From NCBI RefSeq assembly GCF_947487575.1, contig NZ_CANKXG010000008.1, positions 1-64,000 on the forward strand: a DNA stretch of 64,000 bases, in the 5' to 3' direction. The stretch's first letter is position 1. Each line of letters starts with the position of its first letter. The translations under genes were made by a program, and so were the position numbers. The notes under the pieces were generated by a model that was given only the letters and a program-made list of their open reading frames with translations, ran no database searches and was not told the DNA's origin. Source of the DNA: an uncultured Algibacter sp. Lineage in GTDB: Bacteria; Bacteroidota; Bacteroidia; Flavobacteriales; Flavobacteriaceae. Shown here one piece after another: positions 1 through 64,000 of this stretch.

Positions 1-83
1 TATGATTGTTCAGTTTTAATTAATAAATTTAATCCTTTAATAATCTGTATCGACTATTTAGGACTAGACAATTTAAATTTTTA

Positions 84-1064
84 CTAATTATAATTTGAAG
101 TAGACACTTCAAATGTAGAATCTTTTGCGGCTAAATAACGTTCTGCATCTAAAGCTGCCATACAACCTGTTCCAGCGGCAGTTACTGCTTGCCTGTATAC
201 ATGATCTGCTGCATCTCCTGAAACAAACACTCCTTCAATGTTTGTTTTAGATGTTCCCGGTGTATTAATTATATATCCTGTTTCATCTAAATTTAAAAAA
301 CCTTTAAAAATATCAGTGTTTGGTTTATGACCAATAGCAACAAAGAAACCTGTTGCTTCAATATCATGTTTCTCATTAGTTTGATTATTAAAAACACGAA
401 CACCCGTAACCACTTGTCCATCACCTAAAACCTCATTGGTTTCCGTATTAAACAGAATTTCAATATTCTCTGTATTTTGAACTCTAGCTGCCATTATTTT
501 CGAAGCTCTAAACTCATCACGTCTTACCAACATAGTTACTTTTTTACAAAGTTTTGATAAATAATGGGCTTCTTCACAAGCTGAATCTCCTGCACCTACA
601 ATCACGACTTCTTGATTTCTGTAAAAGAATCCATCACACACGGCACAAGCTGATACGCCTCCTCCAAGTTTTAAATATTTCTGCTCAGAATCTAAACCCA
701 AATATTTTGCTGACGCACCTGTTGATATAATAATCGTATCCGCATGAATTTCTTTAGTTTCATTTACCCAAGCTTTATGAATATCTCCTGAAAAATCAAC
801 TTTTGTAATCCATCCATCTCTCACATCTGTTTCAAAACGTTGTGCTTGAGCCTGTAATTGCATCATCATTTCTGGCCCTGTAACACCTTCTGGATATCCT
901 GGAAAATTCTCAACTTCATTAGTTGTAGTTAATTGCCCACCTGGTTGTGTACCTTGATATAATACAGGACTCATATTAGCTCTTGCAGCATAAATAGCCG
1001 CAGTATAACCTGCTGGCCCAGAACCTATAATTAAGCATTTTACTTTTTCTATATTTTCAGACAT
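84..1064 (-). CDS. trxB: Thioredoxin-disulfide reductase
   Basis: Cytosolic FAD enzyme that reduces thioredoxin with NADPH. The 326-residue protein has the usual length. It shows the FAD-binding GSGPAG loop at residues 14-19, the redox-active pair C140/C143 in CAVCDG, an NADPH-binding VGAGDSA loop shortly after, and the C-terminal second FAD motif (GDAAD). The start is the first ATG. A -7 box of the Bacteroidota type (TACTTTTG, minus strand, 1088-1095) lies about 24 bases upstream. It is divergent from the hydroxyacid dehydrogenase gene. The family assignment is secure. Confidence 0.97.
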   Translation of the reverse strand: MSENIEKVKCLIIGSGPAGYTAAIYAARANMSPVLYQGTQPGGQLTTTNEVENFPGYPEGVTGPEMMMQLQAQAQRFETDVRDGWITKVDFSGDIHKAWVNETKEIHADTIIISTGASAKYLGLDSEQKYLKLGGGVSACAVCDGFFYRNQEVVIVGAGDSACEEAHYLSKLCKKVTMLVRRDEFRASKIMAARVQNTENIEILFNTETNEVLGDGQVVTGVRVFNNQTNEKHDIEATGFFVAIGHKPNTDIFKGFLNLDETGYIINTPGTSKTNIEGVFVSGDAADHVYRQAVTAAGTGCMAALDAERYLAAKDSTFEVSTSNYN

Positions 1065-1087
1065 AATTTCTTTAAATTTTATATGAA

Positions 1088-1095
1088 CAAAAGTA
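1088..1095 (-). promoter_or_regulatory. Candidate -7 box of trxB
   Basis: TACTTTTG on the minus strand matches TAnnTTTG, the -7 element used by the primary sigma factor of Bacteroidota. I found no clear TTG -33 element at the expected spacing, so this rests on the -7 match and position only. Confidence 0.4.
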
Positions 1096-1235
1096 GAATT
1101 TTTGATTGAATCCTTACAGTTAAGTTATTAACAGTTGTCTATAACATAATATCTAAAAACTATAACCCATTAAAATCCTATTCAAACATTTATTGTTACT
1201 TCATAAGCACTATCTTTAGCCTAAATTTAAAACTT

Positions 1236-2198
1236 ATGAAGATAGTAGTTTTAGACGGGTACACCTTAAACCCTGGAGATTTAAACTGGACTGAGTTAAA
1301 GACATTTGGAGATGTTACAGTTTTTGACAGAACGACTTATAACAACGAAGATATTTTGAATAATATCTCCGATGCAGAAATTATTTTTACCAATAAAACA
1401 CCTATTAACAAGAAAACTATAATCAATTCACCTTCGTTAAAATATATTGGTGTTTTAGCTACTGGTTTCAATGTTGTTGATATTGAAACGGCAAAGGCAC
1501 GAAACATTACAGTTACTAATGTCCCAGATTATAGCTCGCAATCCGTAGCTCAATTTACTATGGCATTAATTTTAGAATTATGTCATCATATTGGCGCACA
1601 TAATAATGCTGTTCAGCGAGGGGATTGGGTAAAAAGTAAAGACTTTTCCTTTTGGAATTATCCTTTAATTGAATTAGCTAGTAAAACCCTAGGTATTGTA
1701 GGTTTTGGAAAAATTGGTAAAGCTACTGCGAAACTTGCCGAAGCTTTTGGCATGGATATTTTGGTTTATAGTAGAACAATTTATCCTGAGTTAGAAACCA
1801 GTAATTTAAAATTTGTTTCATTAGATGATTTACTTCAAAACTCTGACTTTGTAAGTTTACATTGCCCGTTAACTCCTGAAACAGAAGAAATCATAAATAG
1901 TACTTCTATTGAAAAAATGAAAAACAGTGCGTTTTTGATTAATACATCTCGTGGACCTTTAGTAAACGAAAAACATCTAACTAATGCATTAAATAAGAAT
2001 AAAATTACCGGAGCTGCTATTGACGTAATTTCAGAAGAACCTATGAAAGAAACTAATCCTTTATTAGATGCAAAAAACTGTATTATTACGCCACACATTG
2101 CTTGGGCTCCCAAAGAAGCAAGACAACGTTTAATGGATACTAGTATCGAAAATTTAAAAGCGTTTTTAAATGGTAAACCTTTAAATGTTGTTAACTAG
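1236..2198 (+). CDS. D-2-hydroxyacid dehydrogenase, glycerate/hydroxypyruvate reductase-like
   Basis: NAD(P)-dependent oxidoreductase of the D-isomer 2-hydroxyacid dehydrogenase family, 320 residues. The Rossmann loop GFGKIG is at residues 156-161. The catalytic triad expected for the family is present: R239 in NTSRG, E268 in SEEP, and H287 in TPHIAW. Substrate cannot be read from sequence; glycerate/hydroxypyruvate is the usual assignment for this subgroup. It stands alone, divergent from trxB and convergent with the ABC permease gene. Confidence 0.88.
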   Translation: MKIVVLDGYTLNPGDLNWTELKTFGDVTVFDRTTYNNEDILNNISDAEIIFTNKTPINKKTIINSPSLKYIGVLATGFNVVDIETAKARNITVTNVPDYSSQSVAQFTMALILELCHHIGAHNNAVQRGDWVKSKDFSFWNYPLIELASKTLGIVGFGKIGKATAKLAEAFGMDILVYSRTIYPELETSNLKFVSLDDLLQNSDFVSLHCPLTPETEEIINSTSIEKMKNSAFLINTSRGPLVNEKHLTNALNKNKITGAAIDVISEEPMKETNPLLDAKNCIITPHIAWAPKEARQRLMDTSIENLKAFLNGKPLNVVN

Positions 2199-2258
2199 AA
2201 ATCGTTATATAATATTAGCATAAATAATCATTCAACTTAATATAGAGGTGTTCCCCAA

Positions 2259-3689
2259 TTAACTATTTTTCATCTTCATAAAACCTACTAGTCCTATAAG
2301 TACCAAGATAAGGGCAATCTTTAGAAAACTAAATAGTACCATACTCCATCGTTCATTACTTTCTTTCATTTTAAAAACTGGACGTTTAGAATAATCCTCT
2401 TGAGTGATTGATTTATCCCAAAAAAGTCTATCATAATAAAACGAAGTGATATCTTTATGAAATTTAGTCAATGCAGATTGATAGTTCAAAAAAGTATTTA
2501 AATCAGTCTTTGAAATCAATGTAAAAGCATCTTGCATATTTACTGCAGGATTTATCCAAAGAAATTGGTTAACCCATTTATTTCTTTTACCGATTTGGCT
2601 ATTATACGCATCAACATCTTTTTTGCTATGGCTATCTTTTAAAGCAGTAAAGGCTGCATAAACTTTAGCGTAACGATTATTGTTAAACAAGCTATCACTA
2701 GCCTTGTATTTCGGGTTGTGTTCCAAAAATTCGGAGAGCACCTCTGTTTGTTCCTTTTCATCATTTTCATTTTCCAAACCTGTTCTACGGGTAAGCTCTG
2801 CTAAATGGGTGGTATCAATAGGGTATTTACTTATCATCCAAACATTTAATACAGCAGGTATAACCAATAAAAATAGCAACCAACATCCTGCAGCACAAAT
2901 GGCATTGAATGCTGAACTTTTAAAAAAACTAATAATTAAAAACATCAAGCTAAACCAAAAGGCACTGTATAAAATAACTCCTGCTAACCAAGCCACAGCC
3001 GCTAAAAAGTTTTCGTTAGAAAATATATTGCTTAAAACAAGTAGTCCTATTAAAGAAATAAGGAGTGCTAAACCAGTAATAAGCATAAAATAAAACAGTA
3101 ATCTTGTTACTACTATTTTTCTAATACTAATGGATTGAATTCTTAAAAATGCAAGTACACCGCTTTCCTTTTCTATAGAATAAAGTCCAAAAGCAAAGGC
3201 TATGACAAGTAATGGAAAAAGATAGATGATGACAAATGACAAGTCAAAATTACCAACATACAGTTTAACAGGGTTGGCAATTTCGTTTTCAAAAAGCTGA
3301 TAATACAAACTCATTCCTGTTAAACGATGGTAGTAAGGGTGCAAATCGCGCTGACCTATGGCAAGTGCTGCATAGTTATGTGGAGGAAGCACGGCATGAT
3401 ATCCATGCCTAAACCAAGCATAAGAAGGGTTTGATGCAATGTCTCTTTTTCTTTTTGCATCAACCGAGTTTAGTTCTTCATCAAAGCTTATTTGATATTG
3501 ATAAAACTCATCTTCTTCTATTTTTTGAACATCAGAAATGGTTTTTTTCTGCACATTCACTACAGATGCGCCATAATAAATAGCGTACATTCCAAAAATA
3601 AAAATAATTGCCAAAAGCAATAACTGAAATTTATTACGCACAAAAGACCTCCATTCATAGCGTATAATTGTTTTGGTTATTTTATCCAT
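2259..3689 (-). CDS. ABC-2 type transporter permease (DUF3526-like)
   Basis: Integral membrane subunit of an ABC transporter, 476 residues. There is one membrane segment near residues 20-45, a large extracytoplasmic loop of about 100 residues, a cluster of five or so membrane segments at about 150-290, a second long soluble loop, and a final membrane helix at the C terminus. This is the DUF3526/ABC-2 layout. It overlaps the preceding permease gene by 8 bases and is the last gene of the operon running from the MerC-like gene at 10030. The two permeases plus the ATPase should form one complex. Substrate and direction are unknown. Confidence 0.82.
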   Translation of the reverse strand: MDKITKTIIRYEWRSFVRNKFQLLLLAIIFIFGMYAIYYGASVVNVQKKTISDVQKIEEDEFYQYQISFDEELNSVDAKRKRDIASNPSYAWFRHGYHAVLPPHNYAALAIGQRDLHPYYHRLTGMSLYYQLFENEIANPVKLYVGNFDLSFVIIYLFPLLVIAFAFGLYSIEKESGVLAFLRIQSISIRKIVVTRLLFYFMLITGLALLISLIGLLVLSNIFSNENFLAAVAWLAGVILYSAFWFSLMFLIISFFKSSAFNAICAAGCWLLFLLVIPAVLNVWMISKYPIDTTHLAELTRRTGLENENDEKEQTEVLSEFLEHNPKYKASDSLFNNNRYAKVYAAFTALKDSHSKKDVDAYNSQIGKRNKWVNQFLWINPAVNMQDAFTLISKTDLNTFLNYQSALTKFHKDITSFYYDRLFWDKSITQEDYSKRPVFKMKESNERWSMVLFSFLKIALILVLIGLVGFMKMKNS

Positions 3690-5118
3690 TGTTTAGCTTT
3701 GTTTTACGGGTTATGTAATTCAGTAATAGAATGAGCAATATTATCCAACTAAAAAGAGAAACAAATTCCAATACATATTTCTTTAAAGTGCTATAAATTG
3801 AAGGCGTTTTGTATTTAAAATCTTCTACCGATTTCCACATATCCAATCCAACGCTATATTCATAAAATTCCCCATAATTAGAGTTTTGCGCCATATCATT
3901 ATTCATTTTTTTTATGAAGATTCTACGGTAATTTTCTACTTTTTTTTGAAAATCTACTGAGGCACTTAAATCTGTGGCACTAAGCCCCATAGATATATTT
4001 CGCAATGCCATGTAAGGGTTAAATAGGCTTACGTAACTTCCTAATTTATTCTGTTTATTGAAAATATTTAAAAGTCTACCCCAATGTACATCGTACACCT
4101 TATCTCCATATTCTTCTCCTGCCTGCATGCTTACACCTTCAAAATTAAAAGGGAGTTGTTGTACGGAATCTACCTTGTATTTCTTTAAAAGTTCCTTTTC
4201 CAATTTCGCCATTCTTACAGCCTTTGGTGTTTTTCCGTCCAATCCATTTTCCTTATCCTTTAAAATACCTTCTTTATAGATTTTCATTGAAGGCAATGGG
4301 TATAAACTCTCTCCAAAATTGGCCATGGTTTTAGGAATAATAATAGTAAACAGTATCCAACAGGTAAGTAAGGTTAACAAGGCATTCCTACTTACAGATG
4401 ACTTTAATGACACCAATACAGACAATACAACAAACAAAAAAATATAGGCCATATAGGTAGTACCTAGCAACCCAATACGCATCCCTAAATCCGTAATTGT
4501 ATCTGGGGTTTTTAGCCAATAAGACAGTAATAAAATACCCAATATAAATGGTGTTAAAATAGTGAGCAGTATTATAAAGTACGCCATAACCTTTCCCCAA
4601 GCAATACTGGTTAATGTTACACCTTGACTGTTTAACAACCGTAATGTGCCTCTTTCTTTTTCTTTTGTGAAAGATGCATAGGCTAAAAAAATAATAAGCA
4701 ACGGCATTAAAATTTGTAGTACTAGAGCAGAACTTAACTCACCAAACCGAATCATACTGTTATGGTCTTGCGCAGGTCTAAACATAAATTGATGCTGATA
4801 ATGCGCCTCTAAATAAACAGAAGTCCCTGTATAAGTATCCAATCCAAAATCAAATAAACTTAATACCGTTTTAGGCTTAAAAATAAAAGTTCCAAAATGT
4901 GCTGCAATATGTGGATGCTTATCTCCCTGCTCTAGCCATTCTTTACGCTTTTCATCTTGAGCTTTGGTAATAGCCTTCTGTTGCTGCTGATATGATATAA
5001 CACCTGTGAATAACGAGATACCCAACAGCACTAGTATAATACTGGAAAGTGCGAGTACCAATTTTTCTCTAAGGGCAATTTTTATTTCTTTTTTAGCAAT
5101 AAGAATGTAAGTTTTCAT
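3682..5118 (-). CDS. ABC-2 type transporter permease
   Basis: Second membrane subunit of the same ABC transporter. I choose the ATG at 5118 (protein begins MKTYILIAKKEIKIA) rather than the open frame to 5157, because this N terminus aligns with the usual cytoplasmic start of ABC-2 permeases; about 478 residues. It has an N-terminal membrane helix, a long extracytoplasmic domain, four to six helices in the middle, another soluble loop and a C-terminal helix, parallel to the downstream permease. The soluble loops would face the periplasm, where they could meet the DUF4374 lipoprotein of the same operon; that contact is inference. Confidence 0.82.
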   Translation of the reverse strand: MKTYILIAKKEIKIALREKLVLALSSIILVLLGISLFTGVISYQQQQKAITKAQDEKRKEWLEQGDKHPHIAAHFGTFIFKPKTVLSLFDFGLDTYTGTSVYLEAHYQHQFMFRPAQDHNSMIRFGELSSALVLQILMPLLIIFLAYASFTKEKERGTLRLLNSQGVTLTSIAWGKVMAYFIILLTILTPFILGILLLSYWLKTPDTITDLGMRIGLLGTTYMAYIFLFVVLSVLVSLKSSVSRNALLTLLTCWILFTIIIPKTMANFGESLYPLPSMKIYKEGILKDKENGLDGKTPKAVRMAKLEKELLKKYKVDSVQQLPFNFEGVSMQAGEEYGDKVYDVHWGRLLNIFNKQNKLGSYVSLFNPYMALRNISMGLSATDLSASVDFQKKVENYRRIFIKKMNNDMAQNSNYGEFYEYSVGLDMWKSVEDFKYKTPSIYSTLKKYVLEFVSLFSWIILLILLLNYITRKTKLNNG

Positions 5119-5160
5119 CTTTATACTTTTCTTTAGTGCTTTGCAAAACACCAACATGAA

Positions 5161-5862
5161 TTAATTATGCATATGCTTTAGATATAATTTTTCCAAATCT
5201 TGAAAATTAACGTCTTTGGATTCAAACTTTTCAACTAGTACACCTTCTTTCATAATACCAATATGGGTGCCCGTATCTTTTGCTCTAAAAAGGTCATGAG
5301 TTGCCATTAACGTAGCTACTCCTTTAGCTTTCATTTCTAACAAAAGTTCAGAAAACTCATTACTTGCTTTAGGATCTAAACCTGATGTTGGCTCATCCAA
5401 CAATAATACTTTTGCCTCACGAGCTCTTGCCAAAGCAATACCCACTTTTTGCCGCATGCCCTTAGAGTAGTTTTGCACCCTTTTATTTATAAAATCTATT
5501 TGCAAACCTGACTGCTCAAGTAATACCCCCAACTCCGCTTTAGCATAATTTTTACCACCCAATCCACAGAAAAAATCTAAGTTCTCTAAACCTGTCAAAT
5601 TCGGGTAAAGCATTAGGTTTTCTGGGATGTAGGATAGAATTTGTTTCGTTTCTAACGGATGCTTAGTAACGTCTATACCATTTATAGTTGCACTACCACT
5701 AGTAGGTTCTATAAAATTTAAAAACAAGTTTATGGTTGTAGATTTTCCTGCGCCATTAGCTCCTAAAAGGCAAAAAATGTCGCCTTCTTTAATTTCTAAA
5801 TCAAGAGCGTTCAATGCTGTGAACGCTCCGTATTTTTTTGTTAAACCATTTGTTTTAAGCAT
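5161..5862 (-). CDS. ABC transporter ATP-binding protein
   Basis: Cytoplasmic ATPase that would power the two ABC-2 permeases encoded just downstream. Starting at 5862 (MLKTNGLTKKYG) it is 233 residues. Walker A is GANGAGKST at about residues 34-42, the signature region is YSKGMRQKVGIALARA (Bacteroidota-type variant of LSGGQ), and Walker B is VLLLDEPTSGLDP, followed by a switch histidine in MATHD. The start codon lies one base beyond the stop of the DUF4374 gene, so the two are translationally close. The longer open frame into the upstream gene is unlikely to be used. Confidence 0.93.
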   Translation of the reverse strand: MLKTNGLTKKYGAFTALNALDLEIKEGDIFCLLGANGAGKSTTINLFLNFIEPTSGSATINGIDVTKHPLETKQILSYIPENLMLYPNLTGLENLDFFCGLGGKNYAKAELGVLLEQSGLQIDFINKRVQNYSKGMRQKVGIALARAREAKVLLLDEPTSGLDPKASNEFSELLLEMKAKGVATLMATHDLFRAKDTGTHIGIMKEGVLVEKFESKDVNFQDLEKLYLKHMHN

Positions 5863-5863
5863 C

Positions 5864-7087
5864 TTAATCCAAACTTTTAAACCCTGTGATATACCCTCCT
5901 GTTGATGTAAACATTTTTGTTGGAGTGTTAGCACCGGCGTTTAACTCATAAAGTGCATTTTCATCATTTGTAGCAATAGTAAATGCCACTTCATTATCAT
6001 TAAAAGAAGTAACACTCATCCCTCTTGTACCATAAGTTGTTGGCAACCCAGCAACAGCTCCTAAACTTGTTTTATTTTCTAAATCAATTTCAAAATACTT
6101 GAATTGAGGGTTACCCGTACTAAATTCCCAAAAATCAGTTTCATCCTCAACTTTTGCAGTATAGGTTTTGCCATTTGCATGTAAAATCCCATAACAAATA
6201 TTACCTGTTGCTTCGCTAAGATTAAGAAAATAGTCTGCATCAAATTCAGAAGTACCATTCTTAATTCTTACTATACCACTAGGTGCATTTCCTCCACCAT
6301 CAGAAGTTCCCTTACCTTGCACATAAATATCGCCATTGGCCATTTTAATCATTCCTGCATTAGAAGTAGGTCCGCCAAAAAGCATCCCTGTTCTCTGGTC
6401 TTCAATTACTTTCTCTACGGTATTAGTTTCAAGATTAATAATTGCCACATACGCATAATCATTAATTGGCACAAAATTATTCTCATAATGAACAGTCATA
6501 AATAATTTATTGTCACGTTCAACCATATCTAAATAATAAGTACGATTAGCTTCAGGAAATTTATCGGTAACATCTTTAAGAGAAACCTCATCTTGAATAC
6601 GCATTGTTGTTGGATCAAATACTATAAGCTTAGAAATTCCTCCAGCAACTGTTGCATAAGCCGTATTTTCGTCCTTAAAATGTATGGTACTAAACGTATT
6701 AGCACCTGGTACTACAATTTTATTATCTTCTTGGGCAAGTCCATTTTCATCAAACTTATATTTAACAAGGTTTGCTGGTGCCCCAAAAGGTTTAGCATAC
6801 ATATAATCCCCTTCTACAACAACACTTGAGGTACCCGTAAGTTCTGTTGCTTTATCGTTTCCAATGGTAGAAAAATTAAGATTCTCAAATCCTTGTAAAT
6901 AGGTAGTGGTGTTTGGCCATGCACCACTAACGGTAGCCATTCCAAACTTAATTTCTTTTTTCATGGAAGGCGAATCATCATTTGAAGAATCGTCACTACT
7001 GCAACCTACTGTTAATGCTAGGGTCAGTACACCTAGAAAAAGGCTTTTTAAGTTAATTAATACCGATGTTTTTGTTTTGTTTTTCAT
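5864..7087 (-). CDS. DUF4374 lipoprotein, probable surface or periplasmic ligand-binding beta-propeller
   Basis: 407 residues with a lipoprotein signal: a hydrophobic stretch ends in LALTVGC, followed by SSDDSSNDDS, an acidic-serine tether often seen on surface-exposed lipoproteins of this phylum. The body matches the DUF4374 family, made of repeated blades (phrases such as GGISKLIVFDPTTMR and YAYVAIINLETNTVEKVI). To my recollection the family includes XusB, the xenosiderophore-binding lipoprotein of Bacteroides. It lies 27 bases after the TonB receptor gene and should hand ligand to or from it. In Xus-type loci the third gene encodes a PepSY protein; here an ABC transporter follows instead. 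Confidence 0.85.
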   Translation of the reverse strand: MKNKTKTSVLINLKSLFLGVLTLALTVGCSSDDSSNDDSPSMKKEIKFGMATVSGAWPNTTTYLQGFENLNFSTIGNDKATELTGTSSVVVEGDYMYAKPFGAPANLVKYKFDENGLAQEDNKIVVPGANTFSTIHFKDENTAYATVAGGISKLIVFDPTTMRIQDEVSLKDVTDKFPEANRTYYLDMVERDNKLFMTVHYENNFVPINDYAYVAIINLETNTVEKVIEDQRTGMLFGGPTSNAGMIKMANGDIYVQGKGTSDGGGNAPSGIVRIKNGTSEFDADYFLNLSEATGNICYGILHANGKTYTAKVEDETDFWEFSTGNPQFKYFEIDLENKTSLGAVAGLPTTYGTRGMSVTSFNDNEVAFTIATNDENALYELNAGANTPTKMFTSTGGYITGFKSLD

Positions 7088-7114
7088 TTTTAATCTTACT
7101 TTAATTATTATAAT

Positions 7115-9517
7115 TTATTTTAAAAAAGTTCTAAGGGTTATATAAAATGCCCTTCCTGGGCGTTGTACGTTAAAATTGTCGAATGCTTTTTCATCAAAAA
7201 CATTGGTTGTTTCTAGGGTTATAGACATATTATTCTTAGGTATTGCATACGATATGCCTACATTTTGAATAAACTGAGCGGGAATGGTATTTTTTAAATC
7301 TTTGTTACCATCGACATCCCAAAACAAAAAATATTCATGCACATAATTGGAATTCCACCAAGCCGAAAATTTATTTTTACCTCCTAGAAAATTTCCTTTT
7401 TGATAGCGTACTTCTGCATTTCCGAAGAGATAAGGAATATTGGGTAATCGCGCATTAAAATATCGGTTATCTACAACTCCTGTTACATTTTGGGGAGAAC
7501 GATTTCTTAAGTCTTGATATGTGGCATTGAGTTTTATATCTAAAAAATTGTAGGGGTGATATACTGCTTCTGCTTCAACACCAGTGGTTAAAGATTTCAA
7601 TAGGTTTTGATATTGAGCAAAGAATTGTGATGTTCTTAACCAGATTACATGATCGGTAAGTCTATAAAACGATTGTAACTCAAGTTTTAGTTTTGAAGTA
7701 TTCCATTGCACGCCCAAATTAATATTATGGCTTTGCTCAGGTTTTAAAAATGGGTTGGGCCTTACTAAGATAAAATCACCAAACAATTCAAATTCATCGG
7801 GCAAACGTGTAGCATATTCATAGGATACTTTTGCCAGCATCTTGGATGACATTTGGTATTTAAAAGATTGGGACACTCCAATATTGGATAAGGATTGCTT
7901 ATTGGGTAAAAAATTAAGATTCTCAATGGCATAGCCATCAGCCTCTAAAATAAAGTGCTTTATGGCTGTATAACTGGTAATTTTTTCTTTAAAAGTATGT
8001 TGGTATGCCAAACCTATGGCATTCTTAAACAGCTTGGTAGGGTTGGTAAAATAATCTTCTCCATAAAATTCTGCAGCTATAGGGTCTTCTCCTACTCTGT
8101 GAAACCAAGACGTAAAAACATTTAAGGTAAACTGTCCTCTTTCCCAAGCATCATATTTTAAATTCAATCTACTAATAGCATTTTTTGAAGTAAGCTGTAG
8201 TGAATTTCCAGAGGAAGATACCTCCCCTCCCGAAGGTCTGGTATCGAAAATTTCGCCATCCCAAGTGTAGGCGTTTAAACTTGTATCTTTAAAATGCCCA
8301 TTGGTTAGGTTAGTGCCTACATACCATTTTGCGCCTAAATTTTGTAAAAGCGCTCTTTTTTCATAGGATGCTGAAAACCCAAGCGTGTTTTCATCATAAG
8401 TTACCTCGCCGTAAGGTTGCGCCATTATAGCGTTATGCTGTATTTCATCATCTAACCCAGAAAATCTGGCATTAATTATCAATCTATCTGCATAAGATTT
8501 ATCATAAACCCCCGCATATAAACTCATCATATAATTAGAAAACTTATCGTGAAATCGCTTTACAGTAACAGGGTTTGGATTACCAAATTCATCGGGAATT
8601 TCTATATCAATCTTGTAGTTGTTGTCTGAATGATTGTAAAATGAATTTAACCCTAATATGGTATTATTCTTAGTATTTACATACTGGCCATTTACATTTG
8701 CTTTATGTGTATTGAAAGAACCTGCCGAATACGAAACATCTAGATAATTAGTATAACTTTTTCTAGAGATGATGTTGATTCCCCCTCCCAAAGCATCGGC
8801 ACCCAAATCAACAGGAACAACACCTTTGTAAACTTCAATCTGTTCCATAAGATTTATGGGAATTATGTTGATTCCCAATCCTGAACCGTAATATTCCATA
8901 GGAATACCATCTAAAAAGAATTTAATTTGTTTGCCTGACATTCCATTTATAAAAATCTCTGCATTACTTCCAAAGCCCCCTGATTGCCGTACATTTATAC
9001 CAGACACTTGTTTAATAACATCACTTGTATTGTTATTCTGTGTATAAAGTTCTTTAGTATCTAGTACGCTAACACTAGCAACACTTTGTCTCAATTTTTG
9101 GGATTTTGATTTTGCTATTACAGTAACATCGTCAAGTGCTGAAACTTCTTCTTCCATTTTGAAAATCAATTTCAAAGGCGCTCCTTTTTCCAGTATAATT
9201 TTTCTTTGAATAGATTTATACCCTATATAAGAAACATTTACTACATGATTGCCAATAGGAACTCCTTGTACCTTGAAGCTTCCATCTGTGCTAGTAATGG
9301 CACTTTTTTCTAGTGCTATAAAACTTACATGAGCTCCTGTTAATGGGGCACCATTTATATCTGTTATTTTTCCTAAAAATGAGGTTTCTTGGGAGAAACC
9401 TGGTATAAAAAAGGCAAAAGCCATAACGGTTATAACAATACCGCTATGAGCTGTTTTTATTGAATTACTAATTTGTTTGCCCACACGATTTTTTGGTAAG
9501 CCTCTTGCTTTTAGCAT
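7115..9517 (-). CDS. TonB-dependent outer-membrane receptor, metal or metallophore uptake type
   Basis: 800 residues. After a signal segment (about residues 28-42, ending GFSQ) there is a carboxypeptidase-regulatory-like domain (about 46-130), a plug domain with FINGMSGKQIKFFLDGIPMEYY and VDLGADALGGGINIISRK, then a long beta-barrel ending in ITLRTFLK. It imports a ligand across the outer membrane with TonB energy. The start ATG overlaps the stop of a tiny upstream ORF. The divergent Fur-family gene and the MerC-like neighbour suggest a metal (zinc or iron) or metal-chelate ligand, which is inference. Confidence 0.92.
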   Translation of the reverse strand: MLKARGLPKNRVGKQISNSIKTAHSGIVITVMAFAFFIPGFSQETSFLGKITDINGAPLTGAHVSFIALEKSAITSTDGSFKVQGVPIGNHVVNVSYIGYKSIQRKIILEKGAPLKLIFKMEEEVSALDDVTVIAKSKSQKLRQSVASVSVLDTKELYTQNNNTSDVIKQVSGINVRQSGGFGSNAEIFINGMSGKQIKFFLDGIPMEYYGSGLGINIIPINLMEQIEVYKGVVPVDLGADALGGGINIISRKSYTNYLDVSYSAGSFNTHKANVNGQYVNTKNNTILGLNSFYNHSDNNYKIDIEIPDEFGNPNPVTVKRFHDKFSNYMMSLYAGVYDKSYADRLIINARFSGLDDEIQHNAIMAQPYGEVTYDENTLGFSASYEKRALLQNLGAKWYVGTNLTNGHFKDTSLNAYTWDGEIFDTRPSGGEVSSSGNSLQLTSKNAISRLNLKYDAWERGQFTLNVFTSWFHRVGEDPIAAEFYGEDYFTNPTKLFKNAIGLAYQHTFKEKITSYTAIKHFILEADGYAIENLNFLPNKQSLSNIGVSQSFKYQMSSKMLAKVSYEYATRLPDEFELFGDFILVRPNPFLKPEQSHNINLGVQWNTSKLKLELQSFYRLTDHVIWLRTSQFFAQYQNLLKSLTTGVEAEAVYHPYNFLDIKLNATYQDLRNRSPQNVTGVVDNRYFNARLPNIPYLFGNAEVRYQKGNFLGGKNKFSAWWNSNYVHEYFLFWDVDGNKDLKNTIPAQFIQNVGISYAIPKNNMSITLETTNVFDEKAFDNFNVQRPGRAFYITLRTFLK

Positions 9518-9621
9518 AATCTTTTACGACTTAATTTGTAATTAATTGTATTAACAAATGCATCTCTATAATTTGTAGCAATATGATTATCGTCAATAAA
9601 TTCAATATTATCCTTATTCAT
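9511..9621 (-). CDS. Small ORF overlapping the TonB receptor start (36 residues)
   Basis: Unrecognised. The frame encodes 36 residues beginning MNKDNIEFIDDNHIATNYRD and ending in a basic tail with a C-terminal cysteine. It opens 4 bases after the MerC-like stop (9626), and its stop overlaps the TonB receptor start region (ATG at 9515-9517, TAA at 9511-9513), the geometry of translational coupling. It has no signal peptide or membrane helix. It could be a leader peptide, a small protein, or a chance open frame; only its exact fit between two genes supports it. Confidence 0.35.
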   Translation of the reverse strand: MNKDNIEFIDDNHIATNYRDAFVNTINYKLSRKRLC

Positions 9622-9625
9622 TTTT

Positions 9626-10030
9626 TTAGAGTTTATTCACACAACATGTTTTATTTTTACATTGACAAAACCGACTGCTATACCAATGAAAAAATATTAA
9701 ACCTAAAGAAGGCAAGTAAATAGCGACTTCTGAAATGTTAAACCAACCTACTTTCTCGTTCACTATTATAAACACTAGTAATAACCAGCTCGCAAAAAGC
9801 GTAATTGTAATCCATTTTTTTGATACAGTCGTACTAGATTTATATATTGCAAGCGCAGAAATAATTAGGAAAATAAAGTCTATACTAGACCACCACAAAG
9901 GTTTAGCTTCACAGCACTTTATAACATGAACTTGAACTGCAAATAAAAATGGAGTGGCGAGACAATGTATAAGACATAAGCTACTTGACAGAATACCTAT
10001 TGTATCTGATTTATTAATGGTAAAAGTCAT
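9626..10030 (-). CDS. MerC-domain inner membrane protein
   Basis: 134 residues with about four membrane helices. The first helix carries SLCLIHC (C19, H22, C23), followed by ATPF and a CC pair at 38-39, which match the metal-binding layout of the MerC family; the C terminus is also Cys-rich (CQCKNKTCC). MerC proteins move Hg(II) in mer operons, but chromosomal Bacteroidota members usually lie beside Fur/Zur-type regulators and have no mercury reductase partner. None is present here. I start at 10030 (MTFTINKSDTIG); the longer frame would read through the operator. It is the first gene of the operon. Confidence 0.8.
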   Translation of the reverse strand: MTFTINKSDTIGILSSSLCLIHCLATPFLFAVQVHVIKCCEAKPLWWSSIDFIFLIISALAIYKSSTTVSKKWITITLFASWLLLVFIIVNEKVGWFNISEVAIYLPSLGLIFFHWYSSRFCQCKNKTCCVNKL

Positions 10031-10044
10031 TGAGATAATTTTAA

Positions 10045-10059
10045 TGCAACCTAGTTGCA
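10045..10059. promoter_or_regulatory. Operator palindrome 1 (TGCAAC-CTA-GTTGCA)
   Basis: Perfect 6-base inverted repeat with a 3-base spacer, 15 bases upstream of the MerC-like start. On the minus strand it overlaps TAATATTG (10058-10065), one base from the TAnnTTTG -7 consensus. Binding by the divergent Fur-family regulator would block the operon. The binding protein is inferred from position. Confidence 0.7.
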
Positions 10060-10083
10060 ATATTACTTTAGATTTTTTTAAAA

Positions 10084-10098
10084 TGCAACTCAGTTGCA
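10084..10098. promoter_or_regulatory. Operator palindrome 2 (TGCAAC-TCA-GTTGCA)
   Basis: Second copy of the same palindrome, 39 bases centre to centre from the first. It ends one base before TATATTTG (10100-10107), a perfect -7 box for the rightward Fur-family gene, so occupancy should repress the regulator itself (autoregulation). Confidence 0.7.
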
Positions 10099-10099
10099 A

Positions 10100-10107
10100 T
10101 ATATTTG
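10100..10107 (+). promoter_or_regulatory. -7 box of the Fur-family regulator gene
   Basis: TATATTTG matches TAnnTTTG exactly. The start codon at 10112 is only 4 bases further, so the transcript would be nearly leaderless. Confidence 0.5.
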
Positions 10108-10111
10108 TGTT

Positions 10112-10489
10112 ATGGGCATTACAAGACAAACAAAACAGGTAAAAACGTTGATTGCTATTTTTGATAATGAAAACAGAGCTATATCGGTTGTAGATTTGGT
10201 AAAATCCTTAGAATCTGAAATGAATAAAACTACCGTATATCGCATTTTAGACAAGCTTATGGATGATGGTATTGTACATTCATTTATGGGTAAAGGTGGC
10301 CTTAAATGGTACGCAAAGTGTCAAGATTGTAGTTGTGATACTCATAATGATGTGCATCCACATTTTCAATGTAAAACATGTGGAGAAGTTGAATGTTTAC
10401 CCGTAAAGTTTACTTTACCTCCTGTAAATGGTTATAAAGTTGAGTCCATTAACTTACTAATGATTGGAGAGTGTAATAATTGCTCTTAG
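10112..10489 (+). CDS. Fur-family metalloregulator (Zur-like)
   Basis: 125 residues from the ATG at 10112 (MGITRQTKQ); the frame is open further upstream but would overlap the operator and promoter. It has an N-terminal winged helix (ISVVDLVKSL...NKTTVYRILDKLMDDGIV), then a metal-binding C-terminal half with HPHFQCKTCG and a final ECNNCS; the two CxxC pairs are the structural zinc site of the family. Fur, Zur and PerR cannot be separated with certainty. The Cys/His-rich partner genes favour zinc. Twin palindromes upstream are its likely operators. Confidence 0.85.
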   Translation: MGITRQTKQVKTLIAIFDNENRAISVVDLVKSLESEMNKTTVYRILDKLMDDGIVHSFMGKGGLKWYAKCQDCSCDTHNDVHPHFQCKTCGEVECLPVKFTLPPVNGYKVESINLLMIGECNNCS

Positions 10490-10526
10490 TTATTATTAAG
10501 AATTAAAAGAAAAAGCTGTAAAATAA

Positions 10527-10558
10527 AAAAAGTCGAACTTTATAAAGTTCGACTTTTT
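10527..10558. terminator. Bidirectional intrinsic terminator
   Basis: A perfect 16-base-pair hairpin built on AGTCGAACTTTA/TAAAGTTCGACT, flanked by A and T runs on both sides. It serves the Fur-family gene (rightward) and the tRNA gene (leftward). Confidence 0.85.
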
Positions 10559-10560
10559 GT

Positions 10561-10634
10561 CGGGGTGGCAGGATTCGAACCTGCGACCTCCGCGTCCCAA
10601 ACGCGGCGCGATAACCGGGCTACGCTACACCCCG
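10561..10634 (-). tRNA. tRNA-Pro (anticodon UGG)
   Basis: Read on the minus strand: acceptor stem CGGGGTG pairs with CACCCCG, the anticodon loop holds TTTGGGA with anticodon TGG, and the T arm carries GGTTCGAATCC. Length is 74 bases without an encoded CCA end. Anticodon UGG reads proline codons. Confidence 0.95.
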
Positions 10635-10759
10635 ATTTATGGTTATCTGTAACGGGATGCAAATATAGAGTTTTCTTTTACATTAAAAATCATTTTTAAA
10701 CTCTTTTTTTAGTTTTTTAAATTATTATTTCTCAATAAAATTTTTGCAAAAATTAATCT

Positions 10760-10767
10760 TAAATTTG
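10760..10767 (+). promoter_or_regulatory. Candidate -7 box of udk operon
   Basis: TAAATTTG matches TAnnTTTG, 26 bases before the udk start. A TTG lies upstream at 10744-10746 with shorter spacing than usual. Confidence 0.4.
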
Positions 10768-10793
10768 TTTAATTAAAGCCAAAATTAATAGTT

Positions 10794-11399
10794 ATGCTAA
10801 TTATTGGGATTGCAGGTGGAACAGGTTGTGGTAAAACTACTGTTGTAAACCAAATACTTAATGAACTCCCGGAAGGTGAAGTTGGTGTAATATCACAGGA
10901 CTCATATTACAAAGATACTTCTCACTTATCTTATGATGAACGAGTGAAAATTAATTTTGACCACCCGCGAAGTATCGATTTCGAATTATTAGCAGAACAT
11001 GTAAAAGATTTAAAAAACAACAAAGCCATACACCAACCCGTATATTCTTTTGTAAAACATAATAGAACTGGTGAAACTTTATTAACAAACCCTCGAAAAG
11101 TAATGATTATAGAGGGTATTTTAATCCTTACAAACCCTGAATTAAGAGATATGTTTGATATTAAAATTTTTGTTCATGCAGATAGTGATGAACGCTTAAT
11201 AAGGCGTTTAAAACGCGACATATCAGAGAGAGGAAGAGACTTAGATGAAGTCTTAAATAGATATCAAACCACGTTAAAACCGATGCATAACCAGTTTATT
11301 GAACCTATGAAAGAATATGCAGATATTATAATCCCTAACAACAAACACAATACAGTTGCTATAGATATAGTTAAAACTATAATAACAGAAAAATTATAA
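10794..11399 (+). CDS. udk: Uridine kinase
   Basis: Pyrimidine salvage enzyme phosphorylating uridine and cytidine. 201 residues, normal length. The P-loop GGTGCGKT is at residues 8-15, followed by ISQDSYY (substrate region) and NFDHP, with the lid segment RRLKRDISERGRD. It opens a tight cluster: the divIC-like gene follows one base after its stop. Confidence 0.93.
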   Translation: MLIIGIAGGTGCGKTTVVNQILNELPEGEVGVISQDSYYKDTSHLSYDERVKINFDHPRSIDFELLAEHVKDLKNNKAIHQPVYSFVKHNRTGETLLTNPRKVMIIEGILILTNPELRDMFDIKIFVHADSDERLIRRLKRDISERGRDLDEVLNRYQTTLKPMHNQFIEPMKEYADIIIPNNKHNTVAIDIVKTIITEKL

Positions 11400-11400
11400 C

Positions 11401-11721
11401 ATGGCACTTCAAAAAAACAAATATTTAAAACCTTTTAAAAATATATTCATACTTATATTAGTTGTATTTGCGGTTTGGATGTTGTTTTTTGATGCCAATT
11501 CTTGGCTTATTCACCATGAATTAAATACTGAAGTTGAAGATTTAAACAACGAAAAAGAGTACTATAAAAAAGAAATAGAAAAAGACAAAATAGATTTAAA
11601 AAAAATTAGCACAGAGGAAGGTTTAGAGAAATTTGCAAGAGAAGAATATTACATGAAACGTGATAATGAAGAAATTTACATTATTGAGTATGAAGATAGC
11701 TTAAAAACAAAAAAAAAATGA
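11401..11721 (+). CDS. FtsB/DivIC-family septum initiator
   Basis: 106-residue single-pass membrane protein. It has a short cytoplasmic N terminus, one helix at about 14-31 (IFILILVVFAVWMLFF), then a coiled coil (ELNTEVEDLNNEKEYYKKEIEK) and the family's end motif KFAREEYYMKRDNEEIYII. Members link early and late divisome components. Its last codons overlap the start of the mutase small-subunit gene (ATGA). Confidence 0.88.
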   Translation: MALQKNKYLKPFKNIFILILVVFAVWMLFFDANSWLIHHELNTEVEDLNNEKEYYKKEIEKDKIDLKKISTEEGLEKFAREEYYMKRDNEEIYIIEYEDSLKTKKK

Positions 11722-13079
11722 GTAATAATTTGTTTGATGAGTTTGACGCTGTTTCTGCAAAACAATGGAAACAAAAAATACAGTTCGATTTAAAAGGTGC
11801 TGATTACAACAATACACTTATTTGGAAAACTAATGAGGATATTGATGTAAAACCCTTTTATCATGGTGATGATTTCGAAAAACCCATTGATATTTCTAAT
11901 ACAAAAACTAAACACTGGAAAATTTGCCAATCTATATTTGTTGCTGATGTTAATAAATCAAATTTAAAAGCTATTGATGTTCTTGAGCGAGGTGCTGAAA
12001 GCATTAAATTTATTATTCCATCGGAAAACATTTCAATTGAAAGCTTAATTAAAAAAATCAATCTTAACACCACGATTTTATATTTTGAACTGCAATTTCT
12101 TTCAGAAGATTTTATTAAAAAAATACACGAAATCGCTCCAAAAGCTAAGATTCAAACAGATATTATTGGGCATTTAGCTAAAACTGGTAACTGGTTTGAA
12201 AATTTAAAAACGGATTTTAAAACATTTAAATCTATTATAAAAAACTCAGCATCGTGTAGTATAAATGCTTCACTTTACCAAAATGCAGGCGCTAACATAA
12301 CTCAGCAATTAGCTTATGCTTTAGCTCATGCCAATGAATATTTGAATATTTCAGAAAACGAAGACCTTAATTTAAAATCACTTAGCGTCACATTTCGTAT
12401 TTCAGTTGGAACAAATTATTTTTTTGAAATAGCAAAATTAAAGGCTTTACGAAAGCTTTGGAATACTTTAGCCTTGGAATACAATGCAAATCCAGATTGC
12501 GAAATTATTGTTACTCCAACAAAACGAAACAAAACACTTTACGATTATAATACAAACATGTTGCGCACCACAACAGAATGTATGAGTGCAATTCTAGGAG
12601 GCTCCAATACAATTTGTAATTTACCTTATGATTTTTTTTACCATAAAACGAATGAATTTGGAGAACGCATTGCAAGAAATCAACTTTTAGTCTTAAAACA
12701 CGAAAGTTATTTTAACAAAGTTAATAACCCTTCAGACGGTTCATATTATATTGAAAATTTAACCCATCAACTTTCAAAAAATGCTTTAGAGTTATTTAAA
12801 AACATTGAAGCCAATGGCGGTTTTTTAAAGCAGCTAAAAACAGGGACTATTCAGAGAAAAATTAAAGAAAGTGCCATAAAAGAGCAATATGATTTTGATA
12901 AAGGTAACGAAGTTTTGTTGGGTTCCAATAAACACCCAAACAAAAATGATAAAATGAAAAACGAGTTAGAACTTTATCCTTTTGTTAAAACCAAAACAAG
13001 AAAAACATTAATAGAACCTATAATAGAAAAAAGATTATCAGAACATTTAGAACAAAAACGATTAAAAAATGAAAATTAA
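11718..13079 (+). CDS. mutA: Methylmalonyl-CoA mutase small (beta) subunit
   Basis: 453 residues, homologous to the barrel domain of the mutase but without a cobalamin-binding C-terminal domain, as in known small subunits. Recognisable mutase phrases include SVTFRISVGTNYFFEIAKLKALRKLW, TTTECMSAILGGSNTICNLPYD and NPSDGSYYIENLTHQLSKNALELF. It pairs with the large subunit 700 bases downstream to isomerise methylmalonyl-CoA and succinyl-CoA. A lipoprotein gene lies between the two subunit genes. Confidence 0.92.
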   Translation: MSNNLFDEFDAVSAKQWKQKIQFDLKGADYNNTLIWKTNEDIDVKPFYHGDDFEKPIDISNTKTKHWKICQSIFVADVNKSNLKAIDVLERGAESIKFIIPSENISIESLIKKINLNTTILYFELQFLSEDFIKKIHEIAPKAKIQTDIIGHLAKTGNWFENLKTDFKTFKSIIKNSASCSINASLYQNAGANITQQLAYALAHANEYLNISENEDLNLKSLSVTFRISVGTNYFFEIAKLKALRKLWNTLALEYNANPDCEIIVTPTKRNKTLYDYNTNMLRTTTECMSAILGGSNTICNLPYDFFYHKTNEFGERIARNQLLVLKHESYFNKVNNPSDGSYYIENLTHQLSKNALELFKNIEANGGFLKQLKTGTIQRKIKESAIKEQYDFDKGNEVLLGSNKHPNKNDKMKNELELYPFVKTKTRKTLIEPIIEKRLSEHLEQKRLKNEN

Positions 13080-13080
13080 A

Positions 13081-13758
13081 ATGAACTCAAAAATTACGCT
13101 TCTTACTTTTTTATTATTTTTTATTGCTTTTAGCTGTAAAAAAGAAAGTCCATTTTCAAACTTTAAATATGCCGACAAACCTGTTGCCTTTGAATGTGAA
13201 GGTGTTAATGCTAAATTATTAAACGAAGCACTTTATAGTTTTGAAGATGATATTACAAATCATTTTAACAAAGGCAAACAAAACCGTAGATTAGATCAAG
13301 CTTACTCACAAATTATACGAAATTCTGTTTTTGGAAAATTAAAACTAGAAGACATTATTTCAAAACACACTGTTGAAATATTTGAGGCCTTAAAAAATGA
13401 AGATGATCTGTGGGATGCCGCTAACACTAAAAGTCACTTAAATTATAATAGTACTACCTTAAGTTGTATTGCAAACAATATAAAAGACAGTAATTTAAAA
13501 ACCACTTTAAATGCACTTATATCTACAAACAGTATGGCTCCTAAACTTTTTGGACCAGCTTTAGTTAGCAAATACAGAAATGCGTTAGCCGATAAAAACT
13601 TAGCCTTATATGTAGCTTTAGATTTATATTATGCCAAACTATTTGACATAGATTTTAATAAAGTTAACTTGGAAAAACCTGAGCAAAAAGTAGATTTTAA
13701 CCAACTTCCAGCTGTTGAAAAAACAGAAATAGATCCACATGCAGGACATAATCATTAA
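13081..13758 (+). CDS. Predicted lipoprotein of unknown function
   Basis: 225 residues from the second ATG ([14 protein letters not shown]); the frame also opens at 13069, inside the end of mutA. A lipoprotein signal ends in IAFSC at the lipobox, followed by [16 protein letters not shown]. The rest is largely helical with no family I can name; it ends with the His-rich DPHAGHNH. It sits between the two methylmalonyl-CoA mutase genes, 5 bases before the large subunit. Whether its role is related to the mutase is unknown. Confidence 0.75.
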
Positions 13759-13763
13759 ATAAC

Positions 13764-15884
13764 TTGAGCAGAAAAAATCTTCAACATATCAAATTAAAGT
13801 CAGAGGTCGAAAATAAGGAGTTTGATACTTCAATTTTTCGAACTGCTGAAAATATTGATATAAAATCAACTTATACAAAAAATGATATTGAAGGTTTAGA
13901 GCATCTAGATTTTGTAGCAGGAATTGCTCCCAATCTCAGAGGTCCATATAGCACCATGTATGTACGAAGACCATGGACTATTCGTCAATATGCAGGATTT
14001 TCAACTGCTGAAGAAAGCAATGCTTTTTACAAAAGAAATTTAGCTGCAGGACAAAAAGGCCTTTCGGTTGCTTTTGATTTAGCTACGCATAGGGGTTACG
14101 ACTCAGACCATGAACGCGTTGTTGGAGATGTAGGTAAAGCTGGTGTTGCGATTGACTCGGTTGAAGACATGAAAATACTCTTCGATCAAATTCCCTTAGA
14201 TAAAATGTCGGTTTCTATGACTATGAATGGAGCCGTATTACCCATTTTAGCGTTTTATATTGTCACTGCCGAAGAGCAAGGTGTAAAACTAAAACAATTA
14301 GCTGGTACAATTCAAAATGATATTTTAAAGGAGTTTATGGTTAGGAACACTTATATCTATCCGCCTACCCCTTCTATGAAAATTATTTCTGATATTTTCG
14401 AATACACTAGTAAAAATATGCCAAAATACAATAGCATTAGCATTTCTGGTTATCACATGCAAGAAGCTGGTGCCACCTGCGATATTGAGCTAGCATATAC
14501 ACTAGCAGACGGATTAGAATATATTAAAAAAGGGTTAGCAGCAGGCATGGATATTGACACCTTTGCTCCTCGCCTATCTTTTTTCTTGGCTATTGGCATG
14601 AACCATTTTATGGAAATTGCCAAAATGCGAGCTGCTAGAATGCTTTGGGCGAAATTGGTAAAACAATTCAGTCCTAAAAACCAAAAATCTTTATCATTAC
14701 GAACACATTGTCAAACTTCTGGATGGAGCTTAACGGAGCAAGACCCTTTTAACAATGTAGCTCGAACTACAATAGAAGCTGCTGCAGCAGCTTTTGGAGG
14801 CACACAAAGTTTGCATACTAATGCTTTAGACGAAGCTATTGCTTTACCAACTGATTTTTCAGCAAGAATTGCTAGAAACACCCAAATATTTTTACAAGAA
14901 GAAACCAAAATAACAAAAACTGTTGACCCTTGGGCAGGAAGTTATTATGTTGAAAAACTAACCCATGATATTGCTAAAAAGGCTTGGACTTTAATTGAAG
15001 AAATTGAAGAACTTGGAGGCATGACTAAAGCTATTGAAGCTGGCATACCTAAGATTAGAATTGAAGAAGCTGCAGCAAGAAAACAAGCTAGAATAGATTC
15101 TGGGCAAGATATTATTATTGGCGTTAATAAATATAGACTCAAAGAAGAAGATCCAATTTCGACACTAGAAGTCGACAATCAAACAGTTAGGTATTCTCAA
15201 ATAGAGCGATTAAATAGAATTAAGGCTGAAAGAAATTCAGATAAAGTTAAAGCTACTTTATTAAAATTAACTAAAGCTGCTCGAACGGGAAAAGAAAATT
15301 TACTAGCTTTAGCTATTGAAGCTGCTCGTGAACGTGCCACTCTAGGAGAAATTAGTGATGCATTAGAAGCAGAATTTGGAAGGCACAAAGCACAAATTAA
15401 ATCATTTTCTGGCGTGTATAGTAAAGAAATAAAAGACGATAAATCCTTTAAAAAAGCTCAAGAGTTAGCTGATATTTTTGCAGAGCAAGATGGCAGACGC
15501 CCTCGAATCATGATAGCAAAAATGGGACAAGATGGCCATGACCGTGGTGCAAAAGTAGTAGCAACTGGTTATGCCGATGTTGGCTTTGATGTTGATATTG
15601 GTCCGTTATTCCAAACTCCGCAAGAAGCAGCAAAACAAGCTGTTGAAAACGATGTACACATTTTGGGTGTGTCCTCATTGGCAGCCGGTCATAAAACCCT
15701 AGTCCCTCAAGTTATTGATGCGTTAAAGACTTATGGTCGTGATGACATTATGGTTATAGTTGGTGGCGTAATCCCTAAACAAGATTACCAATATTTATTT
15801 GATGCTGGAGCAGTCGCCATTTTTGGGCCAGGAACGAAAATTAGTGATGCTACTATTAAAATTTTGGAAATATTAATAGATTAA
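13764..15884 (+). CDS. scpA: Methylmalonyl-CoA mutase large (alpha) subunit
   Basis: 706 residues. The substrate-binding barrel covers about 45-520, with [26 protein letters not shown] near the start. The cobalamin-binding domain is C-terminal, with the lower-ligand motif GQDGHDRG and the following SSLAAGH and VVGGVIP-like segments (VIVGGVIP). The start is TTG at 13764, giving [14 protein letters not shown], a typical N terminus; no ATG follows for about 60 codons, so TTG is very likely real. It converts between methylmalonyl-CoA and succinyl-CoA in propionate metabolism. Confidence 0.96.
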
Positions 15885-15966
15885 GCAAATAACTATCAAT
15901 AACATAATTGATTTTCCGTTAATAGATTTGTTAACAAGTTCCACTTTTATTCCACATAAATAATTG

Positions 15967-15974
15967 TATTTTTG
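15967..15974 (+). promoter_or_regulatory. Candidate -7 box of parAB
   Basis: TATTTTTG fits TAnnTTTG, 24 bases before the parA start. No convincing TTG -33 element at the proper spacing. Confidence 0.4.
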
Positions 15975-15998
15975 TAGTTAATAAAACCAAATCATTTA

Positions 15999-16763
15999 AT
16001 GGGTAAAATCATTGCAATTGCTAATCAAAAAGGTGGTGTTGGTAAAACAACAACCTCAATTAATTTAGCAGCTTCACTAGGTGTTCTAGAGAAGAAAGTA
16101 CTACTTATAGATGCTGACCCTCAAGCAAATGCAACTTCTGGAATTGGAATTGATGTAGAAACTGTTAACATTGGAACCTATCAACTTTTAGAACATTCTA
16201 ACACAGCAAAACAAGCTATTGTAACAACCGAAACACCAAATTTAGATGTTATTCCTGCGCATATCGATTTAGTTGCTATTGAAATAGAACTTGTTGATAA
16301 AGATGAACGAGAATATATGCTTAAAAAAGCATTAACTGATACTAAAGATGATTATGACTTTATAATTATTGATTGCGCACCGTCATTAGGCTTATTAACA
16401 TTAAATGCTTTAACAGCAGCAGATGCAGTAATTATTCCTATTCAATGTGAATATTTTGCATTGGAAGGTTTAGGAAAATTATTAAACACGATAAAAAGTG
16501 TTCAAAAAATACATAATACAGAATTAGATATTGAAGGCTTGTTATTAACTATGTACGATTCACGCTTACGATTATCAAATCAAGTAGTTGAAGAAGTTCA
16601 AAAACATTTTAACGATATGGTGTTCCAAACCATCATTCAACGAAATGTAAGACTCAGTGAAGCACCAAGTTATGGCGAAAGCATAATTAATTACGATGCA
16701 AGTAGTAAAGGTGCTAACAATTACTTAAGTTTGGCAAAAGAAGTCATCAATAAAAACGCTTAA
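15999..16763 (+). CDS. parA: Chromosome-partitioning ATPase ParA (Soj)
   Basis: 254-residue deviant-Walker ATPase: KGGVGKTT at residues 11-18 after MGKIIAIANQ, DADPQANAT, and DCAPSLGLLTLNAL. It drives segregation of the chromosome origin with ParB, encoded 2 bases downstream. The size and lack of an N-terminal DNA-binding domain fit the chromosomal Soj type rather than a plasmid type. Confidence 0.95.
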   Translation: MGKIIAIANQKGGVGKTTTSINLAASLGVLEKKVLLIDADPQANATSGIGIDVETVNIGTYQLLEHSNTAKQAIVTTETPNLDVIPAHIDLVAIEIELVDKDEREYMLKKALTDTKDDYDFIIIDCAPSLGLLTLNALTAADAVIIPIQCEYFALEGLGKLLNTIKSVQKIHNTELDIEGLLLTMYDSRLRLSNQVVEEVQKHFNDMVFQTIIQRNVRLSEAPSYGESIINYDASSKGANNYLSLAKEVINKNA

Positions 16764-16765
16764 TT

Positions 16766-17680
16766 ATGGCTAAGGCAACTAAAAAACAGGCTTTGGGTAG
16801 AGGCTTATCGGCTCTGTTAAAAGACCCAAGTAATGATATACAATCGGCTCAAGATACAAATGCTGATAAAGTTATTGGTAATATAGTTGAATTAGACTTA
16901 GATTTTATTGAAGTTAACCCGTTTCAACCACGTACAAACTTTAGTGAAGAATCACTTCGTGAATTAGCCTCATCTATAAAAGAATTAGGTATTATTCAAC
17001 CAATAACGGTTAGAAAATTAGGCTTAAACAAATATCAATTAGTTTCTGGAGAACGTCGTTTTAGAGCTTCAAAATTATTAGGTTTAGAAACAATTCCTGC
17101 TTACGTTAGAATTGCAAACGATCAAGAATCTCTTGAAATGGCTTTGGTTGAAAACATTCAACGTCAAGATTTAGACCCAATTGAAATTGCCTTATCATAC
17201 CAACGTTTAATTGACGAAATCAATTTAACCCAAGAACAAATGAGTGAACGCGTTGGCAAAAAACGCTCTACCATTGCTAATTACCTGCGTTTATTAAAAC
17301 TAGATCCTATCATTCAAACAGGGATGCGCGACGGGTTTATTTCTATGGGCCATGGGCGTGCTTTAATTGCTATTGAAGACCAATCGAATCAATTAGACAT
17401 TTACGAAAACATACTATCAAACAAACTATCTGTTAGAGAAACTGAAAACCTTGTTCGCGATTTCAATAATTCTAAAAATACAGAAACAACTTCAAAAAAA
17501 CCAGAAGATAATGACATGCCAAAATTTGTTAAAAAAGGTATAACTGCATTTTCTGAATACTTTGGACATAAAATAGACGTTAAAGTCTCTAAAAACGGGA
17601 AAGGAAAAATTACAATTCCTTTTCATTCTGAAGAAGATTTTAATCGTATAAAAAAATTAGTTCAAGGTGATTCCAAATAA
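16766..17680 (+). CDS. parB: Chromosome-partitioning protein ParB (Spo0J)
   Basis: 304 residues. The ParB/Srx CTPase domain shows NPFQPRTNFSEESLRELASSIKELGIIQPI and SGERRFRASKLLGL, then ENIQRQDLDPIEIA, a helix-turn-helix (LTQEQMSERVGKKRSTIANYLRLL) and a C-terminal dimerisation segment. It binds parS sites and loads as a clamp. I did not find a full parS palindrome in the window. Its 3' end overlaps the GTG start of the next gene by 14 bases. Confidence 0.95.
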   Translation: MAKATKKQALGRGLSALLKDPSNDIQSAQDTNADKVIGNIVELDLDFIEVNPFQPRTNFSEESLRELASSIKELGIIQPITVRKLGLNKYQLVSGERRFRASKLLGLETIPAYVRIANDQESLEMALVENIQRQDLDPIEIALSYQRLIDEINLTQEQMSERVGKKRSTIANYLRLLKLDPIIQTGMRDGFISMGHGRALIAIEDQSNQLDIYENILSNKLSVRETENLVRDFNNSKNTETTSKKPEDNDMPKFVKKGITAFSEYFGHKIDVKVSKNGKGKITIPFHSEEDFNRIKKLVQGDSK

Positions 17681-18287
17681 AATTCTAATAATAGGAATAA
17701 TAGCATGCTTACTTTGTTTCTCTTCTTTCGCTCAAAGCAAAAAGGAGAAAGAAATAAAAGAGCTTCCAAAAGAAGCTGTTATTGATTCTGTCATTAAAGT
17801 TAGTAACCCAATAAATCCTCTTTCGCCAGCAAAAGCAGCATTCTACTCGGCAATATTACCAGGTTTAGGCCAGGCTTACAATAAAAAATATTGGAAAATC
17901 CCTATTGTTTGGGCTGCTATTGGCTCTGGTATTTATTTTTACATCAATAATAATGAGCAATACAACAGGTATAGAGATGCTTACAAAAGTAGACTTGCTG
18001 GTTTTACTAATGATGAATTTTATTTAGACTCCAATGGAAATCAGTTAAGCACGCCAACAGTTTCTACAGAAAAACTTGAGGATGCACAAGAATTCTATAG
18101 TCGTAACAGAGAAATGTCTCTTTTAGTAACCATAGGCTTCTATGCATTAAACATAATTGATGCTAATGTAGATGCCCATTTGTTACAATATAATATTGAT
18201 GAAAACTTGTCTTTATCACCGCATTATAAAATAAATAGTTTTGACGCATCAAGCGATTTAGGATTAACTTTAAATTTTAAATTTTAG
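17667..18287 (+). CDS. DUF5683 family protein, probably membrane or envelope associated
   Basis: 206 residues from a GTG start inside the parB end; the GTG start gives a clean signal peptide (MIPNKILIIGIIACLLCFSSFAQ). The middle has SPAKAAFYSAILPGLGQAYNKKYWKIPIVWAAIGSGIYFYI, the P-G-x-GQ-Y-N-K motif of DUF5683, plus a second hydrophobic segment near LLVTIGFYALNIIDANVDAHL. Function unknown. The position between parB and dapB is conserved, to my knowledge, in Flavobacteriaceae. Confidence 0.82.
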   Translation: MIPNKILIIGIIACLLCFSSFAQSKKEKEIKELPKEAVIDSVIKVSNPINPLSPAKAAFYSAILPGLGQAYNKKYWKIPIVWAAIGSGIYFYINNNEQYNRYRDAYKSRLAGFTNDEFYLDSNGNQLSTPTVSTEKLEDAQEFYSRNREMSLLVTIGFYALNIIDANVDAHLLQYNIDENLSLSPHYKINSFDASSDLGLTLNFKF

Positions 18288-18325
18288 TACTTAATGAATA
18301 TTAAGCAAATAATAGACAAAAATAT

Positions 18326-19030
18326 ATGAATATAGCATTACTTGGATATGGAAAAATGGGGCAAACCATCGAGCAGATTGCCTTAAAGCGCGGGCATAAT
18401 GTGGTATTGACTATTGATAAAGGAGATAGCGATTATGATATTACAAAAGCAGATGTTGCCATAGATTTTAGTATCCCAAATGTTGCTTTTAATAATATTA
18501 CAAATTGCATTAACAATAATGTTCCTGTCATTTCTGGAACTACAGGATGGTTAGATAAATACAATGATGCTGTAGCACTTTGTAAAGAAAAAAAAGGCGC
18601 ATTTATTTATGCTTCAAATTTTAGTTTAGGTGTAAATATCTTTTTTGAATTGAATAAAACACTGGCTAAAATGATGAGTACCTTGAAACAGTATAATGTT
18701 TCTATGGAAGAAATTCATCATACACAAAAGCTAGATGCTCCAAGCGGAACTGCTATTTCTTTAGCTAATGGCGTTATTAATCAACATGAAGGCTATAACA
18801 CTTGGAAACTCGATGAAAATGGAGAAAACACCATTCCTATTACAGCTAAACGTATTGAAGATGTTCCTGGTACACATACCGTTACTTACGAAAGCGAAGT
18901 AGACACTATAAACATAGAGCATATTGCGCATACAAGACAAGGGTTTGCATTAGGTGCTGTGGTAGCAGCAGAATGGATTGCAGGAAAAACAGGTGTTTTC
19001 ACAATGAATGATGTGTTAAATATTCGTTAA
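18326..19030 (+). CDS. dapB: 4-hydroxy-tetrahydrodipicolinate reductase
   Basis: Lysine/diaminopimelate pathway enzyme, 234 residues. The nucleotide-binding loop is GYGKMGQ near residue 7. The catalytic motif is EIHHTQKLDAPSGTA, containing the His-His pair, the Lys and the substrate-binding SGTA. The end GALFAAxWI-like segment reads LGAVVAAEWIAGK. The product feeds peptidoglycan precursor synthesis. Confidence 0.95.
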   Translation: MNIALLGYGKMGQTIEQIALKRGHNVVLTIDKGDSDYDITKADVAIDFSIPNVAFNNITNCINNNVPVISGTTGWLDKYNDAVALCKEKKGAFIYASNFSLGVNIFFELNKTLAKMMSTLKQYNVSMEEIHHTQKLDAPSGTAISLANGVINQHEGYNTWKLDENGENTIPITAKRIEDVPGTHTVTYESEVDTINIEHIAHTRQGFALGAVVAAEWIAGKTGVFTMNDVLNIR

Positions 19031-19095
19031 CACTAAATAAACCTGTAACAAAACAAACACGGCTACTACTAACAAAAAATTAAAATTTTGAAATT

Positions 19096-20679
19096 ATGAC
19101 TTGGACACAATGGTTTATTTTCATTCTAATAATACAAGTAATTCATGGTTTAGGTACTTGGAAACTATACATCAAAGCAGGCAGACAAGCTTGGGAAGCC
19201 TTTATCCCCGTTTATAATGGTATCGTATTATTGAAAATAATTAATCGTCCATGGTGGTGGATTATTCTACTGTTTCTACCTATTGTTAATCTTATTATGT
19301 TTCCTGTGGTTTGGGTTGAAACAGCTAGAAGTTTTGGAAAGAACGCCACACTAGACACTGTTTTAGCTGTTGTTTCACTAGGTTTTTATAATTACTACTT
19401 AAACTATGTAGCAGATGTAAACTCTATTGAAAATAGAAGTTTACAACCAAAATCAGCTTCAGGGGAATGGACAAGTTCCATCTTATTTGCTATTGTAGCC
19501 GCAACTATAGTACACACCTATTTTATGCAACCGTTTACGATTCCTTCATCATCACTAGAAAAATCATTGCTTGTAGGCGATTTTCTTTTTGTAAGCAAGT
19601 TTCACTATGGAGCAAGGGTACCAATGACCACCGTTGGCGCACCTATGGTACATGACACTATTCCTGGTTTAAACAAGAAATCATATCTATTTGATGATAA
19701 TTTTGAAGAACGTAAAACATCATGGAAAAACAAATTACAATTGCCTTACTTAAGGTTTCCTGGTTTTGAAAAAATTGATAGAAATGAGATTGTGGTTTTC
19801 AATCAACCAGCAGATACATTGTTGGATATGAATGATTTCACTCCAAAAAGAAATTATTACAAACCCATTGATAAAAAGACCAACTTAGTTAAGCGATGTG
19901 TTGGTGTTGCTGGCGACTCTCTTGAAGTTAGAGATGGTTATGTTTACATTAACGGAAAGAAAAACGAATTACCAGATAGAGCTCATTTACAGTTTAGTTA
20001 TTTAGTACAACCAAAAGCGAATCAGTTTAATCCTAATTTCGTTAAAAATCGCTACGATATTACAGATGGTTTTGGTATAATGAATGCCCAAAACACTTAC
20101 TATTTTTCTGCAATTTCTGATGAAGCCCTAGCTAAGTTTAAGAACCACCCTAATGTAGCTAGTATTAAATCTAATATTCAAGAAAAAGGTGTTCGGGATT
20201 CAAACATTTTTCCTCATGATCCAAATTACAATTGGAATGTGGATCAATTTGGACCTTTATATATTCCTGAAGAAGGAAAAACTATCGCTATTAATCTTGA
20301 TGTTTTACCATTATACAAACGTGTTATTACGGAATATGAAGGTAACACACTGCAAGTAAAAGGCAATCAAATTCTAATTAACGGTGCTGTAACAGACACC
20401 TATACTTTCAAACAGAATTATTATTGGATGATGGGTGATAATCGACACAACTCCATTGATGCTAGGCGTTGGGGGTTTGTTCCATTTAATCATGTAATCG
20501 GGAAACCAGTATTTATTTGGATGAGTTGGGATGGTTTTCCAAATGCCAGATGGGAGCGTTTCTTTACAACTGTTAGCGGAAGTGGAAAAGCAACTTCATT
20601 CCTTATACCATTTTTAGTATTGTTATTTGGTTGGATAGGATTCAACAAATGGAGAAACCGTAAAAAAGAAAGCAAATAA
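19096..20679 (+). CDS. lepB: Signal peptidase I with N-terminal DUF5684-like membrane domain
   Basis: Inner-membrane peptidase that removes signal peptides of exported proteins. 527 residues, far longer than the roughly 320 of E. coli. Residues 1-105 form an extra multi-helix domain (AGRQAWEAFIPVYNGIVLLKIINRPWWW, DUF5684-like). The catalytic serine is S153 in PSSSLEKS and the general base is K266 in LVKRCVGVAGD; GDNRHNSIDARRWGFVP is the conserved box E region. A large insertion (about 285-400) separates these boxes. One C-terminal helix follows. This layout is common in Bacteroidota. Confidence 0.94.
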   Translation: MTWTQWFIFILIIQVIHGLGTWKLYIKAGRQAWEAFIPVYNGIVLLKIINRPWWWIILLFLPIVNLIMFPVVWVETARSFGKNATLDTVLAVVSLGFYNYYLNYVADVNSIENRSLQPKSASGEWTSSILFAIVAATIVHTYFMQPFTIPSSSLEKSLLVGDFLFVSKFHYGARVPMTTVGAPMVHDTIPGLNKKSYLFDDNFEERKTSWKNKLQLPYLRFPGFEKIDRNEIVVFNQPADTLLDMNDFTPKRNYYKPIDKKTNLVKRCVGVAGDSLEVRDGYVYINGKKNELPDRAHLQFSYLVQPKANQFNPNFVKNRYDITDGFGIMNAQNTYYFSAISDEALAKFKNHPNVASIKSNIQEKGVRDSNIFPHDPNYNWNVDQFGPLYIPEEGKTIAINLDVLPLYKRVITEYEGNTLQVKGNQILINGAVTDTYTFKQNYYWMMGDNRHNSIDARRWGFVPFNHVIGKPVFIWMSWDGFPNARWERFFTTVSGSGKATSFLIPFLVLLFGWIGFNKWRNRKKESK

Positions 20680-20732
20680 ACTTTAATGTATTTTTGCTTA
20701 AATTCAACTTTTTGAAAACTAGGCATACTTAT

Positions 20733-21458
20733 ATGAATATTAAAGGGGTTTTTATTGCTCTTTTTATCTCGGCTATTTCTTTCGGTCAGAACCCAACGGC
20801 TATAGAAAACCATGAGCTTACTAAAGATTTTGTATTGGGAAAATTCAACTATACAAATCATGATTTATTCATAAAAACACATCCTAGTCATTCTTCTAAG
20901 ACCACGTATTTAAACAAAGACGTTTATACTGCATTTATTAATATGTTCAATCATGCCAAAACGGATAGTATTTCTTTAAAAATTATTTCTGGAACTAGAA
21001 ACTTTAATGAACAGAAAGCTATTTGGGAACGTAAATGGAAAAAGTATAATATTTTAAAACCTATTGAAAGAGCAAAAAAAATATTAGAATATAGCGCTAT
21101 GCCCTCCACATCCCGTCATCATTGGGGCACAGATATTGATTTGAATAGTTTTTCAAATTTTTATTTTGAAAAAGGTCAAGGAAAAAGAGAATATGATTGG
21201 CTATTAAAAAATGCGAACAAGTATGGCTTTTATCAAGTTTACACTGATAGAACTACTGGAAGAACTGGCTATAATTTAGAACGCTGGCATTGGTCTTACA
21301 TGCCCTTAGCAAGTAAGTTTCTTAGTTTTTACAACACACATGTTGTCGATTCTGATATTAAAGACTTTACAGGTTCCGAACTCTCCAATATCTTGAAAAT
21401 TATTCCTGAATATGTTAATGGCATTTCGAATGAAGTCCAAATAAGCACTAAAAACTAA
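20733..21458 (+). CDS. M15-family D-alanyl-D-alanine carboxypeptidase
   Basis: 241 residues from the ATG at 20733, which gives a signal peptide (MNIKGVFIALFISAISFGQ). Zinc-binding motifs of the VanY/M15B family are present: SRHHWGTDID (His and Asp ligands) and a C-terminal RWHWSYMP (third ligand). It should trim peptidoglycan stem peptides in the periplasm. The frame is also open from 20694, but that start would lack a normal signal peptide. Confidence 0.88.
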   Translation: MNIKGVFIALFISAISFGQNPTAIENHELTKDFVLGKFNYTNHDLFIKTHPSHSSKTTYLNKDVYTAFINMFNHAKTDSISLKIISGTRNFNEQKAIWERKWKKYNILKPIERAKKILEYSAMPSTSRHHWGTDIDLNSFSNFYFEKGQGKREYDWLLKNANKYGFYQVYTDRTTGRTGYNLERWHWSYMPLASKFLSFYNTHVVDSDIKDFTGSELSNILKIIPEYVNGISNEVQISTKN

Positions 21459-21461
21459 TAC

Positions 21462-22085
21462 ATGAAAATTGTTATTCACCCAACCTATTTTCCAAATGTA
21501 GCTCACTTTATAGCTATCGTAGCATCAAATGAAGTTGTTTTTGAAACGGATGATAATTTCTTGAAACAAACCTATAGAAATCGAACATATATCTATGGTG
21601 CTAATGGAAAATTAGGATTAAATATTCCTGTGATTCATACGCAAAAGAATCGCCAAAAATATAGAGATGTTAAAATTTACAATGAAGATAATTGGCAAAG
21701 TCTACATTGGAAATCGTTGCTTTCAGCTTATAGAACATCTCCTTTTTTTGAATATTATGAAGATGAACTTCAGCATTTATTCACAGAAAAAGCAGATTTT
21801 CTATTAGATTATAATTTGAAATGTTTTGAGGTAGTTTGTGATTGTTTACAGCTAGATTTAAATACGACAAAAACAGAAATATACCAAAAGCATATTACCA
21901 ACAAAACAGATTTCAGACAGTTAGTAAATGCTAAAAAAGAACCTATTTATACTTTTGAAAAATACACACAAGTTTTCAATAACAAACATGGTTTTATTCA
22001 AAACTTAAGTATTTTAGATTTACTTTTTAACGAAGGGCCAAATGCCTTAAATTATTTAGAATCTCAAACAGTAACTCCATTATAA
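21462..22085 (+). CDS. WbqC-like family protein
   Basis: 207 residues matching the WbqC family: N-terminal HPTYFPNVAHFIAIVASNEVVFETDDNFLKQTYRNR, later SLHWKSLLSAYRTSPFFEYYEDEL, and a final FNEGPNALNYLE. The family occurs near surface-polysaccharide genes in other bacteria; its biochemical role is not firmly known. The gene follows the M15 peptidase by 3 bases and overlaps the DUF6122 start by one base (TAATG). Confidence 0.85.
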   Translation: MKIVIHPTYFPNVAHFIAIVASNEVVFETDDNFLKQTYRNRTYIYGANGKLGLNIPVIHTQKNRQKYRDVKIYNEDNWQSLHWKSLLSAYRTSPFFEYYEDELQHLFTEKADFLLDYNLKCFEVVCDCLQLDLNTTKTEIYQKHITNKTDFRQLVNAKKEPIYTFEKYTQVFNNKHGFIQNLSILDLLFNEGPNALNYLESQTVTPL

Positions 22086-22393
22086 TGTTACAAACATTTG
22101 CTCATTACGGTTGTCATTTTTTACTGCCACTCGTAGTTGCTTTACTGTTTTTTAAATCCAATTGGAAGTACGCCTATCTCATTATGATTGCGGGTATGTT
22201 AATTGATTTAGATCACTTATTAGCAACTCCTATTTTCAACCCTAACCGATGTAGTATTGGTTTTCACCCACTCCACTCTTCTTTTGCTATTTTGTTTTAT
22301 TTCTTTTTATGCTTTCCTAAGAAATCACGATTGGTTGGGTTGGGATTGATGATTCATATTATTTCAGATTTTGTAGATTGCTCTTTAATGTAA
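22085..22393 (+). CDS. DUF6122 small membrane protein
   Basis: 102 residues, three to four predicted membrane helices, with DLDHLLATPIFNPNRCSIGFHPLHS between helices 2 and 3; the conserved D and H residues recall LexX/YfhO-like metal-dependent hydrolases (YdjM type), but that resemblance is loose. Function unknown. Start overlaps the WbqC stop, so the two are probably cotranslated. Confidence 0.75.
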   Translation: MLQTFAHYGCHFLLPLVVALLFFKSNWKYAYLIMIAGMLIDLDHLLATPIFNPNRCSIGFHPLHSSFAILFYFFLCFPKKSRLVGLGLMIHIISDFVDCSLM

Positions 22394-22485
22394 AAAATAA
22401 TCGCCCAAAGTCGCTAAGATTTGAAATGCTAAAAGAAACTATAAATTTCACGTAAACTACTAAAAACTAAGACTGAAACTGTAAA

Positions 22486-23511
22486 CTATTCCTTCAGGTT
22501 CAAGGTTGTCATAATTGGATAATGATCAGAATAATGATTATTAAAAGCCTTAAAACCATTCACATTAAACGCTTCGTCGGCAAAAATAAAATCTATCCTA
22601 ACTGGGAAAAATTTAAAATCGTAAGTACGACCAAATCCATTTCCAGCCTCTTTAAATGTATCGTTTAAATCACCTTTAATCTGTCTGTATACATACGAAA
22701 ATGCGGTGTTATTAAAATCGCCACAAATCACCATTTTATAATTACATTGTTTTTTATGCATTAAAAACAATTCGGTCTGAAACTGTTGCATTTTAAATGT
22801 TGTGCTAATACGTTTAAAAAGACGTTCAGAATCTTCTGTTTTAAGGTTTTCTACTTTAGTATCAATTCGCATTGATTCTAAATGAATATTATAGAACCTT
22901 ATGGTATCATTTCCTTTTAATACATCAACAAAAATAGCATTATTTGCTGTGTCTGGAAATTCAATAGACCCTGAATTTATAATTGGAAATTGTGAAAAAA
23001 TAGCTTGGCCATACTTCGTTTTTTTACCTGAAAGCTTTTCAAATTTATATTTAAAAAAAGACAAATTTATATTTTTGTGCGGATGATATTCTTGTATACT
23101 CAAAACATCGGGAGATTCTGTTTTAATAAAATCAACAATTTTAGTTTCAATACCCTTTTCAGGAATCCATTCATAAAGATTAAATAGCCTAACATTGTAA
23201 TTCATTACTTTAATGTTTTTCGGGCTTTCAATCTTTTTAGATGATGCAAATTTATATAAAGATCCAAATGAAAAATAACCAATTATTAGCACTACCAGCG
23301 ATAACATAAACTGCTTTTTCAATCGAAACACCCAGTACAAAAAGCATAATACATTAATCAAAATTAAAAACGAAACCCCTAAATTAACCACCGATAATAT
23401 GGAAAATGTTTTAGGTGGCAAAAAAGGTAAAACATAAGACAGCAGAAGCAATATAGCTACAGTAACATTTATAAAATATATTATTTTATTTATGAAGCTT
23501 AGTTTTTTCAT
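22486..23511 (-). CDS. Endonuclease/exonuclease/phosphatase (EEP) family membrane protein
   Basis: 341 residues. Three membrane helices occupy the first 95 residues, then a soluble EEP domain with MNYNVRLFN, SIQEYHPH, FYNIHLESMR, CGDFNNTAFSYVYR, RIDFIFAD and a terminal SDHYPI: the full set of metal and catalytic residues of the family. The domain should face the periplasm. Substrate unknown (phosphodiester or lipid phosphate are both possible). It lies 4 bases after the rhomboid gene in the mutL cluster. Confidence 0.86.
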   Translation of the reverse strand: MKKLSFINKIIYFINVTVAILLLLSYVLPFLPPKTFSILSVVNLGVSFLILINVLCFLYWVFRLKKQFMLSLVVLIIGYFSFGSLYKFASSKKIESPKNIKVMNYNVRLFNLYEWIPEKGIETKIVDFIKTESPDVLSIQEYHPHKNINLSFFKYKFEKLSGKKTKYGQAIFSQFPIINSGSIEFPDTANNAIFVDVLKGNDTIRFYNIHLESMRIDTKVENLKTEDSERLFKRISTTFKMQQFQTELFLMHKKQCNYKMVICGDFNNTAFSYVYRQIKGDLNDTFKEAGNGFGRTYDFKFFPVRIDFIFADEAFNVNGFKAFNNHYSDHYPIMTTLNLKE

Positions 23512-23515
23512 GTAT

Positions 23516-24385
23516 CTATTTACCTGCTCTAAATAAGAATTCTTTTTCTTCTGAAGTTAAACTATCATAACCACTTTTACTGATTTTATCTAAGATAACA
23601 TCAACTTTCTTTTGATTATTAAAAGCAGAAAAATCGGCTTTCGTATATCCACCAACTTTACTTTTGTTTTTATGTACTGTCTTTAATGGGCCTTTTTTTG
23701 AAAGCTTAAATATATTTACTATGCTATCTATTAAGCTTCCAAAACCTTTACCAATATCTCGCCCTTTAACTAATTGTTTAGCGTAAACATAACCTAGAAT
23801 TGCACCACCTAAATGTGCTAAGTTCCCTCCAGCATTTCCAGTTACGGGTTCCCTTATACCTGAAAAGATACCAACAACATCTAAAACTACAATGACTGCT
23901 CCAACATACCACAGTTTTAAATTAAAAGTAAAAAATCGAACCTCTTGATTTGGCATATAAGCGCAAAGAAAAACCAACAATGCCCTAACTGCTGCTGAGG
24001 CTCCGAGGAGTTTAGAATGACCTCCAAATACACTTGGAAATAAGGAATAACATAACATAAATAATAAGCCTCCTGAAATAGCACCTAAAAAATAAATATT
24101 TAAAGCCATTTTGGGGCTAAATAAATTTAAGAACATACGGCCTAAAAAATATAACCAAAGCATGTTGAATACAATATGCCAAATATCATAATGCAGAAAG
24201 GCATAAGTAAAAATACTCCATGGTTTTGCAATAAAGCTTGAAAAATCGCTTGGTAGTTCAAACCAACCAAAACTCATTCTTAATATTAAAGCCAATAGAA
24301 AAACTACAACATTAATGGCTATTATTTTTTCTAGTACATTAAGGTTAGATAGTTTCTTTTTTATGTCTTGGGTGAGTGTTGTCAT
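23516..24385 (-). CDS. Rhomboid-family intramembrane protease, GASA variant
   Basis: 289 residues from the ATG at 24385, which overlaps the stop of the upstream rhomboid (TAATG). Six helices with HYDIWHIVFNMLWLYFLGRMF in the second. The catalytic serine stands in LLGASAAVRA rather than the canonical GxSG, while the catalytic histidine is present in NLAHLGGAILG. A C-terminal cytoplasmic tail of about 85 residues follows. Both dyad residues are there, so it may be active. Confidence 0.85.
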   Translation of the reverse strand: MTTLTQDIKKKLSNLNVLEKIIAINVVVFLLALILRMSFGWFELPSDFSSFIAKPWSIFTYAFLHYDIWHIVFNMLWLYFLGRMFLNLFSPKMALNIYFLGAISGGLLFMLCYSLFPSVFGGHSKLLGASAAVRALLVFLCAYMPNQEVRFFTFNLKLWYVGAVIVVLDVVGIFSGIREPVTGNAGGNLAHLGGAILGYVYAKQLVKGRDIGKGFGSLIDSIVNIFKLSKKGPLKTVHKNKSKVGGYTKADFSAFNNQKKVDVILDKISKSGYDSLTSEEKEFLFRAGK

Positions 24386-25113
24386 TAATTCCAACGGTTT
24401 TTATTAAACTGCGTTTTTTTCCAATACCACATAATTAAAAAACCTGTTAATGCGCCTCCAACATGGGCCATATAAGCGGTATTACTAGGACTAAAAAACG
24501 ATTGACCTGTTATACCAGAAATTAAATCTAAAATAATTATACCTGGAATAAAGTATTTTGCTTTTACTGGTATTGGTAAAAATATCATCATCAATTCTGC
24601 ATTTGGATTCATCATACCAAAAGCTGCCATAATTCCCATAATACAACCTGAAGCACCAACCATTGATGCATAGTATATTTCATTAAACTCTTGACCAATT
24701 GCGGTAAAAACCTTTCCTTCTTTGAAAACCTCGATAATTTGGTCATTAGTTGCACCAAGAGCTAAAGCTTCAGCCTCCATTGGCAAATATTTAAAATAGT
24801 AATACCCAACCTGTAATGCAACAGCCCCTAATCCAGCTGAAATATAAATAAACAAAAATCGCTTAGAGCCTAATACTTGCTCTACTGGTGAACCAAACAT
24901 CCAAAGCGCGAACATATTAAAGAAAATATGCATTGCACCACCATGCATAAACATGTGCGTTATAATTTGCCAAGGTTTAAATGCATCATTCTTTGGAAAA
25001 TACATAGCAAACCACTCGTAAAATAAATTTCCATTTCCAATTGCTAACGTGCCGATAAACATTAAGGCATTAATGATTATTAAATGCTTAACGGTGTCTG
25101 AAATTCGCATCAT
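24385..25113 (-). CDS. Rhomboid-family intramembrane serine protease
   Basis: 242 residues, six membrane helices. The canonical serine motif is VGASGCIMGI, the histidine is in AHVGGALTGF, and the second helix holds HGGAMHIFFNMFALWMFG. The loop between helices 3 and 4 is unusually long (ALALGATNDQIIEVFKEGKVF). It cleaves membrane proteins within the bilayer. It lies 2 bases after mutL and is tightly linked to a second, variant rhomboid. Confidence 0.9.
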   Translation of the reverse strand: MMRISDTVKHLIIINALMFIGTLAIGNGNLFYEWFAMYFPKNDAFKPWQIITHMFMHGGAMHIFFNMFALWMFGSPVEQVLGSKRFLFIYISAGLGAVALQVGYYYFKYLPMEAEALALGATNDQIIEVFKEGKVFTAIGQEFNEIYYASMVGASGCIMGIMAAFGMMNPNAELMMIFLPIPVKAKYFIPGIIILDLISGITGQSFFSPSNTAYMAHVGGALTGFLIMWYWKKTQFNKNRWN

Positions 25114-25115
25114 AT

Positions 25116-26966
25116 CTATATAAATTTTTTATCTAATTCATCAACACTCATAGTTACAAATGTTGTTCTATTAGTAGGAGATACATTTGGTTCTTTACAA
25201 GCAAATAGCTTATTTACTAAATGTTCTTGTTCATCTTTTTGCAAGGATTGCCCTGTTTTAATAGCTAAACTCTTTGCCATTGATTTTGCTAACAAATCAG
25301 AAGCACTAAAATGACTCTCTGGCACTTCGTTTTCAACATCACTTATTAACTGTTCTAAAATAATAGACACTTCGCTTTCTGGAACACCTACAGGAACACC
25401 TGTAATTTCAACCAACTCTTCCTTAACGCTAGAAAACACAAAACCCGTATGTTCTAAATCAACTTTTAACTGATTTATAATAGTAATATCCTGTGGCGAA
25501 AAATGAAGTTGAAGCGGAAATAATAATTGTTGACTTGCAGCTTCTTTTATGGTTAAATTGTTTAAAAAATCTTCATATAAAATACGCTGATGCGCACGGT
25601 GTTGATCTATAACCAACATGCCTGATTTTATAGCGCTTACAATATATTTATTGTGTAACTGATAGGTTGTATGAGTTTTCTCTACTTGTTTATCATCATC
25701 AAAAATGGATGCTGTACGTTCCTCGCTTTCAAATTGGATTTCTGTAAAATCTGATTTGGAGTCATTCCCCTTAGATTCTAAACCAACATATAAACTTTCC
25801 CAACTTGTTGTTGGTTCTTTTTTATATGTTACAGCTCTAGCTTTAGAAGTTTCTTCATTTTGAAATGGATTAAAACTTTTATCTACTTCAACTTTCGGAG
25901 CATTTGTACTATCTTTTTTAAAACTATAAGGTGTATCCAAATTAGGATCACGCTCAAAATCAAGTACTGGTGCAATATTAAACTGTCCCAAACTGTGTTT
26001 TACTGCAGAACGTAATAGTGCATACAGTGTATGTTCATCATCAAACTTAATTTCTGTTTTTGTTGGATGAATATTAATATCTATAGTTTGCGGGTTAACT
26101 GTTAAGTTTAAAAAATAACTAGGATACGTTCCATTCTTAAGCAAACCTTCAAAAGCTGATGCAATGGCATGATTTAAATAGGCACTTTTAACAAAACGAT
26201 TGTTCACAAAAAAGAATTGTTCGCCTCTTGTTTTTTTAGCAAACTCTGGCTTACCTACAAAACCTGAAATTTTAAGTACTTCGGTATCTTCCTCAACAGG
26301 CACAAGCTTTTCATTGATTTTATTTCCGAAGATATTTACAATACGTTGACGATAGTTACTAATTGGTAAATTAAAACTTTCACTACCGTTGTTATACATA
26401 GCAAAACTAATATTGGAGTGTGCTAATGCCACGCGATGAAACTCATCGATAACATGACGTAACTCAACAGTATCAGATTTCAAAAAATTACGCCTTGCAG
26501 GAATATTAAAAAAGAGGTTTTTCACAGAAACCGAAGTTCCTGTTGGTGTAACAACAACTTCCTGTGAAGTCACTTTACTTCCTTCTATAATTAATGTGTT
26601 ACCAACATCATCCTGTTCTTGTTTTGTTTTTAATTCTACATGAGCAATAGCAGCAATACTGGCTAAAGCTTCGCCACGAAAACCCTTTGTATGCAATTGA
26701 AATAAATCTTCGGCATTTCTAATTTTTGATGTAGCATGGCGCTCAAAACTTAATCGTGCATCTGTATTACTCATACCTTTACCATTGTCAATAACTTGAA
26801 CAAGGGTTTTACCAGCATCTTTTATAATAAGTTTTATAGTATCTGCTCCTGCATCAATAGCGTTTTCAAGAAGTTCTTTAACTACAGAAGCTGGACGTTG
26901 TACAACTTCTCCAGCTGCAATTTGATTTGCAACATGATCGGGTAAAAGCTGTATGATGTCTGCCAT
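25116..26966 (-). CDS. mutL: DNA mismatch repair protein MutL
   Basis: 616 residues. The GHKL ATPase domain has ELLENAIDAGAD, DNGKGM and TKGFRGEALASIAAI; the C-terminal dimerisation domain begins after about residue 430. The site corresponding to the endonuclease motif DQHAxxExxxxE reads D454-QHRAHQRILY-E465, with Arg and Gln replacing Ala and Glu, and the late CPHGRP motif is replaced by CKEPNVSPTNR. Nicking activity is therefore doubtful, while the matchmaker role should remain. Confidence 0.95.
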   Translation of the reverse strand: MADIIQLLPDHVANQIAAGEVVQRPASVVKELLENAIDAGADTIKLIIKDAGKTLVQVIDNGKGMSNTDARLSFERHATSKIRNAEDLFQLHTKGFRGEALASIAAIAHVELKTKQEQDDVGNTLIIEGSKVTSQEVVVTPTGTSVSVKNLFFNIPARRNFLKSDTVELRHVIDEFHRVALAHSNISFAMYNNGSESFNLPISNYRQRIVNIFGNKINEKLVPVEEDTEVLKISGFVGKPEFAKKTRGEQFFFVNNRFVKSAYLNHAIASAFEGLLKNGTYPSYFLNLTVNPQTIDINIHPTKTEIKFDDEHTLYALLRSAVKHSLGQFNIAPVLDFERDPNLDTPYSFKKDSTNAPKVEVDKSFNPFQNEETSKARAVTYKKEPTTSWESLYVGLESKGNDSKSDFTEIQFESEERTASIFDDDKQVEKTHTTYQLHNKYIVSAIKSGMLVIDQHRAHQRILYEDFLNNLTIKEAASQQLLFPLQLHFSPQDITIINQLKVDLEHTGFVFSSVKEELVEITGVPVGVPESEVSIILEQLISDVENEVPESHFSASDLLAKSMAKSLAIKTGQSLQKDEQEHLVNKLFACKEPNVSPTNRTTFVTMSVDELDKKFI

Positions 26967-26969
26967 ATG

Positions 26970-27257
26970 TTATTTAGGTAAAAATATAGATAAATCGAAA
27001 TCGATAATGAATAAAAATATTAAAATAAGAATACCAACAATTATCAAAACACGCTTATTAACACTGGTATCTGGGTTGTTTTTATAATCGTCCAAGGCAT
27101 CATTAAACTTCCCTTTTAAACTTTTATTAGCCCCAACAGTTTTTCTATGCTCGTCAAACTTATGCTTGATTTCATATGGATTACCTTCTCCTTTATCATC
27201 ATAAGTACGAGGTGTGTAGCTAAATTTTTTGTTTTTGCGAAGTTTTAAAATTCCCAT
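26970..27257 (-). CDS. Small tail-anchored membrane protein (often mislabelled riboflavin synthase subunit beta)
   Basis: 95 residues: a charged soluble part beginning MGILKLRKNKKFSYTPRTYD, and one C-terminal helix (VLIIVGILILIFLFIIDFDL). Database entries for such genes often carry a riboflavin synthase name, probably because ribH is nearby; nothing in the sequence supports it. It is a paralogue of the next gene upstream, sharing the K-x-RKNK-x-F-x-Y start. Function unknown. Confidence 0.72.
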   Translation of the reverse strand: MGILKLRKNKKFSYTPRTYDDKGEGNPYEIKHKFDEHRKTVGANKSLKGKFNDALDDYKNNPDTSVNKRVLIIVGILILIFLFIIDFDLSIFLPK

Positions 27258-27281
27258 GATTTCTTAGATTTTAATTCGGTT

Positions 27282-27515
27282 TTACATGTATTTTTTTTCT
27301 AGTAAATACATACAAATCAATAATAATACCAAAACCAAGATTAATACCCTCATTGACATAGCACCTCGTGTTTTAATTTTAGTGCCACTTGCGCGTTTCC
27401 ATTTTGAAACAAATTCCTTGGTGTCCGAATCATTATTCAAACTAGAGTCTGATTGATTTTCTTGTGAAAATCTGGATTGATAATTAAACCTTTTATTTTT
27501 GCGTTGTTTAAACAA
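27282..27515 (-). CDS. Small tail-anchored membrane protein, paralogue of the neighbour
   Basis: 77 residues. The N-terminal box MFKQRKNKRFNYQSRF matches LKLRKNKKFSYTPRT of the neighbour; the middle is serine- and acid-rich, followed by a basic patch and one C-terminal helix (MRVLILVLVLLLICMYLL). A short cytoplasmic protein anchored at the inner membrane is the likely topology. No known family. Confidence 0.68.
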   Translation of the reverse strand: MFKQRKNKRFNYQSRFSQENQSDSSLNNDSDTKEFVSKWKRASGTKIKTRGAMSMRVLILVLVLLLICMYLLEKKYM

Positions 27516-27674
27516 AATCTAGTTTTTATGTCAATTAAACTTGAAATTTATTGACATTGCTCGTCTTTTCAAAAATACTTAAAAGCAGGCAGAAATAGAA
27601 AGTTTAAGTGCCAAAAAATGTTAAGAAAACAAAGAGATTTGAAGTTGAAAGCAAGAACTAGGAAGCACTAAAAC

Positions 27675-28160
27675 TTAACTGTTTTTACGAAGTTCTGTCA
27701 TTTTAATAGCAGCAATAGCGGCTTCAGTACCCTTATTACCATGCTTACCTCCAGAACGGTCAATACTTTGTTGCACATTATTATCAGTTAATACACAGAA
27801 AACTACAGGGGTTTCGTGCATTACATTTAAGTCTTTAATACCTTGTGCTACACCTTCGCAAACAAAATCAAAATGCTTAGTCTCCCCTTGAATTACACTA
27901 CCAATTGCAATAACAGCATCAACCATTTGTTCTTGCATTTTTTTGCAACCATAAATTAACTCAAAACTACCTGGCACATTCCAGCGTATAATATTATTCG
28001 GCAATGCACCATTTTCTATAAGTGCAGCATAAGCGCCTTGATACAAACCTTCTGTTATACTATCGTTCCACTCAGAAACAACAATCCCAAACCGAAATTT
28101 ACTCGCGTTTGGGATTGTTGCTTTATCGTAATCTGATAAATTTTTATTTGCCGTAGCCAT
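27675..28160 (-). CDS. ribH: 6,7-dimethyl-8-ribityllumazine synthase
   Basis: Penultimate step of riboflavin synthesis; forms icosahedral or pentameric assemblies in the cytosol. 161 residues. Motifs: SEWNDSITEGLYQGA (substrate binding), VPGSFEL, AIGSVIQGETKHFDFVC with the catalytic His, and VVFCVLTDNNVQQ. It sits 2 bases after the TPR gene. Confidence 0.95.
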   Translation of the reverse strand: MATANKNLSDYDKATIPNASKFRFGIVVSEWNDSITEGLYQGAYAALIENGALPNNIIRWNVPGSFELIYGCKKMQEQMVDAVIAIGSVIQGETKHFDFVCEGVAQGIKDLNVMHETPVVFCVLTDNNVQQSIDRSGGKHGNKGTEAAIAAIKMTELRKNS

Positions 28161-28162
28161 TT

Positions 28163-28933
28163 TTATTTGTTTGCTAAAACTTCCGCCTTACCAATAAACA
28201 CATCAACCTTTGTTGCCTCAGTAGAATTGGTATAATCGTTTTTTATTCTTTCAAAATATACTAATGCTTTATCAGCTTTCCCTAAACCTAAAGCAATTGT
28301 ACCTGCTTTAAATAAATACATTGGTGTTGTAAATGCGTTATCACGCATTTCGGCAGCTTGCTCATAATACCCCAAAGCATCTTCTACTTGATTTAATTGA
28401 ACAAATGCATCACCGATATTTCCTTTAGCTAAAGGTGCTAAAATCTCATCGCTACTTTTAAAATTACTTAAATGATCAATTGCATTTTTATAATCTTTTA
28501 ATCTTAAATAAGCCGTACCAGCATAGTAGCTTGCCAAATTAGCTGAAGGCGTACCACTGTATTCTTCAATAATATCTAACATTCCAAATTTGCCTTCACC
28601 TCCATTTAATGCCAAATTATACAACGAGTCTTTTGCTGCTCCGGTAACGGCTTGATCAAAATATTTTTGTGCTTGAAACATATCGTTCATAGCATTTTGT
28701 TGCTTTGGTTTTGCAACATATTCTTTATATGCTAAAGATCCTAAAACAACAGCTGCAACAAGACCAATTATGATAAAAATATATTTTTGATTTTTTGCTA
28801 CAAAGTCTTCTGTTTTAGAAGCTGTTTCATCAAGTGTATTAAAAACCTCTGCAGTTGTAGAACCTTCTTCAATATTCTGTTCTTTCTCTGCTTGTGTTTT
28901 TGGTTTATAACCTCTTTTCTTATAAGTTGCCAT
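28163..28933 (-). CDS. Membrane-anchored tetratricopeptide-repeat protein
   Basis: 256 residues from the ATG at 28933 (MATYKKRGYKPKTQAEKEQN), the characteristic start of this Bacteroidota family. One membrane helix near residues 45-65 (YIFIIIGLVAAVVLGSLAY) is followed by a periplasmic domain of TPR-like helices (LASYYAGTAYLRLKDYKNAI, ALGYYEQAAEMRDNAF, KADKALVYFERI). The layout resembles YfgM, a chaperone-network protein at the Sec translocon, but the equivalence is inference. A -7 box TATTTTTG lies on the minus strand at 28961-28968. Confidence 0.82.
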   Translation of the reverse strand: MATYKKRGYKPKTQAEKEQNIEEGSTTAEVFNTLDETASKTEDFVAKNQKYIFIIIGLVAAVVLGSLAYKEYVAKPKQQNAMNDMFQAQKYFDQAVTGAAKDSLYNLALNGGEGKFGMLDIIEEYSGTPSANLASYYAGTAYLRLKDYKNAIDHLSNFKSSDEILAPLAKGNIGDAFVQLNQVEDALGYYEQAAEMRDNAFTTPMYLFKAGTIALGLGKADKALVYFERIKNDYTNSTEATKVDVFIGKAEVLANK

Positions 28934-29072
28934 TGTATGCTTTCTAAAATTATTGTCGCGCAAAAATATAATTTTTCTTCATAACTAAAAGGGTATTTAT
29001 TTGATATTTTTCAATAATTTGCACTTCTTTTCAAGAGTTTAACCTAGAAAAGCTCTTAAAGTTGCTATTTGT

Positions 29073-30152
29073 ATGATTTTAAAATCGCTTTCTTTACTTA
29101 ATTATAAAAATTTCGATAGTAAATCGTTCATTTTCAACGAAAAAATAAATTGTATTGTTGGCAATAACGGTATTGGAAAAACAAATGTGCTTGATGCTAT
29201 TTACCATTTATCCTTCGGAAAAAGTTATTTTAACCCAGTTTCAACTCAAAATATTAAACACGAAGAAGACTTTTTTGTGATTAATGGCGATTATGATAAA
29301 AATGAAAAACTAGAAAAAGTAGCTATTAGTTTAAAACGTGGGCAAAAAAAAGTAATTAAACGCAACGGAAAAGCTTACGAAAAATTTAGTGAACATATTG
29401 GTTTTTTACCTCTTGTTATTATATCTCCTGCCGATAGAGATTTAATTATTGAAGGTAGTACTACACGGCGTAAATTTATTGATAGTGTAATTTCACAAAG
29501 CGATAAAAGCTACCTAAATCACTTGATTAATTACAATAAGGTGTTGGCACAGCGTAATGCTTTATTGAAATATTTTGCACTAAACCATACGTTTAACAAT
29601 GACACTCTTGAGGTTTATAATGAGCAACTTACAGATTATGGTACACAGATTTTTGAAAAACGCGCTGCTTTTTTAAAGGCTTTTATCCCCATTTTTAAAT
29701 TGCGATACAAGGCCATTAGTAATGGTAACGAATCTGTTGATTTGATTTATAACAGCCACTTATTTGATGATGATTTAAATACGCTTTTAAAAGCTTCGGT
29801 AAATAAAGATAAGGCTTTGCAATACACAAGTATTGGTATACATAAGGACGATTTGCATTTTAATATTAACAAGTATCCTATTAAAAAGTTTGGTAGTCAA
29901 GGGCAGCAAAAATCGTTTTTAATTGCTTTGAAATTGGCTCAGTTTGATTTTATTAAGACACAAAGCGGTGCAAACCCTATTTTACTTCTTGATGATATTT
30001 TTGATAAATTAGATGAACAACGTGTTGCACAAATTATAAAACTTGTTGATGATGAAAATTTTGGGCAATTGTTTATCAGTGACACTCATGCTGAACGCAC
30101 AGAACATGCTGTAAAACAGGTACATCAATCTTACGAAGTTTTTAGATTGTGA
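29073..30152 (+). CDS. recF: DNA replication and repair protein RecF
   Basis: 359-residue SMC-like ATPase loading RecA at gaps. N-terminal [19 protein letters not shown] then Walker [10 protein letters not shown] at about 30-38; the signature [19 protein letters not shown] and Walker [15 protein letters not shown] follow near the C terminus. It is divergent from the TPR gene and upstream of the DUF721 gene. Confidence 0.95.
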
Positions 30153-30226
30153 GTTTTAAAAAAAAAGACAAGACATAGATAATTATGGTAATTTCTATGA
30201 CTTGAATTAATTAGCATTACTCAACC

Positions 30227-30524
30227 ACAAATTTGTAATATCGATTTAGTTTACCCTTGACTTTGTAAAAAATTTCAGCTACCTTCGTTTAACCTCGGAT
30301 ATAAAACATTAAAACGATTTCATATCCGTGGAACAGTTGGAGTGAATTCCTGCGTCATTCACTCCAACGTCCCCGCGAATAAGATTTGGAGCGACTGCCA
30401 AAAGGCACTCACACCAACAACGAATAAAATTCATTGAAACAAATCTTATTCGCGGGGACGTTAAACGAACTTTCCCAAAAACAAAATAAATTTCGATTTA
30501 AAAAAGATAAGATAACAAATTTGT
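30227..30524. repeat. Nested inverted-repeat element between recF and the DUF721 gene
   Basis: A block bounded by two copies of ACAAATTTGT (30227-30236 and 30515-30524). Inside it are a 12-bp inverted repeat GTTGGAGTGAAT/ATTCACTCCAAC (30336-30347, 30357-30368), a perfect 23-bp inverted repeat (30366-30388 and 30440-30462, core GTCCCCGCGAATAAG), TTCGTTTAAC/GTTAAACGAA (30284-30293, 30460-30469) and CGGATAT/ATATCCG (30296-30302, 30322-30328). No ORF of note. It looks like a MITE-like or structured element; no transposase is seen. Confidence 0.6.
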
Positions 30525-30526
30525 CC

Positions 30527-30642
30527 GCGTTAGGGCTAGTAGCACATAGGCCACAGTACAACAAAAGAAGCACAAAAATTGAAACCCTTCAACTCTGCTC
30601 AGGATAAACTCAAGCCCGACCCTTGTGGTAAGGCACAAATAA
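30527..30642 (+). repeat. Dispersed intergenic repeat, copy A (diverged)
   Basis: Begins GCGTTAGGG and ends GCCCGACCCTTGTGGTAAGGCACAAATAA-like (3' end diverged). The middle carries CTTCAACTCTGCTCAGGATAAACT-like sequence, itself similar to 63626-63645. Same end structure as copies B, C and D. Confidence 0.6.
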
Positions 30643-30690
30643 TTTAATACTTTTACAAAAAATTAATTTTCACCTAAGTTTTATTGTACC

Positions 30691-30987
30691 ATGGCAAAAC
30701 GTAATAACGAAAATTTGAGTATTAGTGATGCTTTGAAAGAGTTTGTGGAAACGAACAAATTGGAGAAAGGATTGGATAAGGTGAACGTTGCGGATGCCTG
30801 GGAAAAGCTTATGGGTAATGGGATTAACAACTATACAACTGCAGTAAGTTTAGAGCGTGAAACGCTGTATGTGCAGTTAAGTTCAAGCGTTTTGAGGGAA
30901 GAATTGAGCTACGGAAAGGAAAAGATTATTAATATGCTTAATGAAGAATTAGGTAAAGAAATTATTAAAAAACTGATTTTAAGATAA
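30691..30987 (+). CDS. DUF721 (DciA-like) protein
   Basis: 98 residues. N-terminal SISDALKEFVETNKLEKGLDKVNVADAWEKLMGNGI and the beta-rich part LERETLYVQLSSSVLREELSYGKEKIINMLNEEL match DUF721; in other bacteria DciA of this family helps load the replicative helicase DnaB. Its position after recF supports a replication or repair link. The Bacteroidota form is short, consisting of the conserved domain only. Confidence 0.85.
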   Translation: MAKRNNENLSISDALKEFVETNKLEKGLDKVNVADAWEKLMGNGINNYTTAVSLERETLYVQLSSSVLREELSYGKEKIINMLNEELGKEIIKKLILR

Positions 30988-31049
30988 TTAGATATTAGCT
31001 TTTATTATAAAAAATATAACAAAATATTAAAACGTATTACTTTTTACCT

Positions 31050-31057
31050 TACCTTTG
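31050..31057 (+). promoter_or_regulatory. -7 box of first cold-shock gene
   Basis: TACCTTTG matches TAnnTTTG, 28 bases before the ATG at 31086. No TTG -33 element seen. Confidence 0.4.
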
Positions 31058-31085
31058 GAACTTAATTTATTATAATACAAATACA

Positions 31086-31277
31086 ATGAGTAAAGGTACA
31101 GTAAAATTTTTCAATGATTCTAAAGGTTTTGGATTCATCGTTGAAGAAGACAACAACAAAGAACATTTCGTACACATTTCAGGATTAATCGATGAAATTC
31201 GTGAAGGTGATGTTGTAGAATTCGATCTTCAAGAAGGAAGAAAAGGATTAAACGCCGTAAACGTAAAAGTAGTCTAA
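31086..31277 (+). CDS. Cold-shock domain protein, copy 1
   Basis: 63-residue OB-fold RNA chaperone. RNP1 is KGFGFI and RNP2 is EHFVHIS, with the usual start MSKGTVKFFNDS. It binds single-stranded RNA/DNA and melts structure. A near-identical copy follows 108 bases downstream with its own start, and a strong terminator separates them. Confidence 0.94.
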   Translation: MSKGTVKFFNDSKGFGFIVEEDNNKEHFVHISGLIDEIREGDVVEFDLQEGRKGLNAVNVKVV

Positions 31278-31306
31278 CGATATACTATTTCACAATTACA
31301 ACTAAT

Positions 31307-31334
31307 AGCCTATCATTAATGATAGGCTTTTTTT
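31307..31334 (+). terminator. Terminator between the two cold-shock genes
   Basis: Perfect 22-base palindrome AGCCTATCATT/AATGATAGGCT followed by eight or so T. It ends the first csp transcript. Confidence 0.88.
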
Positions 31335-31384
31335 GTGGCACAGACTTTGCTTTACTATAACTATAATAATTAAAATTTAATACA

Positions 31385-31576
31385 ATGAGTAAAGGAACAG
31401 TAAAATTCTTCAACGATTCTAAAGGATTCGGGTTTATAACTGAAGAAGGTTCAAACACAGAACATTTTGTTCACATTTCTGGATTAATCGATGAAATTCG
31501 CGAGGGCGATATTGTTGAGTTTGATTTACAGGAAGGTAGAAAAGGCTTAAACGCCGTAAACGTAAAAGTAGTTTAG
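31385..31576 (+). CDS. Cold-shock domain protein, copy 2
   Basis: 63 residues, differing from copy 1 at about five positions (for example ITEEGSNTEH versus IVEEDNNKEH, and DIVEF versus DVVEF). Both RNP motifs are intact. Synonymous differences are many, so this is an old duplication kept under selection rather than a recent one. The pair could respond to different conditions; the intervening terminator implies a separate promoter, which I could not place with confidence. Confidence 0.93.
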   Translation: MSKGTVKFFNDSKGFGFITEEGSNTEHFVHISGLIDEIREGDIVEFDLQEGRKGLNAVNVKVV

Positions 31577-31662
31577 TAAAAAAACAATCTGAGATTTTTT
31601 ATCTTAGATGTTCAAATAAATTTGTCATTCCTGCGAAAGCGGGAAACTATACTTTTTAAAAC

Positions 31663-31694
31663 AAAAATCCCGCAACATAGTTGCGGGATTTTTT
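31663..31694. terminator. Bidirectional intrinsic terminator
   Basis: Stem AAAAATCCCGCAAC/GTTGCGGGATTTTT with a 3-base loop (ATA) and T/A runs on both sides; serves the second csp gene and possibly ndk on the other strand. Confidence 0.85.
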
Positions 31695-31774
31695 GTTTAC
31701 GCAAAATATAACTTATTTGTGTGTATAATGAATACCTACAAGGTTTTGAAAACCTAGTAGGATAAATCTATGAA

Positions 31775-32194
31775 TTAAAACTGCTCTCTTCCTGAGAAAT
31801 GGAATGCGCCTTCAATGGCTGCATTATCATCGCTATCACTTCCGTGTACTGCATTTTCGCTAATTGAATCTGCATACATCTTTCTAATAGTTCCCTGGGC
31901 AGCATCTGCAGGATTTGTAGCTCCTATTAAAGTTCTAAAATCTTCAACAGCATTATCTTTTTCTAAGATTGCTGCTACAATTGGTCCGCGTGTCATGTAT
32001 TCTACTAATTCTGGAAAAAACGGACGTTCTTTATGTATTGCATAAAATGTTTCTGCATCAGCAGTTGTCATTTGTGTTAATTTCATTGCTACAATTCTAA
32101 ACCCTGAAACTGCAATTTTTTCTAATATTACCCCAATGTGTCCTTTCTCAACAGCATCTGGCTTAAGCATTGTAAATGTTCTATTTGTTGCCAT
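31775..32194 (-). CDS. ndk: Nucleoside diphosphate kinase
   Basis: 139 residues from the ATG at 32194 ([21 protein letters not shown]). The phospho-accepting His is in [12 protein letters not shown], and [18 protein letters not shown] is the nucleotide-binding region. It balances NTP pools. The upstream in-frame ATG at 32245 lies in the promoter and is unlikely. A promoter on the minus strand (TTG at 32243-32245, 19-base spacer, TACTTTTG at 32216-32223) supports this start. Confidence 0.95.
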
Positions 32195-32215
32195 TATTTT
32201 TGTTTTATGTGGGTG

Positions 32216-32245
32216 CAAAAGTAATCTATTTCTATGGATTTGCAA
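32216..32245 (-). promoter_or_regulatory. ndk: Promoter of ndk
   Basis: Minus strand: TTG at 32245-32243, 19-base spacer, TACTTTTG at 32223-32216. Both elements and the spacing fit the Bacteroidota sigma-A consensus (TTG, then TAnnTTTG). Confidence 0.6.
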
Positions 32246-32281
32246 TAATTCTAATTCTAAAAAATTGTATCTTCGTCAGCT

Positions 32282-33301
32282 ATGAATAAACAAGACATTG
32301 CGAGCATAAAACAGCTTTTATCTAACAAAAAAAAGATAGTTATAGTACCACATAAAAACCCAGATGGTGATGCTATAGGTTCTACTTTAGGATTATTTCA
32401 TTATTTAATAAAAGGAAATCATGAGGTTAGTGTTATAACTCCTAATGATTACCCTAAGTTTTTAAAATGGATTCCTGGAAATGAAACTATTTTAAAATAT
32501 GATACACAAACTGATGTTTGTAAAGCTTTAATTGAAAAGGCAGATATTATTTTTACTCTAGATTTTAATGCGTTTCATAGAACTGGTAATATGGAAACTG
32601 TTTTAGAAAGCAGTAATGCCATTAAAATAATGATTGACCACCATCAAGCACCAGACAATTATGCAAAATACACTTTTAGTGATATTACAATGAGTTCTAC
32701 TTGTGAAATGGTATATCATTTTATTGATATGTTAGGTAACACAAAAATGATTGATAGTGATATTGCTACGTGTTTATATGTTGGTATTATGACAGATACT
32801 GGTTCTTTTAGGTTTCGATCAACAACAAGTAAAACCCATACAATCGTTTCAAAACTGATAGAACATGGAGCCAATAACAACGAAATACACAATAATATTT
32901 ACGACACTAATAGTTATGAGCGCTTACAACTACTAGGCTGTGCCTTAAGTAATTTAAGGATTATTCCAGAATCTAGAGCCGCATATATTACACTTACCCA
33001 AGATGAACTTCAGAAATACGATTACAAAAAAGGAGATACTGAAGGCGTTGTAAACTACGGATTGTCCTTGAATGGTGTTGTACTCGCAGCTATATTTATT
33101 GAAGACAGAAATGAGGGTATTATAAAAATCTCTTTACGATCAAAAGGCAACTTCTCAGTTAACGAAATGTCTAGAGCACATTTTGAAGGAGGCGGCCATA
33201 CCAACGCTGCCGGAGGCAAAAGCCACTTATCTCTAGAAAAAACAGTTGAAAAATTTATTAGTATATTACCTACTTATAACAAAGCCCTAAATAATGAATA
33301 A
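32282..33301 (+). CDS. DHH-family phosphoesterase, NrnA-like (nanoRNase / pAp phosphatase)
   Basis: 339 residues. DHH domain motifs: HKNPDGDAIGSTLG, TLDFNAFHRTG, DHHQAPDNYA and DTGSFRF; the DHHA1 domain ends with FEGGGHTNAAGGKSH. NrnA-type proteins degrade short RNAs to mononucleotides and dephosphorylate pAp; which dominates here is unknown. Its last 8 bases overlap the gldI start. Confidence 0.9.
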   Translation: MNKQDIASIKQLLSNKKKIVIVPHKNPDGDAIGSTLGLFHYLIKGNHEVSVITPNDYPKFLKWIPGNETILKYDTQTDVCKALIEKADIIFTLDFNAFHRTGNMETVLESSNAIKIMIDHHQAPDNYAKYTFSDITMSSTCEMVYHFIDMLGNTKMIDSDIATCLYVGIMTDTGSFRFRSTTSKTHTIVSKLIEHGANNNEIHNNIYDTNSYERLQLLGCALSNLRIIPESRAAYITLTQDELQKYDYKKGDTEGVVNYGLSLNGVVLAAIFIEDRNEGIIKISLRSKGNFSVNEMSRAHFEGGGHTNAAGGKSHLSLEKTVEKFISILPTYNKALNNE

Positions 33302-33836
33302 ACTACTTATCTTAGCCCTATTTTTGCTAGTTTTTGGCTGTAAAACCCCAGAAGCAAGACGCCCTGTTTCAGTAAAATCAGGTTCTTTCATTGATGCCTC
33401 TGTAGAGCGCAATAAAAAGCTTAACGCTAAAGAAAAAGCATCAATAGAGAAACTAATGAAACTACAAGAGCAAGATTATATAGCCTCTGAAAGTGGTTTT
33501 TGGTATTATTATAATAACAAAACATCTATAGACAGCTTAAAAACCCCTGCTTTTGGAGATATTATCAACTATAACTACAATATTAAATCTCTTAATGGGC
33601 ATATAATTTATTCTACTAAAGAATTAAAAACACAAAATTACACCATGGATAAAGAAGAGTTATTCACTGGGCTTCGTGAGGGTTTAAAGCTTATGAAATC
33701 TGGCGAAACTGTAACTTTTCTATTCCCTTCTCAAAAGGCTTACGGTTATTATGGTGATGAAAACAAAATTGGCAGAAACACACCTCTTATTTGCGAGGTT
33801 ACAATAAATTCTATTACCTTAAATCAAACACGCTAA
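33294..33836 (+). CDS. gldI: Gliding-motility lipoprotein GldI, FKBP-type peptidyl-prolyl isomerase
   Basis: 180 residues. Lipoprotein signal MNKLLILALFLLVFGC with the lipobox cysteine at 16. The FKBP domain starts near residue 85 and has GLREGLKLMKSGETVTFLFPSQKAYGYYG. GldI is known in Flavobacterium johnsoniae as required for gliding, probably by folding gliding or T9SS parts in the periplasm. It overlaps the nrnA-like gene and is one base from the next PPIase gene. Confidence 0.88.
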   Translation: MNKLLILALFLLVFGCKTPEARRPVSVKSGSFIDASVERNKKLNAKEKASIEKLMKLQEQDYIASESGFWYYYNNKTSIDSLKTPAFGDIINYNYNIKSLNGHIIYSTKELKTQNYTMDKEELFTGLREGLKLMKSGETVTFLFPSQKAYGYYGDENKIGRNTPLICEVTINSITLNQTR

Positions 33837-33837
33837 T

Positions 33838-34962
33838 ATGTTATCAAAGCCTATTTTAAAAATTGTATTATTAATTTTAGTAGTAAACTTATCATCTTGC
33901 AAAGTTCAATATCCCGAACTTGAAGATGGTTTATATGCCGAATTCATAACAAATAAGGGTGTTATGGTTGCTAAACTAGAGCAAGAAAAAGCTCCAATAA
34001 CAGTAGCAAACTTTGTATCGTTAGCAGAAGGAAATAATACTATGGTTAAAGAAGCCTTTAAAAATAAAAAATTCTTTGATGGTCTTATTTTTCACCGTGT
34101 TATAGATAAATTTATGATTCAAACAGGCGACCATTTAGGTACTGGACACGGCGATCCTGGTTATAAATTTAATAACGAGTTTCATCCAGATTTAAAACAC
34201 GACAAACCTGGCATTCTTTCAATGGCCAATTCTGGGCCCAATACCAATGGAAGTCAATTTTTTATAACCGAAGTACCTAAACCTCATCTAGATAATAAAT
34301 ACAATGTGTATGGTGCATTGGTAATAGGTCTAAATATTCAAGATTCCATTTCGAATGTAAAAACCGATAATAAAGACAAGCCGTTAAAAGATGTCACTAT
34401 TGAAGCCGTTAATATTATTCGAAAAGGTAAAACGGCAAAACAGTTTGACGCACCATCAGTTTTTGAAAATCATTTTATTGAAGCCGAACGACTTGAAAAA
34501 GAAAAAAAAGCTAAAGCTGCAGCCATATTAAAAGCTACGCAAGATAAATTTAAAAAGCAAAAAGAAAAGGCTATAAGTTTAGATTCTGGATTGCAATATT
34601 ATATTTCTGAAAAAGGAACTGGCAAAAACTTAAAGGAAACCTCTAAAGTTTTAACCCATTACACGGTTTACTTTGAAAACGGAAAACTACTTGAAACTAG
34701 CAGCTTAGAAGTTGCCGAAAGGCTTGATGCTGTTAACGAAAAACGTAAATCAGCTAATAGATATCAACCATTAACAGCAGATATAGGCCCAGACGCACAA
34801 ATGATTGCTGGATTTAAAGAAGGTCTTCAACAATTAAATATTGGAGATAAAGCCACTTTATTTATTCCTTATCATTTGGCTTATGGAGAAGCTGGAAGAC
34901 GAGGTATTCCTGCAAAATCAAATATTATTTTTGAAGTTGAAATATTAAAACTTCTTAAATAA
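33838..34962 (+). CDS. Dual-family peptidyl-prolyl isomerase: cyclophilin plus FKBP, lipoprotein
   Basis: 374 residues. A lipoprotein signal ends at LSSC. The cyclophilin domain (about 35-200) has FFDGLIFHRVIDKFMIQTGD, SMANSGPNTNGSQFFITE and HLDNKYNVYG. A charged helical linker (about 220-245) follows, then an FKBP domain with TSKVLTHYTVYFENGKLLETS and GFKEGLQQLNIGDKATLFIPYHLAYGEAGRRGIP. Two unrelated isomerase folds in one chain. It should act in the periplasm next to GldI. Confidence 0.92.
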   Translation: MLSKPILKIVLLILVVNLSSCKVQYPELEDGLYAEFITNKGVMVAKLEQEKAPITVANFVSLAEGNNTMVKEAFKNKKFFDGLIFHRVIDKFMIQTGDHLGTGHGDPGYKFNNEFHPDLKHDKPGILSMANSGPNTNGSQFFITEVPKPHLDNKYNVYGALVIGLNIQDSISNVKTDNKDKPLKDVTIEAVNIIRKGKTAKQFDAPSVFENHFIEAERLEKEKKAKAAAILKATQDKFKKQKEKAISLDSGLQYYISEKGTGKNLKETSKVLTHYTVYFENGKLLETSSLEVAERLDAVNEKRKSANRYQPLTADIGPDAQMIAGFKEGLQQLNIGDKATLFIPYHLAYGEAGRRGIPAKSNIIFEVEILKLLK

Positions 34963-35017
34963 ATTTTAACACTAAAGCTACTATAAACCTTTATATTTAC
35001 GCTGAAAAACAAAACCT

Positions 35018-35944
35018 ATGTACGCATTGAAATTTGATTGGAACCCAGTAACAGGAATAGATCTAGGATTTTTTAAGATTCACTTTTATAGTATGATGTG
35101 GGTGGTTGCCTTTATACTAGGTTGGTATATTATGAAGCGTATTTTTACTAAAGAGAAAGTGTCTTTAGATTATTTAGACCCGCTATTTATTTACACTGTT
35201 TTAGCAACTATGCTAGGTGCAAGGCTTGGTCATGTATTATTCTATCAATCGGAATTAATTAAAGAAGATTTTTTTAGTATTTTTTTACCATTCAGCTTTA
35301 AGAACGGATTTGAATTTACAGGTTTTCAAGGACTTGCAAGTCATGGCGCAGCTATTGGTATTATTATAGGCATGTATTTATACCGCCGAAAGTACAAGTA
35401 TAAATCTGTGCTTTGGATTTTAGATCGTGTTGTAATAACGGTAGCTTCTGGAGCTGTTTTTATTAGAATTGGTAATTTTATTAATTCAGAAATTATTGGT
35501 AAAATAACAGACTCTAATTTAGGTGTTCGTTTTATTCAAGACCAATATTACAAAAGTGAAATTGTACAACGTACAGGAATCAAAGATGTTCAAAAAGCAT
35601 ATAATGCAGTTACTGAAAATTCGCAATTTCAAAATTTATTAGATGTCGTTCCTTACAGACATCCATCACAACTTTACGAGTCGTTCTGCTATATTTTTGT
35701 GTTTTTAATTTTATGGTATTTCTATACAAAAACGATTAAAAAAGATCAATTAGGCTTTTTATTTGGACTGTTTTTAGTACTCCTATGGACTATCCGTTTC
35801 TTTATTGAGTTTACCAAAGAACCTCAAGGGGAAGAATATATTAATTGGTTTGGCTTAAACACTGGTCAATGGCTAAGTATTCCGTTTGTATTAATAGGAT
35901 TATATTTTATGTTTGTTTACAAATCAAAACATGCAACTAAGTAA
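35018..35944 (+). CDS. lgt: Prolipoprotein diacylglyceryl transferase
   Basis: 308-residue inner-membrane enzyme that attaches diacylglycerol to the lipobox cysteine. Seven or so helices; conserved LASHGAAIGIIIG, the signature RIGNFINSEIIG, and HPSQLYES near the C terminus. It follows three predicted or known lipoprotein-related genes (gldI, PPIase) and precedes another lipoprotein gene. Confidence 0.95.
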   Translation: MYALKFDWNPVTGIDLGFFKIHFYSMMWVVAFILGWYIMKRIFTKEKVSLDYLDPLFIYTVLATMLGARLGHVLFYQSELIKEDFFSIFLPFSFKNGFEFTGFQGLASHGAAIGIIIGMYLYRRKYKYKSVLWILDRVVITVASGAVFIRIGNFINSEIIGKITDSNLGVRFIQDQYYKSEIVQRTGIKDVQKAYNAVTENSQFQNLLDVVPYRHPSQLYESFCYIFVFLILWYFYTKTIKKDQLGFLFGLFLVLLWTIRFFIEFTKEPQGEEYINWFGLNTGQWLSIPFVLIGLYFMFVYKSKHATK

Positions 35945-35945
35945 A

Positions 35946-36419
35946 ATGCCTTTTAAACAATTTACAATATTATTTATCGCTTTTGTTTTAAGTCTATCTG
36001 CTTGTAAAGACAATAAGAAAATTATTAAGCAAACCGAGGTTACTTTTACTAAAGAAGGCGAGCTTACTATTTTTAAAGTTTCGGACTCTACAAAGGTTAC
36101 TTTAGATATTGAAATTGCTGATACAGATTTTGATATTCAAACTGGGTTGATGTATAGAAACTCTATGAAAAAACAACAAGGCATGCTCTTTGTTTTTGAT
36201 GATGAAACAGAGCGCTTCTTTTACATGAAAAACACTAAAATTCCATTAGACCTTATTTATATTAGCGCATCTAAAAGCATTGTTAGTTTCCAAAAGAATG
36301 CACAGCCTTTTGATGAATCTTCATTACCATCAAATGGGCCTGCTAAATACGTACTGGAAGTTAACGCTGGCTTAGTTGATACATGGGGGCTTTCAGTTGG
36401 AGATATTATTTCCTTTTAA
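35946..36419 (+). CDS. DUF192 lipoprotein
   Basis: 157 residues from the ATG at 35946, just after the lgt stop; signal ends LSLSACKDN. DUF192 motifs: QTGLMYRNSMKKQQGMLFVFDDE, FYMKNTKIPLDLIYIS and KYVLEVNAG. The family is widespread and without a settled function. Alternative ATGs at 35913 and 35931 overlap lgt and are less likely. Confidence 0.87.
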   Translation: MPFKQFTILFIAFVLSLSACKDNKKIIKQTEVTFTKEGELTIFKVSDSTKVTLDIEIADTDFDIQTGLMYRNSMKKQQGMLFVFDDETERFFYMKNTKIPLDLIYISASKSIVSFQKNAQPFDESSLPSNGPAKYVLEVNAGLVDTWGLSVGDIISF

Positions 36420-36471
36420 ATTATTCAAAATACTTTGTTTAATGCATAAACACGAAATCTATCAGGTAAGC

Positions 36472-36630
36472 GCGTTAGGGATTGAAACGACATCCTTTTT
36501 AAAAAACTTAATAAAACGAATTTAAGTGTTTACTAAAAACAAACAGATAGCCACGTCGCTCACTCCTAGCTATGACGTTTTAAAAAGATACAGTGGAAAG
36601 CCCGACCCTATATGGGTAACGCCCAAATAA
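36472..36630 (+). repeat. Dispersed intergenic repeat, copy B
   Basis: Starts GCGTTAGGGATTGAAACGAC and ends GCCCGACCCTATATGGGTAACGCCC-AAATAA (positions 36600-36630). The short terminal inverted repeat GCGTTA/TAACGC is present. The middle is not conserved with other copies apart from short patches. Lies between the DUF192 and secDF genes. Confidence 0.75.
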
Positions 36631-36637
36631 TTAAAAT

Positions 36638-36674
36638 AAAAAAGCCTATCAACATAAAACTGACAGGCTTTTTA
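36638..36674. terminator. Intrinsic terminator downstream of secDF
   Basis: Hairpin AAAAAGCCTaTCA / TGAcAGGCTTTTT with one mismatch and a 12-base loop, with T runs on both sides. Ends secDF on the minus strand and may also stop rightward transcripts. Confidence 0.75.
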
Positions 36675-36695
36675 CTTAGAAAATTTGAGTTAGTC

Positions 36696-39677
36696 TTAAT
36701 TCTTGTCTTCTAATTTTTTTACACTATCGTACATAATTGGTGTTGCAATAAATAGTGATGAATATGTTCCTACAATAACACCTACTATTAAGGCAAACAT
36801 AAAGCCTCTAATAGAATCACCACCAAATATGAAGATGGCTAACAATACAACTAATGTTGTTAATGATGTATTTAAGGTTCTACTCAATGTACTGCTTAAT
36901 GATACGTTTACAACTTTATCAAATGTCCAACTTGTGTGCTCATTGAAGAATTCACGAATTCTATCGAATACTACCACGGTATCATTTAACGAGTAACCAA
37001 TTACTGTTAATATTGCTGCAATAAACGCTTGGTTTATTTCCATGTTAAATGGCATAAATTTGTATGTTAATGAGAATACACCTAGTACAATTAACACATC
37101 GTGGAATACCGCTGCTACTGCTCCTAAAGAGTATTGCCATTTCTTAAAACGAATTAAGATGTATAGGAATACTACGATTAACGACCCTAAAATTGCCCAG
37201 AAAGATGCTTGCTTAATATCATCGGCAATGGTTGGTGTTACTTTGTACGATTCCAGTAAACCTACTTGTTTGTTTTCATCATTTAAATCGATGAATTGCT
37301 GATAAGTTATGCCTTCTAAATGTGGCACTAAGGCTTGGTAAAGTGATTTTCTAATCTCTTCATCTATCGCTGCTCCAGACTCATTTACTTTATATTTAGT
37401 TGTAATTTTTAACTGGTTTGCATCTCCAAATGTTTTGGCATCTGCACTTCCAAATACTTCTGGACTTGATAATAAGTTTGTAACCTCTGAAGCACTTATA
37501 TCCTGTGCAAAACGCACTTGATAGGTTCTACCTCCAACAAAATCGACACCTTGGTTTAATCCATTTGTAAATAACGACCCTAAACTTAAAAGTATTAAAG
37601 CACCAGAAATAATAAAGGCTACTTTACGTTTCTTTAAAAAGTTGATATTGATATTTCTAAAAAGGTTTTTAGTTATACCTGTAGAGAAATCTAATTTCCC
37701 GCCACGATTAGCATACCAATCGATTAATAATCTAGTAATAAAAATAGCTGTAAATAAAGATGTTGCAATACCTATTAATAATGTAGTTGCGAAACCTTTA
37801 ATTGGCCCTGTACCAAAAATGAATAAGATTAATGCCGTTAAACCAGTTGTAACGTTGGCATCTAAAATTGATGACAAGGCATTACTAAATCCATCTTTAA
37901 TTGATTCTATTTGTCCTTTTCCTTTAGCTAATTCTTCTCGAATACGCTCAAAGATAAGTACGTTAGCATCTACCGACATACCAATGGTTAATACAATACC
38001 CGCAATACCAGGTAGTGTTAATACCGCTCCTAATCCTGATAAAATACCAAAGATTAACAATAGGTTTAATAACATAGCGATATCTGCGAATACACCTGCT
38101 TTTCCGTAATAGAAAATCATCCAAAGTAATACTAATACTAAGGCTATTAAGAATGACATGGTACCACTTTCAATAGCTTCTTTACCTAAAGATGGTCCTA
38201 CAACCTCACTTTGAATAATATCTGCAGATGCTGGTAATTTACCCGCACGTAATACGTTTGCTAAATCTATCGCTTCATTTAATGAGAAATCTCCTGATAT
38301 TGAAGAACTACCTCCCGCAATTGGACCTGTAGTTACTCCTGGAGCCGAATACACAACATTATCTAAAACAATTGCAATTTGACTACCTTGAGTGTATGCT
38401 TTTCCAGTCATTTCTTCCCAGATTTTAGCACCTTTAGCATTCATTTGCATAGACACCTCTGATTTTCCTGTTGGACCAAATTGGTTTCTAGCATCTGTTA
38501 CAACAGCACCGCTTAGTTGTGGTACATTTTCCCTGTTTCCTATTAAAGCGTATAAATCTACTACTTCACTATCTTTTTCTGGTTTGCCAAAAACAAACTT
38601 TGCATAACGTTGTTCTGCAGGAAGTAAAGCTCTTACCTCTGGTCTGTTTAAATAATCTAAAACCGTTTCTTTATCTTTAACCTCGAACTTAGCAATAATT
38701 GGCCCGCCTTGGTAACCAAGACCTCTAATTAACTTTCCAAGTGGGTTGTTTTCTACAACTGCTGTAGAGTCTGTTTCTGCATCTCCTAATAAATCATCAA
38801 TTTGATCGCTCTGTGCATCTTCTTCATCTTGAGGTTCTGCTTCTGTAACGTCATCAGTTTTAACAATACCTTTTAAAACAGCATTTGCTTGATCTATAAA
38901 TTGGTAGAATTGCTCACCTTTATAAGCATCCCAAAACTCTAACTGTGCAGTACTTTGTAATAAACTTGTAGCACGCTCAACATCTTTAACCCCTGGAAGT
39001 TCTACTAAAATACGACCAGAGTTTCCTAAACGTTGGATGTTTGGTGATGTCACACCAAACTCATCAATACGCTTACGTAACACCTCGAAAGCTGAAACTA
39101 TAGATTCGTCTATTTTTGTTTCTATAATAGCTTTTACATCATCATCAGACATACTACCATCAATCTCACCATCTAACTCTCGAGTATAAAATATATCTGG
39201 AGATGCCAATTTAGTATCGCCTTTAATATTATCAAATGCTATGAAGAAATCTTCTAAGTATGTATTTTGACTATTCTTTTGAATTTCTGAAGCATCTTCT
39301 AATGCTTTATTAAAAACTGGGTCGGTTGTATTATTTGCTAAACCTTTTAAGATATCTTTCACAGATACTTGAAGAATAACGTTAATACCTCCTTTTAAAT
39401 CTAAACCAAGATTCATGGCTTTTTGCTTCACTTCATTATAAGTGAATTTTGCAACACCAATATTATAAACCGTATCGGTTCCTTTTTCTTGAAGAAAGTT
39501 AGCTTCTTCTTGACTGCGTAGTGCACGATAATTTTCTTCCGATTCAGAAATCTTATTAATCGCTACTTCTTGTGCTTCTTTTTCAACTGAATTTGCTGTG
39601 AATGTGAATGATAATTGGTAAAGACTTACCAAACCAAACAAAATAGCAAATAATTTTACTAATCCTTTGTTTTGCAT
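36696..39677 (-). CDS. secDF: Fused protein translocase SecDF
   Basis: Proton-driven accessory of the Sec translocon, 993 residues, SecD and SecF in one chain as usual in Bacteroidota. SecD part: LGLDLKGGINVILQV near residue 92, RIDEFGVTSPNIQRLG in the P1 domain, then helices with GIVLTIGMSVDANVLIFERIREEL. SecF part: GLNQGVDFVGGRTYQVRF, GYSLNDTVVVFDRIREF and the end FGGDSIRGFMFALIVGVIVGTYSS. A good promoter lies just upstream. Confidence 0.96.
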   Translation of the reverse strand: MQNKGLVKLFAILFGLVSLYQLSFTFTANSVEKEAQEVAINKISESEENYRALRSQEEANFLQEKGTDTVYNIGVAKFTYNEVKQKAMNLGLDLKGGINVILQVSVKDILKGLANNTTDPVFNKALEDASEIQKNSQNTYLEDFFIAFDNIKGDTKLASPDIFYTRELDGEIDGSMSDDDVKAIIETKIDESIVSAFEVLRKRIDEFGVTSPNIQRLGNSGRILVELPGVKDVERATSLLQSTAQLEFWDAYKGEQFYQFIDQANAVLKGIVKTDDVTEAEPQDEEDAQSDQIDDLLGDAETDSTAVVENNPLGKLIRGLGYQGGPIIAKFEVKDKETVLDYLNRPEVRALLPAEQRYAKFVFGKPEKDSEVVDLYALIGNRENVPQLSGAVVTDARNQFGPTGKSEVSMQMNAKGAKIWEEMTGKAYTQGSQIAIVLDNVVYSAPGVTTGPIAGGSSSISGDFSLNEAIDLANVLRAGKLPASADIIQSEVVGPSLGKEAIESGTMSFLIALVLVLLWMIFYYGKAGVFADIAMLLNLLLIFGILSGLGAVLTLPGIAGIVLTIGMSVDANVLIFERIREELAKGKGQIESIKDGFSNALSSILDANVTTGLTALILFIFGTGPIKGFATTLLIGIATSLFTAIFITRLLIDWYANRGGKLDFSTGITKNLFRNININFLKKRKVAFIISGALILLSLGSLFTNGLNQGVDFVGGRTYQVRFAQDISASEVTNLLSSPEVFGSADAKTFGDANQLKITTKYKVNESGAAIDEEIRKSLYQALVPHLEGITYQQFIDLNDENKQVGLLESYKVTPTIADDIKQASFWAILGSLIVVFLYILIRFKKWQYSLGAVAAVFHDVLIVLGVFSLTYKFMPFNMEINQAFIAAILTVIGYSLNDTVVVFDRIREFFNEHTSWTFDKVVNVSLSSTLSRTLNTSLTTLVVLLAIFIFGGDSIRGFMFALIVGVIVGTYSSLFIATPIMYDSVKKLEDKN

Positions 39678-39725
39678 GTTATACTTTTTACGTCAAATTT
39701 TTAAACCTGAATATTTTCAGGCGAA

Positions 39726-39756
39726 CAAATATAGAATTTACTCTATAATTTGACAA
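39726..39756 (-). promoter_or_regulatory. secDF: Promoter of secDF with a small leader hairpin
   Basis: Minus strand: TTG (39756-39754), 20-base spacer, TATATTTG (39733-39726). The transcript would begin near 39720 and carry CCTGAAtattTTCAGG (about 39706-39721), a small 6-bp hairpin, before the start at 39677. Confidence 0.6.
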
Positions 39757-39920
39757 TTTTTTATTTTTTGGATATGATTCTTATAAATCTAATAGAGAAC
39801 AAGTTCTAATGGTAATCGTTTTCAATTCAATTTATTTAATGAAAGCAAATGGGTAAACTCTAATAATTTTGCATTTTGAAGTCATCATTTCTACTTCAAA
39901 AAAACAAAACATTATCCCAT

Positions 39921-40538
39921 TTAACAGATGGGTCCTGCTCTAACTTCTGGAATAACATGAAGTGGGTCACTTAATTGTATCGTAATAGCTCTACGAATTT
40001 TATAAGTGACATGTATTAGGTTATCTGTATAATCATAACTTAGGCTTTCTACAGATATATAGTTTGGATCTAAAAACCTATCGCTTTTTACCTCAACATT
40101 TAAACTTATAGCGCCATCAAAATCCCATCCAGAATGTTGTCCGTTTTGGATTTCGTAAACATTAATATCATAAATAATACTAGATTCTTGAAATGGTAAT
40201 TTTGATGAATCTTTATCCTGTGATTGAGAAGTAAATTGAAGTGCTAGCGTTTCTTGGTCTAGAAACAGTTGCTTTATACTGGCAATATCTGCATCACTGA
40301 AATACGTTATTTTCAGTTTACCAGCATCTAAAGAAAGGACTTTAATATTTTTAACCCCTAAATTTTGTAACTGCTGTTTTACATTAACTACCGCATCATC
40401 AGCTTGTTTAGATGTTAAATTAACATCTTCAAACTGCAATACAATTTCTTGATTAGGCACCGCTATTTGCTGTTGTGAAACAACACCAAATAAAGTTAAA
40501 CCAAAGATTAAAATACTAATGCACCATCTTGCAATCAT
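39921..40538 (-). CDS. Hypothetical exported protein (between mdh and secDF)
   Basis: 205 residues with a signal peptide (MIARWCISILIFGLTLFGVVSQ). I do not recognise a named family. The region 35-100 (DDAVVNVKQQLQNLGVKNIKVLSLDAGKLKITYFSDADIASIKQLF) has the beta-alpha pattern seen in the periplasmic P1 domain of SecD, which is encoded next door; that may be chance. It follows mdh by 74 bases and should be cotranscribed. Confidence 0.65.
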   Translation of the reverse strand: MIARWCISILIFGLTLFGVVSQQQIAVPNQEIVLQFEDVNLTSKQADDAVVNVKQQLQNLGVKNIKVLSLDAGKLKITYFSDADIASIKQLFLDQETLALQFTSQSQDKDSSKLPFQESSIIYDINVYEIQNGQHSGWDFDGAISLNVEVKSDRFLDPNYISVESLSYDYTDNLIHVTYKIRRAITIQLSDPLHVIPEVRAGPIC

Positions 40539-40612
40539 GGGCCAAATATAAAAAAATAAAGACTGTATTGCTACAGTCTTTATATAAATCTATGTTTTAT
40601 AATGTTTACGTA

Positions 40613-41539
40613 TTACACGTCTAACAATCCGTTAGTTTTTTTAACACCTTCTGCACTTGTTTGCATGTGTGCTTTTTCAGCATCACTTAAAGGAATATCG
40701 ACGATGCGTTCTATACCGTTTTTACCTAAAATTACTGGTACACCAATACAAATATCATTTAAACCATATTCACCTTCTAAGAATGTAGAACATGGAAACA
40801 TTTTCTTTTGATCACAAGCAATAGCTTGAACTAAACCACTTACTGCAGCTCCTGGTGCATACCAAGCAGAAGTTCCTAAAAGCCCTGTAAGTGTTGCTCC
40901 ACCAACTTTAGTGTCTGCAGCAACTTGCTCTAAACGTTTTGCACTTAAAAACTCAGAAACTCTAATACTATTTCTTGTAGCGTGACTTATTAATGGCACC
41001 ATACCTTTATCACTATGACCACCAATTACCATACCATCTATATCGCTAATAGGAGCTTCCATAGCCTCTGCTAATCTATATTTAAAACGAGCAGAATCTA
41101 AAGCACCACCCATTCCAATAATTCTGTTTTTTGGAATATCAAGTGTTTTATGTGCTAAATAGGTCATGGTATCCATTGGATTACTTACAACAATAAGAAC
41201 CATATTTGGAGAATGCTCAAGTAAACTAGATGACACAGCTTTTACAATACCAGCGTTGATACCAATTAACTCTTCACGAGTCATTCCTGGTTTACGAGGA
41301 ATACCAGAAGTAATTACACAAATATCACTATTTGCTGTTTTGCTATAGTCGTTTGTTACTCCTGTAATTTTAGTATCAAAACCATTTAATGATGCACATT
41401 GCATTAAATCCATGGCTTTTCCTTCAGCATAACCTTCTTTAATGTCTAACAACACTACTTCTGAAGCGAAGTTTTTAATAGCAATATACTCTGCACAACT
41501 TGCACCAACTGCTCCTGCACCTACAACTGTTACTTTCAT
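40613..41539 (-). CDS. mdh: Malate dehydrogenase
   Basis: TCA-cycle enzyme of the LDH-like malate dehydrogenase class, 308 residues. Rossmann motif GAGAVGASCAEY near residue 7, catalytic region VVSNPMDTMTYLAHK, IGMGGALDSARFKYRLAEAM and the catalytic His in VIGGHSDKGMVPL. NAD use is inferred from the acidic residue after strand 2 (LLDIKEG). Confidence 0.95.
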   Translation of the reverse strand: MKVTVVGAGAVGASCAEYIAIKNFASEVVLLDIKEGYAEGKAMDLMQCASLNGFDTKITGVTNDYSKTANSDICVITSGIPRKPGMTREELIGINAGIVKAVSSSLLEHSPNMVLIVVSNPMDTMTYLAHKTLDIPKNRIIGMGGALDSARFKYRLAEAMEAPISDIDGMVIGGHSDKGMVPLISHATRNSIRVSEFLSAKRLEQVAADTKVGGATLTGLLGTSAWYAPGAAVSGLVQAIACDQKKMFPCSTFLEGEYGLNDICIGVPVILGKNGIERIVDIPLSDAEKAHMQTSAEGVKKTNGLLDV

Positions 41540-41675
41540 TTTTCTTATTATTTTTTTATTAGTATTTAATTATTATTATCAATCTACAAAATTCAATATA
41601 AAACCTATTAATTTAAATGATTTTAATCATGAACTTCAATTATTTCATCAATAAATACGTGAAATTTAACTCCTG

Positions 41676-41683
41676 CAAAATTA
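41676..41683 (-). promoter_or_regulatory. mdh: Candidate -7 box of mdh
   Basis: TAATTTTG on the minus strand fits TAnnTTTG and lies just downstream of the preceding gene's terminator, giving an untranslated leader of about 130 bases. No -33 checked match. Confidence 0.35.
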
Positions 41684-41704
41684 CGAATTAAAATACTGTA
41701 AACG

Positions 41705-41738
41705 AAAAAAGCACAGGATAATATCCTGCGCTTTTTTT
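41705..41738. terminator. Intrinsic terminator between DUF6588 and mdh
   Basis: Stem AAAAAAGCaCAGGAT / ATCCTGcGCTTTTTT with a 3-base loop and one mismatch; A/T runs on both sides. It ends the DUF6588 transcript. Confidence 0.8.
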
Positions 41739-41793
41739 AAACAAAAATTAAATATAACTAACTAAAACTAAACAATTAATTTCTTTATAAATT

Positions 41794-42801
41794 CTATCTG
41801 AAACTAAAAGCAATTCCTGCTGATAGTGTGTTGTATTCTTGTAGTGTATAATCTCCAAAAATTTTGAAGAATCCTAAACTCAACCTTGCACCAATAGTCG
41901 TTCTAAAACCACTAGCGTCAAAATCTAAATTCAACGGATCTGTTACAGTTTCCACAATGGTTCCGCTACCCGTACTATAAGTTAAATCATAATCTCCCAA
42001 CATTTGCAAAGAAGAGCTTCCTCCAGAATACCCAATACCTCCGTAAATATTTATAACAGGAAAATTTAATGAGCCAATTGCTTGAACTGTAAAGGAGTTT
42101 AATTTAAACACGGCACTCTGATTACTACCTCCTAAAACATTTCCATCAATACCATAATCTACATTCATAGATGAATAAGCTGCTAATACCGAAACATGTA
42201 ATGGTAACTTATCCAAAGGGCCAAATATGCTTGTAATTTCTTTTTTAAGTCCTAAACCAAACAAATCTCCTTTTGCATCATCACTTCCCACCTTTGGCAC
42301 TAAACGCAACATAATGTCAAATTTATAAGGAAGTCCAACACTTAATTGCAGAGCAGGAGTTGGTACAGCATTCATTGGTAAATCTTCACTAATTCCTGAT
42401 GGCATATTAAATGACGCCGTAACACTTTGACCTTGTACAACTGCATTTACATTCATTTGAGCTCCATCATCTGAACCAAATAATGTAGGCGTAGTTGTTG
42501 AAGATGATGAAATACTTGTTAGACCTAAATCTGCTATATTAAAAATTTCATCCTCTGTTGGAGCCATAGACAAACTTGCACCAATAGAAATATCAAAACC
42601 TAGCTTTTTATGAACTTTAGCTGTATGATACCAGCCACTATTCATACCATATATCAATCCTTTCATTCCTGGAGCGATATATCCGGCGGTTAATTTTGAA
42701 GCATCATCCTTTGATGCCAACAAAATACTTTCTAATTCCTGAGATTTTGAAACATGTGCCACAAAAAAGAGCAAAATAAATAAGGGTATTTTTTTCATCA
42801 T
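41794..42801 (-). CDS. DUF6588 outer-membrane-like protein
   Basis: 335 residues with a signal peptide (MMKKIPLFILLFFVAHVSKSQ). Matches the DUF6588 pattern, with ASKLTAGYIAPGMKGLIYGMNSGWYHTAKVHKKLGFDISIGAS near the start and repeated amphipathic strands ending in FGDYTLQEYNTLSAGIAFSFR, whose final Phe-Arg is typical of outer-membrane beta-barrels. Function unknown. It follows gyrB but each gene has its own terminator. Confidence 0.8.
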   Translation of the reverse strand: MMKKIPLFILLFFVAHVSKSQELESILLASKDDASKLTAGYIAPGMKGLIYGMNSGWYHTAKVHKKLGFDISIGASLSMAPTEDEIFNIADLGLTSISSSSTTTPTLFGSDDGAQMNVNAVVQGQSVTASFNMPSGISEDLPMNAVPTPALQLSVGLPYKFDIMLRLVPKVGSDDAKGDLFGLGLKKEITSIFGPLDKLPLHVSVLAAYSSMNVDYGIDGNVLGGSNQSAVFKLNSFTVQAIGSLNFPVINIYGGIGYSGGSSSLQMLGDYDLTYSTGSGTIVETVTDPLNLDFDASGFRTTIGARLSLGFFKIFGDYTLQEYNTLSAGIAFSFR

Positions 42802-42900
42802 TAAAAATTTGGTTTTACAAACATAGGAAAAAAATCACACAAAACAACATTTTATCGAAAAAAAATGCTTTTAAACGGATATTTATTTGTTTTGTCGACA

Positions 42901-42936
42901 AAAAAAGCTCTAATAAATCCATATTAGAGCTTTTAT
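42901..42936 (-). terminator. Intrinsic terminator of gyrB
   Basis: Stem AAAAGCTCTAATA / TATTAGAGCTTTT with a 6-base loop; A/T tracts flank it. Located 24 bases past the gyrB stop. Confidence 0.85.
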
Positions 42937-42959
42937 ACTATAGTATTAAAATCTTTTAT

Positions 42960-44918
<1,959 letters not shown>

Positions 44919-44949
44919 TTAGTTTGTTTTAATTTATTTTAAAAACACC

Positions 44950-44957
44950 ACAAAACT
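44950..44957 (-). promoter_or_regulatory. gyrB: Candidate -7 box of gyrB
   Basis: TAGTTTTG on the minus strand fits TAnnTTTG. The matching -33 position would fall inside repeat copy C, which starts only 3 bases further upstream. A second candidate, TATATTTG, is at 45246-45253. Confidence 0.4.
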
Positions 44958-44960
44958 ATT

Positions 44961-45050
44961 TTGGGCGTTACCCTAAAGGGTCGGGCTTTACGTTTCAAGT
45001 CCTCGCACCTCCTTCGTCGGGCTGTGGGCTTTTCACTGCAATCCCTAACG
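44961..45050 (-). repeat. Dispersed intergenic repeat, copy C
   Basis: Inverted copy: reads TGGGCGTTACCCTAAAGGGT at its left end and ATCCCTAACGC at its right end. The middle has CACCTCCTTCGTCGGGCT, whose complement is shared with copy D. Shortest of the four copies at 90 bases. Confidence 0.75.
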
Positions 45051-45634
45051 CATTCATTTGCTAAATTCAAGCTCAAAACCAATCCTAATTTTCTGTTTGC
45101 CAGAGCTAATATTTAACTTTAAATGATCCCGATTTTCATCGGGATTAATTTAACTTACTGTTTTAATTTCGGTTTTTCAACCTCTTTAAAACAGAGTTTC
45201 ATTAACATAAAAAAAGACGCTAAATAGCATCCTTCTGAATACAAACAAATATACGAAATTTTGCGCCCTTTAAAAAGCATTTTAACGAGGTAAAACAATA
45301 ATTATCAACAATTGTTAATTACTCAAAAGTTGCTTAAATCGACTAAAAAGTGCTTTAAAATTGATTTTATGGTTTTCAATTTGCTTTACACAACTATCAA
45401 AACTCAAAACGCCTTAAATGGCATTTTTTAGCTTCTAGTTATACATCATTTCACTCACAAAAAGACAATCAAACTACATTAAACAGCTCTATTATTTTTA
45501 AAATACATTAAACATAAATAAGCAATTAACACAAATACACTAGCAACCTTTCAAATTAACTTTACCTTTTTTAATAATTTCATAATACAATACAGTATGT
45601 CTTTAAAAATAGTGTATACTCTATTTATTCTATA
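45051..45634. other. Long non-coding stretch between gyrB and the gat leader
   Basis: No gene found in the roughly 580 bases after repeat copy C. It contains one hairpin, ATCCCGAT-tttc-ATCGGGAT (45126-45145), and a second possible gyrB -7 box. The rest is AT-rich with no clear structure. Confidence 0.5.
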
Positions 45635-45642
45635 TATATTTG
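45635..45642 (+). promoter_or_regulatory. -7 box of the gat leader transcript
   Basis: TATATTTG is a perfect TAnnTTTG match. Transcription would start near 45649, about 10 bases before the leader peptide. No TTG -33 element at the usual spacing. Confidence 0.5.
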
Positions 45643-45658
45643 AACTCATTAAAAAATC

Positions 45659-45706
45659 ATGAGAAACAATAACAATAATAATAATTTCAATAATCCTAAT
45701 GTTTAG
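45659..45706 (+). CDS. Asn-rich leader peptide of the gatC-gatA-gatB/aspS operon
   Basis: Sixteen codons: ATG, AGA, seven Asn codons in a row, TTC, two Asn, CCT, Asn, GTT and TAG, encoding MRNNNNNNNFNNPNV, ten Asn of fifteen residues. The context before the ATG is A-rich, typical for starts in this phylum, which rarely uses Shine-Dalgarno pairing. The stop lies 4 bases before the antiterminator arm and 29 bases before a strong terminator. The product is not expected to act as a protein; ribosome movement through Asn codons would report Asn-tRNA supply to the downstream genes for tRNA-dependent Asn synthesis. Confidence 0.85.
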   Translation: MRNNNNNNNFNNPNV

Positions 45707-45766
45707 GGTGCGGAAGGTTATTGTTTAAAATATATAAAGCCTTCCGATATCGGAAGGCTTTTTTTT
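45707..45766 (+). promoter_or_regulatory. Transcription attenuator (terminator/antiterminator switch)
   Basis: Arms: region 2 CGGAAGGTT (45711-45719) can pair with AAGCCTTCCG (45738-45746) as an antiterminator; the latter is also the left arm of the terminator (45736-45748 with 45749-45761, then T to 45766). Region 1, AACAATAAC in the leader codons (45665-45673), is complementary to GTTATTGTT (45717-45725). A ribosome stalled on the Asn codons leaves region 2 free to antiterminate; one that reaches the stop covers it and the terminator forms. Mechanism inferred from classical amino-acid operon attenuators. Confidence 0.82.
45736..45766 (+). terminator. Attenuator terminator hairpin
   Basis: Perfect 26-base palindrome AAAGCCTTCCGAT/ATCGGAAGGCTTT followed by T to 45766. 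It lies upstream of the gatC-like gene and after no complete gene other than the leader, which is why a regulatory role is the best reading. Confidence 0.92.
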
Positions 45767-45809
45767 GAGACCATTTTAAAAGCGTCTTTATAATAAAAAA
45801 TCAAAAAAG

Positions 45810-46076
45810 ATGAGCAAAATTATGACAGTCGACGTATTGTCGAGTATTAAAGGAGCACAGCCATCCGAGGCTGTAAACAAGTTATTTGAGGTTATTAAAA
45901 ATGCCAACACAACAAATAATAACGCTTTCAATAATCACAATAACGCATTGTCTTTAAATGATTTAAGAGACGATGTGGTTATAGATAGTTCTGATACAGA
46001 AAAACAAATCATTATTGAAAACTTCCCAAAAGAAAAAAATGGCTATTTGGTAGTTTCTAAAGTTATAGAAGAATAA
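45810..46076 (+). CDS. gatC: Divergent GatC-like subunit with an Asn-rich tract
   Basis: 88 residues. The C-terminal part fits GatC: LRDDVV (52-57), then IENFPKEKNGYLVVSKVIE (69-87), matching the family's LRxDxv and naPxxxxgyfxVPkVie. The N-terminal helical half of typical GatC is hard to recognise, and residues 31-50 carry ten Asn in twenty. GatC clamps GatA and GatB together in the tRNA-dependent amidotransferase. It sits 2 bases before gatA. The tract might make its own synthesis sensitive to Asn-tRNA shortage; this is speculation. Start and frame are clear. Confidence 0.72.
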   Translation: MSKIMTVDVLSSIKGAQPSEAVNKLFEVIKNANTTNNNAFNNHNNALSLNDLRDDVVIDSSDTEKQIIIENFPKEKNGYLVVSKVIEE

Positions 46077-46078
46077 TT

Positions 46079-47479
46079 ATGAGCTCGCAGATATATAAAA
46101 TTCATCAGCAATTGATGAACAAAGACATTACTTGTACCGCGCTGGTTCAAGAAAAATTAAACTTACTACAACAGAACACTCATAATACGGTTAATACCCT
46201 ACTAGATACTTTAGCACTTGATTTGGCCGCCAAAGTAGATGCAAAAATAGCTAACGGAGAAACTATTGGTTTACTGGAAGGTATTCCTTTCGGGATTAAA
46301 GATGTGTACATGGTTCAGGGTACATATACTACAGCAAGTTCAGATTTGCTTAAAAACTACAAATCGGCTTACACCGCAACAGCAATTCAAAAATTATTGG
46401 ATGCTGGCGCTATACCGTTAGTAAAAGAAAACTGTGATAGTTTTGGTCACGGTTCTTCTTCCGAAAACACCATTTTTGGTGCCGTTAAAAACGCTATTAA
46501 CCCCGATTTAGTTGGTGGTGGTTCTAGTGGCGGTTCTGCGGTTAACGTAGCTAAAGATTATACCATTTTTTCTATTGGAGGAGATACTGGTGGTTCTGTT
46601 CGTCAACCAGCAGGTTACAATAATGTATATGGTTTAAAACCTACATACGGACGTATTTCGCGTTACGGATTAATGGCTTACGCATCATCAACAGATTGTG
46701 TGGGCCCTATTGCAAAATCAATCGAAGATATTCGCATTGTGCTAAATGTTATGAGTGGAAAAGATATTAAAGATCAAACGTCTTACGTTTCCGCGGAAAT
46801 AACTCAAGAGGCTATTTCAACTACTGATAATATAAAAACAGTTGGGTACTTTAAGAACTTTATTGAAACAGATGCTATTGATGCAAAAATCAAATCTGAT
46901 TTCTTAGAAACAATAGAAAAAATAAAAGCCAAAGGTATTCAAGTAAAAGCTTTAGATTTCTTTGAATCTGAAACTTTAGTTTCTACCTATTATACATTGG
47001 CCATGGCTGAAACCGCGTCTAACCTTTCTAGATTAGATGGTACAAATTATGGTAACCGTATTGAATCTGATAATTTAAAAGAAACTTATGCAGTAACACG
47101 TTCTGAGAATTTCTCTGAAGAAACAAAACGCAGAATTGTTGGTGGAAACCAAGTATTATCTCAAGGATTTTCAGATGAAATCTACTTAAAAGGATTAGCA
47201 CTTAGAGATAACATCGCTAACAATTTTGAAAATGATTTTCAAGAAGTAGATATTATCATTTCGCCTGTTACACCAAGTACACCTCCAAAAATTGGAGATA
47301 GTTTAAAAAATCCGCACGCCATGTATTTATCTGATGCCTATACGGTTGGTTTTAGTTTAGGGCAACTACCTACACTAACAATTCCTCAAGGGACTACAAC
47401 AGGCTTACAAATTACGGCTGCAAAACATAATGACGAACTCGTTTTGAAGTTTGCTAACTTCTTAAAAGACACGATATAA
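46079..47479 (+). CDS. gatA: Asp-tRNA(Asn)/Glu-tRNA(Gln) amidotransferase subunit A
   Basis: Amidase-signature subunit that releases ammonia from glutamine or asparagine, 466 residues. The Ser-cisSer-Lys centre is visible: GIPFGIKDVY (Lys) and VGGGSSGGSAVNVA followed by GGDTGGSVRQPAGYNNVYGLKPTYGRISRYGLMAYASS. C terminus with SPVTPSTPPKIGD and LGQLPTLTIPQG is normal. Its stop overlaps the next start by one base (TAATG). Confidence 0.95.
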   Translation: MSSQIYKIHQQLMNKDITCTALVQEKLNLLQQNTHNTVNTLLDTLALDLAAKVDAKIANGETIGLLEGIPFGIKDVYMVQGTYTTASSDLLKNYKSAYTATAIQKLLDAGAIPLVKENCDSFGHGSSSENTIFGAVKNAINPDLVGGGSSGGSAVNVAKDYTIFSIGGDTGGSVRQPAGYNNVYGLKPTYGRISRYGLMAYASSTDCVGPIAKSIEDIRIVLNVMSGKDIKDQTSYVSAEITQEAISTTDNIKTVGYFKNFIETDAIDAKIKSDFLETIEKIKAKGIQVKALDFFESETLVSTYYTLAMAETASNLSRLDGTNYGNRIESDNLKETYAVTRSENFSEETKRRIVGGNQVLSQGFSDEIYLKGLALRDNIANNFENDFQEVDIIISPVTPSTPPKIGDSLKNPHAMYLSDAYTVGFSLGQLPTLTIPQGTTTGLQITAAKHNDELVLKFANFLKDTI

Positions 47480-50400
47480 TGGAACTAGAACAATTAAACG
47501 ACTTGCTTAAAAAGCACGAATTAGAGTTAGTAATCGGTCTGGAAACACACGTTCGATTAAATACAAAAACAAAGTTATTTTGCTCTTGTGCTAATCAGGA
47601 AACAGAGCAACCAAATCAAAATATTTGTTCTGTTTGTACAGGGCAAATGGGGGTTTTACCAGCTATTAATAAAGAAGCTATTAATAAAGCGATTTACTTT
47701 GGAAAAGCAGTGAAATCAACTTTTGAAAACGAAGTAATTTCTTGGGATAGAAAACATTATGAATACCCAGATAATCCAAAAAATATTCAGATTACGCAGT
47801 TTCACAACCCTGTGATTCCTGATGGTTCAGTATCTTGTTTCCGAAATGATGGCTCCCAGTTTACGGTAAACTTAACTCAAGTGCATATAGAAGAAGATGC
47901 AGCAAAATTAATGCACGAAAAGAAGGTATCTTTAGTTGATTTTAACAAAGCAGGTGTACCACTTATCGAGATTGTTACCGAACCTTGTATTCGCCATATA
48001 GAAGATGCTTCAACCTATGCACAATACATTCAACGTATTGTTCAGAATTTAGGAATTTCTGAAGCTAACCTTGAAAAAGGCGAATTCAAATCGGATGTTT
48101 CAGTGTCGCTCCGTAAAAAACACGATTATAATTTAAATCCACGTACCGAAATAAAAAACTTAAACTCGTTTAAGTTTATGGTTGAGGCTTTAAAAGAAGA
48201 AGTTGAAAAACAACTCAACTATTTCTTAGAAAACAAGACTTTTAGACCAGACCAAACTACGGTGTTATGGGATGCTGAATTAAAGCAAACCAAAACCATG
48301 CGTAAAAAAGAGTTTGAAGCCGATTATCGTTTTATTTCAGAGCCCGATTTACCTTTTGTGAGCATAAAAGAGGTGGTTGAATCTATTGATGTCGATTTAA
48401 GCACGCTTCCTTTTGCAGTAGAACGCATCTTAATTAAAGGTGGAGTTCTACCGCAAGACGCAAAGTTTTTTACAGCCGACTCATTACGCTCTGAAACGTT
48501 TGTAGCAATTAACAACGTTATTCAAGACCCATCGTTTGTTGCAAAAACATTAGTTAATAATATTGACGCTGAAGCTTATGGTGATATTCACAGAATTGAA
48601 CATCTAATTGAAATTTTTCAGTTGTTCAAAGATGAAAAAATCACATCAGTTTTAGTTCAAAACGCCATAACATCCTATTTAAAAGATAGAGACTTTAACT
48701 ACAACCAATATTTTGAAGATAACACGATTTCAGAATCTCAAATAAAAGATGCGATTGCAAAAGTTATTGCAGAAAATGAAGCGGTTGCAAATGACATTAT
48801 AGCTGGTAACCAAGGAAAAGCAGGAATTCTGGTTGGAAAAGTTATTGGTATTATCGGAAAAGGTGCTTCAGGAAAAGTTATTCGTGAAGGGATTTTAAAT
48901 GCGCTTGCAGGAGAAGTTAAAAGTCAAGAGACAAAAGGCAAAAGTGACGCTCCAATAACAAATAACCAACAACCAGTAACCAAACAAGAAGAAGTTTTAC
49001 CACAGATTCCTATTGTTATAAAAGACGAATACAGAACACACGTTATTTCTGAAATCTCAGATGATAATATTTCCGAAAACGTAACGCTTTCTGGATGGAT
49101 TTCAAGCGTGCGCGACCACGGAGAACTGATATTTATTGATTTACGCGATTCAAGTACACAGATGTTTCAGGTACGTTTAAGTCGAGAATCGTTTGCTAAT
49201 TTAGATGAGTTGGTAAAACTAAAACCAGAATCGGTTATTACGGTATCTGGAACTATTGTGCAACGTAAAGAAGATGATTATAACGCCGCTTTAAGAACAG
49301 GTGAAATTGAAATGGAAGCCAAAGATTTAGAGATTCTAAACCTTTCTAAAACCCTACCTTTTGAAATTAAGCGTGCAACAAAAACGAATGAAAATGTACG
49401 TTTTCAATATAAATATTTAGACCATAGAAATAATGATGTACGCAGAGTAATTGTTAACCGACATAAGGTTATCAAAATGATGCGTGATATTTTAGACGAG
49501 CAAGATTTCCTGGAAATTGAAACACCTATTTTAAGTGCAGGAACTGATGAAGGCGCTCGTGAATTTATTGTACCTACTCGTAAACAAGTAGGTTCGTTTT
49601 ATACCTTACCACAGGCACCTCAGCAATTCAAGCAAATGTTGATGGTTAGTGGTTACGAGAAGTATTTCCAAATTGCCCGCTGTTTTAGAGATGAAGATTC
49701 TCGTGGCGATAGGCAACCAGAATTTACACAGTTGGATATTGAGATGGCATACGCTAGCATGCAACAAATCATTGATTTGAACACAAACATGTTTAATGGG
49801 ATTGTTGAGAAAATATATGGTAAAAAATGGATTTTACGCCCGTTTGAAGTGCTAACCTATAAACAAGCCATGGACGATTATGGTTGTGATAGACCAGATT
49901 TACGTTTTGGTTTAAAGCTCCAAGACATTACCAACATTGTTAAAGATACCACCTTTCAAGTATTTAGTAAACCTATTGACGAAGGCGGTATTGTAAAGTG
50001 TATTAAAGTTTCTGCAGAAGAACAAGGCAACAAACGTTTATCAAAAGGGCAAATTGAAAAGTTAACCGCATTGGCACAAAGTCATGGTTTAGGAGGCTTA
50101 GCATATATTATCGTAAATGAAAACGATTTGCAATCGCCAATTATTAAATTTTTAGGCGAAGAAATTGCCGCAGGCATTATAAAAACAACAGATGCTAAAG
50201 TAGGAGATATTGTGTTCTTTTCTGCTGCAGATTATGCAACTGCTAATAAAGCCTTAGATGCAGTGCGTCAAGAATTAGGTAACATGTTACGTTTAATCAA
50301 TCCTAAGGAACTAAGACCTGCTTGGGTTATTGATTTCCCTATGTTTGAAAAAACAGATGAAGGCCGTTGGACATTTACACACAATCCATTCTCTATGCCT

Positions 50401-50811
50401 GCTATTTATGATATTGATAAACACATGAATGGTAAAGAAGATGAAATTGGAAGCATCATTGCACAACAATACGACCTTATTTTAAATGGTTACGAAATTG
50501 GCGGTGGCTCAGTACGTGCGCACAAACCAGAAATTCTGGAAGCTACTTACAAAAATATGGGCTACAATAAAGACGAGATGATGAAGAGTGTTGGCACTAT
50601 GCACAAAGCCTTTCATTATGGTGCACCTCCACACGGTGGTATTGCATGGGGCGTGGATAGATTAATGATGATTTTAGAGAAAAAAGGATCCATTAGAGAA
50701 GTGATGGCTTTCCCGAAAACAGGAACCAGTGAAGACTTACTCTTTGGAGCACCTTCTCAATTATCTGATAAAAAGGTGGAAGAAATGAATGTAAAGGTGA
50801 TGAGGAAATAA
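47479..50811 (+). CDS. gatB-aspS: GatB-aspartyl-tRNA synthetase fusion
   Basis: One open frame of 1110 residues. GatB part (about 1-480): LVIGLETHVRLNTKTKLFCSC, zinc cysteines C..C and CSVCTG, and a YqeY tail ending GKGASGKVIREGILNALAGE. A polar linker (about 481-514, many Gln and Lys) follows. AspRS part (from about 517): anticodon-binding OB fold with SGWISSVRDHGELIFIDLRD, motif 2 RDEDSRGDRQPEFTQ, the GAD insertion typical of bacterial AspRS, and motif 3 GVDRLMMIL. H547, in RDHG, equals His31 in AspRS numbering, a mark of nondiscriminating enzymes that charge both tRNA(Asp) and tRNA(Asn). Confidence 0.93.
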   Translation: MELEQLNDLLKKHELELVIGLETHVRLNTKTKLFCSCANQETEQPNQNICSVCTGQMGVLPAINKEAINKAIYFGKAVKSTFENEVISWDRKHYEYPDNPKNIQITQFHNPVIPDGSVSCFRNDGSQFTVNLTQVHIEEDAAKLMHEKKVSLVDFNKAGVPLIEIVTEPCIRHIEDASTYAQYIQRIVQNLGISEANLEKGEFKSDVSVSLRKKHDYNLNPRTEIKNLNSFKFMVEALKEEVEKQLNYFLENKTFRPDQTTVLWDAELKQTKTMRKKEFEADYRFISEPDLPFVSIKEVVESIDVDLSTLPFAVERILIKGGVLPQDAKFFTADSLRSETFVAINNVIQDPSFVAKTLVNNIDAEAYGDIHRIEHLIEIFQLFKDEKITSVLVQNAITSYLKDRDFNYNQYFEDNTISESQIKDAIAKVIAENEAVANDIIAGNQGKAGILVGKVIGIIGKGASGKVIREGILNALAGEVKSQETKGKSDAPITNNQQPVTKQEEVLPQIPIVIKDEYRTHVISEISDDNISENVTLSGWISSVRDHGELIFIDLRDSSTQMFQVRLSRESFANLDELVKLKPESVITVSGTIVQRKEDDYNAALRTGEIEMEAKDLEILNLSKTLPFEIKRATKTNENVRFQYKYLDHRNNDVRRVIVNRHKVIKMMRDILDEQDFLEIETPILSAGTDEGAREFIVPTRKQVGSFYTLPQAPQQFKQMLMVSGYEKYFQIARCFRDEDSRGDRQPEFTQLDIEMAYASMQQIIDLNTNMFNGIVEKIYGKKWILRPFEVLTYKQAMDDYGCDRPDLRFGLKLQDITNIVKDTTFQVFSKPIDEGGIVKCIKVSAEEQGNKRLSKGQIEKLTALAQSHGLGGLAYIIVNENDLQSPIIKFLGEEIAAGIIKTTDAKVGDIVFFSAADYATANKALDAVRQELGNMLRLINPKELRPAWVIDFPMFEKTDEGRWTFTHNPFSMPAIYDIDKHMNGKEDEIGSIIAQQYDLILNGYEIGGGSVRAHKPEILEATYKNMGYNKDEMMKSVGTMHKAFHYGAPPHGGIAWGVDRLMMILEKKGSIREVMAFPKTGTSEDLLFGAPSQLSDKKVEEMNVKVMRK

Positions 50812-50828
50812 TTCCTATACCTTAGAGC

Positions 50829-50868
50829 AAAAAAAGAGCTATTTAAAATTAAATAGCTCTTTTTTTTT
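50829..50868 (+). terminator. Terminator of the gat operon
   Basis: Stem AAAAAGAGCTATTTA / TAAATAGCTCTTTTT with a short loop and a run of eight or more T, 18 bases past the fusion-gene stop. Confidence 0.9.
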
Positions 50869-50883
50869 AGTTTTATAATAAAC

Positions 50884-51240
50884 TTACTCAATAATAATTC
50901 TTCGAGTTGATGTCGTTCCATAAACATGAATTTTCACAAAATACACACCTGAATCAACATGATTAAGATTTATGTTAGTTTTATTTGAAGGGCTACTTAA
51001 TTTGTTTTTTGTTATCAACCTTCCAGACACATCAAAAATCTCTACAGCATTAATTTCTAGTCCATTTTTATTTTCTATGGTAAAATTCCCTTTATTTGGA
51101 TTTGGATAAATCATCAACTTATCATTTGACAGAATAGGTTCCTCATTAGAAAGAGCCACATCTATAACTAATGACACATTATCTACTAATGCTTTGGATC
51201 CTCCTGTATAGTTTTGAGGTATAAACGCCTCAAAATTAAA
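50884..51240 (-). pseudogene. 3' remnant of a T9SS-exported protein
   Basis: The minus-strand frame is open from 51240 to the stop at 50884 but has no ATG; a GTG at 51177 is the only start-like codon and lies mid-domain. It encodes the end of a ligand-binding domain (SKALVDNVSLVIDV) and then a complete T9SS sorting domain (LMIYPNPNKGNFTIENK, EIFDVSGRLI, NHVDSGVYFVKI ending in a basic RRIIIE). No signal peptide is attached and a TAG precedes it. The rest of the gene has been lost. Confidence 0.75.
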
Positions 51241-51383
51241 CTATTCTTTCCAATCGATTTTACTTAAATTACGGGTTGAACTCTAAATATTTTCGATGTA
51301 TAACTTTGTATTAAAAATATTACTCAATAAAAAAATAAGACTACAACTATAAAGTGTTCCATTATAGAAAATCCAAATATGGA
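51241..51383. other. Non-coding stretch between two gene remnants
   Basis: AT-rich, no ORF, no hairpin noticed. With its flanks it forms a gene graveyard of about 680 bases. Confidence 0.4.
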
Positions 51384-51555
51384 TGAATTGCATTAAATAT
51401 GGATAGATTGATGATGATTTTAGAGAAAAGAGCACCTATTAGAGAGGTAATTACATTCCCAAAAAAGAAACGTGTAAAGTTTATTATTTTACGCACCTTT
51501 CATACTATCTGACAAAAAGATTCAAGAAATGAATGTGCGAATTCTAAAAAAATAA
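51384..51555 (+). pseudogene. Decayed 3' end of a second aspS
   Basis: Clearly homologous to the last 55 or so codons of the upstream fusion gene: DRLMMILEKRAPIREVITFPKK, then, after a frameshift, FYAPFILSDKKIQEMNVRILKK with a stop, aligning to DRLMMILEKKGSIREVMAFPKT and FGAPSQLSDKKVEEMNVKVMRK. The first frame reaches TGA inside the region and a TGA also precedes it. No intact upstream part exists. It is either a partial duplication or the relic of an earlier separate aspS gene. Confidence 0.85.
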
Positions 51556-51572
51556 TCTGTAATTTTGTTACT

Positions 51573-52838
51573 ATGAATTTTAGATATCTTTTTTTACTAA
51601 TAAGTTTTAGCACTTTTGCACAAACATGGCAAGCTGCGCCTAACATCGTTACTAATATTGACGGCACACGTTTTGACGATGTGTTTTTTTTAAATGAAAA
51701 TTTAGGTTGGGCAGCAAACGGACAACATGGCGCTATTTTTAAAACGACAGATGGAGGTTTAAATTGGATCGAACAATTAAATCATTCTGAATTACCCGGT
51801 AATAACCAATATTTTAGAAATATTGAATTTTTAAATCAAAATATAGGTTTTTTAGGCACATTAGATGGTGCATTTTATAAAACGACAGATGGTGGCGATA
51901 ATTGGTCTGCCGTAACTATTAATCCAAATCCTAACGCCATTTGCGGCATCAATACTGTTGGTTCCTCTACAATTTATGGTTGTGGTGCTTATTTTCAACC
52001 TGCTCACATAATTAAATCTACAGATAGTGGAAATACTTGGACGCACACCGATATGTCTGCTTATGCCAATGCTTTAGTAGAAATAAAATTTTTAGATGAA
52101 CTAAATGGGTTTGCCGCTGGCAGAAATGACGCAGGTGCTATAGTTATTAAAACAACAGATGGTGGCGTAACATGGTCTAACATATTCCAAGCAAATATTC
52201 CTGGCGAATATGTTTGGAAAATTCAAATTTTAGATGGCAATCCTAATGTTATGTTTGGAGCTATATATGCATCGCAACCCAACCCAGGGAAGTTAATAAA
52301 ATCTTTAGATGGCGGTAATACTTGGACAACTTATGATGCTCCTGAAAGCGGTATAGAAGCTGTAGGTTTTGTTTCGGAAACCACAGGCTGGATGGGAGGC
52401 CACACAACGGGCTTTCATGAAACCACCGATGGCGGTGCAACTTGGACCGATTTAGGCACAGGAGGCAACTTAAATCGAATTTTTATAATGAATAACTCGC
52501 TTGCTTATGCAGCTGGAGCTACTGTTTACAAATACACAACACAGACTTTAAATACTGAAAATTCAAAAATATACAGGAAAGATCTTGACATCTCTTTTTC
52601 AAAAAATCCTGTAGACAAATTATTAGAATTTACTATCAATTATATTACTGATGATAATATCCTAATTGAGTTGTATACTATTAACGGCCAGTTTATAAAA
52701 CAATTAACCAGAGATTCAATTCAAAACGAAACTTCTAAAACATACTCCTTTTTGGTTGAAAACTTGGCTGCAGGAAGTTATATTTTAGATTTCCACAGTA
52801 ATACAGGAAGAACTTCTAAAAAGTTTATTAAGCTATAA
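51573..52838 (+). CDS. T9SS-exported protein with Ycf48/BNR-like beta-propeller repeats
   Basis: 421 residues. Signal peptide MNFRYLFLLISFSTFAQ, then six repeats with the pattern K-T-T-D-G-G-x-x-W (IFKTTDGGLNW, FYKTTDGGDNW, IIKSTDSGNTW, VIKTTDGGVTW, LIKSLDGGNTW, FHETTDGGATW), forming a propeller resembling Ycf48 and sialidase Asp-box proteins. The last 90 residues are a type A T9SS sorting domain (LIELYTINGQFIKQL, LAAGSYILDF, final KKFIKL). Secreted or surface protein; ligand unknown. Confidence 0.88.
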   Translation: MNFRYLFLLISFSTFAQTWQAAPNIVTNIDGTRFDDVFFLNENLGWAANGQHGAIFKTTDGGLNWIEQLNHSELPGNNQYFRNIEFLNQNIGFLGTLDGAFYKTTDGGDNWSAVTINPNPNAICGINTVGSSTIYGCGAYFQPAHIIKSTDSGNTWTHTDMSAYANALVEIKFLDELNGFAAGRNDAGAIVIKTTDGGVTWSNIFQANIPGEYVWKIQILDGNPNVMFGAIYASQPNPGKLIKSLDGGNTWTTYDAPESGIEAVGFVSETTGWMGGHTTGFHETTDGGATWTDLGTGGNLNRIFIMNNSLAYAAGATVYKYTTQTLNTENSKIYRKDLDISFSKNPVDKLLEFTINYITDDNILIELYTINGQFIKQLTRDSIQNETSKTYSFLVENLAAGSYILDFHSNTGRTSKKFIKL

Positions 52839-52885
52839 ATACTTAAAGCATTTCTTCTGTTTTGGCTTGTAGAAAATAAAATCAT

Positions 52886-53173
52886 ATGGACTATAAATTC
52901 AATGAACCTAAAAGTGCAAAATGCTTAGTTTGTTCTTGCGTTCAATCAAAAGAGCGACAAATCCTTAAGGTATGTAACAACAAATTGAAAAATATTTGGG
53001 AGTTTTATTGTGACAAAAAAACTCATGACAAATGGAGTTTTACTTCAGCCAGTATGGAACAAGTAACTCAATGGGACAAAACAGTGAATGAGCTGTTTGA
53101 TTTACCTCCAGGTCATTTCGCTGAACGAAAATACGTAGGTGGAACTTGGCAGAAATTTGAACGATATTACTAG
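52886..53173 (+). CDS. Small hypothetical protein, weakly DUF2185-like
   Basis: 95 residues, cytoplasmic, with CLVCSC near the N terminus. The C-terminal half (WDKTVNELFDLPPGHFAERKYVGGTWQKFE) recalls DUF2185 immunity-like proteins, with the LPPG-x3-ER turn, but the match is by eye and weak. A cysteine pair CLVCSC could bind metal. Isolated, followed by repeat copy D. Confidence 0.6.
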   Translation: MDYKFNEPKSAKCLVCSCVQSKERQILKVCNNKLKNIWEFYCDKKTHDKWSFTSASMEQVTQWDKTVNELFDLPPGHFAERKYVGGTWQKFERYY

Positions 53174-53218
53174 TTGAATAGTAGTGAAAATAATAGATTA
53201 CAAACAGTAAACTAGCTT

Positions 53219-53356
53219 GCGTTAGGGATTGAACGGCATGTTTGAGCTCGCCGACGAAGGAGGAAGCGAGTAGTGAAATATTTATATTTATGAGTTCTTT
53301 ATTTTAAAATTGAAATCAACGAATAAAGCCCGACCCTTTGGGTAACGCCCAAATAA
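53219..53356 (+). repeat. Dispersed intergenic repeat, copy D
   Basis: Starts GCGTTAGGGATTGAACGGCA, contains CGCCGACGAAGGAGGAAGCG (shared with the complement of copy C) and ends GCCCGACCCTTTGGGTAACG then CCCAAATAA. Best preserved copy. Confidence 0.8.
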
Positions 53357-53397
53357 CAGATTTAATAAATCGGGAATTTAAACTTTATTAACCTGAG

Positions 53398-53709
53398 TTA
53401 TTCTACTTCGGCCGTTTCAGACATATAATACAGACGTTTCAAACTTTTTTTAAGTAACCTAAATCGGAATACGCCAATTACAAAAAAGATTGCGCTAAAG
53501 GTTAAGGACACAAATGTTAAATATTTAAAATTTGGAAATTCTTTAAGTTGATAAAAAGCAATGCTTCCAATAAGCAAATATAACGACGACCTGATATAAG
53601 ATAATAAAGTACGCTCGTTTGCTAATCTTGTACGCTCGATGGCTAAATAATCTCTTAAAATCACTTTTTCATCAGGTTTAAAATCACGTCCAAATTTTAA
53701 TAGCTTCAT
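53398..53709 (-). CDS. DUF202 membrane protein
   Basis: 103 residues from the ATG at 53709 (MKLLKFGRDF). The DUF202 signature DYLAIERTRLANERTLLSYIRSSLYLL precedes two or three membrane helices (IGSIAFYQLKEF, LTFVSLTFSAIFFVIGVFRF). Function unknown; related proteins occur near cation-stress genes in other bacteria. The frame is open further upstream to 53766 but the signature start fits 53709. Confidence 0.85.
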   Translation of the reverse strand: MKLLKFGRDFKPDEKVILRDYLAIERTRLANERTLLSYIRSSLYLLIGSIAFYQLKEFPNFKYLTFVSLTFSAIFFVIGVFRFRLLKKSLKRLYYMSETAEVE

Positions 53710-53894
53710 AGTATTCAATTTTAAATCAATATAAAAATACATTTTTAAAAGCAATATGTATTTCATTTTATCACGAGATTAAAAAATAATATAAGTAAGT
53801 TGTAAACTTTAACATCTGCGAACAACTTTTATAAAAAAATTAAGACCTTTTTAGTTTAATTTTAACCCATTCTAAAACCTTTAAAAAATTCATC

Positions 53895-54437
53895 ATGAAA
53901 AAAACAACTTTGTTATCTACTATCGCTTTTGCTTTTATCTTGTTATTAACCACAAATGTTAGCGCTCAAAAATTTGCTGATGTAGATAAAAGTCCATTAG
54001 ACGCATCTTTTTATAAAAATGACCGGAAAAGTCCAGCCATTATAAAAGTTGTATACAGCAGACCTTATTTAAAAGGGCGAGATTTAAGCAAACTAGCTCC
54101 TAATGGAAAAGTATGGAGAACAGGCGCAAATGAAGCCGCTGATATCACCTTTTACAATAACATGAAAATTGGAGAAGACACTATAGAAGCAGGAACTTAT
54201 TCGCTTTTTACTATTCCAGGGGAAAAAGAGTGGACTATTATATTAAACTCCGACATAAATGTTTGGGGAGCTTATTCGTATAACGAATCAAAAGATGTTG
54301 TTAGAGTAAAAGTACCCGTTTCTACTGGTAGCACATCTATAGAAAACTTCTCTATTGCTTTTGAAAAAACAGAATCTGGAGCAAATATGCACTTAGCATG
54401 GGGAACTATGAGATTAGCTGTACCATTCACAAACTAA
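53895..54437 (+). CDS. DUF2911 exported protein
   Basis: 180 residues with a signal peptide (MKKTTLLSTIAFAFILLLTTNVSAQ). Typical DUF2911 phrases: YSRPYLKGRDL, LAPNGKVWRTGANEAADITFYNNMKIGEDTIEAGTYSLFTIPG, EWTIILN and WGAYSYNESKDVVRVKV. Family role unknown; a small beta-rich periplasmic protein. Confidence 0.88.
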   Translation: MKKTTLLSTIAFAFILLLTTNVSAQKFADVDKSPLDASFYKNDRKSPAIIKVVYSRPYLKGRDLSKLAPNGKVWRTGANEAADITFYNNMKIGEDTIEAGTYSLFTIPGEKEWTIILNSDINVWGAYSYNESKDVVRVKVPVSTGSTSIENFSIAFEKTESGANMHLAWGTMRLAVPFTN

Positions 54438-54452
54438 ATATTTAAATGAAAT

Positions 54453-54494
54453 AAAAAAGTTCCGATAACTTATAAGCTATCGGAACTTTTTTTT
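54453..54494. terminator. Bidirectional intrinsic terminator
   Basis: Stem AAAAGTTCCGATA / TATCGGAACTTTT with a 10-base loop; A/T runs on both sides. Serves DUF2911 (rightward) and queE (leftward). Confidence 0.88.
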
Positions 54495-54503
54495 AATAAA
54501 TAA

Positions 54504-55133
54504 TCAAGGAATATTTAAATACTTATGTGTTTGTAATGACACTTTCCACTTTGGGTTGGCCATAACATATTCTACAATTTCAGGAACAACTTTATCACGT
54601 TTACTCCATTCGGGTTGTAAATATAAAATACAGTCTTTATTAACCTTGGTAGCTTGCTCTTCAGCAAAACGAAAATCATCTTTATTGTAAATTATCATTT
54701 TAAGTTCATCTGCCTTTTCATAAACTTCGTTTGTTGGTAGTTTTATTTTTTTAGGTGATAAACAAATCCAATCCCAAACGCCTGTTAGTTTATAAGCTCC
54801 TGAAGTTTCAATATGCACTTGCATGCCTTCAGATTTTAGTTGATTTGTTAAAGCCGTCATATCCCAAGTTAGTGGTTCGCCTCCAGTTACTACAATGGTA
54901 TCGCTATATTTTTTAGCATTTGAAACAATTTTTGAGGTTTCGGTAGGTGGATGTAAATTGGCATTCCAACTTTCTTTTACATCACACCAATGGCATCCCA
55001 CATCGCAACCACCAATACGCACAAAATATGCTGCTGTCCCTTTATGATAGCCCTCGCCTTGAATGGTGTAAAATTCCTCCATTAAGGGTAGCATTTCGCC
55101 TTTATTAACCTTCGATTGTATCTCCGTTTTCAT
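54504..55133 (-). CDS. queE: 7-carboxy-7-deazaguanine synthase
   Basis: Radical-SAM enzyme of queuosine and preQ0 synthesis, 209 residues from the ATG at 55133. The iron-sulfur site is GGCDVGCHWCD (CxxxCxxC), preceded by EEFYTIQGEGYHKGTAAYFVR; the SAM-binding VVTGGEPLTWD follows. The other open-frame start at 55157 adds only eight residues and cannot be excluded. Confidence 0.93.
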   Translation of the reverse strand: MKTEIQSKVNKGEMLPLMEEFYTIQGEGYHKGTAAYFVRIGGCDVGCHWCDVKESWNANLHPPTETSKIVSNAKKYSDTIVVTGGEPLTWDMTALTNQLKSEGMQVHIETSGAYKLTGVWDWICLSPKKIKLPTNEVYEKADELKMIIYNKDDFRFAEEQATKVNKDCILYLQPEWSKRDKVVPEIVEYVMANPKWKVSLQTHKYLNIP

Positions 55134-55247
55134 AGTTTGCAAAGATACATATTCCACTTATAATTCTGTATGTTTTGATATCCAATTCAATTTTCATAAG
55201 TTTGTATTGGATTAATCCAATGTAAATTGCTCTCAAGCACTCTCTAA

Positions 55248-55973
55248 ATGAAAAAAACTGCGTATTTAATAATACTGCTTTGTTGCAGCTATTATTATAG
55301 TGCCGCTCAAGTTGGTATTGGCACAACAACTCCTGATGCATCATCTATACTTGATGTAGAATCTACCGACAAAGGCATTCTTTTACCTAGACTAACTACC
55401 GCTGAAATCAACGCCATAACAAACCCTGCAAATGGGCTAACAGTTTATAATAGTGACATCAAGGAGTTTCAATTTAATTGTGGAACTACAGCTACCCCAG
55501 ACTGGAGTAAAATTTCGCACCCCATTTCTGTAAAATACAGCAATTCAAATACCACTACCAACATTAACTCAGCAGCTTACACTAATATTCCAATATTTGG
55601 CAACTTAGGATGGAATGACGATACAACCATGTACAATCAATCTGGAAATACATTAACCATTAACACAACTGGACGCTACAAAATTGCAGTAAATATTGCT
55701 TATAGAGTTCCATCAATTAGTGGCTCTTCAGATCAACGTGTATCAGTTGAAGCTCAAATTGCAATTAATGGAACTCCAACAGGAGCAATTGGCAATACAG
55801 GCTATGTAAGACTAGCCAATGGACATAATGAGGCCTCACTTCATATTACTGAAGTTTTTAATATTACAGCAGGACAAACCATTAGTGTACAAACCAGAAG
55901 AGGAGGTAATTCTGCTCCTGCAAATTTTAGAAGTTCTGGTACTTCTAATATATATATTGAAAGAATCAAATGA
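55248..55973 (+). CDS. Exported protein with C1q/TNF-like domain
   Basis: 241 residues with a signal peptide (MKKTAYLIILLCCSYYYSAAQ). The N-terminal segment VGIGTTTPDASSILDVESTDKGILLPRLT is typical of many flavobacterial surface proteins (also found as head repeats in tail-fibre-like proteins). The C-terminal half has a beta-sandwich pattern (TLTINTTGRYKIAVNIAYRV...ASLHITEVFNITAGQTISVQTRR), like C1q domains. No T9SS sorting domain. Function unknown. Confidence 0.72.
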   Translation: MKKTAYLIILLCCSYYYSAAQVGIGTTTPDASSILDVESTDKGILLPRLTTAEINAITNPANGLTVYNSDIKEFQFNCGTTATPDWSKISHPISVKYSNSNTTTNINSAAYTNIPIFGNLGWNDDTTMYNQSGNTLTINTTGRYKIAVNIAYRVPSISGSSDQRVSVEAQIAINGTPTGAIGNTGYVRLANGHNEASLHITEVFNITAGQTISVQTRRGGNSAPANFRSSGTSNIYIERIK

Positions 55974-56041
55974 TTTTTTTCAACTAAACCGCATTTTTTT
56001 CTTCTTCATATTTCCTGTATTTTTATGCAAAATTATTATGC

Positions 56042-57583
56042 ATGAGCAATAAGGAGACTTTTTTTAAATATATTACTGAAGGCAATAAAACAAAAGGAGA
56101 TTTTATTCCCATTGGTGCAGCCATGTTAGATGGAGAAACCATAACTGGTGCACACGTAAAAATTCCGCTTAAGACAATGAATCGCCATGGTTTAATTGCT
56201 GGAGCAACAGGTACGGGAAAAACAAAATCTTTACAGGTTTTAGCAGAAAATTTAAGTGACAAGGGTATTCCAGTTTTGTTAATGGATATTAAAGGTGATT
56301 TAAGTGGTTTAGCACAACCAAGTCCTGGACATCCTAAAATTGATGAACGTCATGAAAAAATTGGTATCCCGTTTGAAGCAAAACCTTTTCCTGTTGAAAT
56401 TCTAACACTTTCTGAGCAAGATGGTGTAAGGTTACGAGCAACAGTTAGTGAATTTGGCCCAGTATTATTATCAAGAATTTTAGATTTATCTGAAACGCAA
56501 TCGGGAGTTGTTGCAGTCATATTTCAGTATTGCGATGACAATAAAATGCCCGTTCTAGATTTAAAAGATTTTAAAAAAATATTACAATATGCCACTCAAG
56601 AAGGGAAGGCAGAATTCACCGAGGCTTACGGAAGGATTTCAACAGCCTCAACCGGAGCTATTTTACGTAAAGTTATTGAACTAGAGCAGCAAGGAGCTGA
56701 ATTATTTTTTGGAGAAACGTCTTTTGATGTTGATGATTTATTACGTGTTAATAATGATGGGCGTGGCTATATAAACATTCTTAGATTAACCGATATTCAA
56801 GATAGACCAAAGCTGTTTTCAACATTTATGCTAAGTTTATTAGCTGAAATTTATTCTACATTCCCAGAACAAGGCGATAGTGATAGACCAGAGCTTATCA
56901 TGTTTATTGACGAAGCACATTTAATTTTCAATGAAGCTTCAAAAGCACTTTTAAATCAAATTGAAAGTATTGTAAAATTGATACGTAGTAAAGGGGTTGG
57001 TTTATATTTTGTTACCCAAAATCCAACCGATGTACCTGAGGCTGTTTTAGGACAACTCGGTTTAAAAGTTCAACATGCATTAAGAGCGTTTACTGCAAAA
57101 GATAGAAAAGCGATTAAATTAACAGCTCAAAACTATCCAGATTCTGAGTACTATGATACTACTGAAATCTTAACTTCATTAGGAATTGGAGAAGCTTTAG
57201 TATCTGCTTTAGACGAAAAAGGGCGCCCTACTCCACTTGCCGCAACTATGATGCGTGCACCAATGAGTAGAATGGATGTTTTAACTGAAATTGAATTGAG
57301 CACCCTACTTTCAAAATCTAAAATGGTTAAAAAATACAATGAAACCATTGATAGGGAAAGTGCATATGAAATGCTTAACAAAAAAATAAAACTAGCAGAA
57401 GCCGAAGAAGCTAATGAGAAAGCTAGAAAAGAAAAAGAAGCGCTTAAAAAAGCCGAATCTAAAAAAAGAACAACAAGTACACGCCGAAAAAGTACACGAA
57501 TGAATCCTATTGTTAAAGTATTAACCAGTGCCACTTTTATAAGAAGCGTATTTGGTATTTTAACTAAAGTGATGAAAAAATAA
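56042..57583 (+). CDS. HerA/YjgR-like ATPase (DUF853)
   Basis: 513 residues. Walker A GATGTGKTKSLQ follows MNRHGLIAG; MDIKGDLSGLAQPS, the Walker B-like LIMFIDEAHLIFNEAS and the arginine-finger-like VTQNPTDVPEAVLGQLGLKVQHALRAF belong to DUF853, a HerA-type hexameric ATPase family. A Lys/Glu-rich coiled coil (about 435-475) and a basic tail follow. Role unknown; perhaps DNA translocation. Confidence 0.88.
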   Translation: MSNKETFFKYITEGNKTKGDFIPIGAAMLDGETITGAHVKIPLKTMNRHGLIAGATGTGKTKSLQVLAENLSDKGIPVLLMDIKGDLSGLAQPSPGHPKIDERHEKIGIPFEAKPFPVEILTLSEQDGVRLRATVSEFGPVLLSRILDLSETQSGVVAVIFQYCDDNKMPVLDLKDFKKILQYATQEGKAEFTEAYGRISTASTGAILRKVIELEQQGAELFFGETSFDVDDLLRVNNDGRGYINILRLTDIQDRPKLFSTFMLSLLAEIYSTFPEQGDSDRPELIMFIDEAHLIFNEASKALLNQIESIVKLIRSKGVGLYFVTQNPTDVPEAVLGQLGLKVQHALRAFTAKDRKAIKLTAQNYPDSEYYDTTEILTSLGIGEALVSALDEKGRPTPLAATMMRAPMSRMDVLTEIELSTLLSKSKMVKKYNETIDRESAYEMLNKKIKLAEAEEANEKARKEKEALKKAESKKRTTSTRRKSTRMNPIVKVLTSATFIRSVFGILTKVMKK

Positions 57584-57627
57584 GTCGATAAACCGACCTT
57601 AAATTAACTAAACAAAAGCCTCAATTA

Positions 57628-58185
57628 ATGCGTAATTCAATTTTCAGCGTCATAGTAATAACTATCCTTTTTTCAAGCTGTAAAAAGGAGCAAAACCCCT
57701 TCGAGATTAGTAAACAACATATTGGTTTATTAACCGACTCAACACAAGTTAAAGACCTCGAAAAAATTTATGCAAACGATTCTATTGTTAAATTTATTAG
57801 CGGAGATGAATTTACAGGAAATATAAACAATATTGAAATTTTTGAAAAAGGAGGACTAAAACTTTTAACACTAACACCAAAACAGGCTTTAGACTCTACA
57901 TCTACAATTGGCAGTATACGCCTATTTGATGAACGCTTTAAAACTAATAAAAAAATTTCTGTAGTAAGTTCATTTAAAGACATCCAAAATCAATATAAAA
58001 TTTCTAGAATTAGTAACTTAATCAACTCTATTGTTATTGCAGTTGATGATATTAATGCCAATTTCACTATAGATAAAAAAGAACTTCCTGCTAATCTAAG
58101 GTTTGATATGGATTTAAAAATTGAACCAACTCACATTCCAGATAACGCCAAAGTAAAATACTTTTTTATAAGCTGGAATAACTAA
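57628..58185 (+). CDS. Predicted lipoprotein of unknown function
   Basis: 185 residues; signal ends in TILFSSC at the lipobox, then KKEQNPFEIS. No named family recognised. The segment around 70-150 (IEIFEKGGLKLLTLTPKQALDSTSTIGSIRLFDERF) looks beta-rich. It lies 44 bases after the HerA-like gene and 7 bases before YitT. Confidence 0.7.
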   Translation: MRNSIFSVIVITILFSSCKKEQNPFEISKQHIGLLTDSTQVKDLEKIYANDSIVKFISGDEFTGNINNIEIFEKGGLKLLTLTPKQALDSTSTIGSIRLFDERFKTNKKISVVSSFKDIQNQYKISRISNLINSIVIAVDDINANFTIDKKELPANLRFDMDLKIEPTHIPDNAKVKYFFISWNN

Positions 58186-58192
58186 AAACCAA

Positions 58193-59164
58193 ATGAATCC
58201 TTTCTTATCAAAACTTTTAGTTGACATTGCTCGTAAAAAGCTTGAAAAAAACCATGTAGACAAACCTGTAAGCAAAAAGGAAATTGTTCCTTTAGTAAGA
58301 AAATTTCAAGTAGAGTTATCTCACGCTATTAAGGAATACATTTTTATTGTTATTGGTGTTTTTTCAGCTGGCTTTGGTTTAAAAGGTTTTTTACTGCCTA
58401 ACAGTTTTATTGATGGGGGTGCCACAGGTATTTCATTACTTCTTGAAAATGTAACCTCGCTAAAACTTGGCGTATTGTTAGTAATAGTCAACCTACCATT
58501 TATCTATTTGGCTTCGAAAACTATTGGTAATAAATTTGCTATAAAAAGTATTATAGCTATTACATTTTTAGCTCTAGTTGTACATTTTGTAAACTATCCA
58601 ACAATTACTGAAGACAAATTACTAATTGCTGTTTTTGGAGGCTTCTTTTTAGGTTTAGGTATAGGTATGTCTATGAGAGGCGGAAGTGTTATAGATGGCA
58701 CTGAGGTTTTAGCCATTTATTTAAGCAGGAAATTATCACTTACTATAGGTGATGTTTTATTATTAATAAACATTCTAATATTTTCTGTTGGTGCTTATTT
58801 ACTTTCTATTGAAACGGCTCTTTATGCTATTTTAACATATTTATCAGCAGCCAAAACAGTTGACTTTATTGTTGATGGGGTTGAGGAATATGTAGGGGTT
58901 ACAATTATTTCAAATAAGCATAAAGAATTAAAATTAATGATAACACAAAAACTAAGAAGAGCTTGTACTATATACGCAGGAAAAGGCGGGTATGGCAAAA
59001 GCGGTGATAGTTATGACAAAGACATTATTTATACTATAATAACCCGTTTGGAACTTGCCAAATTTCAAACAGAAATTGATAAAATAGACAAGGATGCTTT
59101 TATAATTATGGGTGTTGTAAAAGATTTAAAAGGCGGTATGATTAAGAAAAAACCCATGAAATAG
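58193..59164 (+). CDS. YitT-family membrane protein
   Basis: 323 residues. The DUF161 membrane part has about five helices (EYIFIVIGVFSAGFGLKGFLLPNSFIDGGATGISLLL; GLGIGMSMRGGSVIDGTEVLAIYLSRK), and the C-terminal cytoplasmic DUF2179 domain contains ACTIYAGKGGYGKSG. Substrate unknown. An extra charged N-terminal segment of about 45 residues precedes the first helix. Confidence 0.88.
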   Translation: MNPFLSKLLVDIARKKLEKNHVDKPVSKKEIVPLVRKFQVELSHAIKEYIFIVIGVFSAGFGLKGFLLPNSFIDGGATGISLLLENVTSLKLGVLLVIVNLPFIYLASKTIGNKFAIKSIIAITFLALVVHFVNYPTITEDKLLIAVFGGFFLGLGIGMSMRGGSVIDGTEVLAIYLSRKLSLTIGDVLLLINILIFSVGAYLLSIETALYAILTYLSAAKTVDFIVDGVEEYVGVTIISNKHKELKLMITQKLRRACTIYAGKGGYGKSGDSYDKDIIYTIITRLELAKFQTEIDKIDKDAFIIMGVVKDLKGGMIKKKPMK

Positions 59165-59185
59165 AGTTTAAAGGTTAGTAAAATC

Positions 59186-59557
59186 ATGACAGAAAAAAAG
59201 TATATCATTCAAAAAAATCCGTTTATTGTTCCAACTACAGATGGAAAAATCATCAAAGAGCATTTTGGAAATACTACAGACGGAAATTCTGAAATAAGTA
59301 TTGCTCACATGAAAGCACCTGCTGGGTGGAGCGAACCTTTTCAAACCCCAGAATTTGATGAGTTTACTTTTATAATACGCGGTAAAAAACAGTTTATCAT
59401 AGAAGCCGAAATTATTGTTTTAGAAGCGGGACAATCTATAAAAATTGAAAGAAACACCAGAGTTCAGTACTCTAACCCCTTTACTGAAGTTTGTGAGTAC
59501 ATTGCTATTTGTACACCGGCATTTTCTATGGATTCAGTAAATAGAGAAGATAAGTAA
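59186..59557 (+). CDS. Cupin-domain protein
   Basis: 123 residues. Cupin strands with WSEPFQTPEFDEFTFIIRGKKQFIIEAE (metal-ligand positions around the acidic residues) and VLEAGQSIKIERNTRVQYSNP. Metal-binding histidines are few, so catalysis is uncertain. It abuts the hydrolase gene (stop and next start adjacent). Confidence 0.82.
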   Translation: MTEKKYIIQKNPFIVPTTDGKIIKEHFGNTTDGNSEISIAHMKAPAGWSEPFQTPEFDEFTFIIRGKKQFIIEAEIIVLEAGQSIKIERNTRVQYSNPFTEVCEYIAICTPAFSMDSVNREDK

Positions 59558-60385
59558 ATGAATAAATATCTTCCTAAAATTTTAGGTAGCATAATAAATT
59601 TTAGTGTTTACTTTTCTCCTAAACTTGCTGCTAAATTAGCCATAGATTTATTTTCAACTCCCCGAAAAGGTAAAATAACTCCTGAGGAATCAGAATATTT
59701 AAATTCAGCGATTCAAGATGAAGTCTCTTATGAGGATACACTTATCAAAACCTACCATTGGAAAGGTAAAAAAGAAACCATCTTGTTGGCTCATGGTTGG
59801 GAAAGCAATTCGTTTAGATGGAAAAATTTAATCGCTTTGCTTCAAAAAGAAAGCTACAACATTGTTGCATTAGATGCTCCAGCACATGGGGCTTCTGGCA
59901 GTAAGTATTTCAACGCCCTACTCTACTCTGAATGTATTAATTTAGTTGTTAAGAAATTCAATGTTCATACTATTATTGGGCACTCTGTTGGGGGAATGGC
60001 ATCAGTATTTTTCCAACATAAATATCAGGTAAAATCTATCAAACGATTAGTTTTATTGGGCGCTCCAGCAGACTTTATTGGCATTTTTAATCGTTATGAA
60101 AATATTATGGGTTATAACGAAAGAGTTTCTAAAGCGCTTAAAGAATATGTGTTAAAAAATTATAACCACCTACCTGAATATTTTTCTCCATCCGTTTTTT
60201 CTAAAGAAATAACAGCCAAAGGACTTATTATTCATGATAAAAAAGACAGAATCATTCCTTATAAGGATGGTTTAAAATTTAAAATGAATTATGAAAACGC
60301 CAGCTTTATTGCTACAAAAGGCTTTGGTCATAGTTTAAAATCAGAGCCAATATACCAACATATTTTAGACTTTTTAAACGCCTAA
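59558..60385 (+). CDS. Alpha/beta hydrolase
   Basis: 275 residues. Nucleophile elbow GHSVGG, oxyanion region LAHGWESNSFRWKN, acid in HDKKDRIIP and His in GFGHSLKS, so a full catalytic triad is present. Likely a carboxylesterase-type enzyme; substrate unknown. Confidence 0.87.
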   Translation: MNKYLPKILGSIINFSVYFSPKLAAKLAIDLFSTPRKGKITPEESEYLNSAIQDEVSYEDTLIKTYHWKGKKETILLAHGWESNSFRWKNLIALLQKESYNIVALDAPAHGASGSKYFNALLYSECINLVVKKFNVHTIIGHSVGGMASVFFQHKYQVKSIKRLVLLGAPADFIGIFNRYENIMGYNERVSKALKEYVLKNYNHLPEYFSPSVFSKEITAKGLIIHDKKDRIIPYKDGLKFKMNYENASFIATKGFGHSLKSEPIYQHILDFLNA

Positions 60386-60405
60386 GTTTATTGTACTTTT
60401 GAACC

Positions 60406-61164
60406 ATGGCAGAAGTTACATTAAAACGAATTAATAAATTTTTAAGTGAAGTAGGTTATTGTTCCAGAAGAGAAGCAGATAAACTTATAGAAACTGGTCG
60501 TGTTACTATAAATGGAATTGTACCAGAAATGGGAACTAAAATTGCGTTTGATGATGTTGTTGCAGTTGATGGAGTAGTAATAAAAAATACCAAAACATCT
60601 TTTGTTTATTTGGCTTTTAATAAACCTGTTGGCATAGTTTGTACAACCGACACTTCAGTTGAAAAAAATAATATTATTGATTTTTTAAAATACCCTAAGC
60701 GTATTTTTCCCATTGGAAGGTTAGACAAACCTAGTGAAGGCTTAATTCTTTTAACTAATGATGGCGATATCGTTAACAAAATTCTTCGAGCCAGTAATAA
60801 TCATGAAAAAGAGTATATAGTAACGGTTGACAAACCCATTTCACAAACTTTTATTGAGCGCATGTCTAGTGGAATTCCGCTTGAGGAATTAAAAAAGACT
60901 ACCAAAAAATGTAAAGTAGAAAAACTGGGAACTTATAAATTCAAAATTATTTTAACCCAAGGGTTGAATAGACAAATTCGTCGTATGTGTGATTATTTAA
61001 ATTATGAAGTACAAACCTTAAAACGTGTTAGAATTATGAATATAAAGCTAGACACACCTATTGGTGAATATCGCGAATTGACTAAAGAAGAATTTTCAGA
61101 ACTGAATAAACTTTTAGAAGAAAGCACTAAAACATATCAAAAAAACAATAACAAAATAAGATAA
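60406..61164 (+). CDS. rluF: 23S rRNA pseudouridine synthase RluF-like
   Basis: 252 residues. N-terminal S4 RNA-binding domain (RINKFLSEVGYCSRREADKLIETGRVTING), then the synthase domain with AFNKPVGIVCTT, the catalytic-Asp motif GRLDKPSEGLILLTNDG and NRQIRRMCDYL. RluF in E. coli modifies U2604. A TACTTTTG -7 box (60394-60401) lies only 4 bases from the start, so the transcript may be leaderless. Confidence 0.9.
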   Translation: MAEVTLKRINKFLSEVGYCSRREADKLIETGRVTINGIVPEMGTKIAFDDVVAVDGVVIKNTKTSFVYLAFNKPVGIVCTTDTSVEKNNIIDFLKYPKRIFPIGRLDKPSEGLILLTNDGDIVNKILRASNNHEKEYIVTVDKPISQTFIERMSSGIPLEELKKTTKKCKVEKLGTYKFKIILTQGLNRQIRRMCDYLNYEVQTLKRVRIMNIKLDTPIGEYRELTKEEFSELNKLLEESTKTYQKNNNKIR

Positions 61165-61204
61165 ATTCAAAATTTTAAATAGTTTTGAGTTTGTAAAATA
61201 TTCT

Positions 61205-61212
61205 TATTTTTG
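61205..61212 (+). promoter_or_regulatory. Candidate -7 box of the small membrane protein gene
   Basis: TATTTTTG, with TTTTG 17 bases upstream (61183-61187) as a possible -33 element. The ATG follows at 61230. Confidence 0.45.
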
Positions 61213-61229
61213 AAAAAATCAATTTTATT

Positions 61230-61415
61230 ATGATAAGAACATTAGCGCTAATTTTAACACTAGTTGGTATGGCTGGATTAATCATGGGAGTTTTAGGAAT
61301 TTTTGGAACACCAATTATTGCCACATTAAGCCCATGGGCATTAGCTATTTTAGGTATTATTTTCTTTATAGCAGGTGTTTCTATGCTAAAATATGGTAAG
61401 AGCAAATCTGCTTAA
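61230..61415 (+). CDS. Small two-helix membrane protein
   Basis: 61 residues: two hydrophobic helices (ALILTLVGMAGLIMGVLGIFG and WALAILGIIFFIAGVSML) with a basic tail (KYGKSKSA). Unnamed but of a conserved-looking kind. It lies 6 bases before the VOC gene and has its own likely promoter. Confidence 0.68.
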   Translation: MIRTLALILTLVGMAGLIMGVLGIFGTPIIATLSPWALAILGIIFFIAGVSMLKYGKSKSA

Positions 61416-61421
61416 CTAATT

Positions 61422-61847
61422 ATGCAAACTGTATTACCTTTTCATTTAGCTATTCCTGTTCATAACCTAGAAGCTTGCCGAACATTTTACAGAGACACTT
61501 TAGGTTGTGAAGAAGGAAGAAGTAGTGACCATTGGGTAGATTTTAATTTCTTCGGACATCAACTGGTTATTCACTATAAACCAAAAGAAAAGTCAACAGA
61601 TTTACAAACGAATCCTGTTGATGGAAAATCTGTTCCAGTTCCTCATTTTGGCGTTGTTTTATCTTGGGCCGTTTTTCACGCTTTCGCGGAAGATTTAAAA
61701 CACAAACAGATTGAATTTATAATTGAACCTTATATAAGATTTGAGGGTTTAGTTGGAGAACAAGCTACTATGTTTTTTTATGACCCTTCGGGAAATGCTT
61801 TAGAATTTAAAGCGTTTAGAGACATGACTCAGCTTTTTGCTAAATGA
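61422..61847 (+). CDS. VOC-superfamily (glyoxalase-like) protein
   Basis: 141 residues. Two beta-alpha-beta-beta-beta units: [23 protein letters not shown] and the second half with [18 protein letters not shown] and [21 protein letters not shown]. Metal ligands (His near start, His in the middle, Glu near end) appear present. Substrate unknown; dioxygenase-like or lyase roles possible. Confidence 0.86.
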
Positions 61848-61849
61848 TA

Positions 61850-62569
61850 TCAATTTTTATTTTCAGCTAAATAGAAAGGCAAATAAATCAGTAAAAACAA
61901 CGGAATAACTATTATTTGAACTACAATAATATACCAAGGCCATTCTCCAAAATAATCTAATATTGAAGCGGACTGAGGTTTTTCATTTATATAAAAATAA
62001 TTTGCTTTCAGCATCATATTTATAATCACCATCAAAATAATATAAACTTGAAGTGCTAAAAAAGACTTAAATACACTCTTCAATTTTGGTCTCATATTAA
62101 ACACAAAAGTGGCGTAAAAAATGATTATTAAAAGCCCTAAATGCACCACCCAATATCTAAAATAATCAAAACTTGGAAAACCTAACTCTATATCTGGAGT
62201 TATTACGGCTTGTAGCGTTCCGCCAATAATACAAAAAACCAAAATTTCATACATCCAAAACTTTCTGTAATACGTGAAAATTGGTATTACTAAACCTAAT
62301 AGACTACAGAGATACAAAGGCAAATCTGTTGATAGATTATAATTACCTAAGCTCATTTTATGAGCGTGAAATACAATAACTATTAAGCTAACAAAGCATG
62401 CAAAAACATGTAGCGCATTTTTTTGTTGTATTGTACTTAACTTTCGTTTTGTAAAGTTTATAAAAATAACGCTAAATAATATTGCAAATACAATTGGAAA
62501 GATATGTTGTAGGCTACCAATAGTAACTCTACTAAATAAAAAAAATGCATCACAAATTAAAAAACTCAT
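61850..62569 (-). CDS. TIGR02206-family (YwaF-like) membrane protein
   Basis: 239 residues with about seven helices. Features: NLSTDLPLYLCSLLGLVIPIF, VITPDIELGFPSFDYFRYWVVHLGLLIIIFYATFVF and a C-terminal WPWYIIVVQIIVIPLFLLIYLPF. This matches the TIGR02206 membrane family. Function unknown. Stop is 2 bases from the convergent VOC stop. Confidence 0.85.
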   Translation of the reverse strand: MSFLICDAFFLFSRVTIGSLQHIFPIVFAILFSVIFINFTKRKLSTIQQKNALHVFACFVSLIVIVFHAHKMSLGNYNLSTDLPLYLCSLLGLVIPIFTYYRKFWMYEILVFCIIGGTLQAVITPDIELGFPSFDYFRYWVVHLGLLIIIFYATFVFNMRPKLKSVFKSFLALQVYIILMVIINMMLKANYFYINEKPQSASILDYFGEWPWYIIVVQIIVIPLFLLIYLPFYLAENKN

Positions 62570-62628
62570 GATGCAATTTAAATAAAGAATTTTACTAATT
62601 TAAACTATGATGAAGATTCTTTATTTAG

Positions 62629-62687
62629 ATTCCCGCCTTAGCGGGAATGACAATTCAAATGAAACTTTGGGACTAATAGTCCCAAAG
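62629..62687. repeat. Two stacked hairpins between TIGR02206 and folD
   Basis: ATTCCCGC-ctta-GCGGGAAT (62629-62648) followed by CTTTGGGAC-taata-GTCCCAAAG (62665-62687). The first belongs to a widespread flavobacterial intergenic hairpin type (a variant partial copy is at 31625-31645). Either could act as terminators of folD on the minus strand. Confidence 0.6.
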
Positions 62688-62716
62688 AGTTCTTTTTCAA
62701 TTAATTATAATAAATT

Positions 62717-63595
62717 CTATTTATTGTGTCTTTCTCTAGCAAGCAAGGTGTTTTTAAGTAGCATAGCAATAGTCATTGGCCCAACACCTCCAGGAACTGG
62801 GGTTATGTAACTTGCTTTTTGACTCACACTTTCAAAATGAACATCTCCAGCTAATCTGTAGCCATTCTTTTTTGTTGCATCTGGAACACGTGTAATTCCA
62901 ACATCGATAATAACAACATCTTCCTTAACCATATCTCCTGTTAAGAATTCGGAAATCCCGATAGCAGCAACAATAATATCTGCTTCTCTAGTAATATCTT
63001 CTAAGTTTTTTGAACGACTATGAACAACCGTTACTGTAGCATCGCCAGCTTTACGCTTTTGACTCATAAGAATACTCATAGGACGACCAACAATGTGACT
63101 TCTTCCTAAAACTACCACGTTTTTACCAGAAGTTTCAATTTGATACCGTTCTAATAGCTCCATGATACCATAAGGTGTTGCTGGTAAAAATGTTGGTAAA
63201 TCTAAAGCCATTCTTCCAACATTTACAGGATGAAAGCCATCTACATCTTTGTCTGGATCTATAGCCATTAGTACCTTTTGCTCATCGATTTGATCTGGTA
63301 ATGGTAACTGTACTATGAATCCATCAATATTGTCATTGGTATTTAAATCGTAGATCTTTTCTAGTAACTCGTCTTCTGAAGTATAATCTGGTAATTCAAT
63401 AAGTGTTGAATTAAAACCAATACGCTCGCAAGCTTTTACTTTAGCGTTTACATACGTCATACTTGCTCCGTCTGAACCTACTAAAATAGCTGCAAGATGT
63501 GGTACTTTTTCTCCTTTAGAGATCATTGACTTTACATGGCCTGCAATTTCTTCTTTAATATCGTTACTTACTTTTTTACCATCCAATATGGTCAT
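62717..63595 (-). CDS. folD: Methylenetetrahydrofolate dehydrogenase/cyclohydrolase
   Basis: Bifunctional one-carbon enzyme, 292 residues. [14 protein letters not shown] (catalytic Lys), [29 protein letters not shown] and [14 protein letters not shown] are the family motifs, and [22 protein letters not shown] ends the enzyme. Start at 63595. Confidence 0.96.
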
Positions 63596-63649
63596 ATCTA
63601 TATATTTTTGAAATTATAAAGATGCTTCGACTGCGCTCAGCATGACATT

Positions 63650-63698
<49 letters not shown>

Positions 63699-63700
63699 AA

Positions 63701-64000
63701 TCACTTCATATTTTTCATCATTTGCATCATCTTTTTACCGCCACCACCTTGCATCATCTTCATCATTTTACTCATTTGGTTAAATTGCTTTAAAAGTTGA
63801 TTAACTTCTTGAACCGAAGTACCAGAACCCTTTGCAACTCGTTTTTTCCTACTGGCATTAAGCACTGATGGATTTGTTCTTTCTTTGGGCGTCATGGAAT
63901 GAATAATGGCTTCGATACCTTTAAAAGCATCATCGTCAATATCAACATCTTTCATCATTTTACCAGCACCAGGAATCATACCCATAAGGTCTTTCATGTT
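63701..64000 (-). CDS. ffh: Signal recognition particle protein Ffh, 3' part
   Basis: Partial: the window ends inside the gene, and the frame continues past base 64000. The visible 100 residues are the methionine-rich M domain: [67 protein letters not shown] and a Met/Lys/Gly-rich tail. It binds signal sequences and SRP RNA. The GTPase domain must lie outside. Confidence 0.93.

Follow-up and report, generated by a model that had tools for sequence, protein, structure and literature searches.

In the classical design for the control of amino acid operons, a leader peptide that is rich in the regulated amino acid is combined with a terminator switch. The His_leader (RF00514), Thr_leader (RF00506) and Phe_leader (RF01859) families of Rfam are of this type, and the same layout, i.e., an Asn-rich leader and a predicted terminator/antiterminator switch, was found in front of the gatC-gatA-gatB/aspS operon of an uncultured Algibacter sp., in a stretch of 64,000 nucleotides that is called the window below. 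In contrast to the His, Thr and Phe leaders, the amino acid is Asn, and the genes that would be controlled make Asn on tRNA. No Rfam family reached its gathering score on the element; the only matches were sub-threshold matches of leader and sRNA families, including the three leader models named above. In the literature searched, which covered subscription journals thinly, no Asn leader peptide or attenuator was described, in agreement with what an initial annotation of the sequence had stated. Judged from sequence and computed folds, the element is very probably a ribosome-mediated transcription attenuator specific for asparagine, and thus a known kind of regulator with a new specificity. If so, asparagine joins the amino acids that are sensed by ribosome-mediated attenuation, and a tRNA-based amino acid pathway is controlled by its own product, charged tRNA-Asn.

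The closest described case of control is found in Clostridium acetobutylicum, in which, according to passages of two papers that refer to it (Saad 2012, 2013, via PMC4206432 and PMC4052509), a T-box controls the operon for tRNA-dependent amidation. As in that operon, the state of tRNA-Asn would control a GatCAB transamidation operon; in C. acetobutylicum the tRNA binds the riboswitch, whereas in the flavobacterial element a ribosome would read a translated leader. A T-box or riboswitch was rejected as an explanation of the element, because no T-box was found at gathering score, and the 24 matches that lie between 45600 and 45830 with E values of up to 1 include none either. The part consulted of a T-box survey lists none in seven Bacteroidetes/Chlorobi genomes (PMC2494555).

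Concerning the pathway, passages of PMC4206432 ascribe tRNA-dependent asparagine synthesis to Deinococcus, Thermus and Bdellovibrio, and count the Bacteroidetes among the clades that have AsnRS, GlnRS and GatCAB and no Asn synthetase. With the three genera, as far as they are portrayed there, the genomes with the operon share AsnRS, GlnRS, GatCAB, an AspRS that charges tRNA-Asn (here predicted), the lack of AsnA/AsnB and a U1-A72 tRNA-Asn. Unlike in these genera, the second AspRS is of the bacterial type and fused to GatB, and the operon has the putative Asn attenuator.

Leader, arms and terminator upstream of gatC

The features of the element and of the operon in the window are as follows:

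45635..45642, + strand: promoter motif match TATATTTG, read from the sequence, matching TAnnTTTG
45659..45706, + strand: leader ORF MRNNNNNNNFNNPNV with TAG stop, from the sequence and a comparison of 77 distinct leaders
45664..45673, + strand: arm 1, AAACAATAAC (Asn codons), partner 45717-45726, from the fold
45685..45688, + strand: UUUC (end of an Asn codon and Phe codon), partner GAAG 45713-45716, from folds
45693..45709, + strand: stop-codon hairpin AUCCUAA/UUAGGGU, from folds
45711..45717, + strand: arm 2a, CGGAAGG, 5′ arm of the predicted antiterminator, from sequence, folds and alignment
45717..45726, + strand: arm 2b, GUUAUUGUUU, complementary to Asn codons, from sequence and folds
45740..45746, + strand: arm 3, CCTTCCG, common to antiterminator and terminator, from sequence, folds and alignment
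45736..45766, + strand: intrinsic terminator with an 11-bp stem and a 4-nt loop (45736-45761) and eight T (45759-45766), from sequence and fold
45810..46076, + strand: gatC, Pfam PF02686, 24.2 bits (cut-off 23)
46079..47479, + strand: gatA, Pfam PF01425; NCBIfam gatA 432.2 bits, under the equivalog cut-off of 481.1
47479..50811, + strand: gatB-aspS fusion, NCBIfam gatB (TIGR00133, NF004012) and aspS above cut-off

Direct reading verified the leader ORF of the initial annotation from its ATG (45659-45661) to its TAG (45704-45706), with ten Asn in fifteen residues. As had also been claimed, four bases (GGTG, 45707-45710) separate the stop codon from CGGAAGG (45711-45717), CGGAAGG is complementary to CCTTCCG (45740-45746) in the terminator arm, and AACAATAAC (45665-45673) is complementary to GTTATTGTT (45717-45725). 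The terminator had been described as a perfect 13-bp stem followed by eight T. The eight T are present, and AAAGCCTTCCGAT/ATCGGAAGGCTTT reads as a perfect palindrome of 13+13. Folded into a hairpin, however, it yields 11 pairs around a 4-nt loop, and the leading AAA pairs with three of these eight T. The fold of 45648-45768 (-32.1 kcal/mol, z = -5.34, equalled by 0 of 200 dinucleotide shuffles) contained arm 1:arm 2b, UUUC:GAAG, the stop-codon hairpin and the terminator. The arms of the earlier scheme were thus recovered, and the scheme had to be extended, since the predicted anti-antiterminator also uses UUUC:GAAG and a CCUAA/UUAGG hairpin. The z-score, together with the recurrence in 44 of 66 operon loci (see below), places the element above chance. 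The Asn run alone is rare, yet not enriched: five AAY codons in a row are found at just four distinct sites across the 3.5-Mb genome (6 matches, overlaps included), and the reversed pattern matches 5 times.

The gatB-aspS fusion is the sole GatB match of the window genome. Like the AspRS-GatC fusion family NF009460 it joins an AspRS to an amidotransferase subunit; unlike in that family the subunit is GatB, and the window protein scored 477 bits versus a cut-off of 1379. It comprises 1110 aa, and NCBIfam offered the AspS-GatC fusion family and no GatB-AspS one. The His of an RDHG motif presumably marks the non-discriminating type of AspRS. The fused AspRS domain has RDHG, as has the Asp/Asn enzyme of PDB 4wj3, and the stand-alone AspRS of a genome of the same genus has RDKG.

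Three minor observations concern GatC and the window. GatC contains an Asn-rich stretch in its middle (NANTTNNNAFNNHNN, window 45900-45944), which is kept in most of 12 aligned sequences. Weak GatC-like matches (E 1.9e-4 and 7.7e-4) were obtained at loci L015 and L016 of two same-genus genomes, where they sit within open frames of 630 and 652 aa. At 36457-36611 the window has a match to the Rfam Flavo-1 RNA, barely over the gathering score.

Conservation of the element in the Flavobacteriaceae

A GatC protein search gave a match in 14 of 60 relatives and in 59 of 397 Flavobacteriaceae genomes, and pooling of both searches yielded 66 distinct operon loci that were read. A leader with an FNN(P/S) motif, a bipartite arm and a terminator was present at 44 of them, in 26 genera, and the element was absent from the other 22. 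The claim of an attenuator in front of gatC-gatA-gatB/aspS is supported by this recurrence of leader, arms and terminator. In named genomes, 80 loci were kept out of 209 relatives found, the nearest GatC relatives being uncultured Algibacter genomes. The element was present at 60 of these loci (57 by pattern, 3 variants by eye), and the leader-bearing genera with named strains include Algibacter, Polaribacter and Tamlana. The two locus sets overlap, and by pattern they contain 77 distinct leaders. All 77 end with TAG, encode 14-17 aa and have 6-10 Asn; the in-frame start is not independent evidence, because the start codon was used in selecting the leaders. When the 397 genomes were scanned with a model trained on the 44 loci, 37 matches had E <= 1.3e-14 (next best 5.3e-7). 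All 37 adjoin gatC, so there is no strong copy of the element elsewhere in these genomes. A GatC+GatA tree with 110 distinct rows, 76 of them with leader, requires no fewer than 13 changes of the leader label; 9 of the 146 loci had too short a GatA and were left out.

Much of this conservation could be due to RNA pairing. Codons -4 to -1 before the Phe codon are nearly fixed by pairing, codon -2 being looser (Asn in 59 of 77), and the conserved Phe, Pro and TAG follow from UUUC:GAAG pairing and the CCUAA/UUAGG hairpin at the stop codon. It could therefore be argued that the 5′ leader is constitutive, its leaky terminator doing no more than tune the amount of operon mRNA, and that selection on RNA structure favoured A-rich sequence, which happens to read as an Asn run. 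Pairing may indeed explain the Phe, Pro and TAG codons and AACAAUAAU, the in-frame start was a criterion for picking leaders, and codon choice does not maximise pairing. A tuning of codon choice for the stability of the 1:2 hairpin was unsupported (mean z 0.10; the shuffle was run at 68% AAT, and AAT makes up 81% in the leaders and 62% in six window genes). Against a merely structural role, Asn occupies codon -6 in 72 of 77 leaders and codon -5 likewise in 72, with T or C as third base (AAT/AAC 61/11 and 39/33, respectively), and leaders in front of asnA and asnB (see below) differ in sequence, yet are Asn-rich as well. At codon -7 the share of Asn falls to 39 of 77 leaders. On balance, a constitutive leader is improbable, and the Asn codons argue for an attenuator that is read by ribosomes.

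The positions of promoter motifs were consistent with cotranscription of leader and operon. TAnnTTTG, which we take to be the Bacteroidetes -7 promoter motif, lies 10-23 nt upstream of the leader ATG at 44 of 44 leader-bearing loci, as a raw count, and between T-run and gatC it was found at 0 of 44. In the window, transcription would start just downstream of 45642. The gap between T-run and gatC is 17-21 nt at 35 of the 44 loci, where the operon is almost surely transcribed through the terminator, and 39-183 nt at 9, among them the window with 43 nt. Among the sigma-70-like sites around the element, the top-scoring one, TTGAGA-18-TATAAT (11/12 matches, 45765-45794), is situated between terminator and gatC. 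A second transcription start may lie there, and this site slightly lowered our confidence in the attenuator. Such a site, and a strict TAnnTTTG within 90 nt of gatC at 11 of the 22 loci that lack the element, would fit a separate small RNA or small-protein gene that has its own terminator and leaves gatC to its own promoter. Sigma-70-like sites were not above chance in the region (29 versus 30.8 expected from shuffles), and the short gaps, together with the absence of TAnnTTTG from all 44 gaps, make a separate gene the most improbable of the explanations considered. Transcription of leader and operon from one promoter is thus the preferred reading.

Among the weaker matches of the model (E > 1e-14; more than 100, of which 20 were fetched), 9 were located before ilvD-like genes, 1 before asnA, and 10 resembled ordinary terminators. 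The 9 loci (L099, L102, L103, L105, L107 and L111-L114) have Ile/Val-rich leaders and a CCTTCC terminator, with gene names and leaders assigned by eye. Their layout is that of the Asn element, and at one of them an aminotransferase-like gene stands first, followed by the ilvD-like gene.

Predicted switching between terminator and antiterminator

Several of the features expected of a ribosome-mediated attenuator were found in the sequence, namely an Asn-rich leader ORF, a terminator before the first gene, and genes of asparagine metabolism downstream, and the folds added an exclusive antiterminator with a 5′ arm that a ribosome at the stop codon covers if 11, 12 or 15 nt are masked, not if 9 are. 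We infer the following mechanism. When Asn-tRNA is plentiful, the ribosome would reach the TAG and cover arm 2a (GGAAGG), so that the terminator 3:4 forms. When Asn-tRNA is scarce, the ribosome would stall in the Asn run and mask arm 1; arm 2a would then pair with arm 3, and the polymerase would enter gatC-gatA-gatB/aspS. The fused AspRS would load Asp on tRNA-Asn and GatCAB would amidate it to Asn-tRNA, and in cells that lack a canonical AsnB the same amidation would yield asparagine itself.

The computed folds of the 77 leaders agree with this scheme for the translated leader. The pairing of arm 2a with arm 3 comprises 6 bp in 69 folds and 5 bp in 8, and each of the 44 loci folds with an arm 1:2 hairpin, its register on the Asn codons varying. 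Median computed energies were -13.1 kcal/mol for 1:2, -11.5 for the antiterminator and -15.9 for the terminator, and the minimum fold of the full-length RNA had the terminator in 77 of 77 cases. The antiterminator formed in 75-77 of the 77 folds when the A site was placed anywhere between codons -7 and +3 (masks to A site +11, +12 and +15 nt). Placing the A site on the stop codon abolished the antiterminator in all 77 for these same three mask lengths; a mask of 9 nt left it unblocked in 67 of 77. In untranslated RNA up to arm 3, the antiterminator was in the minimum fold of 69 of 77, and the minimum was a median 2.0 kcal/mol lower than before arm 3, which renders an off state without translation doubtful.

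The initial annotation had proposed to look in relatives for conservation and for covariation of the pairings. Conservation was found; covariation was absent from the gat antiterminator, in which 43 distinct rows had 100% of cells paired and no two-sided change. The arms are near-invariant, and thus covariation is uninformative here. Coordinated arm changes occur between two asnB leaders of one genus, which change in step in arm 2 (A to G), arm 3 (T to C) and arm 4 (A to G).

Asparagine supply and Asn leaders before other genes

The distribution of asparagine genes revealed a pathway swap. Of the 397 family genomes, 283 had a match to the N-terminus of canonical AsnB (first 77 residues), and all 59 operon genomes lacked one. 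With the draws for the GatC and AsnB counts taken as identical and relatedness left out of account, the hypergeometric probability is about 9e-39. Four genera (g7, g66, g132 and g152) contain species of both kinds. A set of 80 genomes, of which 66 have the operon and 14 do not, included 75 with AsnRS above cut-off and 1 with AsnA. All of 20 genomes checked for GlnRS have it; GatB was present in each of the 14 that have the operon, without exception as the fusion, and in 0 of the 6 others. The initial annotation had described the operon as one for enzymes that make Asn-tRNA. This part is retained, yet because AsnRS occurs as well in 75 of the 80 genomes, the operon is probably a route of asparagine synthesis and not a mere supply of Asn-tRNA. 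It seems to replace asparagine synthetase, and the gene content fits tRNA-dependent asparagine synthesis as in Bdellovibrio. Replacement of the synthetase also seems to explain why flavobacteria with AsnRS and GlnRS retain GatCAB and a second AspRS. A role as Gln-tRNA amidotransferase is unlikely, given GlnRS in 20 of 20 genomes and GatB only in fused form. Genomes differ naturally in whether they have the operon or AsnB, an attenuator or no attenuator, and AsnRS or no AsnRS, which opens the idea to direct tests.

At the general AsnB cut-off, matches were obtained in 14 of 14 genomes without the operon and in 26 of 66 with it, including the window genome, and these other AsnB-like proteins might make asparagine. 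The two of the window genome are above the general cut-off, and their best score was with an exopolysaccharide amidotransferase model, below its cut-off. An AsnB-like gene of one genome (G365) was dropped, since the stretch taken held no ORF of 400 aa. tRNA-Asn starts with U1, which by eye pairs with A72, in 31 of 31 distinct copies read (33 if the two-locus copies of one genome are counted; the pattern found no match in 3 of 30 genomes). The copies came from both kinds of genomes, and U1 was therefore rejected as a mark of operon genomes.

The leader was present in 43 of 61 genomes with AsnRS versus 0 of 4 genomes that lack AsnRS at >= 99% completeness (G211, G259, G268 and G413; Fisher p = 0.011), an association that is weak because just three genera are involved. 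Shutting the operon off would be harmful where it is the sole source of Asn-tRNA. In one genome of 76% completeness (G301), AsnRS was not seen and the leader was present.

Other asparagine genes have such leaders too: within one genus, three genomes have Asn-rich leaders with terminators upstream of asnA, apparently two leaders in tandem, and 4 of 41 distinct loci read, from two genera, have one upstream of canonical asnB. The 41 are not a fair sample, as they were read from 283 AsnB genomes and 30 were the closest to the query. Further asnB loci among them had an Asn-containing short frame and no terminator (3) or the reverse (2). The identity of asnA was confirmed with NCBIfam at two loci, that of asnB at one. 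One asnA leader and the three asnB leaders from genus g11 gave folds of similar plan; for the fourth asnB leader (L130), no clear antiterminator was found by eye. Before asnS, no Asn leader was seen in the window genome, the one genome inspected.

As any stall before the stop codon frees arm 2a in the folds, the attenuator might respond to a general slowing of translation and not to Asn in particular. This is quite improbable, somewhat more so than a constitutive leader, because Asn-rich leaders precede three unrelated kinds of asparagine genes and, by eye, ilvD-like operons of the same family have Ile/Val-rich leaders of similar layout. Asn-specific attenuation remains the preferred reading. 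A broader and tentative proposal is that Asn attenuation is recurrent in the Flavobacteriaceae before three unrelated asparagine routes (GatCAB+AspRS, AsnA and AsnB), with one shared grammar in which the Asn codons complement the antiterminator, and that it is dropped once the route becomes the sole source of Asn-tRNA. Of the three asnA genomes, G272 and G423 carry canonical AsnB as well, and thus the attenuator need not follow the only route, which lowered our estimate of this proposal to a possibility. The asnA matches of the model scored no better than the Ile/Val ones, and the elements before gatC, asnA and asnB may or may not be homologous.

Upstream of asnA, three loci (L116, L132 and L133) have a second Asn-containing frame with a PPPGGE stretch after the first attenuator. 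At L132 and L133 this second frame is open through its own terminator, which is unlike the classical plan.
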